From: Fusibacter sp. 3D3
GTDB taxonomy: Bacteria > Bacillota > Clostridia > Peptostreptococcales > Acidaminobacteraceae
Assembly (NCBI RefSeq): GCF_001748365.1
Contig: NZ_BDHH01000016.1
Coordinates: 2,685-66,684 of the forward strand
Direction of reading: 5' to 3'
Length of the DNA stretch: 64,000 nt
Shown here: piece by piece, positions 1-64,000 of the stretch
Layout: each line of letters opens with the position of its first letter
Position numbering within the stretch: the first letter of the stretch is position 1
Program-made: the position numbers and the translations under genes
The notes under the pieces: generated by a model
What the model saw: only the letters and a program-made list of their open reading frames with translations
Told to the model about the DNA's origin: nothing
Databases searched by the model: none

Positions 1-180
1 GCCCTGCCCTATGCAGACTCCACCCAGAGCTTTGAGAACGAGCGCCTAAAGCCGAGCTATAAAGCCACACTCTACGTCATCCCAAAGGGCGTGATCAAAA
101 TGGAGATCACCGACATCGACATCACAGGCAACATCTATGACCTGCTCTACATTGAGCCGGTTCGGGGGAATCGGGAGTAG
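1..180 (+). CDS. 3' end of an unknown gene (partial, 59 codons)
   Basis: The first base opens a reading frame that runs to a TAG at 178-180; the upstream part lies outside the window. The visible C-terminus begins ALPYADSTQSFEN and contains VIPKGVIKMEITDIDITGN, which I do not recognise as a family. The stretch is clearly richer in G and C than everything downstream, with third positions mostly G or C, unlike the AT-rich codon use elsewhere. It is followed by an AT-rich gap that carries a new promoter, so it ends its own transcription unit. Function unknown; it could be horizontally acquired or part of a mobile region that starts left of the window. Confidence 0.6.
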   Translation, partial: ALPYADSTQSFENERLKPSYKATLYVIPKGVIKMEITDIDITGNIYDLLYIEPVRGNRE

Positions 181-261
181 GGGGGGAGACACCCTAAAAA
201 TGGATAAATAAAATAAAATTAAAAAAAACAACAAAATAAATATATTTATTTAATAATTATA

Positions 262-290
262 TTGCATAAATGATTTTTTTGTAATATAAT
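262..290 (+). promoter_or_regulatory. Sigma-A type promoter of the small zinc-ribbon gene
   Basis: TTGCAT at 262-267 and a perfect TATAAT at 285-290 are separated by 17 bases, and the next start codon is 50 bases downstream. Read directly from the sequence; activity is inferred. Confidence 0.6.
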
Positions 291-339
291 GAAAAGGAAT
301 TAAAAACTAAATAACCCATATAATGAAAGGAGAAAAAAG

Positions 340-459
340 ATGAAAACAAACTCAAAAGTGGCGGTGTGCAAAATTTGTAAAGAAAAAGACAATTTGGTGG
401 TTTATAAAGGAACGCATATTTGCAAAGAGTGCATAGCGTACATAAAAGAACTCATCTAA
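340..459 (+). CDS. Small zinc-ribbon protein, Gin (sigma-G inhibitor)-like
   Basis: A 39-residue ORF preceded by AAAGGAG. It has two CxxC knuckles (CKIC and CKEC) about 19 residues apart, with the second knuckle following a YKGTHIC segment. This spacing and context resemble Gin/CsfB, the small anti-sigma factor that restrains sigma-G and sigma-E during Bacillus sporulation; similar tiny ribbons occur widely in Clostridia. Known Gin proteins have a slightly longer tail, so this is a minimal version. It is a stand-alone unit with a sigma-A promoter (262-290) and a strong terminator (534-564). It could equally be an unrelated small zinc-binding protein; the Gin assignment is an inference from the Cys pattern. 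Confidence 0.6.
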   Translation: MKTNSKVAVCKICKEKDNLVVYKGTHICKECIAYIKELI

Positions 460-533
460 TAAGACAAGCTATCTTTGCAACTAATCCCAATAAGCGATCG
501 GAAAAAATGCGAATTTGACTGAAGCTTAAACAC

Positions 534-564
534 AAAAAGAGACCTTTCTCAGAGGTCTCTTTTT
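534..564 (+). terminator. Rho-independent terminator after the zinc-ribbon gene
   Basis: A perfect 12-bp stem (534-545 with 553-564) has a 7-base loop. The stem starts with an A-run and ends with a T-run, so it could work in both directions and may also end the leftward antiporter transcript. Confidence 0.85.
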
Positions 565-592
565 ATGTTCAATTTATTTTGTTTCCTTGTGT

Positions 593-668
593 GTTTCCTT
601 GTGTACCACGTACGCCACGAAACTCCCACGTGCGCCACGAAACGCGCCACGAAACGCGCCACGAAACG
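593..668. repeat. CACGTACGCCACGAAAC-type dispersed repeat, copy 1
   Basis: A cluster of GCCACGAAAC units (at least four) preceded by TACCACGTACGCCACGAAAC. Related sequences occur at 32818-32870, 48888-48970 and 51411-51456, each in an intergenic gap next to a gene end. The local tandem repeats suggest slippage or a protein-binding or REP-like function. No coding potential is seen. Confidence 0.6.
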
Positions 669-692
669 AAGTATGTGGTGTGAATGGTGATT

Positions 693-1715
693 TTACAGGA
701 GGTAGTTGAGCGCTAAATATATGAAATAAGCTACAAGGAGTAAGCCGCCTTCGAATCTAGAAATTTTGCGATCTTTATTGAGCGTCATGAATCTGAAAAG
801 GGACAAAATAATAATCAGTGCAGGGAATTGAAGCGTAAAGAAATCATGAGGTACAACTAAGCCTGTAGTGGTAAACGAAGCAGATGCACCTACTACGAAA
901 AGAACGTTTAGTATATCTGCTCCAATGATGTTCCCAACGGCAAGGTCTCCATGTCCTTTTCTAACCGCTTTAATAGCAGTGGTGAGTTCAGGAAGACTTG
1001 TTCCAAAGGCAACCAATGTTGCAGCAATAATGCTCTGAGGAATGCCAATGCGCGTTGCTATAACTTCCACAGAAGGAATAAGGACTTTAGAAGATAAGAT
1101 AATAAGTGCGATACCAAAAATCATCAGTAAAAATTGCAAGGCAGGATTTTGTGCCTCCGCTGAGTCGTTTTCAAGAAGATCAACAGAAAATTCAGAATCC
1201 GTAGTACCTGAAACACTTTTTTTAGAGTGTTTGAGAGACCAAACGAGATACACTATGAGCAAAGCCACTAGCAAGAATCCCATCCATTGATGAATAACCC
1301 CACCCGAGATAAAAGGTAAGCTTATAAATACAAGGAGTAACCCTGATAAAATTTGAATCCAACTTTGGACCTTAATCGCTTTATAGTCGATGATGATAGG
1401 TTGTATCATAGCGGCAATACCTATGATCAAGCCGGTATCTACGATGATAGAGCCTACAGCATTGCCAAGCGCCAAATCCGGATTGCCTTTCAGTGCTGCC
1501 ATGACGGATACGGAAGCCTCTGGGAGCGTGGTACCAAGGGAAACAATAGTGGCACCAATAATGGCTTTTGGGATGCCAAGTTTTTTCGATATGCCAACGG
1601 ATTCATCTACTAAAATGTCTGCGCCCTTTCCGAGTGTAAATAAGCTCACAGCTGCAATGACAAAAATAAGAGGCGTTGCGAGATTAAGCAATAATGTTGA
1701 AATCCAATGTTCCAT
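693..1715 (-). CDS. CaCA family calcium/sodium (cation) antiporter, YrbG-like
   Basis: A membrane antiporter of about 340 residues with the inverted duplication typical of Na+/Ca2+ exchangers. The first half has LGTTLPEASVS followed by GNAVGS; the second has FGTSLPELTTA followed by GNIIGA. These alpha-repeat motifs hold the ion-coordinating acidic residues, and about ten hydrophobic segments surround them. An upstream in-frame GTG at 1724 is possible, but AAAGG lies 8 bases before the ATG at 1715, so I chose the ATG. The leader carries a Mn2+ riboswitch (1887-2012), which argues that the physiological substrate is or includes Mn2+ rather than only Ca2+. Family membership is certain; ion specificity is inferred from the riboswitch. 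Confidence 0.92.
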   Translation of the reverse strand: MEHWISTLLLNLATPLIFVIAAVSLFTLGKGADILVDESVGISKKLGIPKAIIGATIVSLGTTLPEASVSVMAALKGNPDLALGNAVGSIIVDTGLIIGIAAMIQPIIIDYKAIKVQSWIQILSGLLLVFISLPFISGGVIHQWMGFLLVALLIVYLVWSLKHSKKSVSGTTDSEFSVDLLENDSAEAQNPALQFLLMIFGIALIILSSKVLIPSVEVIATRIGIPQSIIAATLVAFGTSLPELTTAIKAVRKGHGDLAVGNIIGADILNVLFVVGASASFTTTGLVVPHDFFTLQFPALIIILSLFRFMTLNKDRKISRFEGGLLLVAYFIYLALNYLL

Positions 1716-1886
1716 ATAATCCACCTTTCAATATAAAATAAAATGAGGGCATATTAACATCCGAACAAGATTTGAATCATACTATAATGCCTCAAATCTT
1801 GTTGTCTCGAATCCGTTCCCATCTGAATACTTCTCAATAGCTGAATATTCTTGTGAGAAGCTGGACGCGAACTCATAATATGGAAT

Positions 1887-2012
1887 AAAAAAGACTCTAC
1901 AATTATTGTTCATAATTGTAGAGTCTCACACGACTGTTACATCATTTAAGCCGGGATGATTAATCCGTTCTGACGACTTAAATTCCACGAATGGCAGTTA
2001 CTCCCTCTATCT
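1887..2012 (-). promoter_or_regulatory. yybP-ykoY Mn2+ riboswitch with terminator expression platform
   Basis: On the minus strand the aptamer shows all hallmarks. The P1 arm TAGAG precedes loop-1 GGGAGTAAC; the P3 stem TTTAAG/CTTAAA encloses the loop-3 motif TCGTCA and CCGG; the 3' P1 arm is CTCTA (1919-1923). The next element is a perfect 14-bp hairpin (1893-1906 with 1912-1925) followed by six T residues (1887-1892 read in reverse). The terminator's 5' arm contains the 3' P1 strand, so ligand-stabilised P1 would block the terminator: an ON switch for Mn2+. The family is known to control Mn exporters. The transcript start predicted from the promoter at 2019-2046 falls right at the aptamer. 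Confidence 0.9.
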
Positions 2013-2018
2013 CATATA

Positions 2019-2046
2019 ATTCTACACGCTTTAAAATAAAAGTCAA
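2019..2046 (-). promoter_or_regulatory. Promoter of the riboswitch-antiporter transcript
   Basis: On the minus strand TTGACT (2041-2046) and TAGAAT (2019-2024) are 16 bases apart, placing initiation about 7-10 bases before the first aptamer base. Confidence 0.7.
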
Positions 2047-2085
2047 CTAAAAAGTGTGTGGTTTTTATTAAACTGCAAATCACAT

Positions 2086-3564
2086 TTAAGGTAAAGGAAT
2101 TCTAAAAGTGGGTGTACCTGCTGCATAAGCGGCTATTTCGTATTGATCGAAAAATATGACCAGTTCGTTGTCTTCAATGTAGAATTTGACATTCTCATCA
2201 ATACCAGAAAAATCGTAGTAGGCATAGCTGCTTTCTGAATTTTTTTTAGTTTCTTGATCCACTTTTCTATAAATTTGATCATTTATATAGGTGATATAGT
2301 CAAATTTAGGTTCAAAAAGATCCTTGAGTTCGATTTGTTTACCAAGCTCTAAATCGTATGAGTAAAAACTACCAGAAGATAAACCGTGGGCACCTCCTGT
2401 ATATTGATAATCATAAAGACCAAAACTTAATATTTTTTCATTATTCGTATAAATTTCATAGCTTAAGTTATACCAGTAAGTTGGCAAAACAAAATCTGAC
2501 GGATTAAGATTAGTGGCGTCTGAATTTTCCGTCGTGATTTCACTGTCTTCAGTAGAAATTACATTTTCCTCAGGCGCTTCTAAATCAGGTGGTGCAATGG
2601 CAGCGTCGGGATTATCGATAATTTGTTGCTCTGAAGAATTATGATCCAACAGGGCCATGCTTACGCCATAATCATAAAATTCATTTGCATGTTGCTTTAC
2701 TGTTTGATTTATTTCTGAATAATGCTTACCAAGACCATCAAAATGCGGGTAGGAGAAAAAAATATCATAATACTCAGTATTTTCAATGCGTTCGCTATTG
2801 AGAATTGAAGTGCCAAGCATCATTTTTTTTGAAGGCTCGTATTTTATATCGGTTAAAGGCACTTTTATAAACTGTTTTTGCTCATAGGTCAGTTCATAGG
2901 GAGAAATCACGAATACGGCATTATTTTCATCTTTAAAATGAAAAGATTGATTGAGGTTATAGAGTTCAATATGCTCTCGATTAAAGGGCTCTTCATACGA
3001 CTTTGGGTATACCTTTTCAATTTGTGAATAAAGCTGATCTAATGGGATCAAGTCTTTTAGTTTCACAGGTTGACCAGATGCAAGATCATAGTTCAAAAAA
3101 GTGTAGCTGAGATTTTCCTCTGCGTTTGCATCTTTGGATTTGTATACAATTTCATAGCTTAATACCTGATCATTGAAATAAATGGGTTTTCCGGTTATTT
3201 CTATTTCAAGTGGCGTCTCGGCAGAGGGGTCATATAGAGAACGCTCAATTTGAATCGCGTTATTTTTAGACTTATTGATAACATATTCAATGGATTGATT
3301 AATATGCGTTCTAATTTTTGTGTTTTCTAAGTTGCCGATCAAATCATAGTGTTCAGCGTAATTCAGGAAAACTTCGTTTATTTTGTTTTCAATTGTGACA
3401 AATGAGAGTTCTGCTTCTGTGGGTTCTGGTTCAATTGGCTTTGTGCTCTCCACTGGAATTTCAATGCTTTTAGTTGTTGGTTCTGGCTCAGAAGGTTGAA
3501 CTTCACAGGATGATACCAGAAAAACAACAAAAATAAAGGTGAATAGAAATTTATATTTTTTCAT
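2086..3564 (-). CDS. Lipoprotein with DUF4163/DUF3298-type domains
   Basis: A 492-residue predicted lipoprotein: basic N-terminus, hydrophobic core and lipobox VSSC, then a Pro/Glu/Thr linker. Two similar globular units follow. The first contains SGQPVKLKDLI; the second has YTGGAHGLSSG and LGKQIELKDLF and ends EIAAYAAGTPTFRIPLP. The GGAHG motif and the LKDLF segment are typical of DUF3298 following DUF4163, the extracellular architecture of RsiV and PdaC-like proteins. In RsiV this region binds lysozyme, but no transmembrane anti-sigma region is present here, so a direct sigma-factor role is not supported. The start is set by GGAG 10 bases upstream. No partner gene is adjacent; function is probably at the cell surface. 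Confidence 0.75.
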   Translation of the reverse strand: MKKYKFLFTFIFVVFLVSSCEVQPSEPEPTTKSIEIPVESTKPIEPEPTEAELSFVTIENKINEVFLNYAEHYDLIGNLENTKIRTHINQSIEYVINKSKNNAIQIERSLYDPSAETPLEIEITGKPIYFNDQVLSYEIVYKSKDANAEENLSYTFLNYDLASGQPVKLKDLIPLDQLYSQIEKVYPKSYEEPFNREHIELYNLNQSFHFKDENNAVFVISPYELTYEQKQFIKVPLTDIKYEPSKKMMLGTSILNSERIENTEYYDIFFSYPHFDGLGKHYSEINQTVKQHANEFYDYGVSMALLDHNSSEQQIIDNPDAAIAPPDLEAPEENVISTEDSEITTENSDATNLNPSDFVLPTYWYNLSYEIYTNNEKILSFGLYDYQYTGGAHGLSSGSFYSYDLELGKQIELKDLFEPKFDYITYINDQIYRKVDQETKKNSESSYAYYDFSGIDENVKFYIEDNELVIFFDQYEIAAYAAGTPTFRIPLP

Positions 3565-3827
3565 GTAAAATAGAGTCTCCTTGCAAATAAGTTTTATATT
3601 AAGTTAAGTTCATCTCATTATAATACACCAATGTGTCTACTTTGTGTAAAATTTATAAAAATAGAGTTTAATTTAGAATTCTTTTAAAAAAGAAGCTTAT
3701 TATTCTAAAAACCTTATTGTATAGCTTGATTTTTAAGAGTGTTAGGCGTAACATAGTAATATCTTGCGTTTGTCTTCAGAGTTGGGTTAATGAAAAGCAA
3801 GAAAATAAAATATTGGAAGTGTGTGTG

Positions 3828-5102
3828 GTGTTACAAAATCAGTTAGTAATAGCAATTGGGGTTTTTTCAGTGACATATCTGATCATTATGTCTGAAAAAC
3901 TTAACCGTACGGCGGTGGCGATGGTGGGTGCATTTTTAATGCTCATTTTGAATGTGGAGGGGCAAGAACAGGCGTTTTCACATATCGATTTTAATACCAT
4001 TGGGTTACTTGTTGGGATGATGATCATCGTCAACATTATGAAAAAGAGCGGTATTTTTGAATATGTTGCAATAAAAGCAGCAAAAATGGCAAAAGGGGAA
4101 CCGTGGAAGATTCTGGTCGCCTTTTCGATTATTACGGCAATTTCTTCTGCATTACTGGATAACGTGACGACAATACTGCTCATTGTACCTGTGACGCTTG
4201 TTATCACAGATTCACTAGAGTTGAATCCAGTTCCGTTTTTAGTACCTGAAATATTGATTGCAAATATTGGGGGAACAGCAACCTTGATTGGAGATCCACC
4301 GAATATAATGATTGGCAGTGCCACGGGTCTTGGATTCATGGATTTTCTTGTAAATTTGGCACCTGTTGTTGTCGTTATCTTTATTGTAACCATGCTGGTT
4401 TTTAAGTTTTTATTTAAAAAACAGTATAATTGTGAAGATCATAATAAGTTTAAAATATTGCAAATGGATGAAAATCGTGCTATAAAGGATATGGTTTTAC
4501 TTAAAAAGAGTCTTTTTGTGCTTGGGTTCACTATTTTAGGATTCATATTGCATCAGTCGTTAGGTTATGAGTCTGCAACGATTGCGTTGTTTTTTGCATC
4601 TGTACTACTCTTGATCAGTAAAGTAGATGTAGAGGATATATTTCTTGAGATTGAATGGCCAACTTTATTTTTCTTTATGTCTCTCTTTATTTTGGTAGGT
4701 GCTCTTGAAGATGTTGGTGTCATGGAGTACTTAGCAGAAAAGTTATTAAGTGTGACAAAAGGGGATCCTTTTATGTCAACGTTGTTGGTGTTATGGGTTT
4801 CTGCAATAGCGTCATCGTTCCTTGATAATATTCCGTTTGTTGCAACGATGATTCCGTTAATTAAATCCATGGGAGCTATGTCGGGTATGGACATAGGGCC
4901 TCTTTGGTGGGCGCTTGCGCTTGGTGCTTGTCTCGGTGGAAATGGAACGCTTGTGGGTGCATCTGCAAATGTTATCGTATCTGGAATGCTCTCAAGACAC
5001 GGCCACAAACTTTCTTTCATGGACTACATGAAAGTGGGATTTCCACTAATGATTTTATCAATTATTATTTCTAGTATCTATCTAACCATCTTTTATGTGT
5101 AG
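3828..5102 (+). CDS. ArsB/NhaD family anion/Na+ permease
   Basis: A polytopic membrane protein of about 424 residues with roughly eleven hydrophobic helices. It has the ion-transporter superfamily signatures of the ArsB/NhaD group: LLDNVTTILLIVPVT, GGTATLIGDPPN and, in the second half, SSFLDNIPFVATMIPL and GGNGTLVGASAN. The pseudo-symmetric DN(V/I) and GxP(P)N-type motifs form the substrate site. The frame is open upstream to 3717 from a TTG, but the family start and a GGAAG 8 bases upstream support a GTG at 3828. No arsR or arsC is adjacent, so arsenite transport is not indicated; Na+/H+ exchange or an organic anion is equally possible. The next gene follows after 14 bases. Confidence 0.85.
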   Translation: MLQNQLVIAIGVFSVTYLIIMSEKLNRTAVAMVGAFLMLILNVEGQEQAFSHIDFNTIGLLVGMMIIVNIMKKSGIFEYVAIKAAKMAKGEPWKILVAFSIITAISSALLDNVTTILLIVPVTLVITDSLELNPVPFLVPEILIANIGGTATLIGDPPNIMIGSATGLGFMDFLVNLAPVVVVIFIVTMLVFKFLFKKQYNCEDHNKFKILQMDENRAIKDMVLLKKSLFVLGFTILGFILHQSLGYESATIALFFASVLLLISKVDVEDIFLEIEWPTLFFFMSLFILVGALEDVGVMEYLAEKLLSVTKGDPFMSTLLVLWVSAIASSFLDNIPFVATMIPLIKSMGAMSGMDIGPLWWALALGACLGGNGTLVGASANVIVSGMLSRHGHKLSFMDYMKVGFPLMILSIIISSIYLTIFYV

Positions 5103-5116
5103 GGAAGGATGAATTT

Positions 5117-5596
5117 ATGAGGAAGTTAATGAATGCAGAAGTTATGGAACATACCATGCGCCTAAGGCAGATGGGGGCTGATGTTCAAGTGATTAACTCG
5201 AAAATGTGTTTTGTTGTTTTTCCACTGGAAGAGTTTGATGTGGCCTATTGTTACAACGTCAACAAAAAAGGTAAATATTTCTTGGAGCGTATTAAGCCAT
5301 ACCCTTTGGCGCTTCGAGAATTTGATAAAGAGCAAGATGCTATTGATATCATTGAAATTGACCTTGAGCAGTTTAAGAATGCTGTGAAAAGTCATAATAT
5401 TGAAGCGTTTATTGAAATCAATAAACGCTTAAATGAAACTTTAATGAAATTTGAAGATCTTTTTCTGTATTATAATGTGCCAAAAGAAGAAACTGATATT
5501 ATTTCGATTCAATTAGATCAGATTGATGAAGAGATTAGAAAGACTAAAGAAACGGCAAAACGAGTGTATTTTAAAAAGAATCCTGAGCACTTATAA
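5117..5596 (+). CDS. Hypothetical cytosolic protein linked to the permease
   Basis: A 159-residue protein that I do not recognise. It starts at an ATG preceded by AGGGAAGGA and follows the permease stop by 14 bases, so the two are probably cotranscribed. The N-terminal half looks like a small alpha/beta unit; the C-terminal 80 residues are charged and helical and end IRKTKETAKRVYFKKNPEHL. There is no signal peptide or membrane segment. The position suggests a regulatory or accessory role to the permease, but that is inference from neighbourhood only. Confidence 0.75.
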   Translation: MRKLMNAEVMEHTMRLRQMGADVQVINSKMCFVVFPLEEFDVAYCYNVNKKGKYFLERIKPYPLALREFDKEQDAIDIIEIDLEQFKNAVKSHNIEAFIEINKRLNETLMKFEDLFLYYNVPKEETDIISIQLDQIDEEIRKTKETAKRVYFKKNPEHL

Positions 5597-5630
5597 TTCT
5601 GTGAGATTGTAAGCAGGCTGCTTGAAAAAT

Positions 5631-5691
5631 GGACAAATCACTCCCTTAAATTATTATGCTGACATCAGCGTGTACAAGTGAGGATTTGTCC
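5631..5691. repeat. Inverted repeat / hairpin in the intergenic gap
   Basis: GGACAAATC (5631-5639) is the exact reverse complement of GATTTGTCC (5683-5691). An inner GCTGA/TCAGC hairpin sits between the arms. No strong T-run follows, so it may be a weak terminator or a structured leader for the following gene. Confidence 0.45.
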
Positions 5692-5832
5692 GTTTGTTTC
5701 TAATATGTAATGAGTAGATGAAAAATATGAATAAATCTTCCCATTTTTTTAATAGGTATTTCATTGTATTTGTATTGGCTCTATGGTAGTTTTAAAGAGC
5801 AACATATATTGATTTGCGAATTTGGGGGATTT

Positions 5833-6351
5833 ATGACAACAGAGCGGATAAAAACACTGAACCCTGACAATTTCACACCAATCGATGTGATCTTAGAGTG
5901 GAAAAATGAAGGTATTAGTATTTTCCATGGTGATCTAAAAACAGATTATTTCGAAGGTCATAAAGATGAAATTCGTATTGAGCAAGAGAGTGTTGACAAG
6001 ATTATCATAAACGACACACTCAATAATGCGAATGATCCAGAGCGTATTATTGTTGAAGCAAAGAGAGTATTGCGTAAGAACGGTAAAATATTTCTCTCTT
6101 TTTATAATTTTGAAGAACAAAAGCCTTTCTCAAGTTGGATCAACAAGTTAAAAGTCAAATACTTAATGAAACAAGAAGTCCCCTTTAGCTGGTCAATAGA
6201 CTATATCGCAAATATCATAGAAAAAAACGATCTATTAATCGACAAAAATATCGTCATCAAAACACATCAACCCAGTTTAATCTATTTTGAAATTATTAAA
6301 CTTGAAAATGATCAATTTAACCCGAGGGAAGAAATACCCCACTTTTTTTAA
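5833..6351 (+). CDS. SAM-methyltransferase-like protein, probably truncated at both ends
   Basis: A 172-residue protein from the ATG at 5833 (GGGGGA 6 bases upstream); the frame is open upstream to 5764 without a better start. The region DPERIIVEAKRVLRKNGKIFLSFYN matches the last core strands of class I (Methyltransf_11-type) methyltransferases, where a post-strand-4 region is followed by LKPGG-like residues. The glycine-rich SAM-binding motif I is missing, so the protein is probably inactive or a remnant. The last residues, NPREEIPHFF and the stop, are encoded by the left end and first hairpin of the repeat element at 6317-6690, so the native C-terminus has been replaced. Function is doubtful. 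Confidence 0.6.
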   Translation: MTTERIKTLNPDNFTPIDVILEWKNEGISIFHGDLKTDYFEGHKDEIRIEQESVDKIIINDTLNNANDPERIIVEAKRVLRKNGKIFLSFYNFEEQKPFSSWINKLKVKYLMKQEVPFSWSIDYIANIIEKNDLLIDKNIVIKTHQPSLIYFEIIKLENDQFNPREEIPHFF

Positions 6352-6690
6352 GTGGGGTATTTCTTCCAAAATCAGTGGAAGTGCAAACTTCCACTGATTG
6401 CAAGCCACCGGCTTGCGCGAGGGTTACGAAGGTAGCGAAGCGGACTGAGTATTCTGTTAGACTGAGGGTTACGAAGGCAGCGAAGCGGACTGAGTATTCT
6501 GTTTGCGCGAGGGTTACGAAGGCAGCGAAGCGGACTGAGTATTCTGTTTGCGCGAGGGTTACGAAGGCAGCGAAGCGGACTGAGTATTCTGTTAGACTGA
6601 GGGTTACGAAGGCAGCGAAGCGGACTGAGTATTCTGTTTGGCGAGGGTTACGAAGGCAGCGAAGCGGACTGAGTATTCTGTTTGCGCGAG
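6317..6690 (+). mobile_element. Structured dispersed element, copy A (expanded)
   Basis: The left end TTAACCC is followed by three hairpins: an 18-bp stem (6327-6344/6350-6367), a perfect 12-bp stem (6371-6382/6387-6398) and a 7-bp stem GCAAGCC/GGCTTGC (6400-6416). GGGTT (6421) then re-pairs with AACCC (6319), closing a multi-branch structure. The conserved tail GTTACGAAGGTAGCGAAGCG ... GACTGAGTAT follows and is repeated six times. Other copies: 24016, 33947, 43641 (minus), 46350, 48977, 50139, 59934. It looks like a non-autonomous mobile element or a structured RNA; hairpin 1 could also act as a terminator. Confidence 0.75.
6413..6690 (+). repeat. Six tandem 45-bp units derived from the element tail
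   Basis: GGGTTACGAAGG starts at 6421, 6466, 6511, 6556, 6601 and 6645, giving a period of 45, 45, 45, 45 and 44 bases. The units are almost identical; only the joint alternates between TTAGACTGA and TTTGCGCGA. The 45-bp period keeps frames open on both strands, which creates long but spurious repetitive ORFs here. Best read as slippage amplification of the element's 3' portion. Confidence 0.9.
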
Positions 6691-6719
6691 CATGGCGCAA
6701 TAAAAGCAAGTAATTTACA

Positions 6720-6745
6720 AGACGTGTTGTGACACGTCTCTTTTT
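6720..6745 (+). terminator. Terminator hairpin before the ABC operon
   Basis: AGACGTGT (6720-6727) pairs with ACACGTCT (6732-6739) over a 4-base loop and is followed by CTTTTT. Confidence 0.75.
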
Positions 6746-6809
6746 ATGTTAAAATCGTGATAAATCAAAGTGGTCCTTTGATTTGATATGCAAGTCATTG
6801 GAGGCAAAT

Positions 6810-7493
6810 GTGTTAAAAATAGAGAATGTTTCAAAAAACTATGGAAATGGGCCGATTTTTGAGTCCATATCAATGCATGTGAAGCGTTCTGAAATCCTAT
6901 CTGTAGTAGGACCTTCGGGATCGGGAAAGTCCACTCTGCTCAATATTATGTCGGGCATACTAGAAGCGACGGAGGGTGTACTCATAACGGAAGCAAAGCG
7001 GTTAAGTTATGTTTTTCAAGAAGATCGATTGTTGCCCTGGATAACGCTTAAGGAAAACATCCTCTTTGTTAAAGATAATATTAGTGATGATGATCTCACA
7101 CATCTCATTGATATGCTTGGATTAGCGGGTGCTGAAGATAAGTATCCTGCGGCATTAAGTGGCGGCATGAGACAAAGGGCTGCTATCGCGCGGGCGTTTG
7201 CTTATGAGCCTGATTTATTGCTTATGGATGAACCCTTTAAGTCGATAGATTATTATCTTAAATCAAAGATTATAGAAGCCCTGATAAAAGTGTGGGAAGA
7301 GAGAACCACCACAGTTGTGTTTGTAACACACGATATCGATGAAGCTATTTTAATGGCAGATCGGATATTGGTGCTTGGCGACAAACCCACGCGAATTATT
7401 AAAGAAATCTCAATTGAACATCCTAGAGCTGTATCAGAAAGAGAACAACTCAATATTAGAAAGCGCATAAAAGAGTGCTGGGAGGAAATATGA
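6810..7493 (+). CDS. ABC transporter ATPase, nitrate/sulfonate/taurine (SsuB/TauB) type
   Basis: A 227-residue ATP-binding subunit. Walker A is GPSGSGKST, the Q-loop lies in YVFQEDRLLPW, the signature is LSGGMRQR, Walker B is LLLMDEP and the H-loop is VTHD. The FQEDRLLPW string is typical of the SsuB/TauB/ThiZ subfamily. The frame is open to 6783, but GGAGG 5 bases before a GTG at 6810 makes that the start; no ATG lies in this part of the frame. Its stop overlaps the ATG of the binding protein by four bases (ATGA), so the three transporter genes form one operon. It powers import with the permease at 8559. Substrate is not evident from the ATPase. Confidence 0.92.
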   Translation: MLKIENVSKNYGNGPIFESISMHVKRSEILSVVGPSGSGKSTLLNIMSGILEATEGVLITEAKRLSYVFQEDRLLPWITLKENILFVKDNISDDDLTHLIDMLGLAGAEDKYPAALSGGMRQRAAIARAFAYEPDLLLMDEPFKSIDYYLKSKIIEALIKVWEERTTTVVFVTHDIDEAILMADRILVLGDKPTRIIKEISIEHPRAVSEREQLNIRKRIKECWEEI

Positions 7494-8584
7494 ATAATTT
7501 AAGAAATAAGACACAGAAAATAGCAGCAATACTAATGGTTTTAATGATCATGATCGGTTTATCGGCATGTACCCCTAAGGTAGCATCAACAGATGAAAAT
7601 AAGACACCAGCTGTGACGCCGGCTGAGGCGCCAACTGAGGCAACTGTTCAAACGCCTGAAGAGAGTGATTTAGAAACGTCTCCGATACTTGAACCGTTGA
7701 CTTTGAGAGCAATTACACCAGAGGGCGCAACGACCATTGCAATGCTTAAAATGATTCATGAGCAGCCTATATTGAAAGAAAATGTAACCGTTGAATATGA
7801 AAGCCTAACCGCAACAGATTTATTGGCAACCGAAATCATGGGTGAAAAAACGGATTTTGCAATCGTGCCCACCAATCTTGCGATTAAACTTTACAATAAA
7901 GGCGTTCCCTACAAGTTTGCAAGCATCAACACGCATGGAAATTTGTACATGATTACTTCTTTAGATATTACCTCATGGGAGGATTTAAAAGGAAAAGAGA
8001 TCTATATGATCGGGCAAGGGTTAATCCCAGATTTGATCTTTAGATATTTAGCGGAAGCGAATGGATTAGATCCTGATCAAGATATGAAACTCATCTATTT
8101 AGCTGGAACGACAGAAGTTGCGCCTACATTTTTGGCGGGTAAATCGACGATAACTCTGATGCCTGAACCAATCCTTTCTGTTGTAAGTACAAAGGATGTC
8201 CCTTATACCGTTCTGTTTGATTTTCAAGAGGAATTTGAAAAGGCAACGGGCTTAGAAGGTGGGTTTCCACAGGCGGGTCTAATGGTTAAAAATACAGTCA
8301 TAGAGGCATACCCAGAAGTGGTAGACGCCTTTATAGCGAAGCTTGAGGAATCATGCACTTGGGTGAATGAAAATCCAAAAGAAGCAGGTGCTTATGCCGA
8401 GGAGCTTGAACTTGGAACACCTACGCCTATTATAGTGAAAGCAATGGAGGGACTCAATATTTGGCATGAAAATGCTTATGAGCACAAAGACAGTTTAGAA
8501 ATGTTTTATGATATTTTACTAAAGGCATCTCCAGAAGCCATAGGAGGCAAATTGCCAGATGAAGGATTCTACTATAAAAAATAG
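7490..8584 (+). CDS. ABC transporter substrate-binding lipoprotein, NMT1/SsuA type
   Basis: A 364-residue secreted lipoprotein starting at the ATG that overlaps the ATPase stop, with GGGAGG just upstream. The lipobox is LSAC, followed by a Thr/Pro/Glu-rich spacer and a type II periplasmic-binding fold. In that fold the segments TDFAIVPTNLAIKLYNKG, SWEDLKGKEIYMIGQG and STITLMPEPILSVV are typical of NMT1/sulfonate-type binding proteins. The protein would deliver ligand to the permease encoded next. Ligands of this family range from sulfonates and nitrate to pyrimidine precursors, and I see nothing to decide between them. It overlaps the permease gene by 26 bases. Confidence 0.9.
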   Translation: MNNLRNKTQKIAAILMVLMIMIGLSACTPKVASTDENKTPAVTPAEAPTEATVQTPEESDLETSPILEPLTLRAITPEGATTIAMLKMIHEQPILKENVTVEYESLTATDLLATEIMGEKTDFAIVPTNLAIKLYNKGVPYKFASINTHGNLYMITSLDITSWEDLKGKEIYMIGQGLIPDLIFRYLAEANGLDPDQDMKLIYLAGTTEVAPTFLAGKSTITLMPEPILSVVSTKDVPYTVLFDFQEEFEKATGLEGGFPQAGLMVKNTVIEAYPEVVDAFIAKLEESCTWVNENPKEAGAYAEELELGTPTPIIVKAMEGLNIWHENAYEHKDSLEMFYDILLKASPEAIGGKLPDEGFYYKK

Positions 8585-9326
8585 AGAGCTTTATTTCACT
8601 ATTTTGTCATCAGTGTTTTTAATTGCAATTTGGTGGCTAGTATCTATTATAATTGGGAAATCTTATATTTTACCGTCCCCTTGGGTGTCTCTAAAGTCTT
8701 TGATCCAAGTCGTATCAGATGCCTCTTTTTTGCCCACAATTGTGATGACGCTTATAAGGGTACTGATCTGTGTGAGCATGAGCATTGTAGTGGGCGTTTT
8801 ACTTGGACTGATTGCAGGCCAATTCAAATTCATGGAGCATCTTTTAAAGCCCTTACTGTTAATTACGCGAACATTACCTACGATTGTTATTATTGTCTAT
8901 GTGATTTTATGGATGCCCAATACACTTTCGCCAATATTCGTTACTTTTTTAGTGACATTTCCGATTGTATATGCGAATACACTGGAAGGTTATCATCAAA
9001 CAGATTTGAAACTTATAGAAATGGCGCAAATTTATGAAGTCCATTATAAGAAAGTGATTCAAAATATCTATATCCCCTCTATATTGCCATATTTGAGAAG
9101 TAGCATCATTGCAATTACATCTCTAGGCCTTAAAATTGTAATTGCTTCTGAGGTATTGAGTCAAACGCCAAGCTCCATAGGCCGTAGTTTTCAAATGGCA
9201 AAGATAAACATTCAAACAGAAACCGTTTTTGCTTGGGCGCTCGTTACCATTGTGCTTTCAATACTGCTGGATTTTATAATGAAAGCGCTATTTAAGAAGG
9301 GAATACCATATGGAAAGACTTTATAA
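8559..9326 (+). CDS. ABC transporter permease, SsuC/TauC type
   Basis: A 255-residue integral membrane protein with about six helices and the cytoplasmic coupling (EAA-type) region EMAQIYEVHYKKVIQNIYIPSILPY, which docks on the ATPase. Family features include LPSPWVSLKSL after the first helix. The ATG at 8559 overlaps the binding-protein gene, with AGGAGG 11 bases upstream. It completes an ATPase-binding protein-permease importer. The next gene begins 17 bases before its stop, implying tight translational coupling. Confidence 0.92.
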   Translation: MKDSTIKNRELYFTILSSVFLIAIWWLVSIIIGKSYILPSPWVSLKSLIQVVSDASFLPTIVMTLIRVLICVSMSIVVGVLLGLIAGQFKFMEHLLKPLLLITRTLPTIVIIVYVILWMPNTLSPIFVTFLVTFPIVYANTLEGYHQTDLKLIEMAQIYEVHYKKVIQNIYIPSILPYLRSSIIAITSLGLKIVIASEVLSQTPSSIGRSFQMAKINIQTETVFAWALVTIVLSILLDFIMKALFKKGIPYGKTL

Positions 9327-9693
9327 ATGGGCACTCATCGATACACGGGTGACTTATAAGGACGAAGGTGATTATATTGACTCTGAGCTGAGGCTCAATC
9401 GATATGGGATCAGAACTCGGGTGCAAATAAATGAGGCGGGAGCACTTGAACTGTGGGTGCCTCTGAAAGATGCAGAAGTTGCCAGAGCGGTAATTGCTGG
9501 AGAAGTAAAAGAGATTATTGACGTACAAAAAGAATTGTATCACGTTTTTGATGAACAGCTCACTTATAAAAATAAAAACTTATATAAAGTTAAATACGGT
9601 ATTAAAGCACGCTTTCTAGCGGCAAGGCGTTATTCGTGGATAGGTTTTATGATCCTTATATTATTACTTCTTTTTAAATTTATAAAATTCTAG
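9310..9693 (+). CDS. Small protein with C-terminal membrane anchor, cotranscribed with ABC importer
   Basis: A 127-residue protein starting at an ATG inside the end of the permease gene. The N-terminal 70 residues (WALIDTRVTYKDEGDYIDSELRLNRYGIRTRV, then LELWVPLKDAEVARAVI) look like a small alpha/beta domain reminiscent of DUF2007-type putative signal-transducing proteins, though I cannot confirm that. The last 20 residues form one hydrophobic helix preceded by basic residues, so the domain should face the cytosol. The overlap indicates it belongs to the importer operon; the role is unknown, perhaps accessory or regulatory. Confidence 0.7.
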   Translation: MERLYKWALIDTRVTYKDEGDYIDSELRLNRYGIRTRVQINEAGALELWVPLKDAEVARAVIAGEVKEIIDVQKELYHVFDEQLTYKNKNLYKVKYGIKARFLAARRYSWIGFMILILLLLFKFIKF

Positions 9694-9830
9694 GGAGACA
9701 AAATAGACCTATAAACGCAAAAAAGCAGAATTGTTCAAAAAAAGTTAACATTTTAATAAGATATCCCCTGTCATTTTTTTAGTAGGAGTGCTAAAATAGT
9801 GTCATGGGGATTTTATTTTTTTGCATTAAA

Positions 9831-9848
9831 GAGTTAAAATATTAACAA
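9831..9848. promoter_or_regulatory. Rex-type (redox/NADH) operator before bcd
   Basis: The 18-base site contains GTTAA-N4-TTAACAA, matching 16 of 18 positions of the Rex consensus TTGTTAANNNNTTAACAA. It lies 14 bases before the bcd start, close to the ribosome binding site. A second, imperfect TTGTT...TTAACA pair occurs at 9731-9750. Rex is known to repress butyrate-pathway genes at low NADH/NAD+ ratio in Clostridia; control here is inferred. Confidence 0.65.
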
Positions 9849-9862
9849 TTGGAGGGAGAAAA

Positions 9863-11002
9863 ATGACATTTAACATGACAAATGAAGATCTAATGATGCG
9901 CGATCTGTTCAGAAAGTTTACAGAGAACGAAGTTGAACCAATCGCTGCAGAGATCGACGAGAACGAAGAGTTTCCAATAGAGACTGTGAAAAAAATGGCA
10001 GCTCTAGGCATGATGGGAATTCCATTCCCGCGTGAATACGGCGGCGCAGGCGGAAACTATTTTCAGTACATCAACCTTGTTGAAGAACTTGGGGTTGCGT
10101 GTGGCACAACATCAGTCGTTTTATCTGCACATACTTCTTTATGTGCAGCACCTATTTATGAATTTGGAACAGAGGAACAGAAAAAGAAATACCTCGTACC
10201 ACTTGCAAAAGGTGAAAAACTAGGTGCTTTTGGATTAACAGAACCAAACGCTGGAACAGACGCTTCAGGTCAACAGACTACTGCGATCTTAGAAGGTGAT
10301 CACTACATTTTAAACGGCAGTAAGATTTTTATTACGAATGCAGGCTATGCAGATGTGTACATCGTCATTGCGATGACGGACAAATCAAAAGGACTCAAAG
10401 GGATAACTGCTTTTATAGTTGAATCTACATTTGAGGGCTTTAGTGTTGGTAAAAAAGAGAAGAAAATGGGTATCAGAGGTTCAAGTACATGTGAGCTCAT
10501 TTTCGAAAATTGTAAAGTACCAGTAGAAAATATGCTGGGCGGGGTTGGTAAAGGCTTTAAAGTTGCAATGATGACACTTGATGGTGGTCGTATCGGTATC
10601 GCAGCTCAAGCACTTGGTATCGCTCAAGGTGCATACAATGAAACTGTAAAATATGTAAAAGAGAGAAAACAATTTGGAAGATCAATAGCTCAATTCCAAA
10701 ACACTCAATTTGAAATCGCGAACATGAAAACTAAAATTGAAGCAGCAAGATTCTTGCTTTATTCTGCTGCAGATAAGAAAAGTAAAAAGTTACCTTATTC
10801 TTCAGATGCGGCTATGGCAAAATTGTTTTGCTCTGAAGTGGCAATGGAGGTAACAACTAAAGCGGTTCAACTTCACGGTGGTTATGGTTACACAAGAGAG
10901 TATCCAGTAGAGAGAATGATGCGTGATGCTAAAATCACAGAAATCTATGAAGGTACAAGTGAAGTTCAAAGAATGGTTATTGCTGCGGCAGAACTTAAGT
11001 AA
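9863..11002 (+). CDS. bcd: Butyryl-CoA (short-chain acyl-CoA) dehydrogenase
   Basis: A 379-residue flavoprotein of the acyl-CoA dehydrogenase family at the standard family length. Seen: the FAD/substrate loop GAFGLTEPNAGTDAS, the flavin-contact segment FITNAGYADVYIV, GKGFKVAMMTLDGGRIGIAAQALG, and the C-terminal QLHGGYGYTREYPVERMMRDAKI followed by EIYEGTSEVQR, in which the Glu of YEGT is the expected catalytic base. RBS GGAGGGAG. It is followed directly by etfB and etfA, so it probably reduces crotonyl-CoA to butyryl-CoA, with the Etf pair possibly bifurcating electrons from NADH to ferredoxin. The other butyrate genes (crt, hbd, thl) are not in the window. A Rex-type operator precedes the gene. 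Confidence 0.92.
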   Translation: MTFNMTNEDLMMRDLFRKFTENEVEPIAAEIDENEEFPIETVKKMAALGMMGIPFPREYGGAGGNYFQYINLVEELGVACGTTSVVLSAHTSLCAAPIYEFGTEEQKKKYLVPLAKGEKLGAFGLTEPNAGTDASGQQTTAILEGDHYILNGSKIFITNAGYADVYIVIAMTDKSKGLKGITAFIVESTFEGFSVGKKEKKMGIRGSSTCELIFENCKVPVENMLGGVGKGFKVAMMTLDGGRIGIAAQALGIAQGAYNETVKYVKERKQFGRSIAQFQNTQFEIANMKTKIEAARFLLYSAADKKSKKLPYSSDAAMAKLFCSEVAMEVTTKAVQLHGGYGYTREYPVERMMRDAKITEIYEGTSEVQRMVIAAAELK

Positions 11003-11029
11003 TTGAATTGAATGTTTGGAGGCGAGAAA

Positions 11030-11812
11030 ATGAAGATTGTTGTATGTATCAAACAAGTTCCTGATACGAACGAAGTTAAATTAGATCCTAAAACGGGAAC
11101 GCTTATCAGAGATGGTGTTCCGAGTATTATAAATCCTGATGATAAAGCAGGGCTAGAAGCAGCACTGAGATTGAAAGATGAATTTGGTGCTCATATTACG
11201 GTTATTACAATGGGACCACCGCAGGCCAAAGTCGCTTTACAAGAAACATATGCGATGGGCGCTGATCGCGTAATTTTATTGACGGACAGAGTGTTCGCTG
11301 GCGCAGATACTTTAGCGACGTCTACGACGATTGCAGCTGCACTTAAGAATATTGAGTTTGACTTAGTGATCACAGGTCGTCAAGCGATTGACGGCGATAC
11401 AGCTCAAGTCGGACCACAAATTGCAGAACATTTAGGGTTACCACAGATTTCTTATGTGTCCAAATTTGAGCACAAAGGGGATCATGCTATCGTTAAAAGA
11501 AGCTTTGAAGATGGATTCCAATTGGTTAAAGTGAAGTATCCATGCTTAATCACAACATTATCGGAAATGAACGATGCACGTTATATGAGTATCAAAGGGA
11601 TATTAGATGCTCATAGAGACTTAGAGGTTGAAACTTGGACTTTTGAAAATATTAAAGCAGATCCAGAAAAAATGGGTCTTAAAGGTTCACCTACGAAAGT
11701 TAAAAAGTCGTTTACTAAAGGGGTTAAATCAGCTGGAAAAGTGGTTGAAGGATCACCTAAGGAGCTTGCAACTGCAATTGTTGACAAGTTAAAGGAAAAG
11801 TTTGTGATTTAG
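11030..11812 (+). CDS. etfB: Electron transfer flavoprotein beta subunit
   Basis: A 260-residue EtfB/FixA. The N-terminus MKIVVCIKQVPDTNEVKLDP is typical, and the ETF-beta signature region includes VKRSFEDGFQLVKVKYPCLITTLSEMN. An in-frame ATG at 11012 exists, but TTTGGAGG lies immediately upstream of the ATG at 11030. It pairs with EtfA to carry FAD and pass electrons to Bcd. Only 10 bases separate it from etfA and 27 from bcd, so the three genes form one operon. Confidence 0.95.
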   Translation: MKIVVCIKQVPDTNEVKLDPKTGTLIRDGVPSIINPDDKAGLEAALRLKDEFGAHITVITMGPPQAKVALQETYAMGADRVILLTDRVFAGADTLATSTTIAAALKNIEFDLVITGRQAIDGDTAQVGPQIAEHLGLPQISYVSKFEHKGDHAIVKRSFEDGFQLVKVKYPCLITTLSEMNDARYMSIKGILDAHRDLEVETWTFENIKADPEKMGLKGSPTKVKKSFTKGVKSAGKVVEGSPKELATAIVDKLKEKFVI

Positions 11813-11822
11813 GAGGGATACT

Positions 11823-12842
11823 ATGAATTTACAGGATTATAGAGGTGTTCTCGTCTTTGTAGAACAACGCTCTAACGAAATACAAAATGTTTCACTAGAA
11901 CTTTTAGGTAAAGGCAGAAAGATTGCTGATGAACTCGGCGTTTCATTGATGGCAGTTTTACCAGGGTTTAAAGCCGAAAAGCATGGAAAATTGTTGGTAG
12001 AATATGGTGCTGACAAAGTTGTGATTATTGATGATGAAGCGCTTGAAATCTTTACAACTGAACCTTACACTCAAGCACTTGTAGAAGTTATTAGATCTGA
12101 AAAACCAGAAGTAGTACTCTTTGGTGCAACTTCAATCGGCAGAGATGTAGCACCAAGAGTTTCTGCAAGACTTCAAACTGGATTAACTGCAGACTGTACA
12201 TCACTTGAAATTGATGAAGATCGTATGCTTTTGATGACACGTCCAGCTTTTGGTGGCAACATCATGGCGACCATTATCTCACCAGATCATAGACCGCAGA
12301 TGTCCACAGTAAGACCTGGTGTTATGACGAAACTTGAGAGAGATGCTTCAAGAAAAGGCGAAATCGTTAAGCTTGATATGAAACTTGAGCAAAATAGCCA
12401 ATGCGTTGAAGTGCTTTCTTTTGAAAAGGAAACAGAAGAAAAAATGGATATTCAAGAATCAACTGTTTTGATCTCTGGAGGCAGAGGTGTAGGTTCTGCT
12501 GAGAACTTCTCACTTCTTTATGACTTAGCAGATGAACTCAGTGGATTGGTATCTGCTTCAAGAGCGGCAGTTGATAGCGGCTGGATGGATCATGACAGAC
12601 AGGTTGGTCAAACCGGTAAAACCGTTAGACCAAATCTTTATTTGGCTTGTGGTATTTCAGGTGCAATTCAGCATGTGGCGGGTATGGAAGAAGCGGACCT
12701 CATTATAGCGATCAATAAGGATAAAGGCGCACCGATATTTGATGTTTCTGATCTGGGTGTTGTAGGTGATGTGCACAAAGTGTTGCCGTTTGTAATCGAG
12801 GAAATCAAAAAAATCAATGCATCTAAACACATTGAAGGGTAG
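11823..12842 (+). CDS. etfA: Electron transfer flavoprotein alpha subunit
   Basis: A 339-residue EtfA. The N-terminal domain contains VVLFGATSIGRDVAPRVSARL. The C-terminal FAD domain has DRQVGQTGKTVRPNLYLACG and GAIQHVAGMEEADLIIAINKD, the ETF-alpha signature. It lacks the extra N-terminal ferredoxin-like module found in some clostridial EtfA proteins. With EtfB it forms the electron carrier for Bcd. RBS AGGAGG. A strong terminator follows at 12856-12890, closing the bcd-etfBA operon. Confidence 0.95.
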   Translation: MNLQDYRGVLVFVEQRSNEIQNVSLELLGKGRKIADELGVSLMAVLPGFKAEKHGKLLVEYGADKVVIIDDEALEIFTTEPYTQALVEVIRSEKPEVVLFGATSIGRDVAPRVSARLQTGLTADCTSLEIDEDRMLLMTRPAFGGNIMATIISPDHRPQMSTVRPGVMTKLERDASRKGEIVKLDMKLEQNSQCVEVLSFEKETEEKMDIQESTVLISGGRGVGSAENFSLLYDLADELSGLVSASRAAVDSGWMDHDRQVGQTGKTVRPNLYLACGISGAIQHVAGMEEADLIIAINKDKGAPIFDVSDLGVVGDVHKVLPFVIEEIKKINASKHIEG

Positions 12843-12855
12843 TACAGAATGCTAA

Positions 12856-12890
12856 TAAATCCCCAAGTGAAAAATCGCTTGGGGATTGTT
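12856..12890 (+). terminator. Terminator of bcd-etfBA
   Basis: AATCCCCAAG (12858-12867) pairs with CTTGGGGATT (12878-12887); two further pairs narrow the loop to AAAAAT. GTTTT follows. Confidence 0.85.
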
Positions 12891-13025
12891 TTACACTCTA
12901 GACTAAATGCATAAGTTTGTGAAGTAGAGTTTGATAAGATTTAACACGATTGTAATCAAAAAAGACTGGCAATTTAACAAAAAAGGACGATAATAGAGGT
13001 ATAGCAAAATCAAGGAGGCATTTAT

Positions 13026-13256
13026 ATGTCAAGCGAAGAGATTAAAGTTTTAGAAATTGCAACGAATACACAACTCGAACTTTGTAACAAAATTATCCAT
13101 GCGGCTGAAATCATCTATGATATTTATGGTGAGATTGTCATGAGCAATGTTGTAGAAGAGGTTTTAGAATCAGAGCATTCTAAATATACAGTTGAAGAAG
13201 TTCAGAATTATTATGTTAAGTTAGTGAATCATAAGATTATTGATTTAGCGTCTTAG
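13026..13256 (+). CDS. Small hypothetical protein
   Basis: A 76-residue acidic, probably all-helical protein with a clean AAGGAGG ribosome binding site. I do not recognise it. Residues LELCNKIIHAAEIIYDIYGEI and the C-terminal EEVQNYYVKLVNHKIIDL suggest a helical bundle. It stands alone between the etf terminator and the insertion sequence. Confidence 0.65.
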   Translation: MSSEEIKVLEIATNTQLELCNKIIHAAEIIYDIYGEIVMSNVVEEVLESEHSKYTVEEVQNYYVKLVNHKIIDLAS

Positions 13257-13330
13257 AATCAGAGCATTACAATTTAATAGCTGAAGGGAAAAGGGCCGAT
13301 CGCAGGTAAGATGCATTGGTCTATTTTATT

Positions 13331-15195
13331 TCCTACATTCCGCTGAACTAAAATGAAAGTAAATGATTAAAAAATCCATAAAATTCCAAAAAGGATTTTA
13401 TGAATTTATAGCGAATACTAACATAAGAAGACTTTAAAATGGAGGTTATCGTATGTTAGTAGATCCAAATATAGTTGAAACATATAGTTGCGGAAAAGAA
13501 GGTTTTATTGTAGCACTCTGTGAAGCTATTGGTATTCCTAGACTTATCGACAGTGCTCTTGAAAGTCCTGCTGGTCGTCCGCCCGAAATATCGTATGGGG
13601 TGCTGGCAATGATGATGATGGTAAATATGTGTGACGATCATCATCCACTATATCGTCTTAATGAATACTACAAATATAAAGATCTTGAAGGCATATTTCA
13701 TCAGTCGGTCGCCCTTGATCAAATAAATGATGATAGATTTGGTGGATTTTTAGATCTATTCTACAAAGCAGGATGTCAAAAAATATTTGCTAAAGCATCG
13801 GCAAATGCACTGATAACCTATGGTGTACAGATCAAAAACATTAACTTTGATACAACTTCGAAAGTCATGTGGGGTTCATATGAAACAGCCGAAGGTATCT
13901 TGGGCAGTATTCAAATTGATTTTGGTCATAGTAAAGACAAACGCCAGGATAAAAAACAAATCAAATACGGTATAGGCTGTGCCAATGGAATTGTCGTTGA
14001 TGCAATTGTTCTTTCAGGTAACAAAGACGACAAAACATACAACACAGATACACTTGAACGTTTGAATGATGTTCTTGAAAATCTTCAAGTTGAAAAGTCT
14101 GATTTTTACTATATAGCTGATAGTGCCCTGTTTTCTGAAAAAAATTTAGATATGGCAGCTGACCGTTCAATTAAGTTAATTACACGCATGCCAGATAACG
14201 TGCTCCTTGCCAAAGATGCAATTGATGAGGTTGTAACACATCTTGATGGCCTTGATACGATTACAATTAAAGATTACAAGGGTCAATCCTATGATTATAA
14301 AGTCCTTGAAAAAACCTGTGATTATAAAGGACACGCATTAAAAATTGCAACCTATTACAGCACAAAATATAAAACACAAAAAGAAAAAACCATTCGGAAA
14401 AAAGTAAGTAAAGAATTAGATGCCTTAGATAAACTATCAAAAGTGCTTTCAAAACGAGCATTCGCCTGTGAAGAAGATTCAAATTTGGAGATTGAAAAAC
14501 TCAAATTGAAAGATCTCAAAAATTTCAAATACCATAAGATAGATTTTACAATAGAATCCAAACTCAAACGTAGACGTGGTCGACCTTCATTGGATCCAAA
14601 AGCTGACCTTGTTGGCTATGAGTACTTTTTAAAACTAAATAGCTCTCAAGATGAAGCATTCATTCATTATGAAATACAGAGAGAATGTTGTTTTGTACTC
14701 TGTTCAAATGATCTTGTAATCAATGGTGAAGAAATTCTAAAAGAATACAAAACTCAAGACAGTGTTGAAAAGAAGTTCAAACAGTTGAAATCACCACAGT
14801 TTGTAAATTCAATCTATTTGGAATCACCAGAACGCATTGAAGCATTTTCATATTTGATGCTCATTTGCATGTTGTTGCTATCCACAGCTGAGTATGTTGT
14901 CCGCAGAGGCTTGTGTGCAGATCAAGATCAAGTTGTTGGACCAGGTCAGGTAAAAATGAAAAAACCTACTCAAAGAGCAATATACGACATGTTCTATTCC
15001 GTTCGTGTGCGTGTTATAAAACACCCAAACAAACCGTGGGAGCGTAGTTATGCCAATAATTTAGACGAATCTCTTATAAAAATATTAAACTATTTAGATA
15101 TACCACTTGAGACCTTTATCAAAGGTTCTAGTTGAGGTTAAAAATAGTTGGATTTAAATGTTGGATTTTTGTAACCTATTCAGCGGAATGTAGGA
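13331..15195 (+). mobile_element. Insertion sequence of the IS1634 type with 17-bp terminal inverted repeats
   Basis: The left end TCCTACATTCCGCTGAA (13331-13347) is the perfect reverse complement of the right end (15179-15195), bracketing a single transposase gene in a 1.87-kb element. TATT flanks both sides and could be a 4-bp target duplication, but the right flank is rhuM sequence while the left flank is not, so recombination or a deletion after insertion is likely. Intact ends and an intact ORF suggest recent activity. Confidence 0.88.
13453..15135 (+). CDS. IS1634-like family transposase
   Basis: A 560-residue DDE transposase of the IS4/IS1634 group. The N-terminal region begins MLVDPNIVETYSCGKEGFIV; the first catalytic Asp is in INFDTTSKVMWG, the second in YIADSALFS, and the Glu lies in the YKTQDSVEKKFKQLKSP region (the Y-E-K context of this family). 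LESPERIEAFSYLMLICMLL is the usual C-terminal helix region. The gene fills the element between the inverted repeats and is preceded by GGAGG. It appears intact. Confidence 0.9.
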   Translation: MLVDPNIVETYSCGKEGFIVALCEAIGIPRLIDSALESPAGRPPEISYGVLAMMMMVNMCDDHHPLYRLNEYYKYKDLEGIFHQSVALDQINDDRFGGFLDLFYKAGCQKIFAKASANALITYGVQIKNINFDTTSKVMWGSYETAEGILGSIQIDFGHSKDKRQDKKQIKYGIGCANGIVVDAIVLSGNKDDKTYNTDTLERLNDVLENLQVEKSDFYYIADSALFSEKNLDMAADRSIKLITRMPDNVLLAKDAIDEVVTHLDGLDTITIKDYKGQSYDYKVLEKTCDYKGHALKIATYYSTKYKTQKEKTIRKKVSKELDALDKLSKVLSKRAFACEEDSNLEIEKLKLKDLKNFKYHKIDFTIESKLKRRRGRPSLDPKADLVGYEYFLKLNSSQDEAFIHYEIQRECCFVLCSNDLVINGEEILKEYKTQDSVEKKFKQLKSPQFVNSIYLESPERIEAFSYLMLICMLLLSTAEYVVRRGLCADQDQVVGPGQVKMKKPTQRAIYDMFYSVRVRVIKHPNKPWERSYANNLDESLIKILNYLDIPLETFIKGSS

Positions 15196-15590
15196 TATTA
15201 AAAATATATTTAATGAAGGTGAGTTGACGAGAAATTCAGTTGTTGCAAATTTTGCAACAACTGCTTCTGACCACAAAATATATCAAGTAGAGTATTATAA
15301 CTTAGATGTAGTTATCTCTGTTGGTTACCGAGTAAAGTCATTACGAGGTACACAGTTCAGAATATGGGCAAGCAGTGTCTTAAAAGAATATATGCGAAAA
15401 GGCTTTGCTATGAATGACGATTTATTGAAAAATAATGGTGGCGGAGTATTTTTTGATGAATTGTTAGAACGTATTTGAGATATACGTTCCGCTGAAAAGG
15501 TGTTCTGGAGAAAAGTACTTGATATCTATACAACAAGTATTGACTATGATCCCAGAACTGAAGCATCAATGATATTTTTTAAAACAGTGC
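15196..15590 (+). pseudogene. RhuM-family (virulence RhuM) pseudogene, 5' cut off by the IS
   Basis: Immediately after the IS end the sequence reads IKNIFNEGELTRNSVVANFATTASD, then YYNLDVVISVGYRVKSLRGTQFRIWASSVLKEY, the conserved RhuM core. A TGA at 15476-15478 interrupts the frame; the same frame continues after it as DIRSAEKVFWRKVLDIYTTSIDYDP and EASMIFFKTV. Similarity to RhuM stops near 15590, where unrelated sequence linked to the DUF6431 gene begins. So there are three lesions: IS insertion, nonsense codon and 3' loss. RhuM genes are often found near type I restriction loci, as here. Confidence 0.85.
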
Positions 15591-15626
15591 TTTATGACAC
15601 AAAAACAAAGTCGGTGCAGAAGCAAA

Positions 15627-16106
15627 CTACACAACGCCTAAAAAACCGCCTGAATTGTAGATGAATCTGAGAATGGTTTCAAGCCATTCTGGATTTGAAC
15701 TTCGCAATTCATCGAGTAGTGATGTAGTGGATTTCAGAAGTTCCTCACTGAAACCCAGGACCTGAAAACCAATAGATCTCAAATACCCATTAATTCTATT
15801 GGTGTTAAAAGCCAACCAATGTTTCCATCTGTTGATTGTTATCTCGCATGGATAGTCTTCAGAATCGGCGTCAGTTGAAGTTACAATGCCGTCAATAGCC
15901 CCAGAAATGATTTCAGCCCCATAATGCTTGTATGGTACAAAGCAGTCAGGGAGCTCTCTGTGGAGACTTCCACAATGGGTACATTGAAGACGGCGTATCA
16001 TGTAGTTTTTACGATTCTGGCCTTCAAGTTTCATATGTCTTAAAAGAGAATCTCTATACTTCAGTACATTATCGCAGATAGGACAAATGGTTGGATCATT
16101 ACTCAT
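15627..16106 (-). CDS. DUF6431-like zinc-knuckle protein, probably transposon-related
   Basis: A 159-residue protein beginning MSNDPTICPICDNVLKYRDSLLRH, with a second knuckle CTHCGSLHRELPDCFVPYKHY. The CPIC...CTHCGS pair and the following GAEIISGAIDGI resemble small Firmicute proteins (DUF6431) that usually sit beside or inside transposable elements. Its 3' end lies where the rhuM remnant is truncated, consistent with arrival by insertion. The C-terminus ends SGGFLGVV. Family naming is from memory of the pattern; function unknown. Confidence 0.6.
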   Translation of the reverse strand: MSNDPTICPICDNVLKYRDSLLRHMKLEGQNRKNYMIRRLQCTHCGSLHRELPDCFVPYKHYGAEIISGAIDGIVTSTDADSEDYPCEITINRWKHWLAFNTNRINGYLRSIGFQVLGFSEELLKSTTSLLDELRSSNPEWLETILRFIYNSGGFLGVV

Positions 16107-16298
16107 AATATAAAAAAATCAAATTCCTCATTGAAAAAAGTTTCATAATCGGTTACAATTATCATGTTATTTGAGAGTCCTTGGATGCATGGTCTGTTGT
16201 AGGAGATGTGTTCAGGGACTTTTTCCTTTCATATACTAATGACAGTATACTAAGCAGAGCTATGACAATCAATAAGATTTGATAATTGCCAGATCAAG

Positions 16299-16535
16299 AT
16301 GCCAATAACATTCCACGAAGAGATTGAGACTTGGGATAAAGTATTTGACATAAAAGATCAAATTAAAAATTTTGCTAATGATCAACTTTATGGATGGATG
16401 TCAAATATTTCTGAAGCTGTGGGCATTTACAATATTGATTTAGAAACTGCGAAAAGAGCTGAAATAGAAAGATGTAAATTCAATAAAATGCAAGATCATA
16501 AATTTATAAAGAAAGCGATTTTAGAAGCTTTATAG
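16299..16535 (+). CDS. Small hypothetical protein in the decayed island
   Basis: A 78-residue, charged, helical ORF with no clear ribosome binding site before the ATG. The frame continues upstream as IRFDNCQIK without a better start, so it may be a remnant of a longer gene. Sequence such as EEIETWDKVFDIKDQIKNF is not recognised. It lies upstream of the DNA-binding/Doc pair. Confidence 0.4.
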   Translation: MPITFHEEIETWDKVFDIKDQIKNFANDQLYGWMSNISEAVGIYNIDLETAKRAEIERCKFNKMQDHKFIKKAILEAL

Positions 16536-16622
16536 AATACAAGGATTTGTTTTTCATGCTAAAAAGAGTTTGAATCTAAAAAATGTTAAACTCCAACATT
16601 TACCATAGAAGAGGTGAAAAAA

Positions 16623-17642
16623 ATGGCAAAAGACCTAACGAATTCAGATATAGACAGACAAAATATATTAAACAATGCAATTGCTTTAAATGAAATCCAG
16701 AAAACAGCGGATATTAGAGGTATTATTTTCGAAGGTAAAATTACATTTACAAAAGACATGATAGCCGAGTTTTATGATGTTGATATAAGGACCATTGAAA
16801 GATATAGTACTAAATTTTCTGTTGAACTAAAGAATAATGGTTATGAGGTATTGAAGGGTATACGACTCAAAGAATTTTTAAAAGCAATTGATGAGCAAAA
16901 GGTTCCCGACATAAATGTCGGGAAGAGCACGCCACAGCTTGCAATATATGACTTTAGAGCGTTTTTAAACATTGGAATGTTACTTGTTGAAAGTGAAAAC
17001 GCTCGGGTTTTAAGACAAATGATTTTAGATGTGGTTATAGACACGATTAATCAAAAAACGGGTGGGTCAACAAAATATATTAATCAAAGAGACCGTGACT
17101 TTTTAGGAGCATTTTTACAAGGTGAAAATTACCGTAAAGAATTTACAGACGCTCTAAGAGATTGTGTTGAAATGGGTAATTTTAAGTACGCTAGGTACAC
17201 GGATATGATCTATCAAAGTATATTTAAGGAAAAAGCAAAAGAATATAGGGAAATTCTCAAATTAAAAAGTAAAGATACAGTTAGGGATACGTTTTATTCT
17301 GAAATATTAGATTTAGTTGCTGCCTATGAATGTGGGCTTGCTGACTTACTCAAAAAAAAGGCGACTGAACAAAATAGAAAGTTAACAAGCTGGGAAGTAG
17401 ATGAAATTTTCCGTGAATTTGACAACTTACCCCATTGGAAGCCATTAATTACAAGCGGTCGAAATAAAATGGCAAGCAGAGATTTAGCATTAAGGGATGC
17501 TTTTCATAAGCAACTAGAGGAATATATAAAACCTCTAGATTCTAAAGAATATGATCGCTTTTTAGGAACAGAGAGCGATGAAATAGAGAAGTTAATGAAA
17601 GATAATGCTGAAGTTCTTAAAAGGTTAAAGGAGCGTGGATGA
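16623..17642 (+). CDS. Predicted DNA-binding protein partnered with Doc toxin
   Basis: A 339-residue cytosolic protein starting at an ATG preceded by GAGGTG. Residues about 25-80 (GKITFTKDMIAEFYDVDIRTIERYSTKF) look like a helix-turn-helix followed by a segment similar to the N-terminal region of RhuM-like proteins. The following YDFRAFLNIGMLLVESENARVLR region is seen in DNA-binding proteins encoded within type I restriction loci. The C-terminal 150 residues are charged and helical. It is separated from the Fic/Doc gene by one base, so the two are translated together. I infer an antitoxin or regulatory role; the large size is unusual for a Doc antitoxin. Confidence 0.65.
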   Translation: MAKDLTNSDIDRQNILNNAIALNEIQKTADIRGIIFEGKITFTKDMIAEFYDVDIRTIERYSTKFSVELKNNGYEVLKGIRLKEFLKAIDEQKVPDINVGKSTPQLAIYDFRAFLNIGMLLVESENARVLRQMILDVVIDTINQKTGGSTKYINQRDRDFLGAFLQGENYRKEFTDALRDCVEMGNFKYARYTDMIYQSIFKEKAKEYREILKLKSKDTVRDTFYSEILDLVAAYECGLADLLKKKATEQNRKLTSWEVDEIFREFDNLPHWKPLITSGRNKMASRDLALRDAFHKQLEEYIKPLDSKEYDRFLGTESDEIEKLMKDNAEVLKRLKERG

Positions 17643-17643
17643 T

Positions 17644-18084
17644 ATGAGTTCATACTCTTATATAACTATTGAGGAAGCGTTAGATATTCATATAAAAACA
17701 GTTGAAAACAGTGGTGGAGGTATGACTCAGTGTATTGATAGAAATAGGCTGGATAGCGTCTTAAATCATATTCAGAATGACGATTACTATCCTGAATTTG
17801 TTGATAAGCTAACACATTTATTCTTTTGCGCTTGTCAATTTCATTGCTTTGCAGATGGAAATAAGAGGATAGCAATTACATTATCAACTCAATTTTTACT
17901 TAAAAATGGATATATGTTTATTGCTAAAGATTTTATTTCTAAAATGGAGAACATTAGTTATCATGTTGCTGCTGGCAAGATAAACAAAGAACTGGTGCAC
18001 AGAATCATGAAGCTATTACTTGAGGGTGAATACGACATCAATGAAGAGATAAAACTTCAAATTTTCAATGCAATAAAAGAATAA
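17644..18084 (+). CDS. Fic/Doc family toxin (death-on-curing type)
   Basis: A 146-residue Fic-fold protein. The catalytic motif is HCFADGNKRIAI, matching HxFx(D/E)GNKR with the nucleotide-transfer His, phosphate-binding GNKR and an Asp/Glu present. The size and the TLIFLLKNGY-like helix after the motif (STQFLLKNGYMF) fit Doc rather than full Fic. Doc phosphorylates EF-Tu and Fic AMPylates targets; the exact activity cannot be told here. The start is the ATG at 17644, following the upstream stop by one base, with GGAG at the end of the upstream gene. It sits just before the broken hsdR, the usual place of such cassettes in type I restriction loci. Confidence 0.85.
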   Translation: MSSYSYITIEEALDIHIKTVENSGGGMTQCIDRNRLDSVLNHIQNDDYYPEFVDKLTHLFFCACQFHCFADGNKRIAITLSTQFLLKNGYMFIAKDFISKMENISYHVAAGKINKELVHRIMKLLLEGEYDINEEIKLQIFNAIKE

Positions 18085-18099
18085 TAAAGGGTGAATACC

Positions 18100-19921
18100 A
18101 TGTGCTACAACTTTGATTTCCTAAAAAAAGAAGATAAATATAAGGACTTTGCATACGCCTGTATCGAAGCTGAAAAGAGCTTGGTGGTTTCGCGATTCTT
18201 GCGCGTAGAGTCTTAGAATTAGCTGTAAAATGGGTGTTTTCTTATGACCATGAATTAGATGCGCCTTATCAGGATAACCTTGCTTCTTTAATTCATGATT
18301 ACCGTTTTAAAGGCATTATTGATACCAAGCTTTTCCCGATGATCACGTACATTCAAAAGCTTGGTAATAAAACCGTCCATTCTGCAACGCCAATTTCAAG
18401 AGACCAAGCTGTATTAGCCCTTCGTAATCTGTTTGAGTTTATTTCTTGGATTGATTATTGTTATTCTGATGAATTTGAAGAGATTACCTTTGAAGAGAGC
18501 CTACTTGGGGATAATGAAAAAGAAAGAAAAATGTACATTGATCTTGAGATTGAATTAAGTGGATGGACCATTGGTAAAGGTTGCCTTGAAGAAGTTGAAG
18601 TCAATGCTATGCCTAATCAAGCAAAAATTGGTTTTGTAGATTATGTGCTTTATGCAGACAATGGCAAGCCACTGGCAGTGATAGAAGCTAAGAAAACCTC
18701 TGTGAATCCCAGAATGGGTCAGATTCAAGCCCAACGTTATGCAGACTGTTTAGAAAAAGAACATAAATTTAGACCTATGATATTCTACACCAATGGCTTT
18801 GAATATTATTTATGGGATGACCGCAGTTATCCAGAGCGTTTGGTATCAGGCATATACACCAAGGAAGAACTTGAATGGCTTCATTTCAAGAGACAAGACA
18901 AATCGTCTTTAAAAGATCCTATCATCAATGATGCCATCACCAATCGTCACTATCAGAAGATGGCCATTACAGCAGTATGTGATACTTTGGATAAGGGGAA
19001 TCGTAAGGCACTTCTTGTCATGGCAACAGGCTCGGGTAAGACAAGGGTATCTATATCCATTGTAGATATACTGATTAAAAGAGGCTGGGTTAAAAATATT
19101 CTTTTCCTTGCAGATCGTACAGCTTTAGTGAAGCAAGCCAAGAAGAACTTTAAGGCATTATTACCGGAGCTTTCCCTTTGTAATTTATTGGACAGTAAAG
19201 ACAATCCAGAGAGCAGAATGATTTTTTCAACCTATCCGACCATGATGAATGCCATTGATGACGTCAAGAATAAACGAGATCAAAAGCTCTTTACCAGTGG
19301 GCATTTTGACCTCATTATCATAGATGAAAGTCACCGAAGTATTTATAAGAAGTATCAGGATATTTTCAATTACTTTGATGCCATTTTATTAGGTTTAACA
19401 GCAACACCTAAAAGTGAGCTAGATAAAAATACCTATACAATTTTTGAACTTGAAAATAATGTGCCAACCTATGCCTATGAGTTAGGTGAAGCCATAGAAG
19501 ATAAGTATTTGGTGCCTTATCATACCATTGAGACGAAGATGAAGTTTTTAGAACAGGGGATTCATTACGATGACCTTACTGAAGAAGAAAAAGAAATGTT
19601 TGAAGAGACCTTTGATGATGATGTTAAAGACATCAGTGGTGAAGCTTTAAATTCATTTTTATTCAATGACAATACCATTGATACCGTTATACAGGAATTG
19701 ATGGAAAAAGGCCTTAAAGTAGAGGGTGGCGACAAATTAGGGAAGACCATTATCTTTGCTAAGAATAAGAAACACGCAGATTTCATCGTAAAGCGCTTTA
19801 ATGCACTTTATCCAAATTATAAAGGTGATTTTGCTAAGCCAGTTTATACCGGTATTAATTATGTGGAAAGCACCATGGATGATTTTGAAGTGAAAAACAA
19901 ACTGCAGATAATCTGGGGGAT
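18100..19921 (+). pseudogene. Type I restriction enzyme R subunit (HsdR), frameshifted and truncated
   Basis: The start MCYNFDFLKKEDKYKDF, then AYACIEAEKSLVVS, runs from an ATG at 18100. The frame breaks near 18190, where residues such as TATT appear deleted, and resumes in another frame with AILARRVLELAVKWVFSYDHEL. The rest includes the nuclease core (FVDYVLYADNGKPLAVIEAKKT), helicase Walker A ATGSGKTR, the DESH box in IIDESHRS and GLTATP. The ORF ends at 19921 with KNKLQIIWGI, right after STMDDFE, where the second RecA domain of a normal enzyme should continue for several hundred residues. No hsdM or hsdS is in the window. Non-functional as an endonuclease. Confidence 0.88.
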
Positions 19922-19925
19922 ATGA

Positions 19926-20478
19926 ATATTGATAAGGTGACTTTTAGTATTTTGTTTAAGGACATGTATTTTAACTTATATGAGCAACAGTGTATGTTTA
20001 TCTTCGAGCAGAGTGCAGAAGACAGTAGCATAAGAATTGCGCGCGTATCTGTTGGTACTCCAACATTAATAGAAACTACTTCGAGAGAAAATTAATGCTT
20101 CCTATAAGGCAACCACACCTTGCGAAAATTTTTTACAAGGTCAACACAAGTGAAGAGCATTGTCCAATTATATCATTAAGATGATTGCTAAACTTGTATT
20201 TTATACTGGGATAATGATTTAGAGAAAGTACTAAAGTTTTAAGAACTCCCTAGTGGATTAAAAAAGAAATATTATTCTTCACAATTGGTTTATATCGAGA
20301 AAAATAACCCTCCGCCAAGGCATCACTAGGTCCTGACGACATCATTTTTGTTTTCTCAAGGCATGTAGCGTGTGTGGTGAAGCTTGAAAGAAAGATAATA
20401 TCAATACATTAAGCCACTGGGTGTTTAGATGACATTTGGTGGTTTTTTTATAACAAATAAAAAGATATCGATATAGAT
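19926..20478. other. Gene-poor stretch with decayed coding remnants
   Basis: A short frame from 19922 (MNIDKVTFSILFKDMYFNLY..., stop at 20094) is probably the tail of a deleted gene joined to hsdR; I do not recognise it. A wobble-rich hairpin at 20414-20442 followed by seven T residues looks like a terminator for that lost gene. Nothing else is recognisable. Confidence 0.5.
20414..20449 (+). terminator. Likely terminator of a lost gene
   Basis: CCACTGGGTGT pairs (with several G-U pairs) with ACATTTGGTGG and is followed by TTTTTTT. Confidence 0.55.
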
Positions 20479-20479
20479 G

Positions 20480-20515
20480 CGAACGCTTGTTCTTGAGTTG
20501 TGATTGAGATATAAT
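20480..20515 (+). promoter_or_regulatory. LexA-like (SOS) box overlapping a promoter
   Basis: CGAACGCTTGTTCT (20480-20493) matches 12 of 14 positions of the Gram-positive LexA/DinR consensus CGAACRNRYGTTCG. It overlaps TTGTTC (20487-20492), a -35 placed exactly 17 bases before a perfect TATAAT (20510-20515). The next intact gene is the MBL hydrolase at 20629. Either that gene is under SOS control or the box is left over from a deleted damage-response gene. Confidence 0.6.
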
Positions 20516-20535
20516 AAAGGATAGGTGGGAGCTGC

Positions 20536-20594
20536 GAAATCAGCGTAGCTGATTTCCCTCTAGCGAGCGGAATGGCAGTTCATATTCCTAATTC
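20536..20594. repeat. Hairpin plus short segment shared with the dispersed element
   Basis: GAAATCAGC (20536-20544) and GCTGATTTC (20548-20556) form a perfect 9-bp hairpin. The downstream TTCATATTCCTAATTCA segment is also found between hairpins 1 and 2 of the dispersed element (compare 24059-24074 and 49016-49032). Probably a diverged or related copy in the leader of the MBL gene. Confidence 0.45.
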
Positions 20595-20628
20595 AAAATT
20601 TTAATTATAAGTTTGGAGGACTTAGCAA

Positions 20629-21390
20629 ATGAATGATTGGTTTACAATAGATCAAATAGACAAAGGAACATATATTATTAGTGAGTACCGTCATTGGGAG
20701 GAAACGCATTGCTATTTGCTTAACGGTTCTGAGCGTAGCCTTTTGATTGATACAGGACTAGGCATTTGTAATATTTATGACGAGGTAATCAAGTTGACGG
20801 ACAGACCAGTTACAGCGGTTGCAACGCATGTTCACTGGGATCATATCGGAGGTCATAAATATTTTCCTGATTTTTATGCTCAAAAAGATGAACTGAATTG
20901 GTTAAACGGAGAATTTCCACTTACTATGAAACAAATCAGAGAAATGGTCATCGATCGCTGTGACTTACCGGAAGGTTATAATGTGGACACCTATGATTTC
21001 TTTCAGGGTACGCCTACAAGAGTGTTGAAAGATAATGATATTATTGATCTTGGTGATCGTTCCGTTCATATTCTACATACGCCAGGTCACTCACCTGGAC
21101 ATATGGTTTTTTTTGAAAAAGAGCGTGGATATCTGTTTACCGGTGATCTGGTTTATAAAGATACATTGTTTGCCTACTATCCATCTACTGATCCAGAAGC
21201 CTATCTCACGTCTCTGAAAAAAATTGCAGAACTCCCAGTAAAGAGGGTATTTCCTGCCCATCACACATTGGACATTCACCCTGAAATACTTGTTAGAATG
21301 AGGGATGCATTTGAACAACTTAAGATAGAGGGCAAACTACATCATGGAAGCGGAACATTTCAATATTGTGATTGGGCTGTATGGCTTTAA
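20629..21390 (+). CDS. MBL-fold metallo-hydrolase
   Basis: A 253-residue metallo-beta-lactamase fold protein. The metal motif HVHWDHIGGH (HxHxDH) is complete. The later ligands are HTPGHSPGH, FTGDLVYKD and the final His in VFPAHHTLDIHP, so it should bind two metal ions. RBS TTTGGAGG. Such stand-alone enzymes of about 250 residues hydrolyse diverse esters or thioesters, and specificity is not predictable. Upstream lie a promoter with a LexA-like box and a hairpin leader. It is not obviously cotranscribed with anything. Confidence 0.9.
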   Translation: MNDWFTIDQIDKGTYIISEYRHWEETHCYLLNGSERSLLIDTGLGICNIYDEVIKLTDRPVTAVATHVHWDHIGGHKYFPDFYAQKDELNWLNGEFPLTMKQIREMVIDRCDLPEGYNVDTYDFFQGTPTRVLKDNDIIDLGDRSVHILHTPGHSPGHMVFFEKERGYLFTGDLVYKDTLFAYYPSTDPEAYLTSLKKIAELPVKRVFPAHHTLDIHPEILVRMRDAFEQLKIEGKLHHGSGTFQYCDWAVWL

Positions 21391-21580
21391 TCAAATAGAT
21401 TGCTACGAAGATTAAGGCATAGTAATGGAATAGTGGACATCATATCGACCGTAACTGTTAATACGGTTGCTTTTAGTAGCACACCAGTATATGAAAGTTT
21501 TATTGCGCACAATTTTTACTGACTGTTGCCGTTTATTATACAGGCATTATTGAAGAAATGGAAAAAAATCAATTGTTCTT

Positions 21581-21769
21581 ATTATTTGCGGGTATTTAAT
21601 TGAAATATCACTTTCAATGGTTCTCTTGTCAAAAATATTGCCGTATAATGTCAATAGGATAGCAAATAGTATAGCTGCTACTATTATAACTGTAGTTCAA
21701 ATTGCTACTTTGTTTGCTGGAAAACCAACAATGTATTATATGTTTTTTGGTGCAATAGAAATTACCTAA
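21581..21769 (+). pseudogene. C-terminal remnant of a DUF6326-like small membrane protein
   Basis: The frame reads IICGYLIEISLSMVLLSKIL, then PYNVNRIANSIAATIITVVQIATLF and AGKPTMYYMFFGAIEIT, and then stops. This is the typical C-terminal two-helix region of DUF6326 proteins, but no start codon or N-terminal half can be joined in frame; upstream stops and apparent frame changes occupy 21420-21580. A decayed gene. Confidence 0.7.
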
Positions 21770-21792
21770 ACAAAGAGAAAGGACCAAAAATA

Positions 21793-22740
21793 ATGAAAGC
21801 TATTGTGTACAATAAAAGAAATCATTCTAATCCTTTTGTTTTGAGCGAAGTAGAAAAACCTATACCAAATGACAATGAAGTTTTAGTAAGAATATATGCT
21901 GTATCGGTAAATGCTGCTGACTACCGTTCAATGAAGATGGGCGCTATTCCAAAACGCAAGATTTTTGGCGCGGATATAGCCGGAAGCGTTGAGGCGGTTG
22001 GAAAAAACATAACTCGGTTTGTAGTTGGAGATGAAGTACTTGGAGACATTTCTGCTGTTGGATTTGGAGGCTTTGCTGAATATGTAGCTGTTCCGGAAAC
22101 TGTATTAGTTTTGAAACCGGCAGATGTTTCCTTCGAAATAGCCGCTGCAATTCCAATGTCGGCGGTTACCTCCCTACAAGCACTTCGTGACAAAGGCCAA
22201 ATTCAACCGGGACAAAAGGTCTTAATCTGCGGTGCTGGTGGTGGTGTTGGTACTTTTTCAGTTCAGCTTGCCAAATACTTCGGAGCAGAAATCACTGCTG
22301 TATGTGGCACAGGAAATCTGGAGCTGATGCGCTCACTCGGCGCAGATTACGTCGTTGACTATACGAAGGCGCAATATACTAAAAGTGGGAAGTACTACGA
22401 TCTTATACTGGCCATTCACGGATATCAGCCATTAGCTGTCTATAGGCGCGCTTTAGCCCCTAAAGGTAAAGCTGTTATAGTGGGAGGGTCATTGTCTCAG
22501 ATCATCAAGGCGCTATTATTAGGGCCAATAATGTCGCTGGGTGATAGAAAAGTATGTAGTCTTGCTGCAAAACCCAATACAAAAGATATGGAATTTATTA
22601 TGAAGCTTATTATAGATGGGAAAATTAAGCCTGTTATTGATAGATGTTATCCATTAAGTGACACAGCCGATGCTTTACAATATATTGGGAAAGGTCATGC
22701 CCGTGGAAAAGTTATTATTACGGTCTTCAACGGAGACTAA
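21793..22740 (+). CDS. MDR-family NAD(P)-dependent alcohol dehydrogenase / quinone oxidoreductase-like
   Basis: A 315-residue medium-chain dehydrogenase/reductase. The N-terminal GroES-like domain contains NAADYRSMKMG and FGADIAGSVEAVG. The Rossmann motif is VLICGAGGGVGTFSVQLAK, followed by AVCGTGNLELMRSLGADYVVDY. It lacks the structural-zinc Cys cluster, so it belongs with the zinc-free quinone-reductase/enoyl-reductase branch despite frequent annotation as alcohol dehydrogenase. It ends GKGHARGKVIITV, the standard C-terminus of the family. RBS AAAGGA. The gene follows the DUF6326 remnant; both types of gene are often found together with AraC-type regulators. Confidence 0.9.
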   Translation: MKAIVYNKRNHSNPFVLSEVEKPIPNDNEVLVRIYAVSVNAADYRSMKMGAIPKRKIFGADIAGSVEAVGKNITRFVVGDEVLGDISAVGFGGFAEYVAVPETVLVLKPADVSFEIAAAIPMSAVTSLQALRDKGQIQPGQKVLICGAGGGVGTFSVQLAKYFGAEITAVCGTGNLELMRSLGADYVVDYTKAQYTKSGKYYDLILAIHGYQPLAVYRRALAPKGKAVIVGGSLSQIIKALLLGPIMSLGDRKVCSLAAKPNTKDMEFIMKLIIDGKIKPVIDRCYPLSDTADALQYIGKGHARGKVIITVFNGD

Positions 22741-22860
22741 CTTTATCCATGGGTGACTTTATTTTCTTGGAACACAGACTATTGAAAGTGAAGATGAAAT
22801 TCCAAGGTGTGATTTAAATTGAAGTAGAATATAAACCCTTTAAAGATTGGAGCAGTAAAT

Positions 22861-23718
22861 ATGATTAAATTGATTACAGACAGTACGGCTTACTTGCCTA
22901 AGGCACTGATTGGAGACTATCCTATACGAATAGTTTCTCTAAGCGTCTTAATTGATGAGGATCTATTTATAGAAACTGAAACAGAGAATAAGGTATTTTA
23001 CGCTCGAATGGCGCAGGGGCGGAGCTTTCCAAAGTCAGCTCAACCTAGTGTGGATGAAATGATGAAAGCTTTTGAAGAGGCTGTGTCTGAGGGGGATGAT
23101 GTCATCGGAACATTTTTGTCTTCAGAAATGAGCGGCACTTATCAAACGGCTTGTATGGTCAGGGCACAGCTTTTGGAGAAGTACCCGAATGCTCAGATTG
23201 AGCTTATTGACTCTAGAACTAACTGCATGCAGTTGGGCCTTTGTGTGCTTTGTGGGGCAGAGTTGGCGGCTCAAGGTATGCCCCTAGAAATTGTTGCTCA
23301 GACCATGCGTGGCTATGTACATCAAAGTCGATTTGTTTTTTTACCCGAGACTTTAGATTACTTAAAAATGGGTGGACGCATTGGCGGCGCCCAAGCGGTA
23401 ATGGGTAATATTTTGCAGATTCTGCCTATCCTTACCGTAAAAGACGGACGCACTGAGGTGCTTCAAAAGGTGCGAACAAAGAAGAAGGCAGTGGAGACTC
23501 TGTTACAAATTGCATTAGAGGACATAACACACTACGGCCTTAAAAACGTTGTGGTGCATCACATTGAAGCATATGAAGAGGGGCTAGCTTTGGCTCAGCG
23601 CCTTCAGGATGCTCTAGGTGTTCAAGTGTTAGTGGTGGATATCGGTCCGGTTATCGGTACCCACGTTGGACCTGGTGCAATTGGGATCGCTTATGATTTA
23701 GAGCAACCCTTTATGTAA
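22861..23718 (+). CDS. DegV family fatty-acid-binding protein
   Basis: A 285-residue DegV protein. N-terminal MIKLITDSTAYLPKAL, the SxxT-type loop SAQPSVDEMMKAFEEA, the lipid-contact SSEMSGTYQTACM and the hallmark LPETLDYLKMGGRIGGAQAVMG are all present, as is GPVIGTHVGPGAIG at the end. Members bind fatty acids and, as FakB, present them to the kinase FakA (DAK2) for phosphorylation. No fakA is nearby. RBS is a weak GGAG before the ATG. Immediately after the stop lies an unrelated AraC-effector remnant. Confidence 0.93.
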   Translation: MIKLITDSTAYLPKALIGDYPIRIVSLSVLIDEDLFIETETENKVFYARMAQGRSFPKSAQPSVDEMMKAFEEAVSEGDDVIGTFLSSEMSGTYQTACMVRAQLLEKYPNAQIELIDSRTNCMQLGLCVLCGAELAAQGMPLEIVAQTMRGYVHQSRFVFLPETLDYLKMGGRIGGAQAVMGNILQILPILTVKDGRTEVLQKVRTKKKAVETLLQIALEDITHYGLKNVVVHHIEAYEEGLALAQRLQDALGVQVLVVDIGPVIGTHVGPGAIGIAYDLEQPFM

Positions 23719-23719
23719 A

Positions 23720-23847
23720 TTGAAGTTTCAAATGTAGAACCAACTGGGATTATTAGCGCTTCCACTAATTTTTCGGAAGGAAGAATGCAAGAAAAGGGTG
23801 AACTGGATCATTACATTGGGGGAGCAACTCGTCCTACTTTGATTTAA
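23720..23847 (+). pseudogene. Fragment of a GyrI-like/AraC effector-binding domain
   Basis: The frame reads [20 protein letters not shown], then [16 protein letters not shown], and ends at [20 protein letters not shown] is a characteristic stretch of the effector-binding domain at the C-terminus of AraC-type activators. No start codon and no DNA-binding part is present, so it is a remnant. Confidence 0.65.
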
Positions 23848-23860
23848 GACCCATTATGGG

Positions 23861-23893
23861 GCAAAAAACGAGCCTAAAAAAGTCGTTTTTTGC
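23861..23893 (+). terminator. Terminator hairpin
   Basis: GCAAAAAACGA (23861-23871) pairs perfectly with TCGTTTTTTGC (23883-23893). It ends transcription from the degV side. Confidence 0.75.
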
Positions 23894-24015
23894 TCTTTGA
23901 TAGTAGGGGGAAAATGAATGACTGTTAACTTGAACACTTACTAACTTGAAAAATGTTTAAACCCATTATATAATGCTTAATGTACACTTTACTTTTGTAT
24001 TTCGAAAATAGTGGT

Positions 24016-24120
24016 ATAACCCCTAGGGAGATGTCCTTTACTTCTTAAAGTGGGGGGTTTATATTCCTAATTCAGTGGGGGTTACGAAGGTAGCGAAACG
24101 GACTGAGTATACGCTTTGAT
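24016..24120 (+). mobile_element. Structured dispersed element, copy B
   Basis: Left end TATAACCCC, GGGAGATGTCC, a weakened hairpin 1, the shared TATTCCTAATTCAGTGGGG, then directly the conserved tail GTTACGAAGGTAGCGAAACG and the right end TATACGCTTTGAT. Hairpins 2 and 3 are deleted. It ends 22 bases before the ROK repressor start. Confidence 0.75.
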
Positions 24121-24142
24121 AAAGCGGAAGGATTGTATAAAT

Positions 24143-25339
24143 ATGAGTTACACAATAGCGGATCGGTATTTGATAAAAAAATTAAATACGAATTCAATTT
24201 TAAAGGTTGTCCTTGAAAAAGGCGCTGTCTCAAGAGCCGATATTGCCAAGATATTGAATTTAACACCAGCTACGGTCTCTAGTAATATCAATAGTCTAAT
24301 AAGAGATGGACTTGTTCACGAAGTTGGTATTGGTTCATCAAATGGAGGCAGAAAGCCGATGATGATTGAATTAAATGAAAACGGAAAGCTTTTCATAGGT
24401 GTTGATATTCATAAAGATGGCGTTGAAGCAGCTATTGTAAATTTGGCAGGTAAAATTCTTGCAAGATCCGAAAGGCAGTTTAATGGTCACAGTACTGAGT
24501 TTGAAGATGATGTAGTAGCCTGCATTCGCAATGTTAGAGATTTCTTGCCCAATATGAAGTTGGACGGAATAGGAGTTGGTATGCATGGCATCGTGGATAC
24601 GAATCAAAGCATTTCTATTTATGCGCCAGCCATGTCGAGAAGGAATATTGCATTAAAAGATTATATTGAAAAGAAGGAATCTCTGCCAGTTTTTATTGAT
24701 AACGATGCTAATGCAATGGCTATTGGAGAAAGCTGGTTTGGCCAAGCAAAAGGGGTTAGAAATTATATTTTTCTTAATGTTGGTCGAGGCATTGGATCAG
24801 GTATTGTTATTAATGGAGAATTGTTTCATGGAAACCGCTATGCGGCAGGAGAGATAGGTCATATCCGCGTAGTCGAAAGCGGGAGGAGATGTGTTTGTGG
24901 GAAATATGGTTGCTTAGATACTGTAGCTACTGAGTACAGTATCATTAGAGATGTTATCAATGCGATCCATACAGGCGTGTCCAGTTCTATCACGGAGCTT
25001 TCGAAGGGCGATTTGAGTACAATAGATCTTAACATGCTGAAGGAAGCTGCAAGGCTTGGTGATAAATGCGTTCTTGAGGCATTAGATAAAATGGGGAGGT
25101 ACATTGGTGTAGCGGTATCCTATGCGATAAATATGATGAATCCAGGGATGATTGTGTTCGGCGGTAGTATGTCTGTTTTAGGGGAATATATCATTGAATC
25201 CATAAGGTCAACTGCAATTAATTTATCTTTAGATGAATGTGCGGAAGGCGTATTTATTGTTATATCATCACTTCGAGATAATGCGGGAGTAGTAGGCGCT
25301 GCATCTTTAGGGATGCAAAATTTATTTAAGAGTACATAA
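24143..25339 (+). CDS. ROK-family transcriptional repressor (NagC/XylR type)
   Basis: A 398-residue regulator. Residues about 15-75 form a winged helix-turn-helix (VVLEKGAVSRADIAKILNLTPATVSSNINSLIRDGLVHEVG). A ROK sugar-binding domain follows, with VPVF-like active region PVFIDNDANAMAIGESWFG, NVGRGIGSGIVINGELFHG and the zinc motif CVCGKYGCLDT. The in-frame TTG at 24116 lies inside the mobile element, whereas GGAAGG precedes the ATG at 24143. It lies directly upstream of, and in the same direction as, the GH4/ROK kinase/ABC operon, so it is the likely sugar-responsive repressor of that operon. Confidence 0.92.
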   Translation: MSYTIADRYLIKKLNTNSILKVVLEKGAVSRADIAKILNLTPATVSSNINSLIRDGLVHEVGIGSSNGGRKPMMIELNENGKLFIGVDIHKDGVEAAIVNLAGKILARSERQFNGHSTEFEDDVVACIRNVRDFLPNMKLDGIGVGMHGIVDTNQSISIYAPAMSRRNIALKDYIEKKESLPVFIDNDANAMAIGESWFGQAKGVRNYIFLNVGRGIGSGIVINGELFHGNRYAAGEIGHIRVVESGRRCVCGKYGCLDTVATEYSIIRDVINAIHTGVSSSITELSKGDLSTIDLNMLKEAARLGDKCVLEALDKMGRYIGVAVSYAINMMNPGMIVFGGSMSVLGEYIIESIRSTAINLSLDECAEGVFIVISSLRDNAGVVGAASLGMQNLFKST

Positions 25340-25446
25340 AAGGCTGTTTCAAAGCTAACACAAGTTTTGTGCTCATACTTTAACCCTCTATTAATAAAAA
25401 CGGAAGGAATTAAAGAAGACTTGTTTAGGGGCTGTTGCAAAGTTTA

Positions 25447-25550
25447 GGGGCTGTTGCAAAATAGCCCTCAAATAGAAAAAGGACTATGGCAAATCAAATC
25501 AGATTTGTTATAGTCCTTTTTTAGTCCTTTTTTAGATTTGCAACAGCGCC
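25447..25550. mobile_element. MITE-like element with GCTGTTGCAAA terminal inverted repeats
   Basis: The left end GGGGCTGTTGCAAAAT and the right end ATTTGCAACAGCGCC are near-perfect inverted repeats around about 75 bases that contain an internal hairpin AAAAAGGACTATGGC...ATAGTCCTTTTT. A second partial left end occurs at 25428-25441. A nearly identical 70-base copy lies at 43421-43492. The ends resemble those of IS1182-type elements, so this is probably a non-autonomous derivative. The internal hairpin with its T-run may terminate the repressor transcript. Confidence 0.7.
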
Positions 25551-25656
25551 TTAGCGTTCGGATATAAAATAGGATAACCGCATTGAAAGCCCAAATAATA
25601 CACCTTAGTTAATTTAGTTATTAAACGAAGTATGTTAACAATATGTAAAAAAGTTA

Positions 25657-25685
25657 TTGAAATAATCGTTTTGCTATGATATTCT
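25657..25685 (+). promoter_or_regulatory. Candidate promoter of the GH4 sugar operon
   Basis: TTGAAA (25657-25662) and TATTCT (25680-25685) are 17 bases apart, about 90 bases before the start codon. The AT-rich region upstream contains TTAAT...ATTAA dyads (around 25609-25624) that could be repressor sites. Weak evidence. Confidence 0.4.
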
Positions 25686-25774
25686 ACAATAGAAAGTATA
25701 GTTACTAAATAAAGATAACGAATTTGCACTTGATTTTATACAATTCAAAAATCTACGATAAGGAGTGTGTGAAG

Positions 25775-27163
25775 ATGAAAAAAGCAATTAAGATCGTAAC
25801 CATTGGTGGTGGGAGTAGCTATACCCCTGAGCTGATTGAAGGGTTTATCAAAAGATTTGAAGAGCTACCAATCAAAGAAATTTGGCTCGTGGATATTGAA
25901 GATGGCAAAGAAAAACTGGAAATTGTTGGTGCTATGGCACAGAGGATGTGGGATGCATCGCCTTATGAGGTTAAAATACACACGACGTTGAATAGACAAG
26001 AAGCTTTAGTTGATGCTGACTTTGTAACAACACAATTTAGAGTTGGACTATTAGAAGCTCGAATAAAAGATGAAAGAATCCCTTCGTTACATGGCATGTT
26101 AGGTCAGGAGACTAATGGCGCCGGAGGTATCCTAAAAGCATTTAGAACAATACCGGTAATCAAGCAAATAGTAGAGGATATGAAGTTATATTGCCCAAAT
26201 GCATGGTTAATTAATTTTACTAATCCAAGTGGCATGATCACTGAAGCTGTCATTAAGGCTTTTGGATGGCAGAAATGTATTGGGCTTTGTAATGTGCCTG
26301 AAATATCGATGATGAAAGAACCAGAAGTATTAGGAAAGAAGAGAGATGAACTCACATTTCGATTTGCAGGTTTAAATCATTTTCACTGGCATAAAATCTT
26401 TGATGATGAAGGTACTGAACTCACAGGAAAAATGATAGCCAATATCAACGCAAAAAACAATGGAACGCCAGCCAATATATACAGTGCTAAGTTTTCTATG
26501 GAAATGTTAAAATCTATGAATTTAGTCCCTTGCGGTTATCATAGATATTATTACAATGCTCAGGAAATGCTAGAACATGCACTGGAGGAATTTGCTGAAG
26601 GCGGGACTCGTGCTGAACAAATGCTTGCAGTAGAAGCAGCCCTCTTTGATCTATATAAAAATCCAGATTTGTGTAGTAAACCAGATCAGCTGGAAAAACG
26701 AGGAGGCGCGTATTATAGCAATGCGGCTTGTGAATGCATTAGTGCGATTTACAATGATAAGAAACTGCATATGGTCGTCAGCACTCAAAATAAGGGTGCC
26801 ATCCCTTGCCTTGATTCTGAGTCTATCGTCGAGGTATCTTCAATAATTTCTGCATGTGGTGCTGAGCCAATTGTATGGGGGGAGATGAGACCCGCTGAAA
26901 AGGGTTGGTTGCAATTAATGAAAGCTATGGAGGCCTGTACAATTCAAGCGGCAATCAGTGGAGATTATGGTATGGCGCTTGAAGCTTTTACATTGAATCC
27001 ACTGATTCAAAGTGGTGAAGAGGCTAAAGCTGTTCTGGATGAATTATTAGTAGCTCATGAGCAATATTTACCACAATTTAAAGAAAAGATTACGGAATTA
27101 AAGCGTATGGGAATAGCTTCAAAGGATTCTATCGTCATTGATTTGATGGCAAAGGGATTCTAG
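25775..27163 (+). CDS. Glycoside hydrolase family 4, likely 6-phospho-beta-glucosidase
   Basis: A 462-residue GH4 enzyme. The N-terminal Rossmann motif TIGGGSSYTPELIEGF binds NAD+. INFTNPSGMITEA, the metal-binding Cys in GLCNVPE and the His in LNHFHWH are the canonical Mn2+/NAD+ site. The CNVP motif is typical of GH4 enzymes acting on 6-phospho-beta-glucosides (CelF/LicH), rather than CHS(V) alpha-glucosidases. These enzymes use a redox-elimination mechanism. The start is the ATG at 25775, preceded by AAGGAG; an in-frame TTG at 25724 is unlikely. Its partner is the ROK kinase next door, which could supply the phosphorylated disaccharide because the operon has an ABC importer instead of a PTS. 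Confidence 0.92.
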   Translation: MKKAIKIVTIGGGSSYTPELIEGFIKRFEELPIKEIWLVDIEDGKEKLEIVGAMAQRMWDASPYEVKIHTTLNRQEALVDADFVTTQFRVGLLEARIKDERIPSLHGMLGQETNGAGGILKAFRTIPVIKQIVEDMKLYCPNAWLINFTNPSGMITEAVIKAFGWQKCIGLCNVPEISMMKEPEVLGKKRDELTFRFAGLNHFHWHKIFDDEGTELTGKMIANINAKNNGTPANIYSAKFSMEMLKSMNLVPCGYHRYYYNAQEMLEHALEEFAEGGTRAEQMLAVEAALFDLYKNPDLCSKPDQLEKRGGAYYSNAACECISAIYNDKKLHMVVSTQNKGAIPCLDSESIVEVSSIISACGAEPIVWGEMRPAEKGWLQLMKAMEACTIQAAISGDYGMALEAFTLNPLIQSGEEAKAVLDELLVAHEQYLPQFKEKITELKRMGIASKDSIVIDLMAKGF

Positions 27164-27221
27164 AAATATAACAAAGTACTATTATTTGCTAGAGTGTCAA
27201 ATATTGAAATTTGGAGGTAAC

Positions 27222-28178
27222 ATGAAGTATTTAATTGGCGTTGATGTCGGAGGCACTAAAATTGCGTATGGATTGTTTGATGAAAACAAAGAACTGATTG
27301 CAAATATGAAAATAGATTCCGATGCTTCCATTTCGCCTGAGGCTTTTTTCGATCTTATTATTGACCATATTTACAAGTTGTTGAAAAACCAACAATTGAC
27401 AATTGCAGATGTTTTGGGGATTGGAATGGGTTTACCTTCATACGTACATTTTGAAGAGGGGTATATTGTAAAAACAGGTAGTTTGCCCAGACTACACCAT
27501 TTCCCGCTAAAGCGGTACTTGCAAGAGCAATTGGGAAATGAGATTAAAATTGTGATCGATAACGACGGACATGCTGGGGCTTTAGCGGAATACAGGTACG
27601 GCGTTGGAAAGCAATACAACAACTTTGTTTATTGCCCTGTAAGTACGGGCATATCATCGAGTTTTATTATTAATGGAGAGGTTTTCAGAGGGAGTTATGG
27701 TTGGTCAGGTGAAAGTGGACATATGTTAACGGGTGTTAATCTCAATAAAAGAAATGTATGTGGGTGTGATAATCCAGGCTGTTTCAACTCGCAATGCTCT
27801 GGCAAGATGATCGTGAACAGTGTTTTAGAGTGGATAGAAAATGGCGAGAAAACCATAATGACTGAGCTTGCTGGTGGCATAAATTATATAACAGCAGAAC
27901 ATATAGACAAGGCTTTTGATATGGATGATGTTCTTGCAAAAAGGGCTGTAGAGCAAATGGCACAGTATATGGCCATTTGGTTATTCAACATATATATGAT
28001 CCTGAATATAAATTGCTTTGTTTTCAGCGGAGGTTTACTGTCAATGGGGGATAAATTGTTTGGACGTGTGAAGACCTTGTTTAACAGTTATAACAATATA
28101 GATTATCCAGTCTATTTTTTAGAAGCAAAATTAGGGGATCAATCTGGTGTCATTGGTGCCATGGAACTACTTTTTTAA
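27222..28178 (+). CDS. ROK-family sugar kinase
   Basis: A 318-residue kinase. ATP phosphate-binding motif DVGGTKIAYG; the catalytic Asp is in VIDNDGHAGALAEY; the Cys-rich zinc site is CGCDNPGCFNSQCSG. It lacks a DNA-binding domain, so it is an enzyme, not a repressor. The start is the ATG with TTTGGAGG 4 bases upstream. Sandwiched between a GH4 hydrolase and an ABC importer, it could be a beta-glucoside (disaccharide) kinase like BglK, which also belongs to the ROK family, or a glucokinase acting on released glucose. The context favours the former but does not prove it. Confidence 0.88.
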   Translation: MKYLIGVDVGGTKIAYGLFDENKELIANMKIDSDASISPEAFFDLIIDHIYKLLKNQQLTIADVLGIGMGLPSYVHFEEGYIVKTGSLPRLHHFPLKRYLQEQLGNEIKIVIDNDGHAGALAEYRYGVGKQYNNFVYCPVSTGISSSFIINGEVFRGSYGWSGESGHMLTGVNLNKRNVCGCDNPGCFNSQCSGKMIVNSVLEWIENGEKTIMTELAGGINYITAEHIDKAFDMDDVLAKRAVEQMAQYMAIWLFNIYMILNINCFVFSGGLLSMGDKLFGRVKTLFNSYNNIDYPVYFLEAKLGDQSGVIGAMELLF

Positions 28179-28271
28179 ACAAAAGACGGGTTACAATATG
28201 GGTGTATCTCTATGCTTGTGTCATTACAGGCATTTGGATAAATATGATTGAATTAAGGGGAGGCAATTAAA

Positions 28272-29273
28272 ATGAAGATGAAAAAGATGAGCGTTTTATC
28301 CATAATCATGGTAATTTTCATGATTGGCGTGTTATCGGGTTGTACTAAGGCAACTGACGATACTGCTACAAAGGTCAATGATTCAGGGAGCACTAATGAA
28401 ACGGCTGATGCTCCGGTTAAGGTGGCATTCATAGCCCAAAACATGGCAACAGAAGCGATGTCTTTTGCTGCAAAAGAGTTTGAAAAATATGGCGCGGATT
28501 ATGGGTTTGAAGTGATCATTCTTGATGCTAAGGGAGATGCACAAATTAATGTACAAGCAGTAGATAATGCAGTTGCACAAGGGGTAAAAGCGATCTTTGT
28601 TACACCAAATGATGTAAATGCGATTATTCCATCATTGCAAAGTGCAAAAGAAGCTGGCGTTATAGTAGGCATGTTCTCTTCTGACTTACCTGAGGGGAGT
28701 CAAGAGGCGCGTGATTTCTTTGTTGGCGTAAATGATAACCAGGCTGGAGAGGCAGCAGCACAAGCCTTTATCAACCATTTTCCTGATGGCGCTAATATCG
28801 TTGAAATTGGTGGACAAGCTGGCCATGATGCCCAAAACAAGAGACATGATGGCTTTAACAATAAACTGGAAGGCACCAATATCAAGGTAATAGACTATAA
28901 AGCAACCCAGCAGTGGGCAACGGATCAAGCTATGGCTATTGCAGAGGACATGATTACCAAATATGGTTCAGAGATAGATGGCATATTCTGTCATTGGGAC
29001 AATGGCGGCACTGGCGTTATTCAAGCTCTAAAGGCGGCAAAAATGGATCAAGTATATCTTGTGGCAGTAGATGGTTGTAGAGCTGGATTTGAACAAGTCA
29101 AAAGCGGTGAACAAAGCGTTACCATTATGCAGAACTTTTCAAACATGACCCAAAAATCTCTAGAATTAGCTAAGGATAAAATAGACGGCAAAGATGTTGA
29201 AAGTGTTAATTTTATTCCACTTGATATTGTTGATCTAGATAATATCGATACTTTTACTGCTCCTGAATGGTAA
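28272..29273 (+). CDS. Sugar ABC transporter substrate-binding lipoprotein (ribose/xylose type)
   Basis: A 333-residue lipoprotein with lipobox LSGC. The type I periplasmic-binding fold is evident from VKVAFIAQNMATEAMSF, AVDNAVAQGVKAIFVTPNDVNAI and FVGVNDNQAGEAAAQAF, typical of the RbsB cluster. IFCHWDNGGTGVIQALKAA and VAVDGC close the hinge. RBS GGGGAGG. It supplies the importer formed by the next three genes. A hairpin after its stop may set higher expression of this gene relative to the membrane components. Confidence 0.93.
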   Translation: MKMKKMSVLSIIMVIFMIGVLSGCTKATDDTATKVNDSGSTNETADAPVKVAFIAQNMATEAMSFAAKEFEKYGADYGFEVIILDAKGDAQINVQAVDNAVAQGVKAIFVTPNDVNAIIPSLQSAKEAGVIVGMFSSDLPEGSQEARDFFVGVNDNQAGEAAAQAFINHFPDGANIVEIGGQAGHDAQNKRHDGFNNKLEGTNIKVIDYKATQQWATDQAMAIAEDMITKYGSEIDGIFCHWDNGGTGVIQALKAAKMDQVYLVAVDGCRAGFEQVKSGEQSVTIMQNFSNMTQKSLELAKDKIDGKDVESVNFIPLDIVDLDNIDTFTAPEW

Positions 29274-29293
29274 AGAACCTACGAAATATTACC

Positions 29294-29325
29294 AAGCTCG
29301 TCTCGGATAAAACCGATGCGAGCTT
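29294..29325 (+). terminator. Intra-operon hairpin between binding protein and ATPase genes
   Basis: AAGCTCG...TCGG and CCGAT...CGAGCTT form a stem with one mismatched step. No long T-run follows (ATCTAAAAC), so read-through or mRNA-stabilising action is likelier than full termination. Confidence 0.55.
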
Positions 29326-29356
29326 TATCTAAAACTATTTTGAAAGAGGGATCTTA

Positions 29357-30853
29357 ATGCAAAACATAAAACAGGATGCGATTCTCAGTATTAAAAATGT
29401 TAGTAAATATTTTCCGGGTGTTAAAGCTTTAGATCAAGTTTCAATTGAAGTAGAACGCGGTACTGTCCATGGCATAGTAGGCGAAAATGGTGCAGGTAAA
29501 TCGACTTTGATGAAAATATTGAGTGGTGTCCATTCTAAGGATTCTGGCACTATTATTTTTGATGGTGAGTTAGTTGAAAATACAACGCCAATTTTGTCCA
29601 TGAAAAGCGGATTGAGCATTATCTACCAGGAGTTAAATCTTGTAAGCACGATGACCGTCGGTGAAAATATCTTTCTGGGTCGCTTTGGTGAACTTGGCGG
29701 CATAAAGCACGTTCATGAAAGAGCAAAGGCACTACTAAAGCGTATTGGCAGTCATGTTACCACGTATAAACTGGTTTCAGAGTTAAGTGTTTCAGAAAAA
29801 CAGATGGTTGAGATTGCAAAAGCTTTGTCTTTTGATTCTAAGCTTATCATTATGGACGAACCCAGTAGTAGTCTTACTGCAGATGAGATGAAGGCGCTGG
29901 TCAAGATTATTCATCAGCTTAGGTTACAAGGCATTTCGATTATATATATCAGCCATAAGCTAGATGAAATTTTTGAATTTTGCAGTGTAGTGACTATAAT
30001 GAGAGACGGGCATGTTATTGACTCAAAAAAAATTAATGAAATAACACGTAGTGAAATGATTACAAAGATGGTAGGGCGTACAATAGAAAATGAATACCCT
30101 AAACGACCAAATTGCGTTGGTGAAACGCTCATGGAGGTTCAATCTATCAATACAAAAAAACTTCGCGATATTGCCTTTAAATTGAATAAGGGTGAGATCC
30201 TTGGATTAGTTGGACTTGTGGGAGCCGGTCGAACTGAAATCGTTAGGGCTATATTTGGTGCAGATAAGATAAAAGGTCATAAAATTACCATTGATGGTAA
30301 CCCTGTGAAAATTAGAAAGCCGAGCGATGCCAAAAAGGCTGGAATTGCATTGGTGACAGAAGATAGAAAGACTCAAGGACTGGTTTTACCCTTTTCAGTA
30401 GAAAACAATATATCGATGGCGACACTTGATAAAATATCAAAATATGGCTTTTTAAATAAATCAATGGAAGCTGAAATAGCAGAACGACATGTAAACTCAC
30501 TAGGCATAAAAACGCCGTCTATTAAGACAACTGTAAAGAATCTATCGGGTGGCAATCAACAAAAATGTATCTTGGGGAGATGGCTGGAGATTAATCCACG
30601 TATTCTTATTCTTGATGAACCTACAAGGGGAATAGACGTGGGGGCTAAATATGAGATCTACCTTCTGATGAAACAAATAGTTGAAAGTGGAAGTGCCATT
30701 ATTCTAATATCTTCAGAACTTCCAGAGGTTCTCAACATGAGCAACAGAGTACTTACGGTATGTGAAGGACGTATAACGGGTGAATTTGATCCGAATGATT
30801 CAACTCCAGACCAAATAATGAGTAAAGCATTCGCGTCTGAAAGAAAGGAATAG
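29357..30853 (+). CDS. Sugar ABC transporter ATPase, duplicated (RbsA/XylG type)
   Basis: A 498-residue tandem ATPase. The first domain has Walker A GENGAGKST, signature LSVSEKQM and Walker B LIIMDEP. The second has a degenerate Walker A GLVGAGRTE, signature LSGGNQQK and LILDEPTRGID. This asymmetric arrangement is the rule in the carbohydrate CUT2 family. RBS GAGGGA. It energises the two permeases that follow within 4 and 12 bases. Confidence 0.95.
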   Translation: MQNIKQDAILSIKNVSKYFPGVKALDQVSIEVERGTVHGIVGENGAGKSTLMKILSGVHSKDSGTIIFDGELVENTTPILSMKSGLSIIYQELNLVSTMTVGENIFLGRFGELGGIKHVHERAKALLKRIGSHVTTYKLVSELSVSEKQMVEIAKALSFDSKLIIMDEPSSSLTADEMKALVKIIHQLRLQGISIIYISHKLDEIFEFCSVVTIMRDGHVIDSKKINEITRSEMITKMVGRTIENEYPKRPNCVGETLMEVQSINTKKLRDIAFKLNKGEILGLVGLVGAGRTEIVRAIFGADKIKGHKITIDGNPVKIRKPSDAKKAGIALVTEDRKTQGLVLPFSVENNISMATLDKISKYGFLNKSMEAEIAERHVNSLGIKTPSIKTTVKNLSGGNQQKCILGRWLEINPRILILDEPTRGIDVGAKYEIYLLMKQIVESGSAIILISSELPEVLNMSNRVLTVCEGRITGEFDPNDSTPDQIMSKAFASERKE

Positions 30854-30857
30854 AATC

Positions 30858-31832
30858 ATGACATCAAAATATGAATTTAAGAAAATATTTGAGTTAATAT
30901 TCAAAGAATATTTGATATTAGGCGCAATCGCAATATTAGTTTTAGTCACTTCTATAGTACAGCCCGCTTTTCTTTCGGTAGGCAATTTGTCAAATGTCAT
31001 TCGCCAGTTTGGACCGTTAATCATGGTAGCTCTTGGGATGACTTTTGTGATTATCGGAGGCTTTATTGACTTGTCGGTGGCGGGTATCATTTCGCTAGTG
31101 GCCGTTGCCACGGTCTATTTGATTGATATAGTTGGGCAAGGCCCTGCACTCATTATTGGCATAGGCATTGGAATTGCTTGTGGTATTTTGAATAGCGCTC
31201 TACTGCTGACAAGTGGTGCTTTGACTCAAGCTGAAGCCCTTTTCATTACTTATGGTATGAGTTTAGTATATGGTGCTTTGGCATTAATCATTAGTGGCGG
31301 ATCAACGCAGCATATATTCTGGTCAGAAAACAACACAAGTCTATTTGAGTTAATAGGATCAGGAAGTGTTGGATTTTTTTCAATATCATTTATCTTATTT
31401 TTAATATGTCTATTGATATTATATTTACTTCAAAATTATACGTATGCAGGCAGAGTAATGCGCTTGACTGGCGGCAATAAAACAGCTGCAGAATTATGTG
31501 GCGTCAATATTAACCGAAGTATCATTTTTATATATGCAATATCAGGTCTAATGTCTGCCATTGGATCGATAGTCCTTATATCCAGGGTTACAACGGCATC
31601 TCCTGTAATCGGAATGGGTTATGAAACAAATGCAATTCTTGCTGTAGTTGTGGGTGGGACGACTCTTGCAGGCGGTAAAGGCAGTGTCATGCGTACTGTA
31701 CTTGGGACTATGTTAGTGATACTTTTGTCAAATTGTATGAACTTATTGGGCGTCTCTGTTTACTTACAGTATGTTTTAAAAGGAGCGATTCTGGTTATTG
31801 CCATTTGGATGGACAACCGAAAGCAGAGTTAG
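30858..31832 (+). CDS. Sugar ABC transporter permease 1 (RbsC type)
   Basis: A 324-residue membrane protein of the BPD_transp_2 family with about nine helices. The motifs GMTFVIIGGFIDLSVAGI and VVVGGTTLAGGKGSVMRTVLG are characteristic of CUT2 permeases. It overlaps nothing but starts 4 bases after the ATPase stop. With the next gene it would form a heterodimeric channel. Confidence 0.93.
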   Translation: MTSKYEFKKIFELIFKEYLILGAIAILVLVTSIVQPAFLSVGNLSNVIRQFGPLIMVALGMTFVIIGGFIDLSVAGIISLVAVATVYLIDIVGQGPALIIGIGIGIACGILNSALLLTSGALTQAEALFITYGMSLVYGALALIISGGSTQHIFWSENNTSLFELIGSGSVGFFSISFILFLICLLILYLLQNYTYAGRVMRLTGGNKTAAELCGVNINRSIIFIYAISGLMSAIGSIVLISRVTTASPVIGMGYETNAILAVVVGGTTLAGGKGSVMRTVLGTMLVILLSNCMNLLGVSVYLQYVLKGAILVIAIWMDNRKQS

Positions 31833-31844
31833 GAGGAATATGTA

Positions 31845-32813
31845 ATGAACATCTTAGGATACTGTAAAAAGCTATTATCCATTGTCAATAAACAAAAAGC
31901 TTTTCTGGCATTAATTTTAATGTTTACAGCAATGCTCTTTTTTAAAACAAACTTTTATACGCCTCTTAATCTTATAAATCTGATGAAATCAGGGTCCGTA
32001 TTGTTAATCCTAGCCTTTGGCATAACAATTGTCTTAGTGGCAGGTGGTGCTGATCTGTCCATAGGCGGCGTGATGGTGGTATCAGGAATCGTAGCAATAA
32101 AACTCATGAATGCTGATGTACCAATGGCAATTGCCATAATTTGCGCGCTCTTAGTGGGCGTTGTTGTGGGCATGATTAACGCTTTCTTTTCTGTATATCA
32201 AAAAACAGAACCCTTTATAATAACATTAGGCATGGGCATGTTGCTCACAGGCATCGCTCAACAATTGACGGATGCTCATCCTGTATCAAGTAAGAATCCA
32301 GGATTTTTACTATTGTCTAATGGTAAGTTGTTTAATCAAATCCCAAATCAAGTTATCGTGATGATCGGTGTATTTGTACTCACCTTTTTTATACTGCGTT
32401 ACACTTCTTTTGGAAGAAATTGCTATGCCATTGGTGGTGATTATGAAGTGGCCAAATATTCTGGCATTAATGTAATGCGCACAAAGGCACTCGCATATGT
32501 TTATAGCGGTACTATAGCGGCTTTAGGTGGTATTATGCTTTCATCTATGTTGAATTCAGGCAATTCTACCTATGGTGAGAATACGGCGCTACTGGTCAAT
32601 TGTGGGGTAGTCGTTGGAGGCACATCGTTTGCAGGTGGTATTGGCGGCGCTCAACACTCCTTAATCGGATTGCTCGTATTTGCAGTGTTACAAAACGCCA
32701 TGAATATGGTAGGGGTAGATTCTTATGTTCAACTACTTTTTCAAGGCATAGTGACAGTTGGAATCATTTGGTTAGATTCGTACGGTAGGAAGAAAAGAAG
32801 AGAAATGGTGTAG
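31845..32813 (+). CDS. Sugar ABC transporter permease 2 (RbsC type)
   Basis: A 322-residue paralogue of the preceding permease, with GITIVLVAGGADLSIGGVMV, GRNCYAIGGDYEVAKYSGIN and VVVGGTSFAGGIGG. RBS AGGAGG. Two different permeases indicate a heterodimeric translocation pore, unlike the ribose system. It is the last gene of the operon; a CACGTACG-type repeat follows a few bases after the stop. Confidence 0.93.
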   Translation: MNILGYCKKLLSIVNKQKAFLALILMFTAMLFFKTNFYTPLNLINLMKSGSVLLILAFGITIVLVAGGADLSIGGVMVVSGIVAIKLMNADVPMAIAIICALLVGVVVGMINAFFSVYQKTEPFIITLGMGMLLTGIAQQLTDAHPVSSKNPGFLLLSNGKLFNQIPNQVIVMIGVFVLTFFILRYTSFGRNCYAIGGDYEVAKYSGINVMRTKALAYVYSGTIAALGGIMLSSMLNSGNSTYGENTALLVNCGVVVGGTSFAGGIGGAQHSLIGLLVFAVLQNAMNMVGVDSYVQLLFQGIVTVGIIWLDSYGRKKRREMV

Positions 32814-32817
32814 TAAA

Positions 32818-32870
32818 TCCGTGGCGAGTTACGTGGCGTACGTGGTACGTGACGAAACACGTGACGAAAC
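32818..32870. repeat. CACGTACG-type dispersed repeat, copy 2
   Basis: GTGGCGTACGTGGTACGTGA followed by two GTGACGAAAC units. It shares the ACGTACG core and the ACGAAAC ends with copies at 593, 48888 and 51411. Placed directly after the sugar operon. Confidence 0.55.
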
Positions 32871-32970
32871 AATTATTTTAAGGTTGATAAATAACGGTTC
32901 ATATGATAAAGTTTCAATGATAGTTAAAGTGTGAAATATAGGATCAAATTTGAAATGAAGAGGAGATACG

Positions 32971-33849
32971 ATGAAACGAATCATAATGACCACCCTACTA
33001 TTAGCTGGAATGGTTTTCACGAATAACATAGGGAGTGCTGACGCTTATAGTACAGTTGAAGTAAACGTAGATGCATTAAATATAAGAGAAAATAACAGTA
33101 TAGAATCCAATGTTATTGGGCGCGTACATGATGGCCATATTCTTACGGTTGTTGGTGAAGCTGACGACTGGTATCAAATATTTGTTAATGAAAATCAAAT
33201 GGGTTATGTAAAGCAAGAGTTTTGCTTGATAGAGAGTGGTTATGTGAAGGGGACTATTTCATCACAACGTGTAAATATGCGAGAAAAAGCCACTACGAGT
33301 AGCGATATTGTAATACCAAGCCTGTCTGAAGGTACAGCGCTACAGGTTTTATCCAAAGCTGATGGGTGGTACAAGGTTGTATGTGATGAAAAAACGGGTT
33401 ATATTCGTTCGGATTTAGTTGAAATAGAGTTATCTTTAATGGAGAGCTCAACTATTAGTGATCGAGATGCATTAATAAATTTTGCTAAGAAGCAACTTGG
33501 CAAGCCATATTCATGGGGAAAATCGGGTCCAGATTCATTTGATTGTTCTGGTTTTGTAGGCTATGTCTATCGAAGCGTTTACGATAAGGATCTAGGTCAT
33601 AGTTCTTCTGGAATGAGCAAATTGGGTGTGGCTTTAGAAAAATCAGAACTTGCTTCTGGCGATCTTGTTTTTTTTGCTACTGATGGAGGCACTAATATTA
33701 ATCATGTGGGTATTTACGTAGGTGATGGCAACTTTATTCATGCCTCGTCTTCAAGTAGTAATGGGTATCAGGTGACGATTTCAAAACTTGATTCTGGTTT
33801 TTATGATAGAGAGTATATAACGGCAAGAAGAATAGATCTAAATAATTAA
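32971..33849 (+). CDS. Secreted SH3 / NlpC-P60 peptidoglycan endopeptidase
   Basis: A 292-residue exported protein. A signal peptide ends near SADA; two bacterial SH3 repeats follow (NVDALNIRENNSIESNVIGRV and SQRVNMREKATTSSDIVI). The C-terminal NlpC/P60 domain has the catalytic Cys in FDCSGFVGYVYR, His in NHVGIYVGDG and the third polar residue in FIHASSS. It would cleave gamma-D-Glu-meso-diaminopimelate bonds in the wall. RBS GAGGAG. Monocistronic, with a terminator at 33911-33945. Confidence 0.95.
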   Translation: MKRIIMTTLLLAGMVFTNNIGSADAYSTVEVNVDALNIRENNSIESNVIGRVHDGHILTVVGEADDWYQIFVNENQMGYVKQEFCLIESGYVKGTISSQRVNMREKATTSSDIVIPSLSEGTALQVLSKADGWYKVVCDEKTGYIRSDLVEIELSLMESSTISDRDALINFAKKQLGKPYSWGKSGPDSFDCSGFVGYVYRSVYDKDLGHSSSGMSKLGVALEKSELASGDLVFFATDGGTNINHVGIYVGDGNFIHASSSSSNGYQVTISKLDSGFYDREYITARRIDLNN

Positions 33850-33910
33850 AGTTAGAAAGGCCTTTACCTATTAGTATTTGTTAAAAGAAATGGCCTAAAA
33901 ATAATAAAGA

Positions 33911-33945
33911 GTAGCCTAAGATATTAAATGATCTTAGGTTATTTT
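33911..33945 (+). terminator. Terminator after the NlpC/P60 gene
   Basis: TAGCCTAAGAT and ATCTTAGGTTA pair (33912-33922/33931-33941) and are followed by TTTTATT. Confidence 0.75.
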
Positions 33946-33946
33946 A

Positions 33947-34005
33947 TTATAACCCTTGCGCAAGGGTTACGAATGTAGCGAAGCGGACTGAGTATACGCT
34001 TTGAT
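33947..34005 (+). mobile_element. Structured dispersed element, copy C (minimal form)
   Basis: TATAACCCTTG is joined directly to CAAGGGTT, forming one perfect 9-bp hairpin in place of the multi-hairpin arm. ACGAATGTAGCGAAGCGG and the right end TATACGCTTTGAT follow. It shows that AACCCTTG and CAAGGGTT are the two sides of the closing stem. Confidence 0.8.
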
Positions 34006-34039
34006 GCTCAATCAATTCAGATTACACAGGAGGATAAAA

Positions 34040-34352
34040 ATGAATGAATCAATTTTAAAAGGAAATGTGGAAACAAGTCAAAGGAAACGTCAAAAAACAA
34101 TAGGAACAGCTTACAGATGATGACATTGATGTCGTTGAAGGTGATATAGAGATACTTTCAGGGAAAATTCAAGAGAAATATGGTAAGTCTAAGGACGAGG
34201 CAGATGAGGCAATTAGAAAATTTGAAAAAGGGCAATTAGTCAGAGATGATATGGGCAAAGGTGCTGCAATTGGCGGAACACTAGGTGGTGCTGTTGCAGG
34301 TGGGCTTATAGGTGCTTTGACAGAGATGGGAGTCGATTTGATTCTAGGCTGA
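34040..34352 (+). pseudogene. CsbD-like stress protein pseudogene with glycine-zipper tail
   Basis: From an ATG with AGGAGG the frame reads MNESILKGN, shifts by one base (extra base near 34076), continues WKQVKGNVKKQ, meets a TAG where CsbD proteins have Trp, then EQLTDDDIDVVEGDIEIL and IQEKYGKSKDEADEAIRKFE. This is the CsbD signature. A tail GAAIGGTLGGAVAGGLIGAL resembling a glycine zipper follows. One frameshift and one nonsense codon make it inactive. Confidence 0.75.
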
Positions 34353-34587
34353 GTGGCTTTATTGACACAGAATTACTTTATCATGATGAGGAACAAGAAT
34401 GATACATGATACAGCATTGGAATTCTAAAGACGACTTAAAGGAAGCTTCAAAAAAGATTTTTAATGATAAAGATGCTGAGCACTTTGTAAACGCCCTTAA
34501 CAAGCAAAGCGTCAAAATGTTTATAATGCCGCAAATAGGGACTTGGGTAAACCTTTTGTAAAGGCATGGACGACGGCAGGTTTTTAG
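34353..34587 (+). pseudogene. Decayed coding remnant downstream of csbD
   Basis: Two frames carry protein-like text: HWNSKDDLKEASKKIFNDKD with AEHFVNALNKQ, and, after a shift, RQNVYNAANRDLGKPFVKAW with TTAGF and a stop. Together they look like the end of one protein broken by a frameshift, perhaps a second domain once fused to the CsbD protein. Not recognised. Confidence 0.45.
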
Positions 34588-34816
34588 ATCATAAAGCAAG
34601 ATCTATCAACTTGTTTTTTTTTGACCTTTACACCATACCAGCCCTGTTAAAACTCAAATATGTGCACAGTGTTAAGTCTGTGTTAGGTTTGTATTAGAAA
34701 GATGTAATTTTGTCTTATAGACTACTTTTTTAACGTTTATTCAATTGTTTAAGTGAAATTTTTGGAGTATCATTTCATTAAGAATATTGATAAACCCACA
34801 AAAAAAGGGAGAAAAT

Positions 34817-36385
34817 ATGAGAAAATTAATATTAATAGTGGTTTTAATGGTGGGCATCATGATTTCATTATCGGGATGCGGTACAAAAGAGAAACTCATC
34901 ATCATTTCTGGTTCTGAAAACGAAACCCTTGAACCTATTTTAGAGTCTTTTCAAAAGCAATATGGCATTGAAATTGAGATGAAATATGAGGGTTCAGTTG
35001 ACATGATGATGCAAATGCAAACAGATGAAATCCTTCAATATGATGCCATATGGCCAGCTAACAGTCTCTGGATCGCTATGGGGGACCAAGAGCACAAGAT
35101 TAAACACACCACATCGATTATGACTTCACCAATCGTTATTGGTGTGAGAAAAAGTCTCGCTGAAGATTTAGGACTGGTTGACAAGGAAGTTTCCATAAAA
35201 GATTTACTGACCCTAATCAACAATGACAAATTGAAATTTATGATGACATCAGCAACGCAGTCGAACTCAGGTGCATGCGCTTATATTGGATTTATAAATG
35301 CATTACTGGGCAATCCTGATACGATCACACTTGAGGATTTAAAAAATGAACAACTCACTTCCGACATCACCCATCTACTGAGTGGCATCAACCGTTCATC
35401 TGGCAGTTCTGGATGGCTTAAGTCATTATTTTTAGAAGGCCATTATGATGCTATGATCAATTATGAAGCTTTGATTATAGAAACAAATCAAGCATTAGTG
35501 AAGGCCAATAGAGAACCACTTTACGCCATTTATCCTTATGATGGCTTGGCCGTCGCAGATTCACCACTTGGCTATGTCAATAACGGTGATAAAAAGAAAG
35601 AAGAGGCATTTTTACAGCTTCAAGAATACTTGTTGAGTGATGCTGTACAAAAGGAAATTCTTGCACTTGGAAGGCGTACTGGTTTTGGCGGGACGGTTAC
35701 AGGTGCCAACAAAGAGATTTTTAATCCTGAATGGGGGATCGATGCAGGGAAAACCATATCCGGCATACGTATGCCAAGTGCTGAAGTCATCAGTGAAGCG
35801 TTATTGCTCTATCAAACTGAATTTAAAAAACCGAGTTTTACCGTATATTGTTTAGATTATTCAGGCAGTATGGAAGGCGAGGGCGAAGAGCAACTTAAGC
35901 AAGCGATGGCGATGATCCTTAACCAAGAGATTGCATCAAAATATTTGCTTCAATCAACTCAGAAGGATATCACAATTATCGTGCCGTTTAATCATGATAT
36001 TATTGATGCGTGGGCAGTTGAAGGGAACGATCAATCAAAGCTCAACGAATTGATCGATAGAATTAATGACTTAAAGCCTGATGGCGGAACGGATATTTAT
36101 ACCCCTTCAATGTATGCGCTTGATCTTATTTCCCAAAACAAATATGAAGACTATATTCCTGCTGTCGTTTTACTTACAGATGGCAACTCAAACGAAGGGC
36201 GATCTTTTGATGCGTTAAAGCAGCACTATGAAGATATTGGTGTGGATATTCCAATATTCTCAATTCTCTTTGGGGATGCGTCAGAAGATCAATTGAAAGA
36301 AATCGAAAAACTTACATTGAGTCGTATTTTTGATGGCAAAGAGGACCTAATCAGTGCTTTTAAAAAAGCAAGGGGGTACAATTGA
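34817..36385 (+). CDS. Lipoprotein with extracellular binding-protein domain and VWA domain
   Basis: A 522-residue lipoprotein (lipobox LSGC) starting at an ATG with AGGGAG upstream. Residues about 25-320 resemble a type II solute-binding fold (IIISGSENETLEPILESFQ at the start, SNSGACAYIGFINALLG in the middle). Residues about 345-520 are a von Willebrand A domain with an intact MIDAS: DYSGS, the Thr in DGGTDIYT and the Asp in LLTDGNSNEG. It is the first gene of a four-gene operon with an XpaC-like protein, a second binding-fold protein and TelA. The combination suggests an envelope stress or anion-sensing complex rather than a classical importer, as no ABC permease or ATPase is present. Confidence 0.85.
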   Translation: MRKLILIVVLMVGIMISLSGCGTKEKLIIISGSENETLEPILESFQKQYGIEIEMKYEGSVDMMMQMQTDEILQYDAIWPANSLWIAMGDQEHKIKHTTSIMTSPIVIGVRKSLAEDLGLVDKEVSIKDLLTLINNDKLKFMMTSATQSNSGACAYIGFINALLGNPDTITLEDLKNEQLTSDITHLLSGINRSSGSSGWLKSLFLEGHYDAMINYEALIIETNQALVKANREPLYAIYPYDGLAVADSPLGYVNNGDKKKEEAFLQLQEYLLSDAVQKEILALGRRTGFGGTVTGANKEIFNPEWGIDAGKTISGIRMPSAEVISEALLLYQTEFKKPSFTVYCLDYSGSMEGEGEEQLKQAMAMILNQEIASKYLLQSTQKDITIIVPFNHDIIDAWAVEGNDQSKLNELIDRINDLKPDGGTDIYTPSMYALDLISQNKYEDYIPAVVLLTDGNSNEGRSFDALKQHYEDIGVDIPIFSILFGDASEDQLKEIEKLTLSRIFDGKEDLISAFKKARGYN

Positions 36386-36990
36386 TGAAAAAAAAGGGTA
36401 TGACAGACATACTCAGCGGGTTGACGGCTGGAGGTGTTTTTTTACTGTTTTACTTATTGTTGCGTTCAAATGTATTCATATCACTTGGATTAGGTATCTT
36501 GAGTTTCATCGGAGGTCAGTTTTTGTTTCCTAAAAAAGAAGCCTCACTCGAATTCATAGTCGATGGGCTTACTCGGGCAGACGTGGATGAAGTTATACGC
36601 GCTGGCAAAGAAAAAGTCAATTCCATAGAGAAACTGAATAAATCTATTGGAAACACACAGGTTCAAGATGAAATTTATAGCATTTGTGCCACTGCGAATG
36701 CTATATTTGAAGATTTTAAAGAAGACCCTAAAGATGTTAAGACTGCAAGAAAATTTTTATCCTATTATCTGGATACCACAGAACGCATTTTAGATCGTTA
36801 TGTGATGATAAGCAATAAGAAGATAAGGGATGGCGAGATAGATGTGACACTTACCAAGGTGGAAGAAATGTTGAGTTTAATAGATGAAACTTTTAAAAAA
36901 CAAATGAGAAAACTTCTTGAAGATGATATTCTGGATTTAGATGTGGAACTTGAAGTACTTGAAAAAACCATAAAAGCGGAGGGCATATAG
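36385..36990 (+). CDS. XpaC-like membrane protein (5-bromo-4-chloroindolyl phosphate hydrolysis family)
   Basis: A 201-residue protein with two N-terminal hydrophobic segments (residues about 8-26 and 28-45) and a charged helical cytosolic region. IEKLNKSIGNTQVQDEIYSI and ARKFLSYYLDTTERILDRYV match the XpaC family pattern. In Bacillus, xpaC is next to the telA-like gene yceH/yaaN, and this operon repeats that association. The ATG overlaps the upstream TGA by one base, and the stop overlaps the next GTG, indicating strict coupling. The biochemical role of XpaC is not established; phosphatase activity was only reported as a phenotype of the family founder. Confidence 0.8.
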   Translation: MKKKGMTDILSGLTAGGVFLLFYLLLRSNVFISLGLGILSFIGGQFLFPKKEASLEFIVDGLTRADVDEVIRAGKEKVNSIEKLNKSIGNTQVQDEIYSICATANAIFEDFKEDPKDVKTARKFLSYYLDTTERILDRYVMISNKKIRDGEIDVTLTKVEEMLSLIDETFKKQMRKLLEDDILDLDVELEVLEKTIKAEGI

Positions 36991-38060
36991 TGAAAACCAA
37001 AATCATAGGAATCGCTATTTTTATAGTGATTGCAGTTATAGCCATCGTGACAATTGGCAATGGGGGGCATAAGCAAAACATAACGCTCTCGGGTTACATT
37101 GGTGGCGAAAAGCAAGGTTTTTTTGAAGATGAAGCCATTCAAAAGGTATTAAAAAATAAATATGGCATCATTGTGGACTATACAAAAGCAGGATCAGTGG
37201 AAATGGTAAGATATAATGATTATGAGAATGTTGATTTTCTCTTCCCTTCTAGTCAGATGGCCTTAGAGATTTTTAAGAGAGAAAAAGGCAGTCTGCTCAA
37301 AAAAAGTGAAAAGGTTTTTAATTCCCCCATAGTAATTTACAGTTGGGATGAAGTTGCTTCTGCACTGGAAACAGAAAGCTATGTGACAAAGAGAGGCGAT
37401 ACGCTTTATCTATCTGACTTTCAGGGTCTTATCAAAGGGATAGAATCAGAAAAGACTTGGAAAGATATAGGACTTAGTTTATACGGTAAGATCAATATTA
37501 TCTGCACTGATCCAAACAAGTCGAATTCAGGCAATATGTATCTAGGGCTTTTAAGCAATGTACTCAATAACTTGGAATTGGTTGAAACAGATGATGTGAA
37601 CACCGTGGGCCCTAGGGCAAAAGCAATTCTAGACAAGCTTGGCTATATGGATTATTCATCAGGTAATTTGTTTTCCAGTTATATAGAAAAAGGGATGGGT
37701 AATGGGCCGTTAGTTGTTGGCTATGAGAATCAGTTGGTTGAATTTGCTTTAGATAATCCAGATATTTGGGAGAAAGTAAAAAATCGCGTGGCAATTCTGT
37801 ACCCAGAACCTACGATTTGGTCGGAACATACGGTGATCGCATTAAGTGATCATGGTAAATTGCTGATAGAAGCCTTACAGGATGAAGAAATTCAAAAAAT
37901 GGCATGGGAGAGACATGGTTTTAGAACAGGGCTTGTAACCAGTGATGCTGATCAAGAAATTATTAAGACCGTCGGTATACCTGAGAATATAGACAGTGTT
38001 ATGCCACTGCCAAAGGCGGACGTTATGGAAGCGTTAATGCAGATTTTTGAAGAACAGTAA
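36990..38060 (+). CDS. Membrane-anchored extracellular binding-fold protein
   Basis: A 356-residue protein that starts at a GTG overlapping the preceding stop, with GGAGG upstream. It has one N-terminal membrane anchor (IIGIAIFIVIAVIAIVTIG) and an extracellular domain. ITLSGYIGGEKQGFFEDEAI, the YTKAGSVEMVRYND region and DPNKSNSGNMYLGLLSNVL parallel segments of the upstream VWA lipoprotein (SNSGACAYIGF), so the two binding domains are paralogues. It lacks a VWA domain and a lipobox. In this operon it probably works with the VWA lipoprotein at the outer face of the membrane; ligand unknown. Confidence 0.8.
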   Translation: MKTKIIGIAIFIVIAVIAIVTIGNGGHKQNITLSGYIGGEKQGFFEDEAIQKVLKNKYGIIVDYTKAGSVEMVRYNDYENVDFLFPSSQMALEIFKREKGSLLKKSEKVFNSPIVIYSWDEVASALETESYVTKRGDTLYLSDFQGLIKGIESEKTWKDIGLSLYGKINIICTDPNKSNSGNMYLGLLSNVLNNLELVETDDVNTVGPRAKAILDKLGYMDYSSGNLFSSYIEKGMGNGPLVVGYENQLVEFALDNPDIWEKVKNRVAILYPEPTIWSEHTVIALSDHGKLLIEALQDEEIQKMAWERHGFRTGLVTSDADQEIIKTVGIPENIDSVMPLPKADVMEALMQIFEEQ

Positions 38061-38084
38061 AAAAACAATTTGGAGGAACCCAAT

Positions 38085-39185
38085 ATGGAGCATTTAACAT
38101 TAGCAAATCAGTCATTAACATCCATTGATACCATGACAAAAGAAATTACTGAATATGAAAAAATGAGTTCTCAAGAAAAATCCAAAGTGGATAAAATTGT
38201 TGCAGACATGGATTTATCAGACTCTGCCGCTGTTTTACAATTTGGATTACAAGCTCAAAGTAATATCTCCAATTTTTCAAACAACATTTTAAATCAAGTG
38301 CGATCTAAAGACAGTGGGGCAGTTGGTGAAATTCTCTCGAATCTCATCGTGAATGTCAAAAATATTGAAGTCGATCAGATAGGCGGCAGTCACGGCTTTT
38401 TAGGATTGTTTGACGGCTTTAAGAAATCCGCTCAAAAATTCATGGCAAGGTATGAAAAAATTGGTGTTCAGATTGATAAAATTGTAGACGAACTGGACAA
38501 ATCGAGAATGCAACTTCTCAAAGACATCACACTTTTAGACAATTTATACGCTAAAAATCTGGAGTATCACAGGGAACTGGAATACTATATTATTGCGGGT
38601 GAAAAAAAGATAGAAGAACTTAAAAACGTTACGATTCCAGACCTGAAATCGAAAGCTATGGAAAGCGGTGACCCAATTGAGGCTCAAATCGTCAATGATT
38701 ATAACCAGATTCTAAACCGTTTTGAAAAGAAGGTCTATGACTTGAAATTGAGTCGCGCCATTGTGCTCCAAACTGGGCCACAGGTTAGATTGATCCAAGG
38801 CAATGACCAAGTATTGGTTGAGAAAATTCAGAGTTCAATTTTAAATACCATACCACTTTGGAAAAATCAGATTGTTATTGCCATTTCGCTTTTTAGACAA
38901 GAGAAAGCACTTAAACAGCAAAAAGAAGTTTCTAAAACAACGAATGAGCTACTGCTTAAAAACTCAGAATTGCTTAAACAAAATTCGATAGAAGTTGCAA
39001 AAGAATCTGAAAAGGGTATAGTAGAAATAGAGACATTGAAGAAAGTCAATCAAGATCTGATAGACACAATCGAAGAAACGCTTAACATCCAAAAAGAAGG
39101 CAGTGAAAAACGTAAACAGGCCGAAGTAGAACTTAAAGAAATGGAAAAGCAACTCAAGGAAAAATTGATTGAAATTCGGGAATAG
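38085..39185 (+). CDS. TelA / toxic anion resistance family protein
   Basis: A 366-residue cytosolic, almost entirely helical protein of the TelA (KlaA/YceH) family. Typical strings are GFLGLFDGFKKSAQKFMARYEKI, VQIDKIVDELDKSRMQLLKDI, TLLDNLYAKNLEYHRELEYYI and VRLIQGNDQVLVEKIQSSIL. The family is linked to tellurite and other toxic-anion or envelope stress phenotypes and usually travels with XpaC-like proteins. RBS TTGGAGGA before the ATG at 38085. It is the last gene of the operon; a terminator follows within 5 bases. Confidence 0.93.
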   Translation: MEHLTLANQSLTSIDTMTKEITEYEKMSSQEKSKVDKIVADMDLSDSAAVLQFGLQAQSNISNFSNNILNQVRSKDSGAVGEILSNLIVNVKNIEVDQIGGSHGFLGLFDGFKKSAQKFMARYEKIGVQIDKIVDELDKSRMQLLKDITLLDNLYAKNLEYHRELEYYIIAGEKKIEELKNVTIPDLKSKAMESGDPIEAQIVNDYNQILNRFEKKVYDLKLSRAIVLQTGPQVRLIQGNDQVLVEKIQSSILNTIPLWKNQIVIAISLFRQEKALKQQKEVSKTTNELLLKNSELLKQNSIEVAKESEKGIVEIETLKKVNQDLIDTIEETLNIQKEGSEKRKQAEVELKEMEKQLKEKLIEIRE

Positions 39186-39186
39186 T

Positions 39187-39216
39187 AAAGAGGGGGGAGT
39201 GATCCCCTCTTTTGTT
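39187..39216 (+). terminator. Terminator of the VWA/XpaC/TelA operon
   Basis: AAAGAGGGG and CCCCTCTTT form a 9-bp stem (39187-39195/39204-39212) followed by TGTTTT. Confidence 0.8.
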
Positions 39217-39351
39217 TTAATGCATCACAGACGATACGTTTATAGAGCGCATGGTCTTAGGATCATAATTAAAGTAGGTTGGGTTTTACAAAAGTCGGTG
39301 CCTGATAAACGGAGAAATTATCAGATTTGAAACCCAAAAGGAGGGCAAAAT

Positions 39352-39591
39352 TAAAAATAAAACGGTGCAGACAGTCATTCAAATGAATGATAGTCATGCC
39401 TATTTTGATTTACATACGGACCGTCGATTTTCAAGAAAAGGGCATCAGATGTAATTGAGCAAGGCGTCCCGCGGAAATATGGAATCCAAAGAAGTGAAAT
39501 GAAAATACATGCAGTTGAGGTCGTGCAAGCATACCTAGTGAAGCATAAACCCTTGCATGCAGAACTTCGTGGAACGTACATCCGCATTTAG
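39352..39591 (+). pseudogene. Metallophosphatase/5'-nucleotidase remnant (N- and C-terminal ends only)
   Basis: TVQTVIQMNDSHAYFDLH is the start of the bifunctional metallophosphatase/5'-nucleotidase family (metal-binding MNDxH). Soon after, in another frame, IEQGVPRKYGIQRSEMKIHA, then VQAYLVKHKPLHAELRGTYI and a stop represent the C-terminus of such an enzyme. About 400 residues between them are missing, so this is an internal-deletion pseudogene. GGAGG at 39340 is the old ribosome binding site. Confidence 0.7.
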
Positions 39592-39699
39592 TTATAACTT
39601 CAATATCTGAGCGATAAACACAAAAATGTTTCCATATACATTTATTGGGTATAAACTATAGGTGAGACAAGTTTAACTTGTCGTTAGAGGAGGGTTTAT

Positions 39700-41244
39700 A
39701 TGCCAGATATAGATTTGTCAAAATTCGAGAAAGTTGTAACCGTTCGGACTATTAAGAGAGCGGATTTTGAAGCGATTATCAATCTACAGAAGTTATGTTT
39801 TCCAAATATGGAGCCGTGGACAGTTTCGCAGTTGGAAAGCCACTTGAGTATTTTTCCAGAAGGACAAATTTGCGTTGAATTGGAAGGGATTATTATCGGT
39901 TCTAGTTCAAGTTTGATCATCAATTTTGATGAATATAATGATCAACATTCATGGGCTGAAATAACAGCAAATGGTTATATAACGAATCATAATACTGATG
40001 GAGACAATCTTTATGGAATAGAAGTAATGGTTCATCCAGACTATAGAAATATGAAAATTGGTAAAAGGCTCTATAAAGCACGACAAGAACTTGCAGATGC
40101 ATTAAATCTAAAAAGCATTGTTATTGGCGGTCGAATTCCAGGCTACGTTAATTATGCTGATAAAATGACTGCAAAAGAATATGTGAGGGAGGTCATCTCT
40201 CTCAATCTTTATGATCCGATTTTGACATTTCAATTGAGTAGCGGATTTGTTTTAAAGCGTATTATCAAGAAGTATCTACCTGATGACCGTGCATCGCTTC
40301 AATATGCGACGCTCATGGAATGGAATAACATAGAGTACCAGTCAACCAATTCACATCACTTTAAAACAGCCTTTCCTGTGCGCATTTGCGTCATCCAGTA
40401 CATGATGAAAAAAATCAATTCCTTTGAAGAGTTTGCGCATCAATGTGAGTACTATGTGGATGTCGCCTCTAACTACAAATCTGATTTTGTGGTTTTTCCT
40501 GAAATATTCACCACACAGCTTTTGTCGTTTATGGATCAAGACACACCGAGTTTATCGGTGCGAAAATTGACCACTTTTACAGAGCGCTATATTGAAATTT
40601 TTACACATTTTGCTGTTAGATATAACGTGAATATCATTGGAGGCTCTCATTTTGTTGAAGAAGAGGGGATGATTTATAATATTTCGTACCTCTTTAGACG
40701 AGATGGCACTATTGAAAAACAGTATAAGCTGCACATAACACCAAATGAACAGCAGTGGTGGGGGATTTCAACTGGGGATGAGATCAATGTATTTGATACA
40801 GACTGTGGTAAAATTGCGATTCTTATATGTTATGATATTGAGTTTCCGGAGCTTGCTCGTATTGTCACTGAGAAGGGTGCTAATATTATTTTCACACCTT
40901 TTTGCACGGATGAGCGACAAGGCTACATGCGAGTGAGATACTGCGCTCAGGCGAGAGCCGTCGAAAATCAAGTCTATACGGTTATCGCGGGCACTGTGGG
41001 CAATTTGACACATGTTGAAAACATGGATATCCAGTATGCCCAATCCGCCATTTTTACACCTTCAGATTTTTCTTTTCCAAGGGATGGCATAATGGCGGAG
41101 TGTACCCCTAATCTTGAGATGGTTATTGTAGGGGATCTTGATCTTGAATTATTGAAGCGCTCAAGAAAATCTGGAACCGTTACTTTGCTAAACAATAGAA
41201 GACTGGATCTTTATGAGGTAAAAGAGCACAATCTTAAGACTTGA
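39700..41244 (+). CDS. GNAT acetyltransferase fused to nitrilase/carbon-nitrogen hydrolase
   Basis: A 514-residue two-domain cytosolic enzyme. The GNAT domain (about 1-210) contains YGIEVMVHPDYRNMKIGKRLY, the acetyl-CoA-binding region. The nitrilase domain (about 225-505) has a complete Glu-Lys-Cys triad: Glu in FPEIFT, Lys in KQYKLHITPNE and Cys in LICYDIEFPE. This fusion is a recurring architecture in bacteria, and the substrate is not established. RBS AGAGGAGG. It is preceded by a nucleotidase remnant and followed by about 220 bases before the CorC remnant. Confidence 0.92.
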   Translation: MPDIDLSKFEKVVTVRTIKRADFEAIINLQKLCFPNMEPWTVSQLESHLSIFPEGQICVELEGIIIGSSSSLIINFDEYNDQHSWAEITANGYITNHNTDGDNLYGIEVMVHPDYRNMKIGKRLYKARQELADALNLKSIVIGGRIPGYVNYADKMTAKEYVREVISLNLYDPILTFQLSSGFVLKRIIKKYLPDDRASLQYATLMEWNNIEYQSTNSHHFKTAFPVRICVIQYMMKKINSFEEFAHQCEYYVDVASNYKSDFVVFPEIFTTQLLSFMDQDTPSLSVRKLTTFTERYIEIFTHFAVRYNVNIIGGSHFVEEEGMIYNISYLFRRDGTIEKQYKLHITPNEQQWWGISTGDEINVFDTDCGKIAILICYDIEFPELARIVTEKGANIIFTPFCTDERQGYMRVRYCAQARAVENQVYTVIAGTVGNLTHVENMDIQYAQSAIFTPSDFSFPRDGIMAECTPNLEMVIVGDLDLELLKRSRKSGTVTLLNNRRLDLYEVKEHNLKT

Positions 41245-41456
41245 TGTAGTGGATATGTTCCTATATGTATTCATGGCTGTTTTGAAGGTGTGCTATGAGA
41301 TTGACGTCCCATAGAGATTGAGGTAAAATATTAAGGTAAGACTAATAAGAATTAAAACTTCATTTTACAACTTTAGGCCGTGATGCAATGAGTGTGCTTT
41401 GTTTTTGCGGTCTTTTTTGTTTCAAAATTATAAAAGGATGAAGGTTTGATTACTAA

Positions 41457-41895
<439 letters not shown>

Positions 41896-41927
41896 TTTCA
41901 TTATATTTTGTAAGATTGGAGAAACAA

Positions 41928-43007
41928 ATGGAAGCACAGTACGACAAGAAAAAGCAATTTATTGTCAATATAATTTATATTTTTCTGATCACGTCAATCA
42001 CATATGTTATTCTAAAATATGCATTTCCTTTGATCAGCCCTTTTATCTTGGCATTCATTATTGGATATTTGCTGAAGAAGCCAGCAAAAGTGATTGCCTT
42101 AACGCTCAAAGTGCCGCGTAAGCTTGTGTCATTTTTACTTGTTTTAGTTTTTTACAGCACGGTGGGTGTTCTTGTATTCTTGATTGGGGTTAAACTCATC
42201 ACAACAATTTCTGCTGTGATCTCTGCATTGCCAACAATCTATGAAAACAAATTGGGACCCTACCTGATTTCAGCATTTGATGGTATCGAAAACACGATAG
42301 TCCTTTTGGATCCCGCACTTGTGGAAGTTCTAAATGAAGGTTTTAACCAGTTTGTAAACGCACTTGGAGAAAATATTACCAATATATCATTGACGATCGT
42401 AGGCTCTTTGTCAGGGATTGCGTCATCGTTGCCTTCTTTTTTAATAAAAATGATGTTAATGATCATATCAACATTTTTTATTGCTATGGATTTTGATGTT
42501 CTATCCACCTTTATATTAAGACAGTTTTCTACACGTGGAAATGAGATCATCCAAACAATCAAACAGTATATGGCGAACACAATCTTTGTGGTGATGCGCT
42601 CTTATGCTCTGATCATGTCCATTACATTTGTAGAACTATCTATAGGGCTTTCTATTATAGGCATACAAAATGCAATACTCATTGCACTTGTTGTAGCGAT
42701 ATTTGATATATTACCTGTGCTTGGAACGGGTGGCATTATGATTCCATGGACAATTATTACATTTTTGCGTGGAGATTATCCAATGGCCATTGGGTTGCTG
42801 GTTGTGTATGTCTTTGTAACAATCGTCAGAAATATTCTAGAGCCAAAGATTGTTGGCGGTCAGCTGGGCTTACACCCTGTAGTTGCACTCATGAGTATGT
42901 TTGTAGGTGTTAAACTATTGGGCGCTATTGGTTTATTTGGATTTCCGATTACGATTTCTTTATTAAAACATTTAGATGATACAGGTACCATTAAACTGTT
43001 TAAATAA
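41928..43007 (+). CDS. AI-2E family (YtvI/PerM) transporter
   Basis: A 359-residue membrane protein with about eight helices, in the UPF0118/AI-2E exporter family. ISPFILAFIIGYLLKKPAKV near the start, and GTGGIMIPWTIITFLRGDYP and NILEPKIVGGQLGLHPVVALMSMFVG near the end, are conserved family segments. The ATG at 41928 is preceded by TTGGAG. Family members move small molecules or ions (some are Na+/H+ antiporters); the ligand is unknown. A closely similar but broken copy lies at 57541-58263. Confidence 0.9.
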   Translation: MEAQYDKKKQFIVNIIYIFLITSITYVILKYAFPLISPFILAFIIGYLLKKPAKVIALTLKVPRKLVSFLLVLVFYSTVGVLVFLIGVKLITTISAVISALPTIYENKLGPYLISAFDGIENTIVLLDPALVEVLNEGFNQFVNALGENITNISLTIVGSLSGIASSLPSFLIKMMLMIISTFFIAMDFDVLSTFILRQFSTRGNEIIQTIKQYMANTIFVVMRSYALIMSITFVELSIGLSIIGIQNAILIALVVAIFDILPVLGTGGIMIPWTIITFLRGDYPMAIGLLVVYVFVTIVRNILEPKIVGGQLGLHPVVALMSMFVGVKLLGAIGLFGFPITISLLKHLDDTGTIKLFK

Positions 43008-43065
43008 GGTGATTAATGGAATTAGTAGGTTTATGGACTAGAATTGGTCTAAAGGGAGTAATGAG

Positions 43066-43392
43066 ATGAAAAGAAGAATGAAAGTAGCGCTTGTTGGTGG
43101 CGCTTTGCTAGGATTTTTGTGTGTGGTTGGGGCTTATATCCGCTCTGATTTTACAGCTTCACCGACTTTTGTGTTTTCATTGTGGTATAACCGCGTTATC
43201 TTAGGTCTAGTCGTGGGTGCGCCATGGGTCGAAAAAGGGAGACGCAAAGTATTGTTTCGTGGCGCTTTGCTAGGTCTTTTAATCTCCTTTGCATTTTACA
43301 GCTCAACGGGATTTCAAGATCCTATAAGCTTTGTGGCTGGAATTGTATATGGGATGATATTGGAAGGCTGGCTCAGCCGATCTGAAAAGTAA
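43066..43392 (+). CDS. Small membrane protein, unknown
   Basis: A 108-residue protein with about three to four hydrophobic segments (VALVGGALLGFLCVVGAYI, VILGLVVGAPWV, FRGALLGLLISFAF, ISFVAGIVYGMILEGWL). I do not recognise it. The repeated GALLG motif suggests an internal duplication of a helical hairpin. RBS GGGAG. It follows the AI-2E gene by 58 bases and may be cotranscribed. Confidence 0.7.
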   Translation: MKRRMKVALVGGALLGFLCVVGAYIRSDFTASPTFVFSLWYNRVILGLVVGAPWVEKGRRKVLFRGALLGLLISFAFYSSTGFQDPISFVAGIVYGMILEGWLSRSEK

Positions 43393-43420
43393 ATGGAAGC
43401 GTAATTTTTTTAACACGATG

Positions 43421-43492
43421 GTGCTGTTGCAAAATAGCCCTCAAATAGAAAAAGGACTATGGCAAATCAGATTTGTTATAGTCCTTTTTTAG
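43421..43492. mobile_element. Second copy of the GCTGTTGCAAA MITE (right end missing)
   Basis: GCTGTTGCAAAATAGCCCTC and the following 50 bases match 25450-25525 almost exactly, including the internal hairpin and T-run, but the right inverted repeat is absent. It may also act as a terminator for the preceding gene. Confidence 0.75.
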
Positions 43493-43508
43493 TCCTATAA
43501 ATATTTAA

Positions 43509-43529
43509 AACTGGCTCGAAGAGCCAGTT
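43509..43529. repeat. Perfect hairpin without T-run
   Basis: AACTGGCTC-GAA-GAGCCAGTT: a 9-bp stem with a GAA loop, in the gap before the BlaI operator. Confidence 0.7.
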
Positions 43530-43640
43530 CGGATGAGTTATAATTATTTTATGACAAACAAACTAGTTCATAACAATTTTAATTCAAAATACCACTCAAT
43601 GCAACTCCGAATGCATTTTGATATGAAAACTTTTTCCAAT

Positions 43641-43740
43641 ATCAAATGTATAGGCTTCAGTAAGGGTGTGAGTGTTTCTGAATTAAGAATATGTCTTCTC
43701 TATTAAGAAGTGAGGGACATATTCCCAAGGGTTTTATAAT
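43641..43740 (-). mobile_element. Structured dispersed element, copy H (reverse orientation, degenerate)
   Basis: On the minus strand it reads ATTATAAAACCCTTGGGA, ATGTCCCTCACTTCTTAAT, then ATTCTTAATTCAG and finally TATACATTTGAT. This matches the left end, hairpin-1 5' arm, middle segment and right end of the other copies, with the central tail deleted. It is the only copy seen in the opposite direction, which supports mobility and defines both ends. Confidence 0.65.
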
Positions 43741-43761
43741 AAAAAAAATTAAGATAATATC

Positions 43762-43812
43762 TTGACAAACATCGACTGCAAATGTAGTATATTAATGTAC
43801 TGCATTTGCAGT
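43762..43812 (+). promoter_or_regulatory. Promoter with two BlaI/MecI-type operators
   Basis: TTGACA (43762-43767), 17 bases and TAGTAT (43785-43790) form a strong promoter. ACTGCAAATGTAGT (43775-43788) sits between and over these boxes, and a perfect dyad ACTGCATTTGCAGT (43799-43812) covers the expected transcription start. Both resemble the TACAnnTGTA core recognised by BlaI/MecI. Together they form a larger palindrome (CGACTGCAAATG...CATTTGCAGTCG). Autorepression by the next gene product is the obvious reading. Confidence 0.85.
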
Positions 43813-43829
43813 CGAAAGGGGTGAAAGGA

Positions 43830-44216
43830 ATGCAACGACTACCAGAATCGGAACTGGATATTATGTTGGCTTTATGGGAAATAGAGCAGCCACCCGTACC
43901 TCGTACTTATTTTGATAAAAAACTGGCACACAAGGGCTGGAGTGCAAACGCTCTCAATTCTTTTTTGTCGCGTTTGGAGGAAAAAGGTTTTCTTAAAAGT
44001 ACACGGGAAGGGAAAAACAAATATTATGTCGCTGTTGTAAAAAGGGAGGCATACTTACGCAAAGAAGGCAGAAATATTTTGCATAAGCTCTACCAAGGCT
44101 CTATAAAAAATTTTATGCTTTCGGTTACAGGACAGCAGGGCCTTGATGAAGTGGAAATTGAGGAACTGAGAGAATACCTTGACGCACTGAAGGAGGGGAA
44201 CCGCAATGAACGCTAA
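43830..44216 (+). CDS. BlaI/MecI/CopY family repressor
   Basis: A 128-residue winged-helix repressor: LPESELDIMLALWEIEQPPV opens the domain, and SANALNSFLSRLEEKGFLKS and REGKNKYYVAVV are the recognition helix and wing. The C-terminal dimerisation part has LHKLYQGSIKNFML. Such repressors are cleaved when the paired M56 sensor is activated. The ATG at 43830 follows GAAAGG and is downstream of the double operator. Its end overlaps the sensor gene start by 11 bases. Confidence 0.93.
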   Translation: MQRLPESELDIMLALWEIEQPPVPRTYFDKKLAHKGWSANALNSFLSRLEEKGFLKSTREGKNKYYVAVVKREAYLRKEGRNILHKLYQGSIKNFMLSVTGQQGLDEVEIEELREYLDALKEGNRNER

Positions 44217-46257
44217 ACTTGTATTACAGGTTCTAGAGTTATCTATTACGACTTCAGTGATTATAGGGTTTCTTTTGCTTATGGGACCTCAGCTTCAAAA
44301 ACGGTACCGAGTAGAGTGGCGATATGTCGCATGGATTGTGATTGCTATTAGGCTATTGATTCCATTTAAGTTCACTTTACCAGTGACTCCTGTGGAGATC
44401 AAAGTACCTGAACAGGGTGCAACTGTAACGGTTCCATATATCAGTGATGCTGCTTCGCAGAAGCTCATTGAGGTTCATTCGAAAACGACTTCTGTTTCGG
44501 AATTTATGCCAATAGCTTCTGAATCATCGAGGATGACCCTATCATTTCTAGAAATCAGCAGTCTTATTTGGCTTATTGGCGTGTGCCTTTTTTTATTTTT
44601 TCAAATAGGCGCTTATCTCTTTTTTTTGCGTAAAATGCAAGTGTCCCATAAAGCAAGTGTCCCAGAGTTTATCAGAGAAACCATTTGTGAAATAGGTGCG
44701 GATATGGGGATTTCTAAACTGCCAGAACCGATCATCACGGACGTGGTAGAGGCTCCAGTGCTGCTTGGTATTCTTCATCCTCGTATTTTATTGCCACATA
44801 CGAAATTCGTGAAGGCGGAAATGAGCTTCATCCTACGACATGAAATGTCACATTATCGGCGGAAAGACATGTGGTATAAGCTGGTCCTTTTGCTGGCAAA
44901 TGCGTTACACTGGTTTAATCCGCTGATTTATCTTATGACGGCACAAGCTGCAAGGGATATTGAATTGGTCTGTGACTATGATGTAACCCGAAAAATGAAT
45001 TGCAATGAACGTGCTCAGTATGCAAATACAATATTATCAGCTTTGCAGGGAAAGGGAAAGGTGAATACAATGTTCTCCACACGATTTGGAAGTTCAAAAA
45101 AAGATATGAAAAGTCGCCTAAGCAATTTGTTTGATATGAATATAAAACGACGTGGCATTATGGTCTTGTGTCTGCTCATGTTATGTACGCTGTTAGGGAC
45201 AGGCATAGTATCCTTTACATATGTTGCGCCGTCGGCATTTATGGTTGACAATGAGGAACCAGTCACCTTAGAATTGGACTATCAGTTGTCTCAAGGTAAA
45301 ATGGCAGTTTGGTTGGTCAATCCAAGTGGCAAAATCGTATATCGGGGCATTCAGTCCACTGTGGATCAAAGAAAAAGGTCTTATCCAGGTGCCAAGGGTC
45401 TTTGGAGTTTGATCACAGTGGCAGACAGCAAAGATAAAGCAATAGAGGGTGAAATTTCCATAACGTTGTCTTCGCCTGTGCAAACTGACCCAATGCAACA
45501 CCTTCCTCAGCCCAATATGTCAAAGACGCTTTTGAGCGACACGAACTTCTCTTTTGAGCGACTCGGAAAGCATACGCTGGAAGAGCACAATACTTTAGAG
45601 ATCAATTTACAATGGACCAGCAAGGGCTATGCGATACTGTTCTATTTAGATGAGGATTTGGAGGACCATCAAATCTTGCAATTGTTGCAAGGCCTTCCCA
45701 ATGTGCCTAAACTTGATGAAAAGGACGTAAACCAAAGTGAACTTAACAAGACGCTGAATTTTTCTATGTATCCAGAATCGCCAGTCAAACGTGATGTAAA
45801 GGTGAATGGAACAGATGCAGGGTCTTACTACTTTTACCTTGTTAGCATTAATATGCCAGATAAAATGATCGGGAATATCAGTATTCAGAAGACAGATGCG
45901 ACGGCAGTCTCTATTTGGACGCAGCGCGTAAAAGAAACTTTAAGCGTGCTGCGTGAAGGCGCTTCTGTGAGTATGCCTATTGTTATGATCACCAATAATG
46001 GTGGAAAAAACGTTATTCAGTCTGGCAGTTTTCAGGCGGAATCAGGTCAAAAACTAAACTTGATCGTCACTTCTGATATCCAAGGGGGGAGCGTTGATTT
46101 GTTTCTTTTTTCACCATCAGGCGAGGAACAGCAAATAGTCTTTAGTGGCGCTAATACAACAAAAATCGTCGATTTATCAGAAGGGACATGGGCTTACAAT
46201 GCCACCGGATTTTTTCAAAGTGGTAATATTGTCATCACTTGCGCTATTTCAGAGTGA
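44206..46257 (+). CDS. M56-family (BlaR1/MecR1-type) sensor metallopeptidase with non-PBP sensor region
   Basis: A 683-residue membrane sensor. N-terminal helices (about 10-27, 38-55 and 108-135) surround the M56 zinc peptidase, whose HExxH is in LRHEMSHYRRKDMW (about residue 211), followed by WFNPLIYLM and the ELVCDYDVTRKM downstream ligand region. A last helix (about 320-343) leads to an extracellular part of about 340 residues. That part does not show the SxxK/penicillin-binding fold of BlaR1; instead it contains LELDYQLSQGKMAVWLVNP and SGSFQAESGQKLNLIVTSDI, which suggest beta-sandwich domains. With the preceding repressor it forms a signal-transduction pair. The ligand is unknown, and no beta-lactamase gene is present. 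Confidence 0.9.
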   Translation: MNAKLVLQVLELSITTSVIIGFLLLMGPQLQKRYRVEWRYVAWIVIAIRLLIPFKFTLPVTPVEIKVPEQGATVTVPYISDAASQKLIEVHSKTTSVSEFMPIASESSRMTLSFLEISSLIWLIGVCLFLFFQIGAYLFFLRKMQVSHKASVPEFIRETICEIGADMGISKLPEPIITDVVEAPVLLGILHPRILLPHTKFVKAEMSFILRHEMSHYRRKDMWYKLVLLLANALHWFNPLIYLMTAQAARDIELVCDYDVTRKMNCNERAQYANTILSALQGKGKVNTMFSTRFGSSKKDMKSRLSNLFDMNIKRRGIMVLCLLMLCTLLGTGIVSFTYVAPSAFMVDNEEPVTLELDYQLSQGKMAVWLVNPSGKIVYRGIQSTVDQRKRSYPGAKGLWSLITVADSKDKAIEGEISITLSSPVQTDPMQHLPQPNMSKTLLSDTNFSFERLGKHTLEEHNTLEINLQWTSKGYAILFYLDEDLEDHQILQLLQGLPNVPKLDEKDVNQSELNKTLNFSMYPESPVKRDVKVNGTDAGSYYFYLVSINMPDKMIGNISIQKTDATAVSIWTQRVKETLSVLREGASVSMPIVMITNNGGKNVIQSGSFQAESGQKLNLIVTSDIQGGSVDLFLFSPSGEEQQIVFSGANTTKIVDLSEGTWAYNATGFFQSGNIVITCAISE

Positions 46258-46349
46258 CATTGTCATCAAATTAAGGCAAATCCCTAAACGCATCATAATG
46301 GTAGACAAGTGCTCAACCTTTTCACTTTTGACATTCTAATCATGTATAA

Positions 46350-46446
46350 TATAACCATTGGGGGAGATGAAGCCTACTGAATGCAATCCTAACCGTTTGC
46401 GCAAGGGCTACGAAGGTAGTGAAGCAGACTGAGTATACACTTTGAT
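46350..46446 (+). mobile_element. Structured dispersed element, copy D
   Basis: Left end ATATAACCATTGGGGGAGATG, partial hairpins (ACTGAATGCAATCC), then TTGCGCAAGGGCTACGAAGG, TAGTGAAGCAGACTGAGTA and right end TATACACTTTGAT. Several point differences mark it as an older copy. It ends 28 bases before the next gene start. Confidence 0.7.
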
Positions 46447-46474
46447 AAAAAAAAGAATTGGAAGTAAGCAGAAT

Positions 46475-47515
46475 ATGTTGATATCAGAACTGAGAGAAAT
46501 GATAAAAGCATATAATGAAGCGGAATTGAGGCTCATTATTGCTGAAATGTACAAGGCGATGCCTAAAAAGTTGCGTGAAGAGAAGGCAATTGATACGCTG
46601 GTGAAAAATTCGGAAAAATATACTAAAAGCGGTAAAACAAATGACTCTAGAAATGAACCAGTAGATGTCTATGTTTTAAAACCACAAATTGAATTGTTTA
46701 TGGAGTATGCGTATAAACAGTACTATCTTGCGCCCAATAGTATGATTCATAAGAAAGATCGCCCTAAATGGAGATTTGTAGTAAAGGGTTATATAAAGGA
46801 TTTACAGGGTGTTTCTATTTATGGTACTGAGGGCGATATTGCAACCGATTTGCTTTTCAAACTGTATGAGATGTTAAGTTATGCTTGTGGCTACTATCTT
46901 TTTAGGACAGATAATCCTTTTCGATCCATTGGTATGGATCAAACAGAATTGTTGTATACAGTAATTGCAAGGCGGTTTAGTAGTGGCATAAAACAAGATA
47001 AAGTAAAAGCTGTCCTTGAGTCAGTGATCACTAGCAACGTTGACAGGGAGACTTTATCTTCTTCATTGATATCCGTATTAATTCAGAATTTGAAATCGTC
47101 GGAATCAAAAGAAATGGCGATTGAACAAAGCAAATTGCTTATGGATGGATTTATGCGCACTAAGCAAACTGCGTTGAAAATGAAACCGGCGACACGACAT
47201 TCTGATTATGAACGCAAAGAAAAAATAAATAAGTTAGTTGAGATCGTTTTCAGACTTAATATTGAGTTGAGTGAATATGATAAGGCGATCCAATTTTATA
47301 ACAAATATCACAACGAAATAGATGCTGAAATCAATTTGTTTATATTATTGAAATGGCTTGAGGCTTATGAATTAAAAGCTTTATGGTTGAGGGAATACGA
47401 TAGAGCACGGAAAAATGGTGTTCAACCCAGAATAATTTTAAGCAATGTATATGAATATGTAAAGAAAAATGAGTGTTTTCCAGAGAGGGGTTTATATCTT
47501 TTAGAAGATATATGA
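46475..47515 (+). CDS. Hypothetical cytosolic protein, helical
   Basis: A 346-residue protein starting at an ATG with GGAAG 10 bases upstream; the open frame begins at 46442 inside the repeat element. I do not recognise it. MLISELREMIKAYNEAELRL, IIAEMYKAMPKKLREEKAID and the following charged helices suggest an alpha-helical scaffold, possibly repeat-like towards the C-terminus (LSEYDKAIQFYNKYHNEIDAE resembles TPR-like helices). Its stop overlaps the start of the next lipoprotein gene by four bases (ATGA), so they are coupled. Confidence 0.75.
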   Translation: MLISELREMIKAYNEAELRLIIAEMYKAMPKKLREEKAIDTLVKNSEKYTKSGKTNDSRNEPVDVYVLKPQIELFMEYAYKQYYLAPNSMIHKKDRPKWRFVVKGYIKDLQGVSIYGTEGDIATDLLFKLYEMLSYACGYYLFRTDNPFRSIGMDQTELLYTVIARRFSSGIKQDKVKAVLESVITSNVDRETLSSSLISVLIQNLKSSESKEMAIEQSKLLMDGFMRTKQTALKMKPATRHSDYERKEKINKLVEIVFRLNIELSEYDKAIQFYNKYHNEIDAEINLFILLKWLEAYELKALWLREYDRARKNGVQPRIILSNVYEYVKKNECFPERGLYLLEDI

Positions 47516-48342
47516 ACAATATGAAAGCAAAGACATCTAGAAAAAACATCAAGAAGTATGGCGTTCTAATTTTGTTATTATTTTTAACAAGCAACCTAAT
47601 GGCGTGTAGAGCACAGAGCACCTCTGGAGATGAAGTGCCAAATCCTTTACCAGTTGTTTTACCAGAGAATACACCAGAGAGTACACCAGAGAGTACTTCT
47701 AGTACAATAGAATCGATGAAGAATGCCTATAAATCAATTCTAGAGGGCATTTTTTCTGAGCATACTTTCCCAGGGGGTGAGGCATGTGATTGGACTGAAG
47801 ACAGTGATTTATCACAAAATCAATTTGCAGTATACGATATAGACCAAGATGGTCAAAATGAATTAATTATTGCCTATACAAATGCTTCCTTGGCAGGCAT
47901 GGTAGAATTGATATATGATTTTGAAATCAATACTCAAACTGCAAATGAAGTGTTCAGAGAATTTCCAACAATTACTTATTACGACAATGGTATCGTCAAA
48001 GCAGAGTGGTCACATAATCAAGGTTTAGCGGGCGATTTCTGGCCCTATACCCTGTATAAGTATGAAAGTGAATCAGATCAATATGCCAATGTGGGTATGG
48101 TAGATGCTTGGGATCGATCTCTATCAGAGTCAAATTATGAGGGCAATTCATTTCCATCAGAAAGTGATACCGATGGGGATGGCATTGTGTATTATATCAT
48201 GCAAGATGGTGAGTATAAACTGGATCAACCAATAGATTATGCAGAATACGAGCAGTGGCGTGATGCGTATATGAATAATGCTAAAGAGGTTACTGTGCCG
48301 TTTGTGAATTTAACGCAAGAAAATATAGACAATATAGAGTGA
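47512..48342 (+). CDS. Hypothetical lipoprotein with EF-hand-like/FG-GAP-like loop
   Basis: A 276-residue predicted lipoprotein: basic start, hydrophobic core LILLLFLTSNL, lipobox LMAC. A Pro/Glu/Ser/Thr spacer (PENTPESTPESTSSTIESMK) follows. The domain contains VYDIDQDGQNELIIAY, a calcium-loop-like DxDxDGxxE motif common in secreted Firmicute proteins, and later SESDTDGDGIVYYI, a second such loop. Translationally coupled to the helical cytosolic protein upstream. Function unknown. Confidence 0.8.
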   Translation: MNNMKAKTSRKNIKKYGVLILLLFLTSNLMACRAQSTSGDEVPNPLPVVLPENTPESTPESTSSTIESMKNAYKSILEGIFSEHTFPGGEACDWTEDSDLSQNQFAVYDIDQDGQNELIIAYTNASLAGMVELIYDFEINTQTANEVFREFPTITYYDNGIVKAEWSHNQGLAGDFWPYTLYKYESESDQYANVGMVDAWDRSLSESNYEGNSFPSESDTDGDGIVYYIMQDGEYKLDQPIDYAEYEQWRDAYMNNAKEVTVPFVNLTQENIDNIE

Positions 48343-48395
48343 CGAATGTGCCCAGCTGTATTCAGTTGGGTCGTTTTCTTATGAGGAGGACCTTG

Positions 48396-48878
48396 ATGCA
48401 TGCGCAAATTTTAAAAATATGGAGTGAAGCTTTTAAAGAAGGGGACTGGATACCGAATCTGTATTCTGCCCGCGGAGAAGATCGATCGCCAAGCATCCAC
48501 TTGGAGGGCATTCACGCTGAAGCACAGTCGATTGCTATAACTATGGATGATGCGTCCCATCCGCTCTTTCCAAACTACAACCATTGGTTGATTTGGAATT
48601 TACCCGTACAAAACAGCATTCCCGAAGCAATACCACATGGTGAAATTATAGAAAATCTTGGTGGTGCAATACAAGGGAGAGCTTACGGAAGGCATCGATA
48701 TAAAGGTCCTAAACCTCCCCTTAAGACAATCCATACCTATGTTTTTACAGTATATATTTTGGATTGTAAATGCGCGTTATCACCTAAAAGTAGAAAGCGT
48801 GATTTGTTGGTAGAAATGGAAGGCCATATTTTACAAAAAAGCACTTTGACAGGCCATTTTCAGAGCCGTAGAACATAA
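48396..48878 (+). CDS. YbhB/YbcL (PEBP, Raf kinase inhibitor-like) family protein
   Basis: A 160-residue protein of the phosphatidylethanolamine-binding fold. ARGEDRSPSIHLEGIHAEAQ, ITMDDASHPLFPNYNHWLIW and GRHRYKGPKPPLKTIHTYVF are the conserved ligand-pocket strands (the usual DPDAP is replaced by DDAS). TYVFTVYILDCKCAL closes the fold. RBS GAGGAGG before the ATG at 48396. The role of bacterial members is not established. Possibly cotranscribed with the lipoprotein upstream (53-base gap). Confidence 0.92.
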   Translation: MHAQILKIWSEAFKEGDWIPNLYSARGEDRSPSIHLEGIHAEAQSIAITMDDASHPLFPNYNHWLIWNLPVQNSIPEAIPHGEIIENLGGAIQGRAYGRHRYKGPKPPLKTIHTYVFTVYILDCKCALSPKSRKRDLLVEMEGHILQKSTLTGHFQSRRT

Positions 48879-48887
48879 AGACATTCC

Positions 48888-48970
48888 GTTGTGCGTTCAA
48901 TGGCGTTCCCAATGGTACCACGTACACAACGAAACTCGCACGTACACAACGGAAAGCCACGTACGTGCGA
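48888..48970. repeat. CACGTACG-type dispersed repeat, copy 3
   Basis: TACCACGTACACAACGAAAC, then CGCACGTACACAACGGAAAG and CCACGTACGTGCG. Two direct units of ACGTACACAACG(A/G)AA plus a palindromic CACGTACGTG. Related to copies at 593, 32818 and 51411. It abuts element copy E. Confidence 0.6.
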
Positions 48971-48976
48971 CTTATT

Positions 48977-49121
48977 ATAACCCTTGGGAGATGTCCCCAC
49001 TTCTCAAAGTGGGGGTTCATATGCCTAATTCAGTGGGAGTCCAAACGCCCACTGAATGCAATCCGATAGGATTGTGCAAGTGTTACGAAGGTAGCGAAGC
49101 GGACTGAGTATACGCTTTGAT
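48977..49121 (+). mobile_element. Structured dispersed element, copy E (best-preserved full-length copy)
   Basis: Closing stem AACCCTTG (48979-48986) with CAAGTGTT (49078-49085). Hairpin 1 is CCCCACTT/AAGTGGGG (48995-49002/49007-49014); hairpin 2 is TTCAGTGGG/CCCACTGAA (49029-49037/49048-49056); hairpin 3 is CAATCC/GGATTG (49059-49064/49069-49074). The tail is ACGAAGGTAGCGAAGCGGAC and the right end TATACGCTTTGAT. About 145 bases, no coding capacity, upstream of an AraC gene. Confidence 0.85.
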
Positions 49122-49201
49122 TTAAGTTGAAAAATGAGCAGACAGAGTCAAGTACTAATTTTCCGAACATGATATTCTATCATTAAAGGAGGTGCTTATA
49201 A

Positions 49202-50104
49202 ATGCACGCATGGGAACAAATACAGTTGACTATAGAATATATTGAGGCTCATTTAGAGGAAGAAATTGATATTGTGAGACTCGCAGAAATGGCTTCTTTA
49301 TCGCCATTTTATTATCAACGATTGTTTAGCCGATTGGTGAAAAAACCAGTGGCTGAGTATGTAAAACGCCGTCGAATGGCAAAGGCAACAGATTTATTGC
49401 TTCAAAAAGACAGGCGCATTTTAGACATTGCATTAGACCTTGGATTTTCTTCTCATGAACACTTTTCCCGTACTTTTAAAGATACCTTTGGGCTAACGCC
49501 AGATGAGTACCGGAAAAATCCACAAACATTTAATCGCATGACAAAACCTGAGCTCTTACTGCACTACATCTTAATTGATGAAGGGGTGCCCTTGATTACT
49601 AATGGGATTGTTCTTGAAGTAAACAGAAAAGAAATTACGGAACCTGTTCATTTTATCGGGTTAAAAAAGGATATTCCAGTTCAGTTCATAGAGGGGCTTG
49701 GAACCGAATCGGGGATTGATCCGCTGGATACTCTTTGGCGAAATTTTCATAATCAGAAACAAATCAAACTTGAAATTCCCGAAGATAATGAGGAAATTGG
49801 TGTGGCGTATCCGTGTGCAGTGGAAGGTTATTTCAGCTATTTTGCAGGTGCAAAGCATGAATCTGCAAAAGTGCCGGATGATTTCATAGACTGGGAATTA
49901 CCGACGGGAGCGTATATTGTTTGTTCTTTTGAAGCTGAAAACTTTGAAGCATTGGTCATGGATGCGCTTTATAAGGCACAAAATTACATTTACAATAAAT
50001 GGCTTCAAAGCCATAAATTGCAAACAGATGCGTTTTGTGCAGAGCGATATGCAAGCCATTCGCCTAAAACCACAAGTATGGAGATTTGGCTTAAACTTAT
50101 ATAG
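49202..50104 (+). CDS. AraC family regulator with GyrI-like effector-binding domain
   Basis: A 300-residue regulator. The N-terminal double helix-turn-helix reads IVRLAEMASLSPFYYQRLFSRLVKKPVAEYVKRRRMAKATDLL, then IALDLGFSSHEHFSRTFKDTFGLTPDEYRK. The C-terminal 180 residues form an effector-binding (GyrI-like) domain ending YASHSPKTTSMEIWLKLI. Regulators of this architecture sense small molecules and activate efflux or detoxification genes. RBS AAAGGAGG. The chromate-transporter-like gene 128 bases downstream might be its target, although a repeat element separates them. Confidence 0.92.
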   Translation: MHAWEQIQLTIEYIEAHLEEEIDIVRLAEMASLSPFYYQRLFSRLVKKPVAEYVKRRRMAKATDLLLQKDRRILDIALDLGFSSHEHFSRTFKDTFGLTPDEYRKNPQTFNRMTKPELLLHYILIDEGVPLITNGIVLEVNRKEITEPVHFIGLKKDIPVQFIEGLGTESGIDPLDTLWRNFHNQKQIKLEIPEDNEEIGVAYPCAVEGYFSYFAGAKHESAKVPDDFIDWELPTGAYIVCSFEAENFEALVMDALYKAQNYIYNKWLQSHKLQTDAFCAERYASHSPKTTSMEIWLKLI

Positions 50105-50138
50105 AAAGCCTAGCCATAGCGCTCCTAACGCTCCTAAC

Positions 50139-50191
50139 GGATTGCGCAAGGGTTACGCAGGTAGTGAAGCGGACTGAGTATATGCTTTGAT
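50139..50191 (+). mobile_element. Structured dispersed element, copy F (3' part)
   Basis: GGATTGCGCAAGGGTTACG, then CAGGTAGTGAAGCGGACTGA and right end TATATGCTTTGAT. The left end and hairpins 1-2 are missing. It ends 41 bases before the chrA-like start. Confidence 0.75.
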
Positions 50192-50231
50192 AATTCGGTT
50201 AGGCATAATTACTGGGATATGGAGGGAAAAT

Positions 50232-51407
50232 ATGACTGTAAATAATATCAAATGGAGTGCTTTTCTTAGGGATGCATTTATTTGTTCATTAGGGGCCTAT
50301 GGTGGACCAGAAGCGCATATTGGTATCTTTATGGATCAACTTGTGGCTAAAAAGAAGTACCTGACGGAAGAAGAACTCATAGAACTTGTTGCATTGTGTA
50401 GTATTTTACCTGGTCCAACGAGCACACAAACATTGGTTGCAGTAGGCTATAAGACCGGTGGTCCGTTGCTTGCTTTTTTGACGATGCTTGTATGGTCATT
50501 GCCAGTACTTGTTGTGATGACAGCACTGTCTTTTGTCTATCAAATATTTGACACACATAATATAGCGCCCAATATTTTAAGATATATTGGGCCGATGGCT
50601 GTAGGGTTTATTATGGTTGCCGCTTTTAGAATCACTAAAAAGGTGGTGACCAATTGGGTGACAGGCACATTAATGGTTATTGCCGCTGTTGTGACTTACT
50701 TTTTTCACTTGCCGTGGATATTTCCACTATTGCTTGTATTTGGGGGGATTGTAAGCATCCTAGCCTCTGGAGAAAAAGAACTTTGGCATAAGGTTAAATT
50801 AAATCCACCTTGGGGCTACTTAATTGCTTTTGTTACATTTGCAATAGGTGGGATTGTTTTAAACGTCATATTTGATCATCGTTTATTGACTCTCTTTGAA
50901 AGTTTTTATAGATATGGGTATTTGGTATTTGGTGGTGGTCAAGTCATAGTCCCCGTTATGTACAGTGAATTGGTAGATGTTAGAGCCTATATGACACATG
51001 AGGCGTTTTTAACAGGATATGGTCTTGTTCAGGGACTACCTGGACCTATGTTTAGCTTTAGTGCATATGCAGGTGGGATGTCTTATCGAGATGGCGGTGT
51101 TTTACTTCAAATTATGGCTGCAATCATCGGCGGTGTCGGCATTTTTTTACCGGGTTTGCTTTTGATTTATTTTGTATATCCTGTATGGGAAAACTTGAAG
51201 CAGATCAAGGCAATTAAAGTATCTCTCAAGGGCATTAACGCTATAGCAGGCGGATTGATTGCAGTTGCGGCTGTAATATTGATGCAAAAAAGTGGTTTTT
51301 CCATAGACAATATATTGGTTACAGTAATTACGACGGTGTTGCTTTTGACAAAAAAAGTGCCTGCCCCCTTGATCGTTGTTTTAGCGATAGTATTGGGATT
51401 GTTTTAA
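50232..51407 (+). CDS. chrA: Chromate transporter (ChrA, CHR family), long form
   Basis: A 391-residue membrane protein with two CHR domains. The first has SLGAYGGPEAHIGIFMDQLV and VALCSILPGPTSTQTLVAVG; the second has YGYLVFGGGQVIVPVMYSEL and GYGLVQGLPGPMFSFSAYAG. The duplicated GGP/GGGQ and LPGP motifs are diagnostic of the two-domain ChrA. RBS GGAGGGA before the ATG at 50232. Known members export chromate; the physiological substrate without chromate stress is unclear. Confidence 0.93.
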   Translation: MTVNNIKWSAFLRDAFICSLGAYGGPEAHIGIFMDQLVAKKKYLTEEELIELVALCSILPGPTSTQTLVAVGYKTGGPLLAFLTMLVWSLPVLVVMTALSFVYQIFDTHNIAPNILRYIGPMAVGFIMVAAFRITKKVVTNWVTGTLMVIAAVVTYFFHLPWIFPLLLVFGGIVSILASGEKELWHKVKLNPPWGYLIAFVTFAIGGIVLNVIFDHRLLTLFESFYRYGYLVFGGGQVIVPVMYSELVDVRAYMTHEAFLTGYGLVQGLPGPMFSFSAYAGGMSYRDGGVLLQIMAAIIGGVGIFLPGLLLIYFVYPVWENLKQIKAIKVSLKGINAIAGGLIAVAAVILMQKSGFSIDNILVTVITTVLLLTKKVPAPLIVVLAIVLGLF

Positions 51408-51410
51408 GCA

Positions 51411-51456
51411 ACTTGTTCCGTCTTTTGTTTCGTCTTGTACCACGTACGCAACGGAA
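51411..51456. repeat. CACGTACG-type dispersed repeat, copy 4
   Basis: GTTCCGTCTTTTGTTTCGTC (the inverse of ACGAAAC/ACGGAAC) followed by TACCACGTACGCAACGGAAC. Here the ACGGAAC end has an inverted partner, giving a hairpin-capable unit directly after chrA. Confidence 0.6.
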
Positions 51457-51460
51457 CTAA

Positions 51461-51777
51461 CCAAAGGGTAAAATGCGGATTTCTATTTTTTAGATAAACT
51501 GGTGCATATACTTTGTGCCAAGATAGCATTTACGCCGAGGATGCTTAAAAAAATCGACTTGCCACTCATATTAGAACCTGTTATGTCGAGAAGGGCTTCT
51601 GGGATTAGGTCCTATTTAAACTGTCTTAGAATAAAAAGCTGTTCTATTCATGACAGAAATAGGTTGTTTCATGCAAAGGAGGGCCACAAATGACCATTTT
51701 TAGATAGAATAATGACATTGATACTTAGAGAAAAGAAGTGTTTGTCTAAATCTATTTGAAAAAAGGAGAAGGATAAA
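51461..51777. other. Intergenic gap, leader of the large surface protein gene
   Basis: A 63-codon ORF is possible at 51502-51693, but it shows no ribosome binding site or recognisable sequence. AAGGAGGG at 51678-51685 precedes ATGACC (51689), which opens only a few codons before stopping; this may be a leader peptide or a remnant. Nothing else is supported. Confidence 0.35.
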
Positions 51778-54573
51778 ATGAAAAAGTTTTTGAAATTTAC
51801 ACTGGTATTTTGTTGTTTGGTGAGCATGTTATCAATATCGACCTTTGCAGCAAGCAGTGATTTTGAAATTGATCCTAAAACAGGCGTTTTGATTAAATAT
51901 AACGGCTCAGCGAGTGCGGTTATCATCCCAAATTCAGTTACCGCTATTGGCGATTGGGCATTTGCGGGGAATCTTACTATGAAAAGTCTTGTCGTCCCCA
52001 ATTCAGTTAAGATTATTGATGAATATGCATTTAGAGACTGCGCAAATCTTAAAACGATTAACATTCCAACTTCCGTTACTTCAATTGGAGAAAGTGCATT
52101 TGAGAATTCGGGGGTAACAAGTATAACGATTCCAAGTTCAGTCAAGAAAATAGGCAAACGGGCGTTTTTTAATAGTCCTTTAAAAACGGCAACTATTTCA
52201 AGTACTGAGATTGGTTTTCTTGCATTTGAAGGTTGCATTGATTTAGAAAATTTGACGCTTACAGACTCAGTTAAAACAATTGTTGCAGGTGCTTTTCAAG
52301 GGTGCTATAATCTAAAAACTTTAACAATTCCAAAATCAATCCAAACCATTGGAGATGCAGTTTTTTCAAACTGTGGTTTTTCAACGATAATCATCCCAAA
52401 TACAGTCACTGAAATTGGTCAAGCTGCATTTGACCGGTGCCCTCTGGTGAAAATTAACATCCCGAGTTCGGTGGAAAAGATAGGCGCTAATCCATTTTCA
52501 AATTGTACGCTTTTAAAAGAAATTACGGTTGATAGCTCAAATAAAAACTATATTGCGGCAGAGGGGGTCCTCTTCACTAAGGATAAAACAACCTTGATTT
52601 CTTACCCAGCAGGGAAAGTCAATACCAGCTACACGATACCCAATACAGTTAAGACAATTGGACAAGAATCATTTGTAAAAAGCGTGAATTTGGAAACTGT
52701 AACCATTCCAAATTCAGTTATCACAATTAATTTGGGGGCATTTGAAAATTGTACAGGTTTGACAGGTTTAACACTTCCACATTCAGTTACTTCAGTTGGC
52801 TATAATGCTTTTAAAGGTTGTACTGGTCTAACCAGTTTAATCCTATCCAATTCAATTACTTCAATTGAAGGATATGCATTTTTAAACTGTACTGGCCTAA
52901 AAAATATTGTTATCCCAAGTTCTGTTAAAGATTTAGGAAACGAAATATTTAAGGGATGTACGGGGATAGAAAGCGTAACGATAAATAATAGTATTCTGGG
53001 TAGCCGAATGTTTAAAGACTGTACATCACTTAAAAATATAACACTTTCTAGTTCAGTAACTTCAATTGGTGGCGGTGCTTTTGACGGATGTATAGGCTTA
53101 ACAAATGTCATACTACCAAAGTCAATAACTAATATTAATCGCAATTCATTTGATTTCTGTTTTGGTTTGAAAAGTGTAACGATATTAAATCCGGCAGTAG
53201 TCATTGAAAATGGTGCACTTCTTCAATGTGGGAACGCAACGTTCTATGGAGAAGCTGGAAGCTCTGTTGAAAAATATGCAAAAGAAAAAGGACTGCCTTT
53301 TAAAACGGGTGTTGCACCGTTGACTACAAGCGGCGAATCTGCTATAGAACAAATTGTGCAAAATAATGGTGGTATAAGACTTGAAGCAGAAAATGCTACA
53401 ATCGGTGGTGCTGGGATTGTTTACGGTTCATCTTTAGCTTCAAAAGGCCGAGTGGTTTCCAATTCAAGCGATGAGCGTATAAAATTTTCAGGTGAAGCAT
53501 TTTCAGTTACCTTTAAAAAGGCACCAGCAGCAAAGGGGTTTATTCTTGGATATTCAAGTTCAAATTTTGATGGCTATGGTGTACTTAAACTATATATAAA
53601 TGGCGTATACAATCAGAAAATCAAAGTTCAAAATACGAAAGCTTGGTCGGATTATAAAGAATCCCAGTATATAGCAGTAGATATCCCTAAAGATGCAACA
53701 ATAGAGCTCAAAGTCAATGGTGGTGGGACAACTGCCAATATTGACTGTATAGACTTCTATTCAAAAGAACCCTCTACTTCTTTAAATATTATAAACTCTA
53801 CTGCCCCTGTTGGTAAATTTAGAGTTGAAGCAGAAAGTGGTAGCTTCACAGGTAACGTAAAAATTAAGGAGCTTACATTAGCTTCAAGTGGAAAAATAGT
53901 CTCGGATTTAAGAACGCTAAAAAATGCTGTTGAATTTAAAAAAGTACCTTTAGCCTATGGTCTTACCATCAAATATTCAAGTAGTGATTTTAACCTTGGC
54001 AACCTTTCACTTTATATAAATAATGTTTATATGCAAGATATTATTTTCCCACGTACACGTTCATGGTCTGAGTATCAGGAGCTGGATTTACCGATAAATG
54101 TGCCTGAAGGTGCGAATATAAAATTTGTAGTTGAAGCTAAAGAGTCAGATGTGAATTTAGATTACATTGATCTTGATATAACAGACCCCTCTTTGCTTCC
54201 CATTTCAAGTAAATTTGAAGGAGAAGAGGGTAAACTTAGTGGAAACATTAAGATCGAGAATTTAGACGGTGCTTCAGGTGGGAAGATTACTTCTTATTTT
54301 CAATATGTAGGGGATTCGATTGAATTTAAAAGAGCTTCTGCTGCAAAAAAAATGACGATTTCATATACGAGAGGAAATGAAGACTCAGGTAAACTTGGAC
54401 TTATCGTAAATGGGGTTCGAAAACAAGAGATTGTTTTTCCAAATACAGGTGGTTGGGATAAGCTGGGTACGGTAAATGTAAATGTGGATATTCCAGAAGG
54501 TGCCACAATAACATTTGCTATTGAATCTTCTAATGTTGCCGTTAATATGGATTGTATTCAGTTATCTAAATAA
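51778..54573 (+). CDS. Secreted BspA-type leucine-rich repeat protein with three C-terminal CBM-like modules
   Basis: A 931-residue exported protein. A signal peptide ends near STFAA. Residues about 40-500 are BspA-like (LRR_5) repeats of about 23 residues, with the recurring pattern IPNSVTxIGxxAFxxCxxL. From about 533 three homologous modules of roughly 120-130 residues follow (about 533-665, 679-800 and 808-931). Each has a FxxEAE/GEEG start, a strand ending in KxYIN(G/N)V(Y/R)xQ and a WxxY/G region, closing NIDCIDF-, NLDYIDLD- or NMDCIQL-like. These resemble CBM6/CBM35 carbohydrate-binding domains. No LPxTG or S-layer anchor is seen. Probably an adhesin or glycan-binding surface protein. 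RBS AAGGAGAAGG. Confidence 0.9.
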   Translation: MKKFLKFTLVFCCLVSMLSISTFAASSDFEIDPKTGVLIKYNGSASAVIIPNSVTAIGDWAFAGNLTMKSLVVPNSVKIIDEYAFRDCANLKTINIPTSVTSIGESAFENSGVTSITIPSSVKKIGKRAFFNSPLKTATISSTEIGFLAFEGCIDLENLTLTDSVKTIVAGAFQGCYNLKTLTIPKSIQTIGDAVFSNCGFSTIIIPNTVTEIGQAAFDRCPLVKINIPSSVEKIGANPFSNCTLLKEITVDSSNKNYIAAEGVLFTKDKTTLISYPAGKVNTSYTIPNTVKTIGQESFVKSVNLETVTIPNSVITINLGAFENCTGLTGLTLPHSVTSVGYNAFKGCTGLTSLILSNSITSIEGYAFLNCTGLKNIVIPSSVKDLGNEIFKGCTGIESVTINNSILGSRMFKDCTSLKNITLSSSVTSIGGGAFDGCIGLTNVILPKSITNINRNSFDFCFGLKSVTILNPAVVIENGALLQCGNATFYGEAGSSVEKYAKEKGLPFKTGVAPLTTSGESAIEQIVQNNGGIRLEAENATIGGAGIVYGSSLASKGRVVSNSSDERIKFSGEAFSVTFKKAPAAKGFILGYSSSNFDGYGVLKLYINGVYNQKIKVQNTKAWSDYKESQYIAVDIPKDATIELKVNGGGTTANIDCIDFYSKEPSTSLNIINSTAPVGKFRVEAESGSFTGNVKIKELTLASSGKIVSDLRTLKNAVEFKKVPLAYGLTIKYSSSDFNLGNLSLYINNVYMQDIIFPRTRSWSEYQELDLPINVPEGANIKFVVEAKESDVNLDYIDLDITDPSLLPISSKFEGEEGKLSGNIKIENLDGASGGKITSYFQYVGDSIEFKRASAAKKMTISYTRGNEDSGKLGLIVNGVRKQEIVFPNTGGWDKLGTVNVNVDIPEGATITFAIESSNVAVNMDCIQLSK

Positions 54574-54612
54574 AAATTTTAAAGATTTGTTTGAGAATTT
54601 TTAGAGTTGAAC

Positions 54613-54724
54613 GCCGTGATAATCATTGTCAGACAAAACAAGGTTTTGTCTGACCCGTCCTCGTCTAACCGCAAAGCGAAGGCTGAACATTCCTGCTCTT
54701 TGCTGGACGAGGACTAATGATTTC
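54613..54724. mobile_element. Double-hairpin intergenic element (MITE/REP-like)
   Basis: GTCAGACAAAAC-AAG-GTTTTGTCTGAC (54629-54655) is a perfect 12-bp hairpin. It is followed by a longer stem, GTCCTCGTC with GACGAGGAC, enclosing GCAAAG/CTTTGC. The whole is bounded by AATCATT on the left and AATGATT on the right. There is no ORF and no second copy in the window. A terminator for the surface-protein gene begins at 54725. Confidence 0.65.
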
Positions 54725-54770
54725 AAAAATGAGAGATACACTTTTTTAGTGCATCTCTCATTTTTGCTTT
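54725..54770 (+). terminator. Terminator after the surface-protein gene
   Basis: AAAAATGAGAGAT (54725-54737) pairs with ATCTCTCATTTTT (54753-54765), with CAC/GTG extending the inner stem. Bidirectional type. Confidence 0.85.
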
Positions 54771-54819
54771 AGGAAGTGAGCATCCCTAGGGGTACAATGC
54801 TTTTTCTGTCATCACTTTA

Positions 54820-54848
54820 TTGACAATAAGAATGAGAAATGATAAAAT
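54820..54848 (+). promoter_or_regulatory. Promoter of the second Mn-riboswitch transcript
   Basis: A perfect TTGACA (54820-54825), a 17-base spacer and TAAAAT (54843-54848). The predicted start coincides with the first base of the aptamer. Confidence 0.8.
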
Positions 54849-54856
54849 TATTTCGG

Positions 54857-55000
54857 TTCTAAAAGGGAGTAGCTATGGGAAACCAAGATAAGATCAACAT
54901 ACTGGAGTAATCCTGGTCTTATCTGCTTTAAGGATATTTAAAGAAGCGAGACTTTTAGATTATTGGGCGAGGTGTCTGATAATCTAAAGGTCTTTTTTTA
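54857..55000 (+). promoter_or_regulatory. yybP-ykoY Mn2+ riboswitch (variant loop 3) with terminator
   Basis: P1 is a perfect CTAAAAG/CTTTTAG pair (54859-54865/54952-54958). Loop 1 is GGGAGTAGC, matching the consensus exactly. The P3 arms ATAAGA/TCTTAT enclose TCAACATACTGG ... CCTGG, a departure from the usual TCGTCA/CCGG. The 3' junction AGCGAGAC is followed by a 15-bp hairpin (54949-54963/54979-54993) and TTTTTTT. Its 5' arm reuses the P1 3' strand, so Mn2+ binding would prevent termination. It lies upstream of a GDT1-type exporter gene, a known partner of this riboswitch class. Confidence 0.85.
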
Positions 55001-55073
55001 TTTAAGGTGTGAAGTCAGAGCTTGTGGAAGTGGATCTATAAGCATATTGAGATGAGTAAGAAGGAGTAAGCAT

Positions 55074-56918
55074 ATGATTCAAGAGGTATTAAAGGCATTT
55101 GTGTTGATTTCTATAGCAGAAATGGGGGATAAGACTCAGATTTTAGCAATGGCATTTGCCACACAGTTTTCTGTTAGAAAAGTACTCATTGGAATTGGAG
55201 TCGGCGCTTTCCTGAATCATGGGTTAGCAGTAATTTTAGGGCGACTTCTTTCTCAAATGGTTCCAATGAGCACTATTCAAATGATTGCAGGTGCTGCGTT
55301 TATAGGCTTTGCGATATGGACGTTAAAGTCTGATGATGAAGAAGAAGATGATGATGAACCTAAAATTCAACTTGGGCCCGTAGCAACAGTTGCTTTAGCT
55401 TTCTTTTTAGGTGAACTTGGAGACAAAACACAATTAACGGCAATCACATTAGCTGCAGATGCCCATTATCCTTTTATGATATTAGTGGGAACAGTTGCTG
55501 GGATGATTGCTACTGGAGCGATAGGCATTTTTGTTGGTAAAAAAATGGGAGATAAGATTCCTGAATTAGGTCTTAAATTATTGGCGGCTTCTATATTTTT
55601 GTTTTTTGGGATCCAAAAAATACTACAAACGAGCCCGAAACAATATTTAATACCAACGTTTATTGTACCTGTGTTCGGTTTATTGATAGGGTTTGTACTC
55701 TATAGGGTAAGAAAGTTAATTCAAAATAGGGAAAAAGGGATTCAGTCTGAATTTAAAGCAAAATCGCAATTGCTTCATGAATACTATAAGCACATTCAAG
55801 AAGATCTTGAAAATATCTGTATGGGGCCAAAGTTTTGTAATGCCTGCCAAGGGCATCAATGTGCCATTGGACATGCAAAAGATATTATTCAGAAGTCTAT
55901 AGTCAATCCAGATTGGCAAATTGAATCCAAAAAAATAGAATTATCTTATAAGGAAAAGCCATTTTTTGATGAAGAAATTTTAGATAGCTTGGTAGATACC
56001 TTATGGTTGATTGAAAGTATAAAAGATCCTAAAAAGTTAAATAATGCACATTTGATTAGAAAACAGTTAGAGACCATTCTCGTGGGTCATTCAATCAGAA
56101 ATGTAGAAGGCATACCTTCATATATTTCTGAAATTAGAAGAGAAAACAATGCGCTGGCAAGGCGAATTGAAGGTGCTTATAAAATGAGAAAACCCATAGA
56201 GGATCGAATCTTGAATATTGGAAATAGGATCCATAATATTTTTTTGATTGAAATAGAAAACGGCTATTTGCTCATTGATACGGGCTATAGTGAGCACTAC
56301 AAAAAATTTAAAGAAGCATTAAAAAATAGAAAGATATCCATAGAGGATATAACCTATATTTTTATTACACATGCACATGATGACCATGTTGGTTTTTTAA
56401 ATCAGCTTTTACAAAAGACTCAAGCAAAAGTGATTCTTCATCCTGCATCGATAGAAAGATTGAAAGTTGGACAAAATGCATTTGACGGGGGTTGTAGCAG
56501 TGTGATGGCATGGGGATTTTGTTATCTCATGAAATGTTTGGGCAAAGGGGACCATAGGTTTCAACCCGTAGATTTTCCTGAACGGTATTGGATTGTCACC
56601 CAAAAGACTCAATCCGAAATTGAGAAAGTACTCTCGGCTAAAATTATTGAACTGCCTGGACATACAAAGGATTCAATGGGTCTGCTATTTGGAGATAGAG
56701 TGCTCTTTTGTGGTGATGCAGCTATGAACGGCATACCAAGCAGCAATAACATTATCATTTGGATAGAAAACTTGAAAGACTATGAATCCTCTTGGATGAA
56801 GATGATCAGTCTTGATTTTAAACAAGTATATCCATCTCATGGGAAACCTTTCAATAAAGAACAGTTAGTCAAGAATCAACAGAAACTAAAAAAAATACGT
56901 CTAATATCCCTTCTGTAG
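55074..56918 (+). CDS. GDT1/TMEM165-type Mn2+ exporter fused to Cys-rich linker and metallo-beta-lactamase domain
   Basis: A single 614-residue ORF. Residues 1-190 are a complete UPF0016/GDT1 cation transporter: the two ExGDKT motifs occur in ISIAEMGDKTQILAMAF and FLGELGDKTQLTAITL, separated by an acidic loop (DDEEEDDDEP). After a last helix (about 197-215), a cytosolic region has the cluster CMGPKFCNACQGHQC (about 249-263). Residues about 375-600 form an MBL fold with all expected metal ligands: HAHDDH, the His of LPGHTKDS, the Asp of FCGDAAMNG and the His of YPSHGKPF. The leader is a Mn2+ riboswitch. The transporter should export Mn2+; the MBL activity is unknown. The frame is continuous, so the fusion is genuine unless an assembly error joined two genes. 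Confidence 0.92.
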   Translation: MIQEVLKAFVLISIAEMGDKTQILAMAFATQFSVRKVLIGIGVGAFLNHGLAVILGRLLSQMVPMSTIQMIAGAAFIGFAIWTLKSDDEEEDDDEPKIQLGPVATVALAFFLGELGDKTQLTAITLAADAHYPFMILVGTVAGMIATGAIGIFVGKKMGDKIPELGLKLLAASIFLFFGIQKILQTSPKQYLIPTFIVPVFGLLIGFVLYRVRKLIQNREKGIQSEFKAKSQLLHEYYKHIQEDLENICMGPKFCNACQGHQCAIGHAKDIIQKSIVNPDWQIESKKIELSYKEKPFFDEEILDSLVDTLWLIESIKDPKKLNNAHLIRKQLETILVGHSIRNVEGIPSYISEIRRENNALARRIEGAYKMRKPIEDRILNIGNRIHNIFLIEIENGYLLIDTGYSEHYKKFKEALKNRKISIEDITYIFITHAHDDHVGFLNQLLQKTQAKVILHPASIERLKVGQNAFDGGCSSVMAWGFCYLMKCLGKGDHRFQPVDFPERYWIVTQKTQSEIEKVLSAKIIELPGHTKDSMGLLFGDRVLFCGDAAMNGIPSSNNIIIWIENLKDYESSWMKMISLDFKQVYPSHGKPFNKEQLVKNQQKLKKIRLISLL

Positions 56919-56949
56919 TTGTAATCCAGCCAAAAGTACTTGATCAATT

Positions 56950-57540
56950 CTATAATAAATGGGGTAAGAACAATTTGGCTAATCCTAAAAAGAGAAAAAA
57001 GCCCCCCACATCCTTAGCTGTGGTTAGAAAAATTGAAGAAGATACAGCTGGATCCAATTTAAGTTTTTTCAAGAGCATTGGAATTAAGAAACCAAAAAAA
57101 CCTGCAATAACAAGGTTTCCAATCATCGCAACAAAGATTATCAAACTGAGAAAAAAATTGTTATATTTAATATATATTACAAAACCGGTGATAAGTCCAG
57201 TCGCAGACCCATTTACAAAGCCAATGTTGATTTCATTAAAGACATACTTCCAATCTTTTTGGATATTGACATGTCCAAGCGCGATGCTCCTAATGACAAT
57301 GGATAAAGTCTGAGTACCTGCATTTCCCCCATACCTGCTACGATGGGCATAACTGCTGCCAATGCAACCTTCTGTGAATTGAAACTGCAAGCGGACTACC
57401 AACTTCTTCGTCTTTGCTAACACCAGATAGCATCAGGAGGTCTTCAGTCTGTTCTTCAACGATAACGTCAATGATATCATCAACCGTTATAATACCTAAG
57501 TAAACAAATAGTACATTTTCATTCATGTGTTTTATATTTT
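56950..57540 (-). pseudogene. MgtE-type Mg2+ transporter remnant (C-terminal part)
   Basis: On the minus strand YLGIITVDDIIDVIVEEQTE, DLLMLSGVSKDEEVGSPLAV represents the end of the CBS region. After a frame break near 57330-57420, GGNAGTQTLSIVIRSIALGH, VNGSATGLITGFVIYIKYNN and DPAVSSSIFLTTAKDVGGFF give the transmembrane part to the stop. The N-terminal domain and the helices around the break are missing. It converges with the GDT1 fusion gene and joins directly to another pseudogene. Confidence 0.88.
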
Positions 57541-58263
57541 TTGAATGTGGCAATTACATATGTCATTCTAAAGTATGCCTTTACATTGATAAGCCCTTTT
57601 GTTTTTGCATTCATTATTGGCTATTTGCTGAAGAAGCCAGCAAAAGTGATTGCCTTAACGTTTAAAGTGCCAAGTAAGCTTGTGTCTTTTTTACTTGTTT
57701 TAGTCTTTTACAGTAAAGTGGGTGTTCTTGGTGGGCGTTAAACTCATAACAACAGCTTCTACGGTGATCTCTGCATTGCCAACAATCTATGAAAATAAAT
57801 TAGAGCCCTATCTTATTTCAGCATTTGATGGCATTGAAAAAGCTATAGTTCGATTGGATCCTGCGCTTGTGGAAGTTTTAAATGAAGGTTTTAACCAGTT
57901 TATAAGTTCACTTGGAGAAAATATTACCAATATAGCCTTGACGGTCGTGGGGTCTTTGTCAGAAATAGCGTCGTCACTGCCATCATTTTTAATTAAAATG
58001 ATGTTAATGATTATATCGACATTTTTTTTTGCTATGGACTTTGACCTTTTATCAACCTTTATGTTAAGACAGTTTTCCCAACGTGGAAATAAGATTATTC
58101 AAACCGTTAAGCTGTATATGATGAATACCATATTTGGTAGTAATGCGCTCATATGCTCTGATCATGTGCATCACATTTGTGGAGCTATCTATAGGTCTTT
58201 TTATTATAGGGGTAAAAAATGCGATACTTATGAATGATACAGGCGTTATTAAATTATTAAAAT
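57541..58263 (+). pseudogene. Broken paralogue of the AI-2E transporter
   Basis: The sequence closely follows the intact gene at 41928-43007. It starts inside the first helix (AITYVILKYAFTLISPFVFA), loses about 10 bases near 57730 (frameshift), continues VGVKLITTASTVISALPTIY, shifts again near 58135, then jumps from the middle of the protein to the last codons NDTGVIKLLK and a stop. Roughly the fifth to last helices are deleted. A duplicate that has decayed. Confidence 0.9.
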
Positions 58264-58325
58264 AATCTGTTTAGGCGATCATGAATTTAAGGATTATGAT
58301 TCCGCATAAGAGTAATGGAGTGGGC

Positions 58326-58370
58326 TTGACATCAAAAAAAAATATTGATATGATAATGAAAATTGTTATC
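58326..58370 (+). promoter_or_regulatory. Promoter with Fur box before the MATE pump
   Basis: TTGACA (58326-58331), 17 bases, TATGAT (58349-58354). GATAATGAAAATTGTTATC (58352-58370) matches 16 of 19 positions of the Fur consensus GATAATGATAATCATTATC and covers the -10 end and start region. A Zur or other Fur-family site cannot be excluded. Confidence 0.7.
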
Positions 58371-58423
58371 AACAAAAGAAACCTAGTGCTATTGCTAAAT
58401 CATTTTGTTTAGGAGACAGCTTA

Positions 58424-59770
58424 ATGAGAAAAGGAAACATGACAGAAGGTGTGATTTGGAAGGAAATTCTTTTGTTCGCATTGCCCTTGCTTGGGACCAG
58501 CTTTATACAACAATTATACAATACAGTTGATCTCATTTTTGTGGGGAATGTGTTAGGTAAGGAGGCAACGGCTGCTGTTGGTGCATCGACACTTTTTGTC
58601 ACCTGTTTGGTGGGTTTTTTTTCAGGGTTATCCATAGGTTCAGGTGTTGTTGCTTCGCAAGTCTTTGGCGGTGGAGACAACAAGGAACTTCAAAAGGTCA
58701 TTCACAGCGCCATCGTTATTAGTTTGATTTGTGGTGGTTTGATCATGGGGATTGGACTCGCTTTTTCGCGCTTTTTTTTAAAATGGGTTAATACGCCATA
58801 TGAAATTAGGCCAATTGCCATTCAGTATATGAGAGTGTTTTTTGTCAGTTCGATTCCACTGATTACTTATAACATGGGTGCAGGGATTATTAGAGCTTTA
58901 GGTAACGCAAGGGCTCCTATGTATATACAGTTGATAGGTGGTATAATGAATGTCGTTATGAACGCTTTATTCTTGCTGGTATTTAAGCTTGGGGTTACGG
59001 GTGTTGCTATGGCTACGCTTTTTTCTCAGTCACTCGCGGCAATATTGGTCTTATCCTATCTGAGAAAACAGAGTGAAATGTTTGAATTCACCTTTAAAAA
59101 ACTGCGGCTTCATATTGAATATTTTTATAAAATACTCAAAATTGGTGTTCCAGTTGGGTTGCAAGCACTGGTGATCACTTTATCAAATGTTTTTGTTCAA
59201 TACAATGTCAATCAATTAGGCATAGATGCCCTTGCTGCTTTTACTGCTTATTTTAAAGTGGAGTTGCTCATATATCTGCCTATCATAGCATTTGGGCAGG
59301 CGATTACTACTTTTTCGAGCCAAAATATTGGCGCTAAGGTTTTTAATCGTGTCAAAGAAGGTACTTTTATCTGCATGCTTATGGGACTTGGTGTGACTGT
59401 TGTTTTAAGTGGCGTTGTATTGCTTTGGGGGAGACAACTATTTGGCTTGATCAATAGAGATTTAGCGGTCTTAGATTTGGGCGTTAAAATTATTAGTAGA
59501 ACAGTTCCTTTTTATTGGTTGTATTTAATCATAGAGGTTCTTGGCGGGAGCATAAGAGGCGGCGCTAAGACTTTCCCACCGATGCTAATTATTTTATCCA
59601 ATATATGTGTACTAAGGACGGTTTTGTTGTATATTTTGACGGTTAATTATAAAGGCATAGAATCGATCGCAGTGACTTATCCAATAACTTGGGCCTCAAC
59701 TGCGCTATTTATGCTCGGCTATTATTTAAAATCGAATTGGATGGGAAAGAAATTGTCAAAAGAATATTAA
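58424..59770 (+). CDS. MATE family multidrug/metabolite exporter
   Basis: A 448-residue protein with twelve predicted helices and two homologous halves. LLGTSFIQQLYNTVDLIFVG near the start, and the central TYNMGAGIIRALGNARAPMY, are MATE (DinF/NorM-like) signatures. The second half has GLQALVITLSNVFVQYNVNQ and FGQAITTFSSQNIGAKVFNR. It exchanges Na+ or H+ for organic cations. RBS AGGAGA. The promoter carries a Fur-like site, so iron-linked control (for example export of a siderophore or iron-toxicity metabolite) is possible. A terminator follows at 59829-59864. Confidence 0.93.
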   Translation: MRKGNMTEGVIWKEILLFALPLLGTSFIQQLYNTVDLIFVGNVLGKEATAAVGASTLFVTCLVGFFSGLSIGSGVVASQVFGGGDNKELQKVIHSAIVISLICGGLIMGIGLAFSRFFLKWVNTPYEIRPIAIQYMRVFFVSSIPLITYNMGAGIIRALGNARAPMYIQLIGGIMNVVMNALFLLVFKLGVTGVAMATLFSQSLAAILVLSYLRKQSEMFEFTFKKLRLHIEYFYKILKIGVPVGLQALVITLSNVFVQYNVNQLGIDALAAFTAYFKVELLIYLPIIAFGQAITTFSSQNIGAKVFNRVKEGTFICMLMGLGVTVVLSGVVLLWGRQLFGLINRDLAVLDLGVKIISRTVPFYWLYLIIEVLGGSIRGGAKTFPPMLIILSNICVLRTVLLYILTVNYKGIESIAVTYPITWASTALFMLGYYLKSNWMGKKLSKEY

Positions 59771-59828
59771 TGCTTAACGCATTTGTGTATAATATAAGAA
59801 AAAAATAATGCTTTGGAAGTTGGAATAA

Positions 59829-59864
59829 TGGAGTGTTCCGATAAATATGGACACTCCATTTTAG
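59829..59864 (+). terminator. Terminator after the MATE gene
   Basis: TGGAGTGTTCC and GGACACTCCA pair with one bulged base and are followed by TTTTAG. Confidence 0.75.
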
Positions 59865-59933
59865 TCTTTGATGTATATGCATTATTTTTTTCCTAGAAAT
59901 CTGATATAATCTATTAATGTTATATAACCCTTG

Positions 59934-59990
59934 GAGAGATGCCCATTGAATGCAATCTGATAAGAGGGTTACGGAGGTAGCGAAGCGGAC
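59934..59990 (+). mobile_element. Structured dispersed element, copy G (short form)
   Basis: ATAACCCTTGGAGAGATG, CCATTGAATGCAATCTGATA, then GAGGGTTACGGAGGTAGCG and AAGCGGAC; the right end beyond GCGGAC is lost. Hairpins 1 and 2 are deleted. Confidence 0.7.
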
Positions 59991-60083
59991 CTTGGAACAA
60001 ATATTTATTGACTGTTAGGGATTAAAATAGTGCATTATACGATCAAATGGATAGAATATATACATGATTTCGGAGGAAAAGAT

Positions 60084-60995
60084 ATGGAGATAATAAATGT
60101 TTTTGGAAACACCTATTGTATTGATACTGGCATGACGTACATACCTTTCTACAAGCTCAATGAAAAGGAAATTGTATTGTTGGATTCAGGTTATGGCAAT
60201 AGTGAACGTGAAGGTATAAATATGCTCATTGATGACAATGGTTATCGCGTGTACGGCATTATTAACTCGCATGCACATATAGATCATGTGGGCAACAATA
60301 TGTTTTTTAAGGAAAAGGACAAAGCCATAATAGCGATGACAAGACTTGAAGCTGCTCTATGTAGCTCAGAGGAGAGTGTTAAGGCTTACTTTGGAGGTCA
60401 TACGCTTAAATCTGTAAGAGGGCATTTTGAAACCATGATCTCTGAAACGGATATTTTAATTGATTCTGAAGATGAATTACTAGAAATGGGAGGCGTAGTT
60501 TTTAAAATCATCCCAACACCAGGACATAGTCCTGCACATATCAGCATCATTACGCCTGATAATGTTGTATATGTGGGGGATACGCTTATCAGTTATGAGG
60601 TTATGCGGGGTGCTAAAATGCCTTATGCCTTTATTCTTAGTGTAGACTTCTTGAGCAAGAAAAAACTCAGTACTCTAAACTGTGAACACTTTATAGTTGC
60701 ACATAAAGGCATTTATTCAAATATAGAAAATCTTGTGGATGACAATATTGCCTTTTATAAACATAGAGCTCAGAGAGTGTACGATGTGATTAACAAGCCA
60801 ATGACGCTTGAAGAAATTTTGCGTGCGGTCATATGTGAATTTGACATTAATGTTAAAAGTATTCATAAACAACGTGTCATTAATCGGATGATGTGTTCAT
60901 TTGTAGATTATCTCATAGAAATCGAGCAGCTTACAGCCGAAATAGAGAATGGATTTATAAAATATCGTCAAACTGAAAAAGAAACTTCTGTCTAA
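60084..60995 (+). CDS. MBL-fold hydrolase with C-terminal helical domain
   Basis: A 303-residue metallo-beta-lactamase fold protein. The metal motif is INSHAHIDHVGNN (HxHxDH), with further ligands in TPGHSPAH, YVGDTLISYE and the His of FIVAHKGIYS. A C-terminal extension of about 90 residues is helical (PMTLEEILRAVICEFDINVK), as in LACTB2-like hydrolases. The in-frame GTG at 60030 is not used: CGGAGGA precedes the ATG at 60084. Substrate unknown. Confidence 0.9.
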   Translation: MEIINVFGNTYCIDTGMTYIPFYKLNEKEIVLLDSGYGNSEREGINMLIDDNGYRVYGIINSHAHIDHVGNNMFFKEKDKAIIAMTRLEAALCSSEESVKAYFGGHTLKSVRGHFETMISETDILIDSEDELLEMGGVVFKIIPTPGHSPAHISIITPDNVVYVGDTLISYEVMRGAKMPYAFILSVDFLSKKKLSTLNCEHFIVAHKGIYSNIENLVDDNIAFYKHRAQRVYDVINKPMTLEEILRAVICEFDINVKSIHKQRVINRMMCSFVDYLIEIEQLTAEIENGFIKYRQTEKETSV

Positions 60996-61136
60996 AGATT
61001 GTCTTTTTCAACAGGTATTATTGTGACTCGATGGAGTCCAAATTCTTGATATAGGATTTCATTTAGATGAGCACATATATCTGGCATATTGATTTTTAAA
61101 AAGACGTATGTTAATATAAGTTGTGGTACAAATTTT

Positions 61137-61222
61137 GCCGAAGTGGCGGAATGGCAGACGCGTTAGTTTCAGGGACTAGTGAGTGAAAACTCGTACAGGT
61201 TCGAGTCCTGCCTTCGGCACCA
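61137..61222 (+). tRNA. tRNA-Leu (anticodon CAG), CCA encoded
   Basis: The acceptor stem GCCGAAG pairs with CTTCGGC; the D arm has GGCGGAATGGCAGACGC. The anticodon arm TTAGT-TTCAGGG-ACTAG carries CAG at positions 34-36. A long variable arm (class II), the T arm CAGGTTCGAGTCCTG and terminal ACCA follow. The anticodon, long variable arm and D-arm pattern all indicate leucine. 86 bases in total. Confidence 0.97.
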
Positions 61223-61230
61223 AAACATGC

Positions 61231-61284
61231 AGTCCAAACAATTCACAATAGGTAACTCTATTGATGCGTTGTTTGGATTTGTTT
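61231..61284 (+). terminator. Terminator of the tRNA transcript
   Basis: TCCAAACAA (61233-61241) pairs with TTGTTTGGA (61269-61277), with an inner AATAG/CTATT stem; TTTGTTTT follows. Confidence 0.75.
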
Positions 61285-61440
61285 TATAGTGAGCACATCA
61301 TAGGGGAGACAGGCGCTCAACTTTTGACTTTTGCGATTTATATTTCAAGGGTTCTATATCCTGTCTTCTAAGGATTACGGGAGAAACGCCGGATCGGGTG
61401 TACAGCAGATGTAAAAAACAGACATAATAAAGGGAGGCAT

Positions 61441-61848
61441 ATGGCCATGGCATTACACTATGAAAAACCCAAAGCAGAAGATTACGTGAGTTTGAGGCTT
61501 CGCTCTGGAATGGGAAATAAGGACCTAGAAAGAAGCAGAAAAGCAATCGCAAACTCTCTGCTTACAGTATCGCTTTACGATAAAGAAGAATTGATAGGCT
61601 TTGGAAGAATTGTAGGGGACGAAGGCATCACTTATGTGGTAACGGATATTATGGTGGATGAAAATTACCGAAGAAGAGGACTTGCAGACCAAATCATGAA
61701 AGCAATCAACACCTACTTTGAGGAAAACACTTCTGAAGATAGCTACATCTGTTTGATAGCGAACAAACCTGCTGATTTACTATATCAGAAGTATCAATTT
61801 GAGTATTTACCGTCGAATAAGTGTGGTATGTTACGGACAATTCTTTAG
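61441..61848 (+). CDS. GNAT family N-acetyltransferase
   Basis: A 135-residue GNAT protein. VTDIMVDENYRRRGLADQIM is the acetyl-CoA pyrophosphate-binding signature (RxxG). The final strand includes ADLLYQKYQFEYLPSNKCGM, typical of small-molecule acetyltransferases. RBS AGGGAGG immediately before the ATG at 61441. The substrate cannot be told. Convergent with the AraC gene, with only 3 bases between the two stops. Confidence 0.9.
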   Translation: MAMALHYEKPKAEDYVSLRLRSGMGNKDLERSRKAIANSLLTVSLYDKEELIGFGRIVGDEGITYVVTDIMVDENYRRRGLADQIMKAINTYFEENTSEDSYICLIANKPADLLYQKYQFEYLPSNKCGMLRTIL

Positions 61849-61851
61849 AAT

Positions 61852-62859
61852 TCAAGTAGATAAACTGCAAGAGTCATGTATGAGTTTACGATATTCATTT
61901 GGTGTAGAACCCACGTGATGGCGAAAAACTTTCCCAAAATAACTGTTGGAAGAAAAGCCACAAGCTTCACTGATTTGAATGATGCTGTCTTCAGATCGCT
62001 CTAAAAGTTGCATGGCCTTGCGAATTCGAAAGTGCGTCAAATACATAAATGGTGACATGTGAAGGTAGGTACTAAAACAGCGTAGACATTCTCTTTTGCT
62101 CACATTGGCAGAACTGCCGATGTCCTCCACACTTATTTTATCCATATAGTTATACTCAATAAAAGTCATCATGGTTTTGATGCGATTGTTAATGGGAAGG
62201 GAGTAACCTGCATTAGAGCTGAACTCGTCTTTATGAGCTTTAACCATGTAGAGCAATAACTCAGAGAGCAAATTTCGAATGCACATTTCATAACCGAGAT
62301 CATTTTGCAAATAGGTGGTGTATGCAGATTCTGTAGAGGCGATCAGGGGTTGATGGTTCAAATCATTCGCATTGAAAAAAAAGCCTTGAATGCACGGATC
62401 ATTTGAAATGGGTTGAATGTATTTATGTTTAATAATGCTCCCTGTCGGCCCTTCCAATAAGGCACTGTTAAATTGTTGTGTGTGGTAGACGACTTCATTC
62501 ACTCCGTCTTCAAGATCCACCATATGTAAGCAATTGGCATTGATGAAGACCGCATCGCCTTCGTTGAGCTTAATGGTCTGAGTAGGTGTCAAGAAACGAC
62601 AAGTGCCCTTGATCACTTTGCAAAATTCAAATTCTTCATGCCAATGCCATGGCACGATTTCCATCATAGAGAATCTAAAATTCTCCTTTGACTCGCCAGA
62701 ATCACCTTTGAGATACTGGTTTAAATAGGCCCCAGCATGCTTGCGATTAGATCTTTTTTTGAGAACGCCTAGAACACTAAAGTAAGGAAATCCAGAATCC
62801 ATACTGCTGAAATATTCCTGCTGAGAACTGTTTACAATAACTTGGGTTTGTAAGATCAT
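61852..62859 (-). CDS. AraC family regulator with N-terminal cupin domain
   Basis: A 335-residue regulator. The N-terminal cupin (about 35-125) includes VPWHWHEEFEFCKVIKGTCRF, then LNEGDAVFINANCLHMV. The C-terminal DNA-binding domain has ISVEDIGSSANVSKRECLRCF and IIQISEACGFSSNSYFGKVFRHHVGSTPNEYRKL, both helix-turn-helix halves of the AraC/XylS family. WHWHEE plus cupin is the usual sugar-sensing AraC pattern. RBS AAAAGGAG on the minus strand. It is transcribed divergently from the MFS gene at 63003, so that transporter is its probable target. Confidence 0.93.
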   Translation of the reverse strand: MILQTQVIVNSSQQEYFSSMDSGFPYFSVLGVLKKRSNRKHAGAYLNQYLKGDSGESKENFRFSMMEIVPWHWHEEFEFCKVIKGTCRFLTPTQTIKLNEGDAVFINANCLHMVDLEDGVNEVVYHTQQFNSALLEGPTGSIIKHKYIQPISNDPCIQGFFFNANDLNHQPLIASTESAYTTYLQNDLGYEMCIRNLLSELLLYMVKAHKDEFSSNAGYSLPINNRIKTMMTFIEYNYMDKISVEDIGSSANVSKRECLRCFSTYLHMSPFMYLTHFRIRKAMQLLERSEDSIIQISEACGFSSNSYFGKVFRHHVGSTPNEYRKLIHDSCSLST

Positions 62860-63002
62860 AAATACGAACTCCTTTTTTAAAATAGGATAAATTATCGTAG
62901 GATTGGCGCTATATTACTATTATTATGGCGCAATCTGTCTTTTTTGTCTATAGAAATTGCGGTAATATGACATTGAGATTATGAAATGGGAGGAATTTTG
63001 AT

Positions 63003-64000
63003 ATGTATAGATTATCCTTTGCGACTACGAAGTATAGTATTATTCAGGCACTGTATTGGTCGACCTATTGTATGATGCTCAGTTTTTCGGCGGTGTATCT
63101 TTTGGCGAGGCAGTACAACAATTCAGAGATTGGTGCAGTTCTAGCATTAATTAATATTTTGGCGCTTTTTTTACAACCTGCAATGGCAGCTTATATCGAC
63201 AAGACAAAGAAAATCGGACTGAAACAGTTTATTGCCATTTTGCTTGTTTCGGTTACTTCACTGTCACTCCTTATTGTTTTCACTGCGGGATCGAAATATA
63301 CAGTTGCCTTGTTTATGATTCTATCATTTGGCATTTTAGCCTCCATACAGCCGTTGATTAATTCAATTTGCTTTGAGTATGAAAAACTGGGGATTCGCAT
63401 TAATTTTGGAGTGGCTCGGGGATTTGGCTCTGGTGCTTATGCTGTAACTTCTATTATACTGGGAACAGTTGTTAAAAAAATGGGTGCAGATTGGTTACCG
63501 ATTTATTATAGCTTATCAACATTATTATTACTTGCAATGGTTCTAAAATTTTCACCACGAAAGCAGGGCTTAAGCGCCATGGCAGATGTAAGTAATGAAT
63601 TTAAGATAGAAACCAGTGCCATTTCGAGTATTAATGTATCTATGTCTATGAGTGCATTTTTGAAGAAATACAAGCGCTTCACTGTTTTTGTCTTAGGCAC
63701 ATCCTTGGTTTTTGTACCCCATATTTTGATTAATTCTTTTATGATTCAAATTATAACAAGTATTGGTGGCACCAGTTCTGAAATGGGAACTGCTACATTT
63801 TTAGCGGCGATCACTGAAATTCCGATTATGTTTGCCTTTAGTCGATTGATGAAGAAGGTAAGCTGTGGTACTTTGCTAAAAATTTCAGCAGTGATTTTCA
63901 CCATTAAGCACTTAATGACTTATTTAGCACCATCGATTCCAATTTTCTACATGACTCAGCTTTTGCAAATCGGTGCTTTCGGCCTTTATGCCCCTGCATC
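63003..64000 (+). CDS. MFS transporter (partial, continues beyond the window)
   Basis: The frame is open from an ATG at 63003, preceded by GGAGGAA, to the last base; 332 residues are visible and the C-terminal helices are cut off. MYRLSFATTKYSIIQALYWS starts the first helix; LARQYNNSEIGAVLALINIL and GVARGFGSGAYAVTSIILG are typical of the LacY/nucleoside-symporter-like MFS_1 branch (motif ARGFGSxxYA). About nine helices are seen. Divergent from the AraC/cupin regulator, which suggests sugar or glycoside uptake under its control. Confidence 0.9.
   Translation, partial: MYRLSFATTKYSIIQALYWSTYCMMLSFSAVYLLARQYNNSEIGAVLALINILALFLQPAMAAYIDKTKKIGLKQFIAILLVSVTSLSLLIVFTAGSKYTVALFMILSFGILASIQPLINSICFEYEKLGIRINFGVARGFGSGAYAVTSIILGTVVKKMGADWLPIYYSLSTLLLLAMVLKFSPRKQGLSAMADVSNEFKIETSAISSINVSMSMSAFLKKYKRFTVFVLGTSLVFVPHILINSFMIQIITSIGGTSSEMGTATFLAAITEIPIMFAFSRLMKKVSCGTLLKISAVIFTIKHLMTYLAPSIPIFYMTQLLQIGAFGLYAPA

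Follow-up and report, generated by a model that had tools for sequence, protein, structure and literature searches.

The gene described here, from Fusibacter sp. 3D3, joins a two-repeat GDT1 transporter, a seventh hydrophobic helix, a four-cysteine (Cys4) domain and a metallo-beta-lactamase (MBL) fold domain in one open reading frame behind a Mn2+ riboswitch. It lies in a stretch of 64,000 nucleotides, below called the window (Table 1). The GDT1 transporter, the RF00080 riboswitch and the MBL domain are each of a known kind, the Cys4 domain is covered by no model in Pfam or NCBIfam, and the combination is rare but recurrent. No literature on a GDT1-MBL fusion was found in open-access text, in agreement with the initial annotation, which knew of no described function for such an architecture, and term searches of the GDT1 family reviews PMC7380456 and PMC4067407 returned no description of such C-terminal parts. 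We favour the view, which we hold to be rather probable, that the gene encodes a Mn2+-induced one-piece membrane exporter with a cytosolic metal/redox Cys4 module and a tethered active hydrolase.

Table 1. Positions of the features at the fusion locus, numbered along the window
Feature	Position	Strand	Residues	Basis or remark
Switch helix, 5' strand TCTAAAAG	54858..54865	+		complementary to 54952-54959
Mn2+ riboswitch aptamer (yybP-ykoY, RF00080)	54865..54945	+		29.9 bits, E 2.1e-6
Intrinsic terminator hairpin and T-run	54948..55000	+		long hairpin in fold; sequence
GDT1-TM7-Cys4-MBL fusion gene	55074..56918	+	614 aa	ATG start, no stops; full-length relatives
GDT1 repeat 1	55092..55313	+	7-80	PF01169
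Motif EMGDKT, repeat 1	55119-55136	+	16-21 (E16)	sequence
Acidic loop between GDT1 repeats	55329..55361	+	86-96	sequence
GDT1 repeat 2	55374..55640	+	approx. 101-189	second PF01169 stretch
Motif ELGDKT, repeat 2	55413-55430	+	114-119 (E114)	sequence
Seventh hydrophobic helix, then Lys/Arg-rich stretch	55641..55721	+	190-216	hydropathy, model
Cys4 domain (Cys motif and several helices)	55725..56189	+	218-372	motif, stand-alone homologues
MBL-fold hydrolase domain	56190..56915	+	373-614	PF00753, model, Foldseek, dN/dS
HAHDDH metal motif	56370..56387	+	H433, H435, D437, H438	invariant or nearly so, 83-85 family members
Further MBL ligand	56661-56663	+	H530	conserved, 83-85 family members
Further MBL ligand	56715-56717	+	D548	conserved, 83-85 family members
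Further MBL ligand	56838-56840	+	H589	conserved, 83-85 family members

Architecture of the fusion protein

A Pfam search of the whole frame places two GDT1 matches (E 4.7e-38) and a Lactamase_B match (E 4.5e-24) on a single chain, which bears out the initial annotation of a one-piece GDT1 protein with a complete MBL. Both PF01169 matches lie above the cut-off and each repeat holds one E-x-G-D-(K/R)-(T/S) motif, so that the two ExGDKT sites described before are indeed present. Hydropathy and a low-confidence model predict six helices within residues 2-186, which together with the acidic stretch between the repeats is in line with GDT1 topology; the GDT1 part of the AlphaFold model is of low confidence, with only three sequences covering it. 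The same two antiparallel ExGDK(T/S) repeats and the same acidic central loop are found throughout the GDT1 family (UPF0016/TMEM165, PF01169), including the bacterial MneA-type Mn2+ exporters, and control by the Mn2+ riboswitch is known for bacterial members. The fusion protein differs by its extra seventh helix, the Cys4 domain and the MBL. GDT1 proteins transport Mn2+ (PMC7380456), and their acidic central loop lies on the cytosolic side (PMC7380456, PMC4067407). With the central loop in the cytosol a six-helix protein would end outside, and the seventh helix, which forms the highest hydropathy peak (2.3) and is modelled within a continuous helix 194-248, would return the C-terminal part to the cytosol.

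Behind this helix lies the Cys cluster, with the spacing C249-x5-C255-x2-C258-x4-C263; the first gap thus comprises five residues and not six, as had been read initially (CxxxxxxCxxCxxxxC). The assumption that GDT1 proteins normally consist only of the transporter also has to be revised, since proteins of about 340-390 residues made of GDT1 and Cys4 without an MBL are common in these Bacillota, and proteins of this make-up with 340-400 residues account for most other GDT1 matches in the family. Among the long GDT1 proteins, 57 of 58 carry the Cys motif, nearly all of them without an MBL, and the first gap is x5 in 44 and x2 in 13 of the 57. The cluster must then have been present before the fusion took place, so that an origin in the service of the MBL is excluded, and the idea of a linker made for the MBL was rejected.

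A profile search (E down to 1e-17) also recovers the Cys4 domain as stand-alone proteins of ~145 residues. These match the C-x5-C-x2-C-x4-C domain along almost its entire length but are free, with extra Cys residues and no membrane part. In 15 of the 17 stand-alone Cys4 loci (L198-L207, L209, L221-L223, L227) a rubrerythrin gene (PF02915, 142 residues) follows directly in the same orientation, and with only 142 residues an added rubredoxin domain is hardly possible in its product. Rubrerythrins usually come with a Cys4 rubredoxin domain for electron entry, and by analogy it is plausible that the free Cys4 protein has a metal or redox function. By extension, the Cys4 domain of the exporter may sense metal or redox state, which is a lead and not a proof.

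The MBL domain holds all seven metal ligands of the HxHxDH...H...D...H pattern, as the initial annotation had noted, and residues beyond the ligands are conserved in the MBL family as well. AlphaFold models a complete fold with pLDDT mostly 92-98, and Foldseek matches it to B3-like MBLs (E 2e-10) and also to ST1585 and PqsE. Subclass B3 metallo-beta-lactamases, ST1585, PqsE and LACTB2 have the same fold and are the best structural or profile matches, whereas the fusion MBL is only 18-20% identical to these structures. Identity as a true beta-lactamase of subclass B3 was rejected, as the curated family score reached 52 bits where the cut-off is 240. To our knowledge the bridging Asp is absent from true beta-lactamases, and its presence as D548 leaves no reason for the beta-lactamase name. 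A flavodiiron protein or ODP was likewise rejected, because the iron-binding HxExD is replaced by HAHDDH and a flavodoxin domain was not found; the ODP Pfam match is confined to residues 388-457 (29.0 vs 27.2 bits). In close pairs the MBL has dN/dS values of 0.112 and 0.133, compared with 0.06-0.23 in the GDT1 part and 0.16-0.35 across the Cys4 region. These ratios indicate purifying selection on the MBL, the ligands of which are all kept in the fusions examined.

Stand-alone PF00753 MBLs of about 240 residues occur in Clostridia, Bacteroidota and Spirochaetota. The nearest are 44-56% identical to the fused MBL and have the same ligands and the family-specific GQNSFxGGC insert, but no exporter fusion and no Mn2+ switch were seen with them. 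Their neighbouring genes were considered as a substrate clue and none was common, the contexts being unrelated. Three stand-alone relatives (L052, L053, L055), from a genus that includes Clostridioides difficile CD160, lie near M20 peptidase and transporter genes which by eye resemble an aminobenzoyl-glutamate uptake cluster, a possible clue to a substrate of the MBL family. The plan of a GDT1 transporter with a C-terminal enzyme is also found in a GDT1-aminotransferase class IV fusion, in which the enzyme is unrelated and the Cys4 domain is absent; L158:1581-3044 (genome G163) encodes two GDT1 repeats and the aminotransferase in 487 residues, and L159 (genome G197) contains an equally long frame.

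Distribution and origin of the fusion

Whole-protein searches over samples of the family, order, class and phylum, roughly a thousand genomes, recovered the fusion in five genomes, namely that of the window, Fusibacter ferrireducens Q10-2, what is in all likelihood Thermoclostridium caenicola DSM 19027, a congener of the latter (G1065) and G151, a complete genome of a different family. The full-length fusion is open in the independent assemblies of F. ferrireducens (57% identity to the window protein), T. caenicola (61%) and G1065 (61%), and the open fusion is spread across two orders. An assembly or sequencing error that joined two genes is ruled out by these independent assemblies, which carry the same open frame at 57-61% identity; nothing was found in its favour, and we give it next to no probability. 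Both events that had been named beforehand as grounds against the fusion, confinement to this assembly and a stop or frameshift near residues 190-370, are contradicted by these relatives.

In G151, residues 1-149 and 146-613 of the fusion are set 2.75 kb apart, and between them lies an IS21-type pair, IstA-like (524 aa) and IstB-like (247 aa), on the reverse strand (L050:5896-8201). The fusion gene is therefore interrupted there, within the transporter part, and, judged by the encoded proteins, by an istA/istB pair rather than by a group II intron, which was rejected. Whole-protein search of the G151 genome gave no further GDT1 match. The genome of the window has a second GDT1-Cys4 copy without an MBL (L002); a search for a Mn2+ riboswitch at this copy gave none. 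Viral contigs searched for GDT1 relatives yielded two weak ones only.

Four fused MBLs entered an 85-row tree, in which they form one clade (support 100/99) nested in the stand-alone MBLs; their closest relatives there are two stand-alone proteins. The tree of GDT1-Cys4 proteins places the fused GDT1 parts in a 13-row clade (96/95) that also holds nine unfused ones; T. caenicola sits among unfused proteins here, and a single fused clade is not rejected (AU p 0.145). Several unfused sisters stop at the (M)RKP residues with which the MBL begins in the fusions. The window protein is 74% identical to that of G151 and 57% to that of its own congener F. ferrireducens, and this closer likeness to a member of another family suggests transfer. 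Both trees are accounted for by a single fusion followed by loss, recombination or horizontal transfer; a stand-alone MBL gene thus probably became attached to a GDT1-Cys4 exporter on one occasion and was then passed on, lost or transferred. No significant MBL remnants were found behind unfused GDT1-Cys4 genes, and no MBL gene lies within about 1.5 kb of an unfused GDT1.

Conserved neighbour genes of the fusion that would hint at a substrate were not found. Directly behind the fusion, the window holds a broken MgtE-type divalent cation transporter gene (56950-57553, reverse strand), of which the C-terminal half matches PF01769, and then an AI-2E-family transporter gene (57541-58237, forward strand) that seems to be broken up into two overlapping frames, of which the second piece alone matches PF01594, weakly; the latter gene is probably a frameshifted pseudogene. 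In F. ferrireducens a multicopper oxidase gene is next behind the fusion (L058:9846-11351, forward strand). Some multicopper oxidases oxidise Mn2+.

Riboswitch and terminator upstream of the gene

The Mn2+ riboswitch that the initial annotation had placed in front of the gene is confirmed and recurs in all five fusion loci. The element stays below the curated gathering cut-off of RF00080 (45 bits), so that a default Rfam scan misses it and a sensitive scan finds it; related loci with listed scores reach 28.7-33.1 bits. Its conserved core, GGGAGUAGC and CAACAUAC, and the paired stems are present before the fusion gene. An RF00080 element also precedes the fusion in F. ferrireducens and G151, and the core is found in T. 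caenicola and G1065; this recurrence in the other four loci argues that the element is real. Unfused GDT1-Cys4 genes are preceded by RF00080 too.

The 5' arm of the terminator holds CTTTTAGA (54952-54959), the alternative partner of the 5' strand of the switch helix. The complement is exact over 8 nt in the window, G151, T. caenicola and G1065, and in F. ferrireducens TCTATAAG stands opposite CTTATGGA, so that the pairing is maintained with changed bases. Switch helix and terminator are mutually exclusive, as would be the case in an antitermination-type Mn2+ ON switch, and from this base pairing an ON response to Mn2+ is predicted. A second RF00080 element lies 53 kb from the fusion (1905-2005, reverse strand; 31.0 bits, E 8e-7), upstream of a Na+/Ca2+ exchanger-type gene (693-1724, reverse strand; PF01699), which is a candidate for another Mn2+-controlled cation exporter.

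Possible coupling of exporter and hydrolase

High cytosolic Mn2+ would, in the reading we favour, stabilise the riboswitch, and its closing helix would capture the terminator's 5' arm and thereby permit read-through. Export of Mn2+, and possibly of Ca2+ as well, would be carried out by the GDT1 part in exchange for protons. The Cys4 domain, an old part of this GDT1 subfamily, would bind metal in the form of Zn, Fe or an Fe-S cluster and would most likely tune or sense the metal/redox state of the exporter, which it may read or buffer. The MBL, derived from a stand-alone gene, would be a working two-metal hydrolase at the inner face of the exporter. An enzyme that is useful in Mn2+ excess would in this way be made together with the exporter and held there. 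The tie between export and hydrolysis is the weakest link of this proposal and may be one of shared expression alone.

The latter thought leads to a different view of the MBL, as a passenger that gains Mn2+-controlled expression and a membrane location and has no influence on export. We regard this as possible, although on balance unlikely. The rare and patchy distribution would fit, as would the several nearest unfused sisters that end with the RKP of the junction and lack an MBL, from which it follows that the link is dispensable, and the stand-alone MBLs occur without a Mn context; purifying selection on the MBL, the retention of all ligands in the fusions examined and the persistence of an open fusion across two orders speak against an idle passenger. 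Two products might also be made from the gene, if M371 (ATG AGA AAA CC) served as an internal start for a free MBL of about 244 residues, the size of the stand-alone relatives. All five fusions have a start codon at the junction (ATG in four, TTG in F. ferrireducens), and in the window GAAGGTG lies 8 nt before the M371 codon, but most other fusions show no clear ribosome-binding site and the MRKP residues are present in unfused sisters without an MBL, which makes an internal start quite improbable.

Slightly less probable still is a role of the MBL mainly as a metal sensor, in which Mn2+ in the two-metal site would gate the exporter and hydrolysis would be secondary. The physical tie at the cytosolic side, the complete two-metal site and the Mn2+ control of the gene are compatible with such gating; yet the MBL family is found mostly alone and far from exporters, its conservation extends beyond the ligand residues, and most GDT1-Cys4 exporters work without an MBL. 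Also speculative, and improbable in our estimate, is a broader model in which the Cys4 domain is a hitherto undescribed iron/redox module that, when free, partners short rubrerythrins and, on GDT1, acts as a redox valve, by which peroxide or the iron state would change Mn2+ export, with the fused MBL adding a stress enzyme to the same complex. If this were true, protective Mn2+ would be retained under oxidative stress.

GDT1/TMEM165 proteins matter from bacteria to human glycosylation disease, and their regulation is poorly known. The present analysis points to a widespread bacterial GDT1 subfamily with an unmodelled Cys4 domain, predicted to be cytosolic, which a conserved gene pair ties to rubrerythrin. 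It also brings to light a natural fusion of an exporter and a hydrolase, the expression of which is probably set by Mn2+. Thus, two questions become testable, what the ligand of the Cys4 domain is and whether a GDT1 exporter and an enzyme are coupled.
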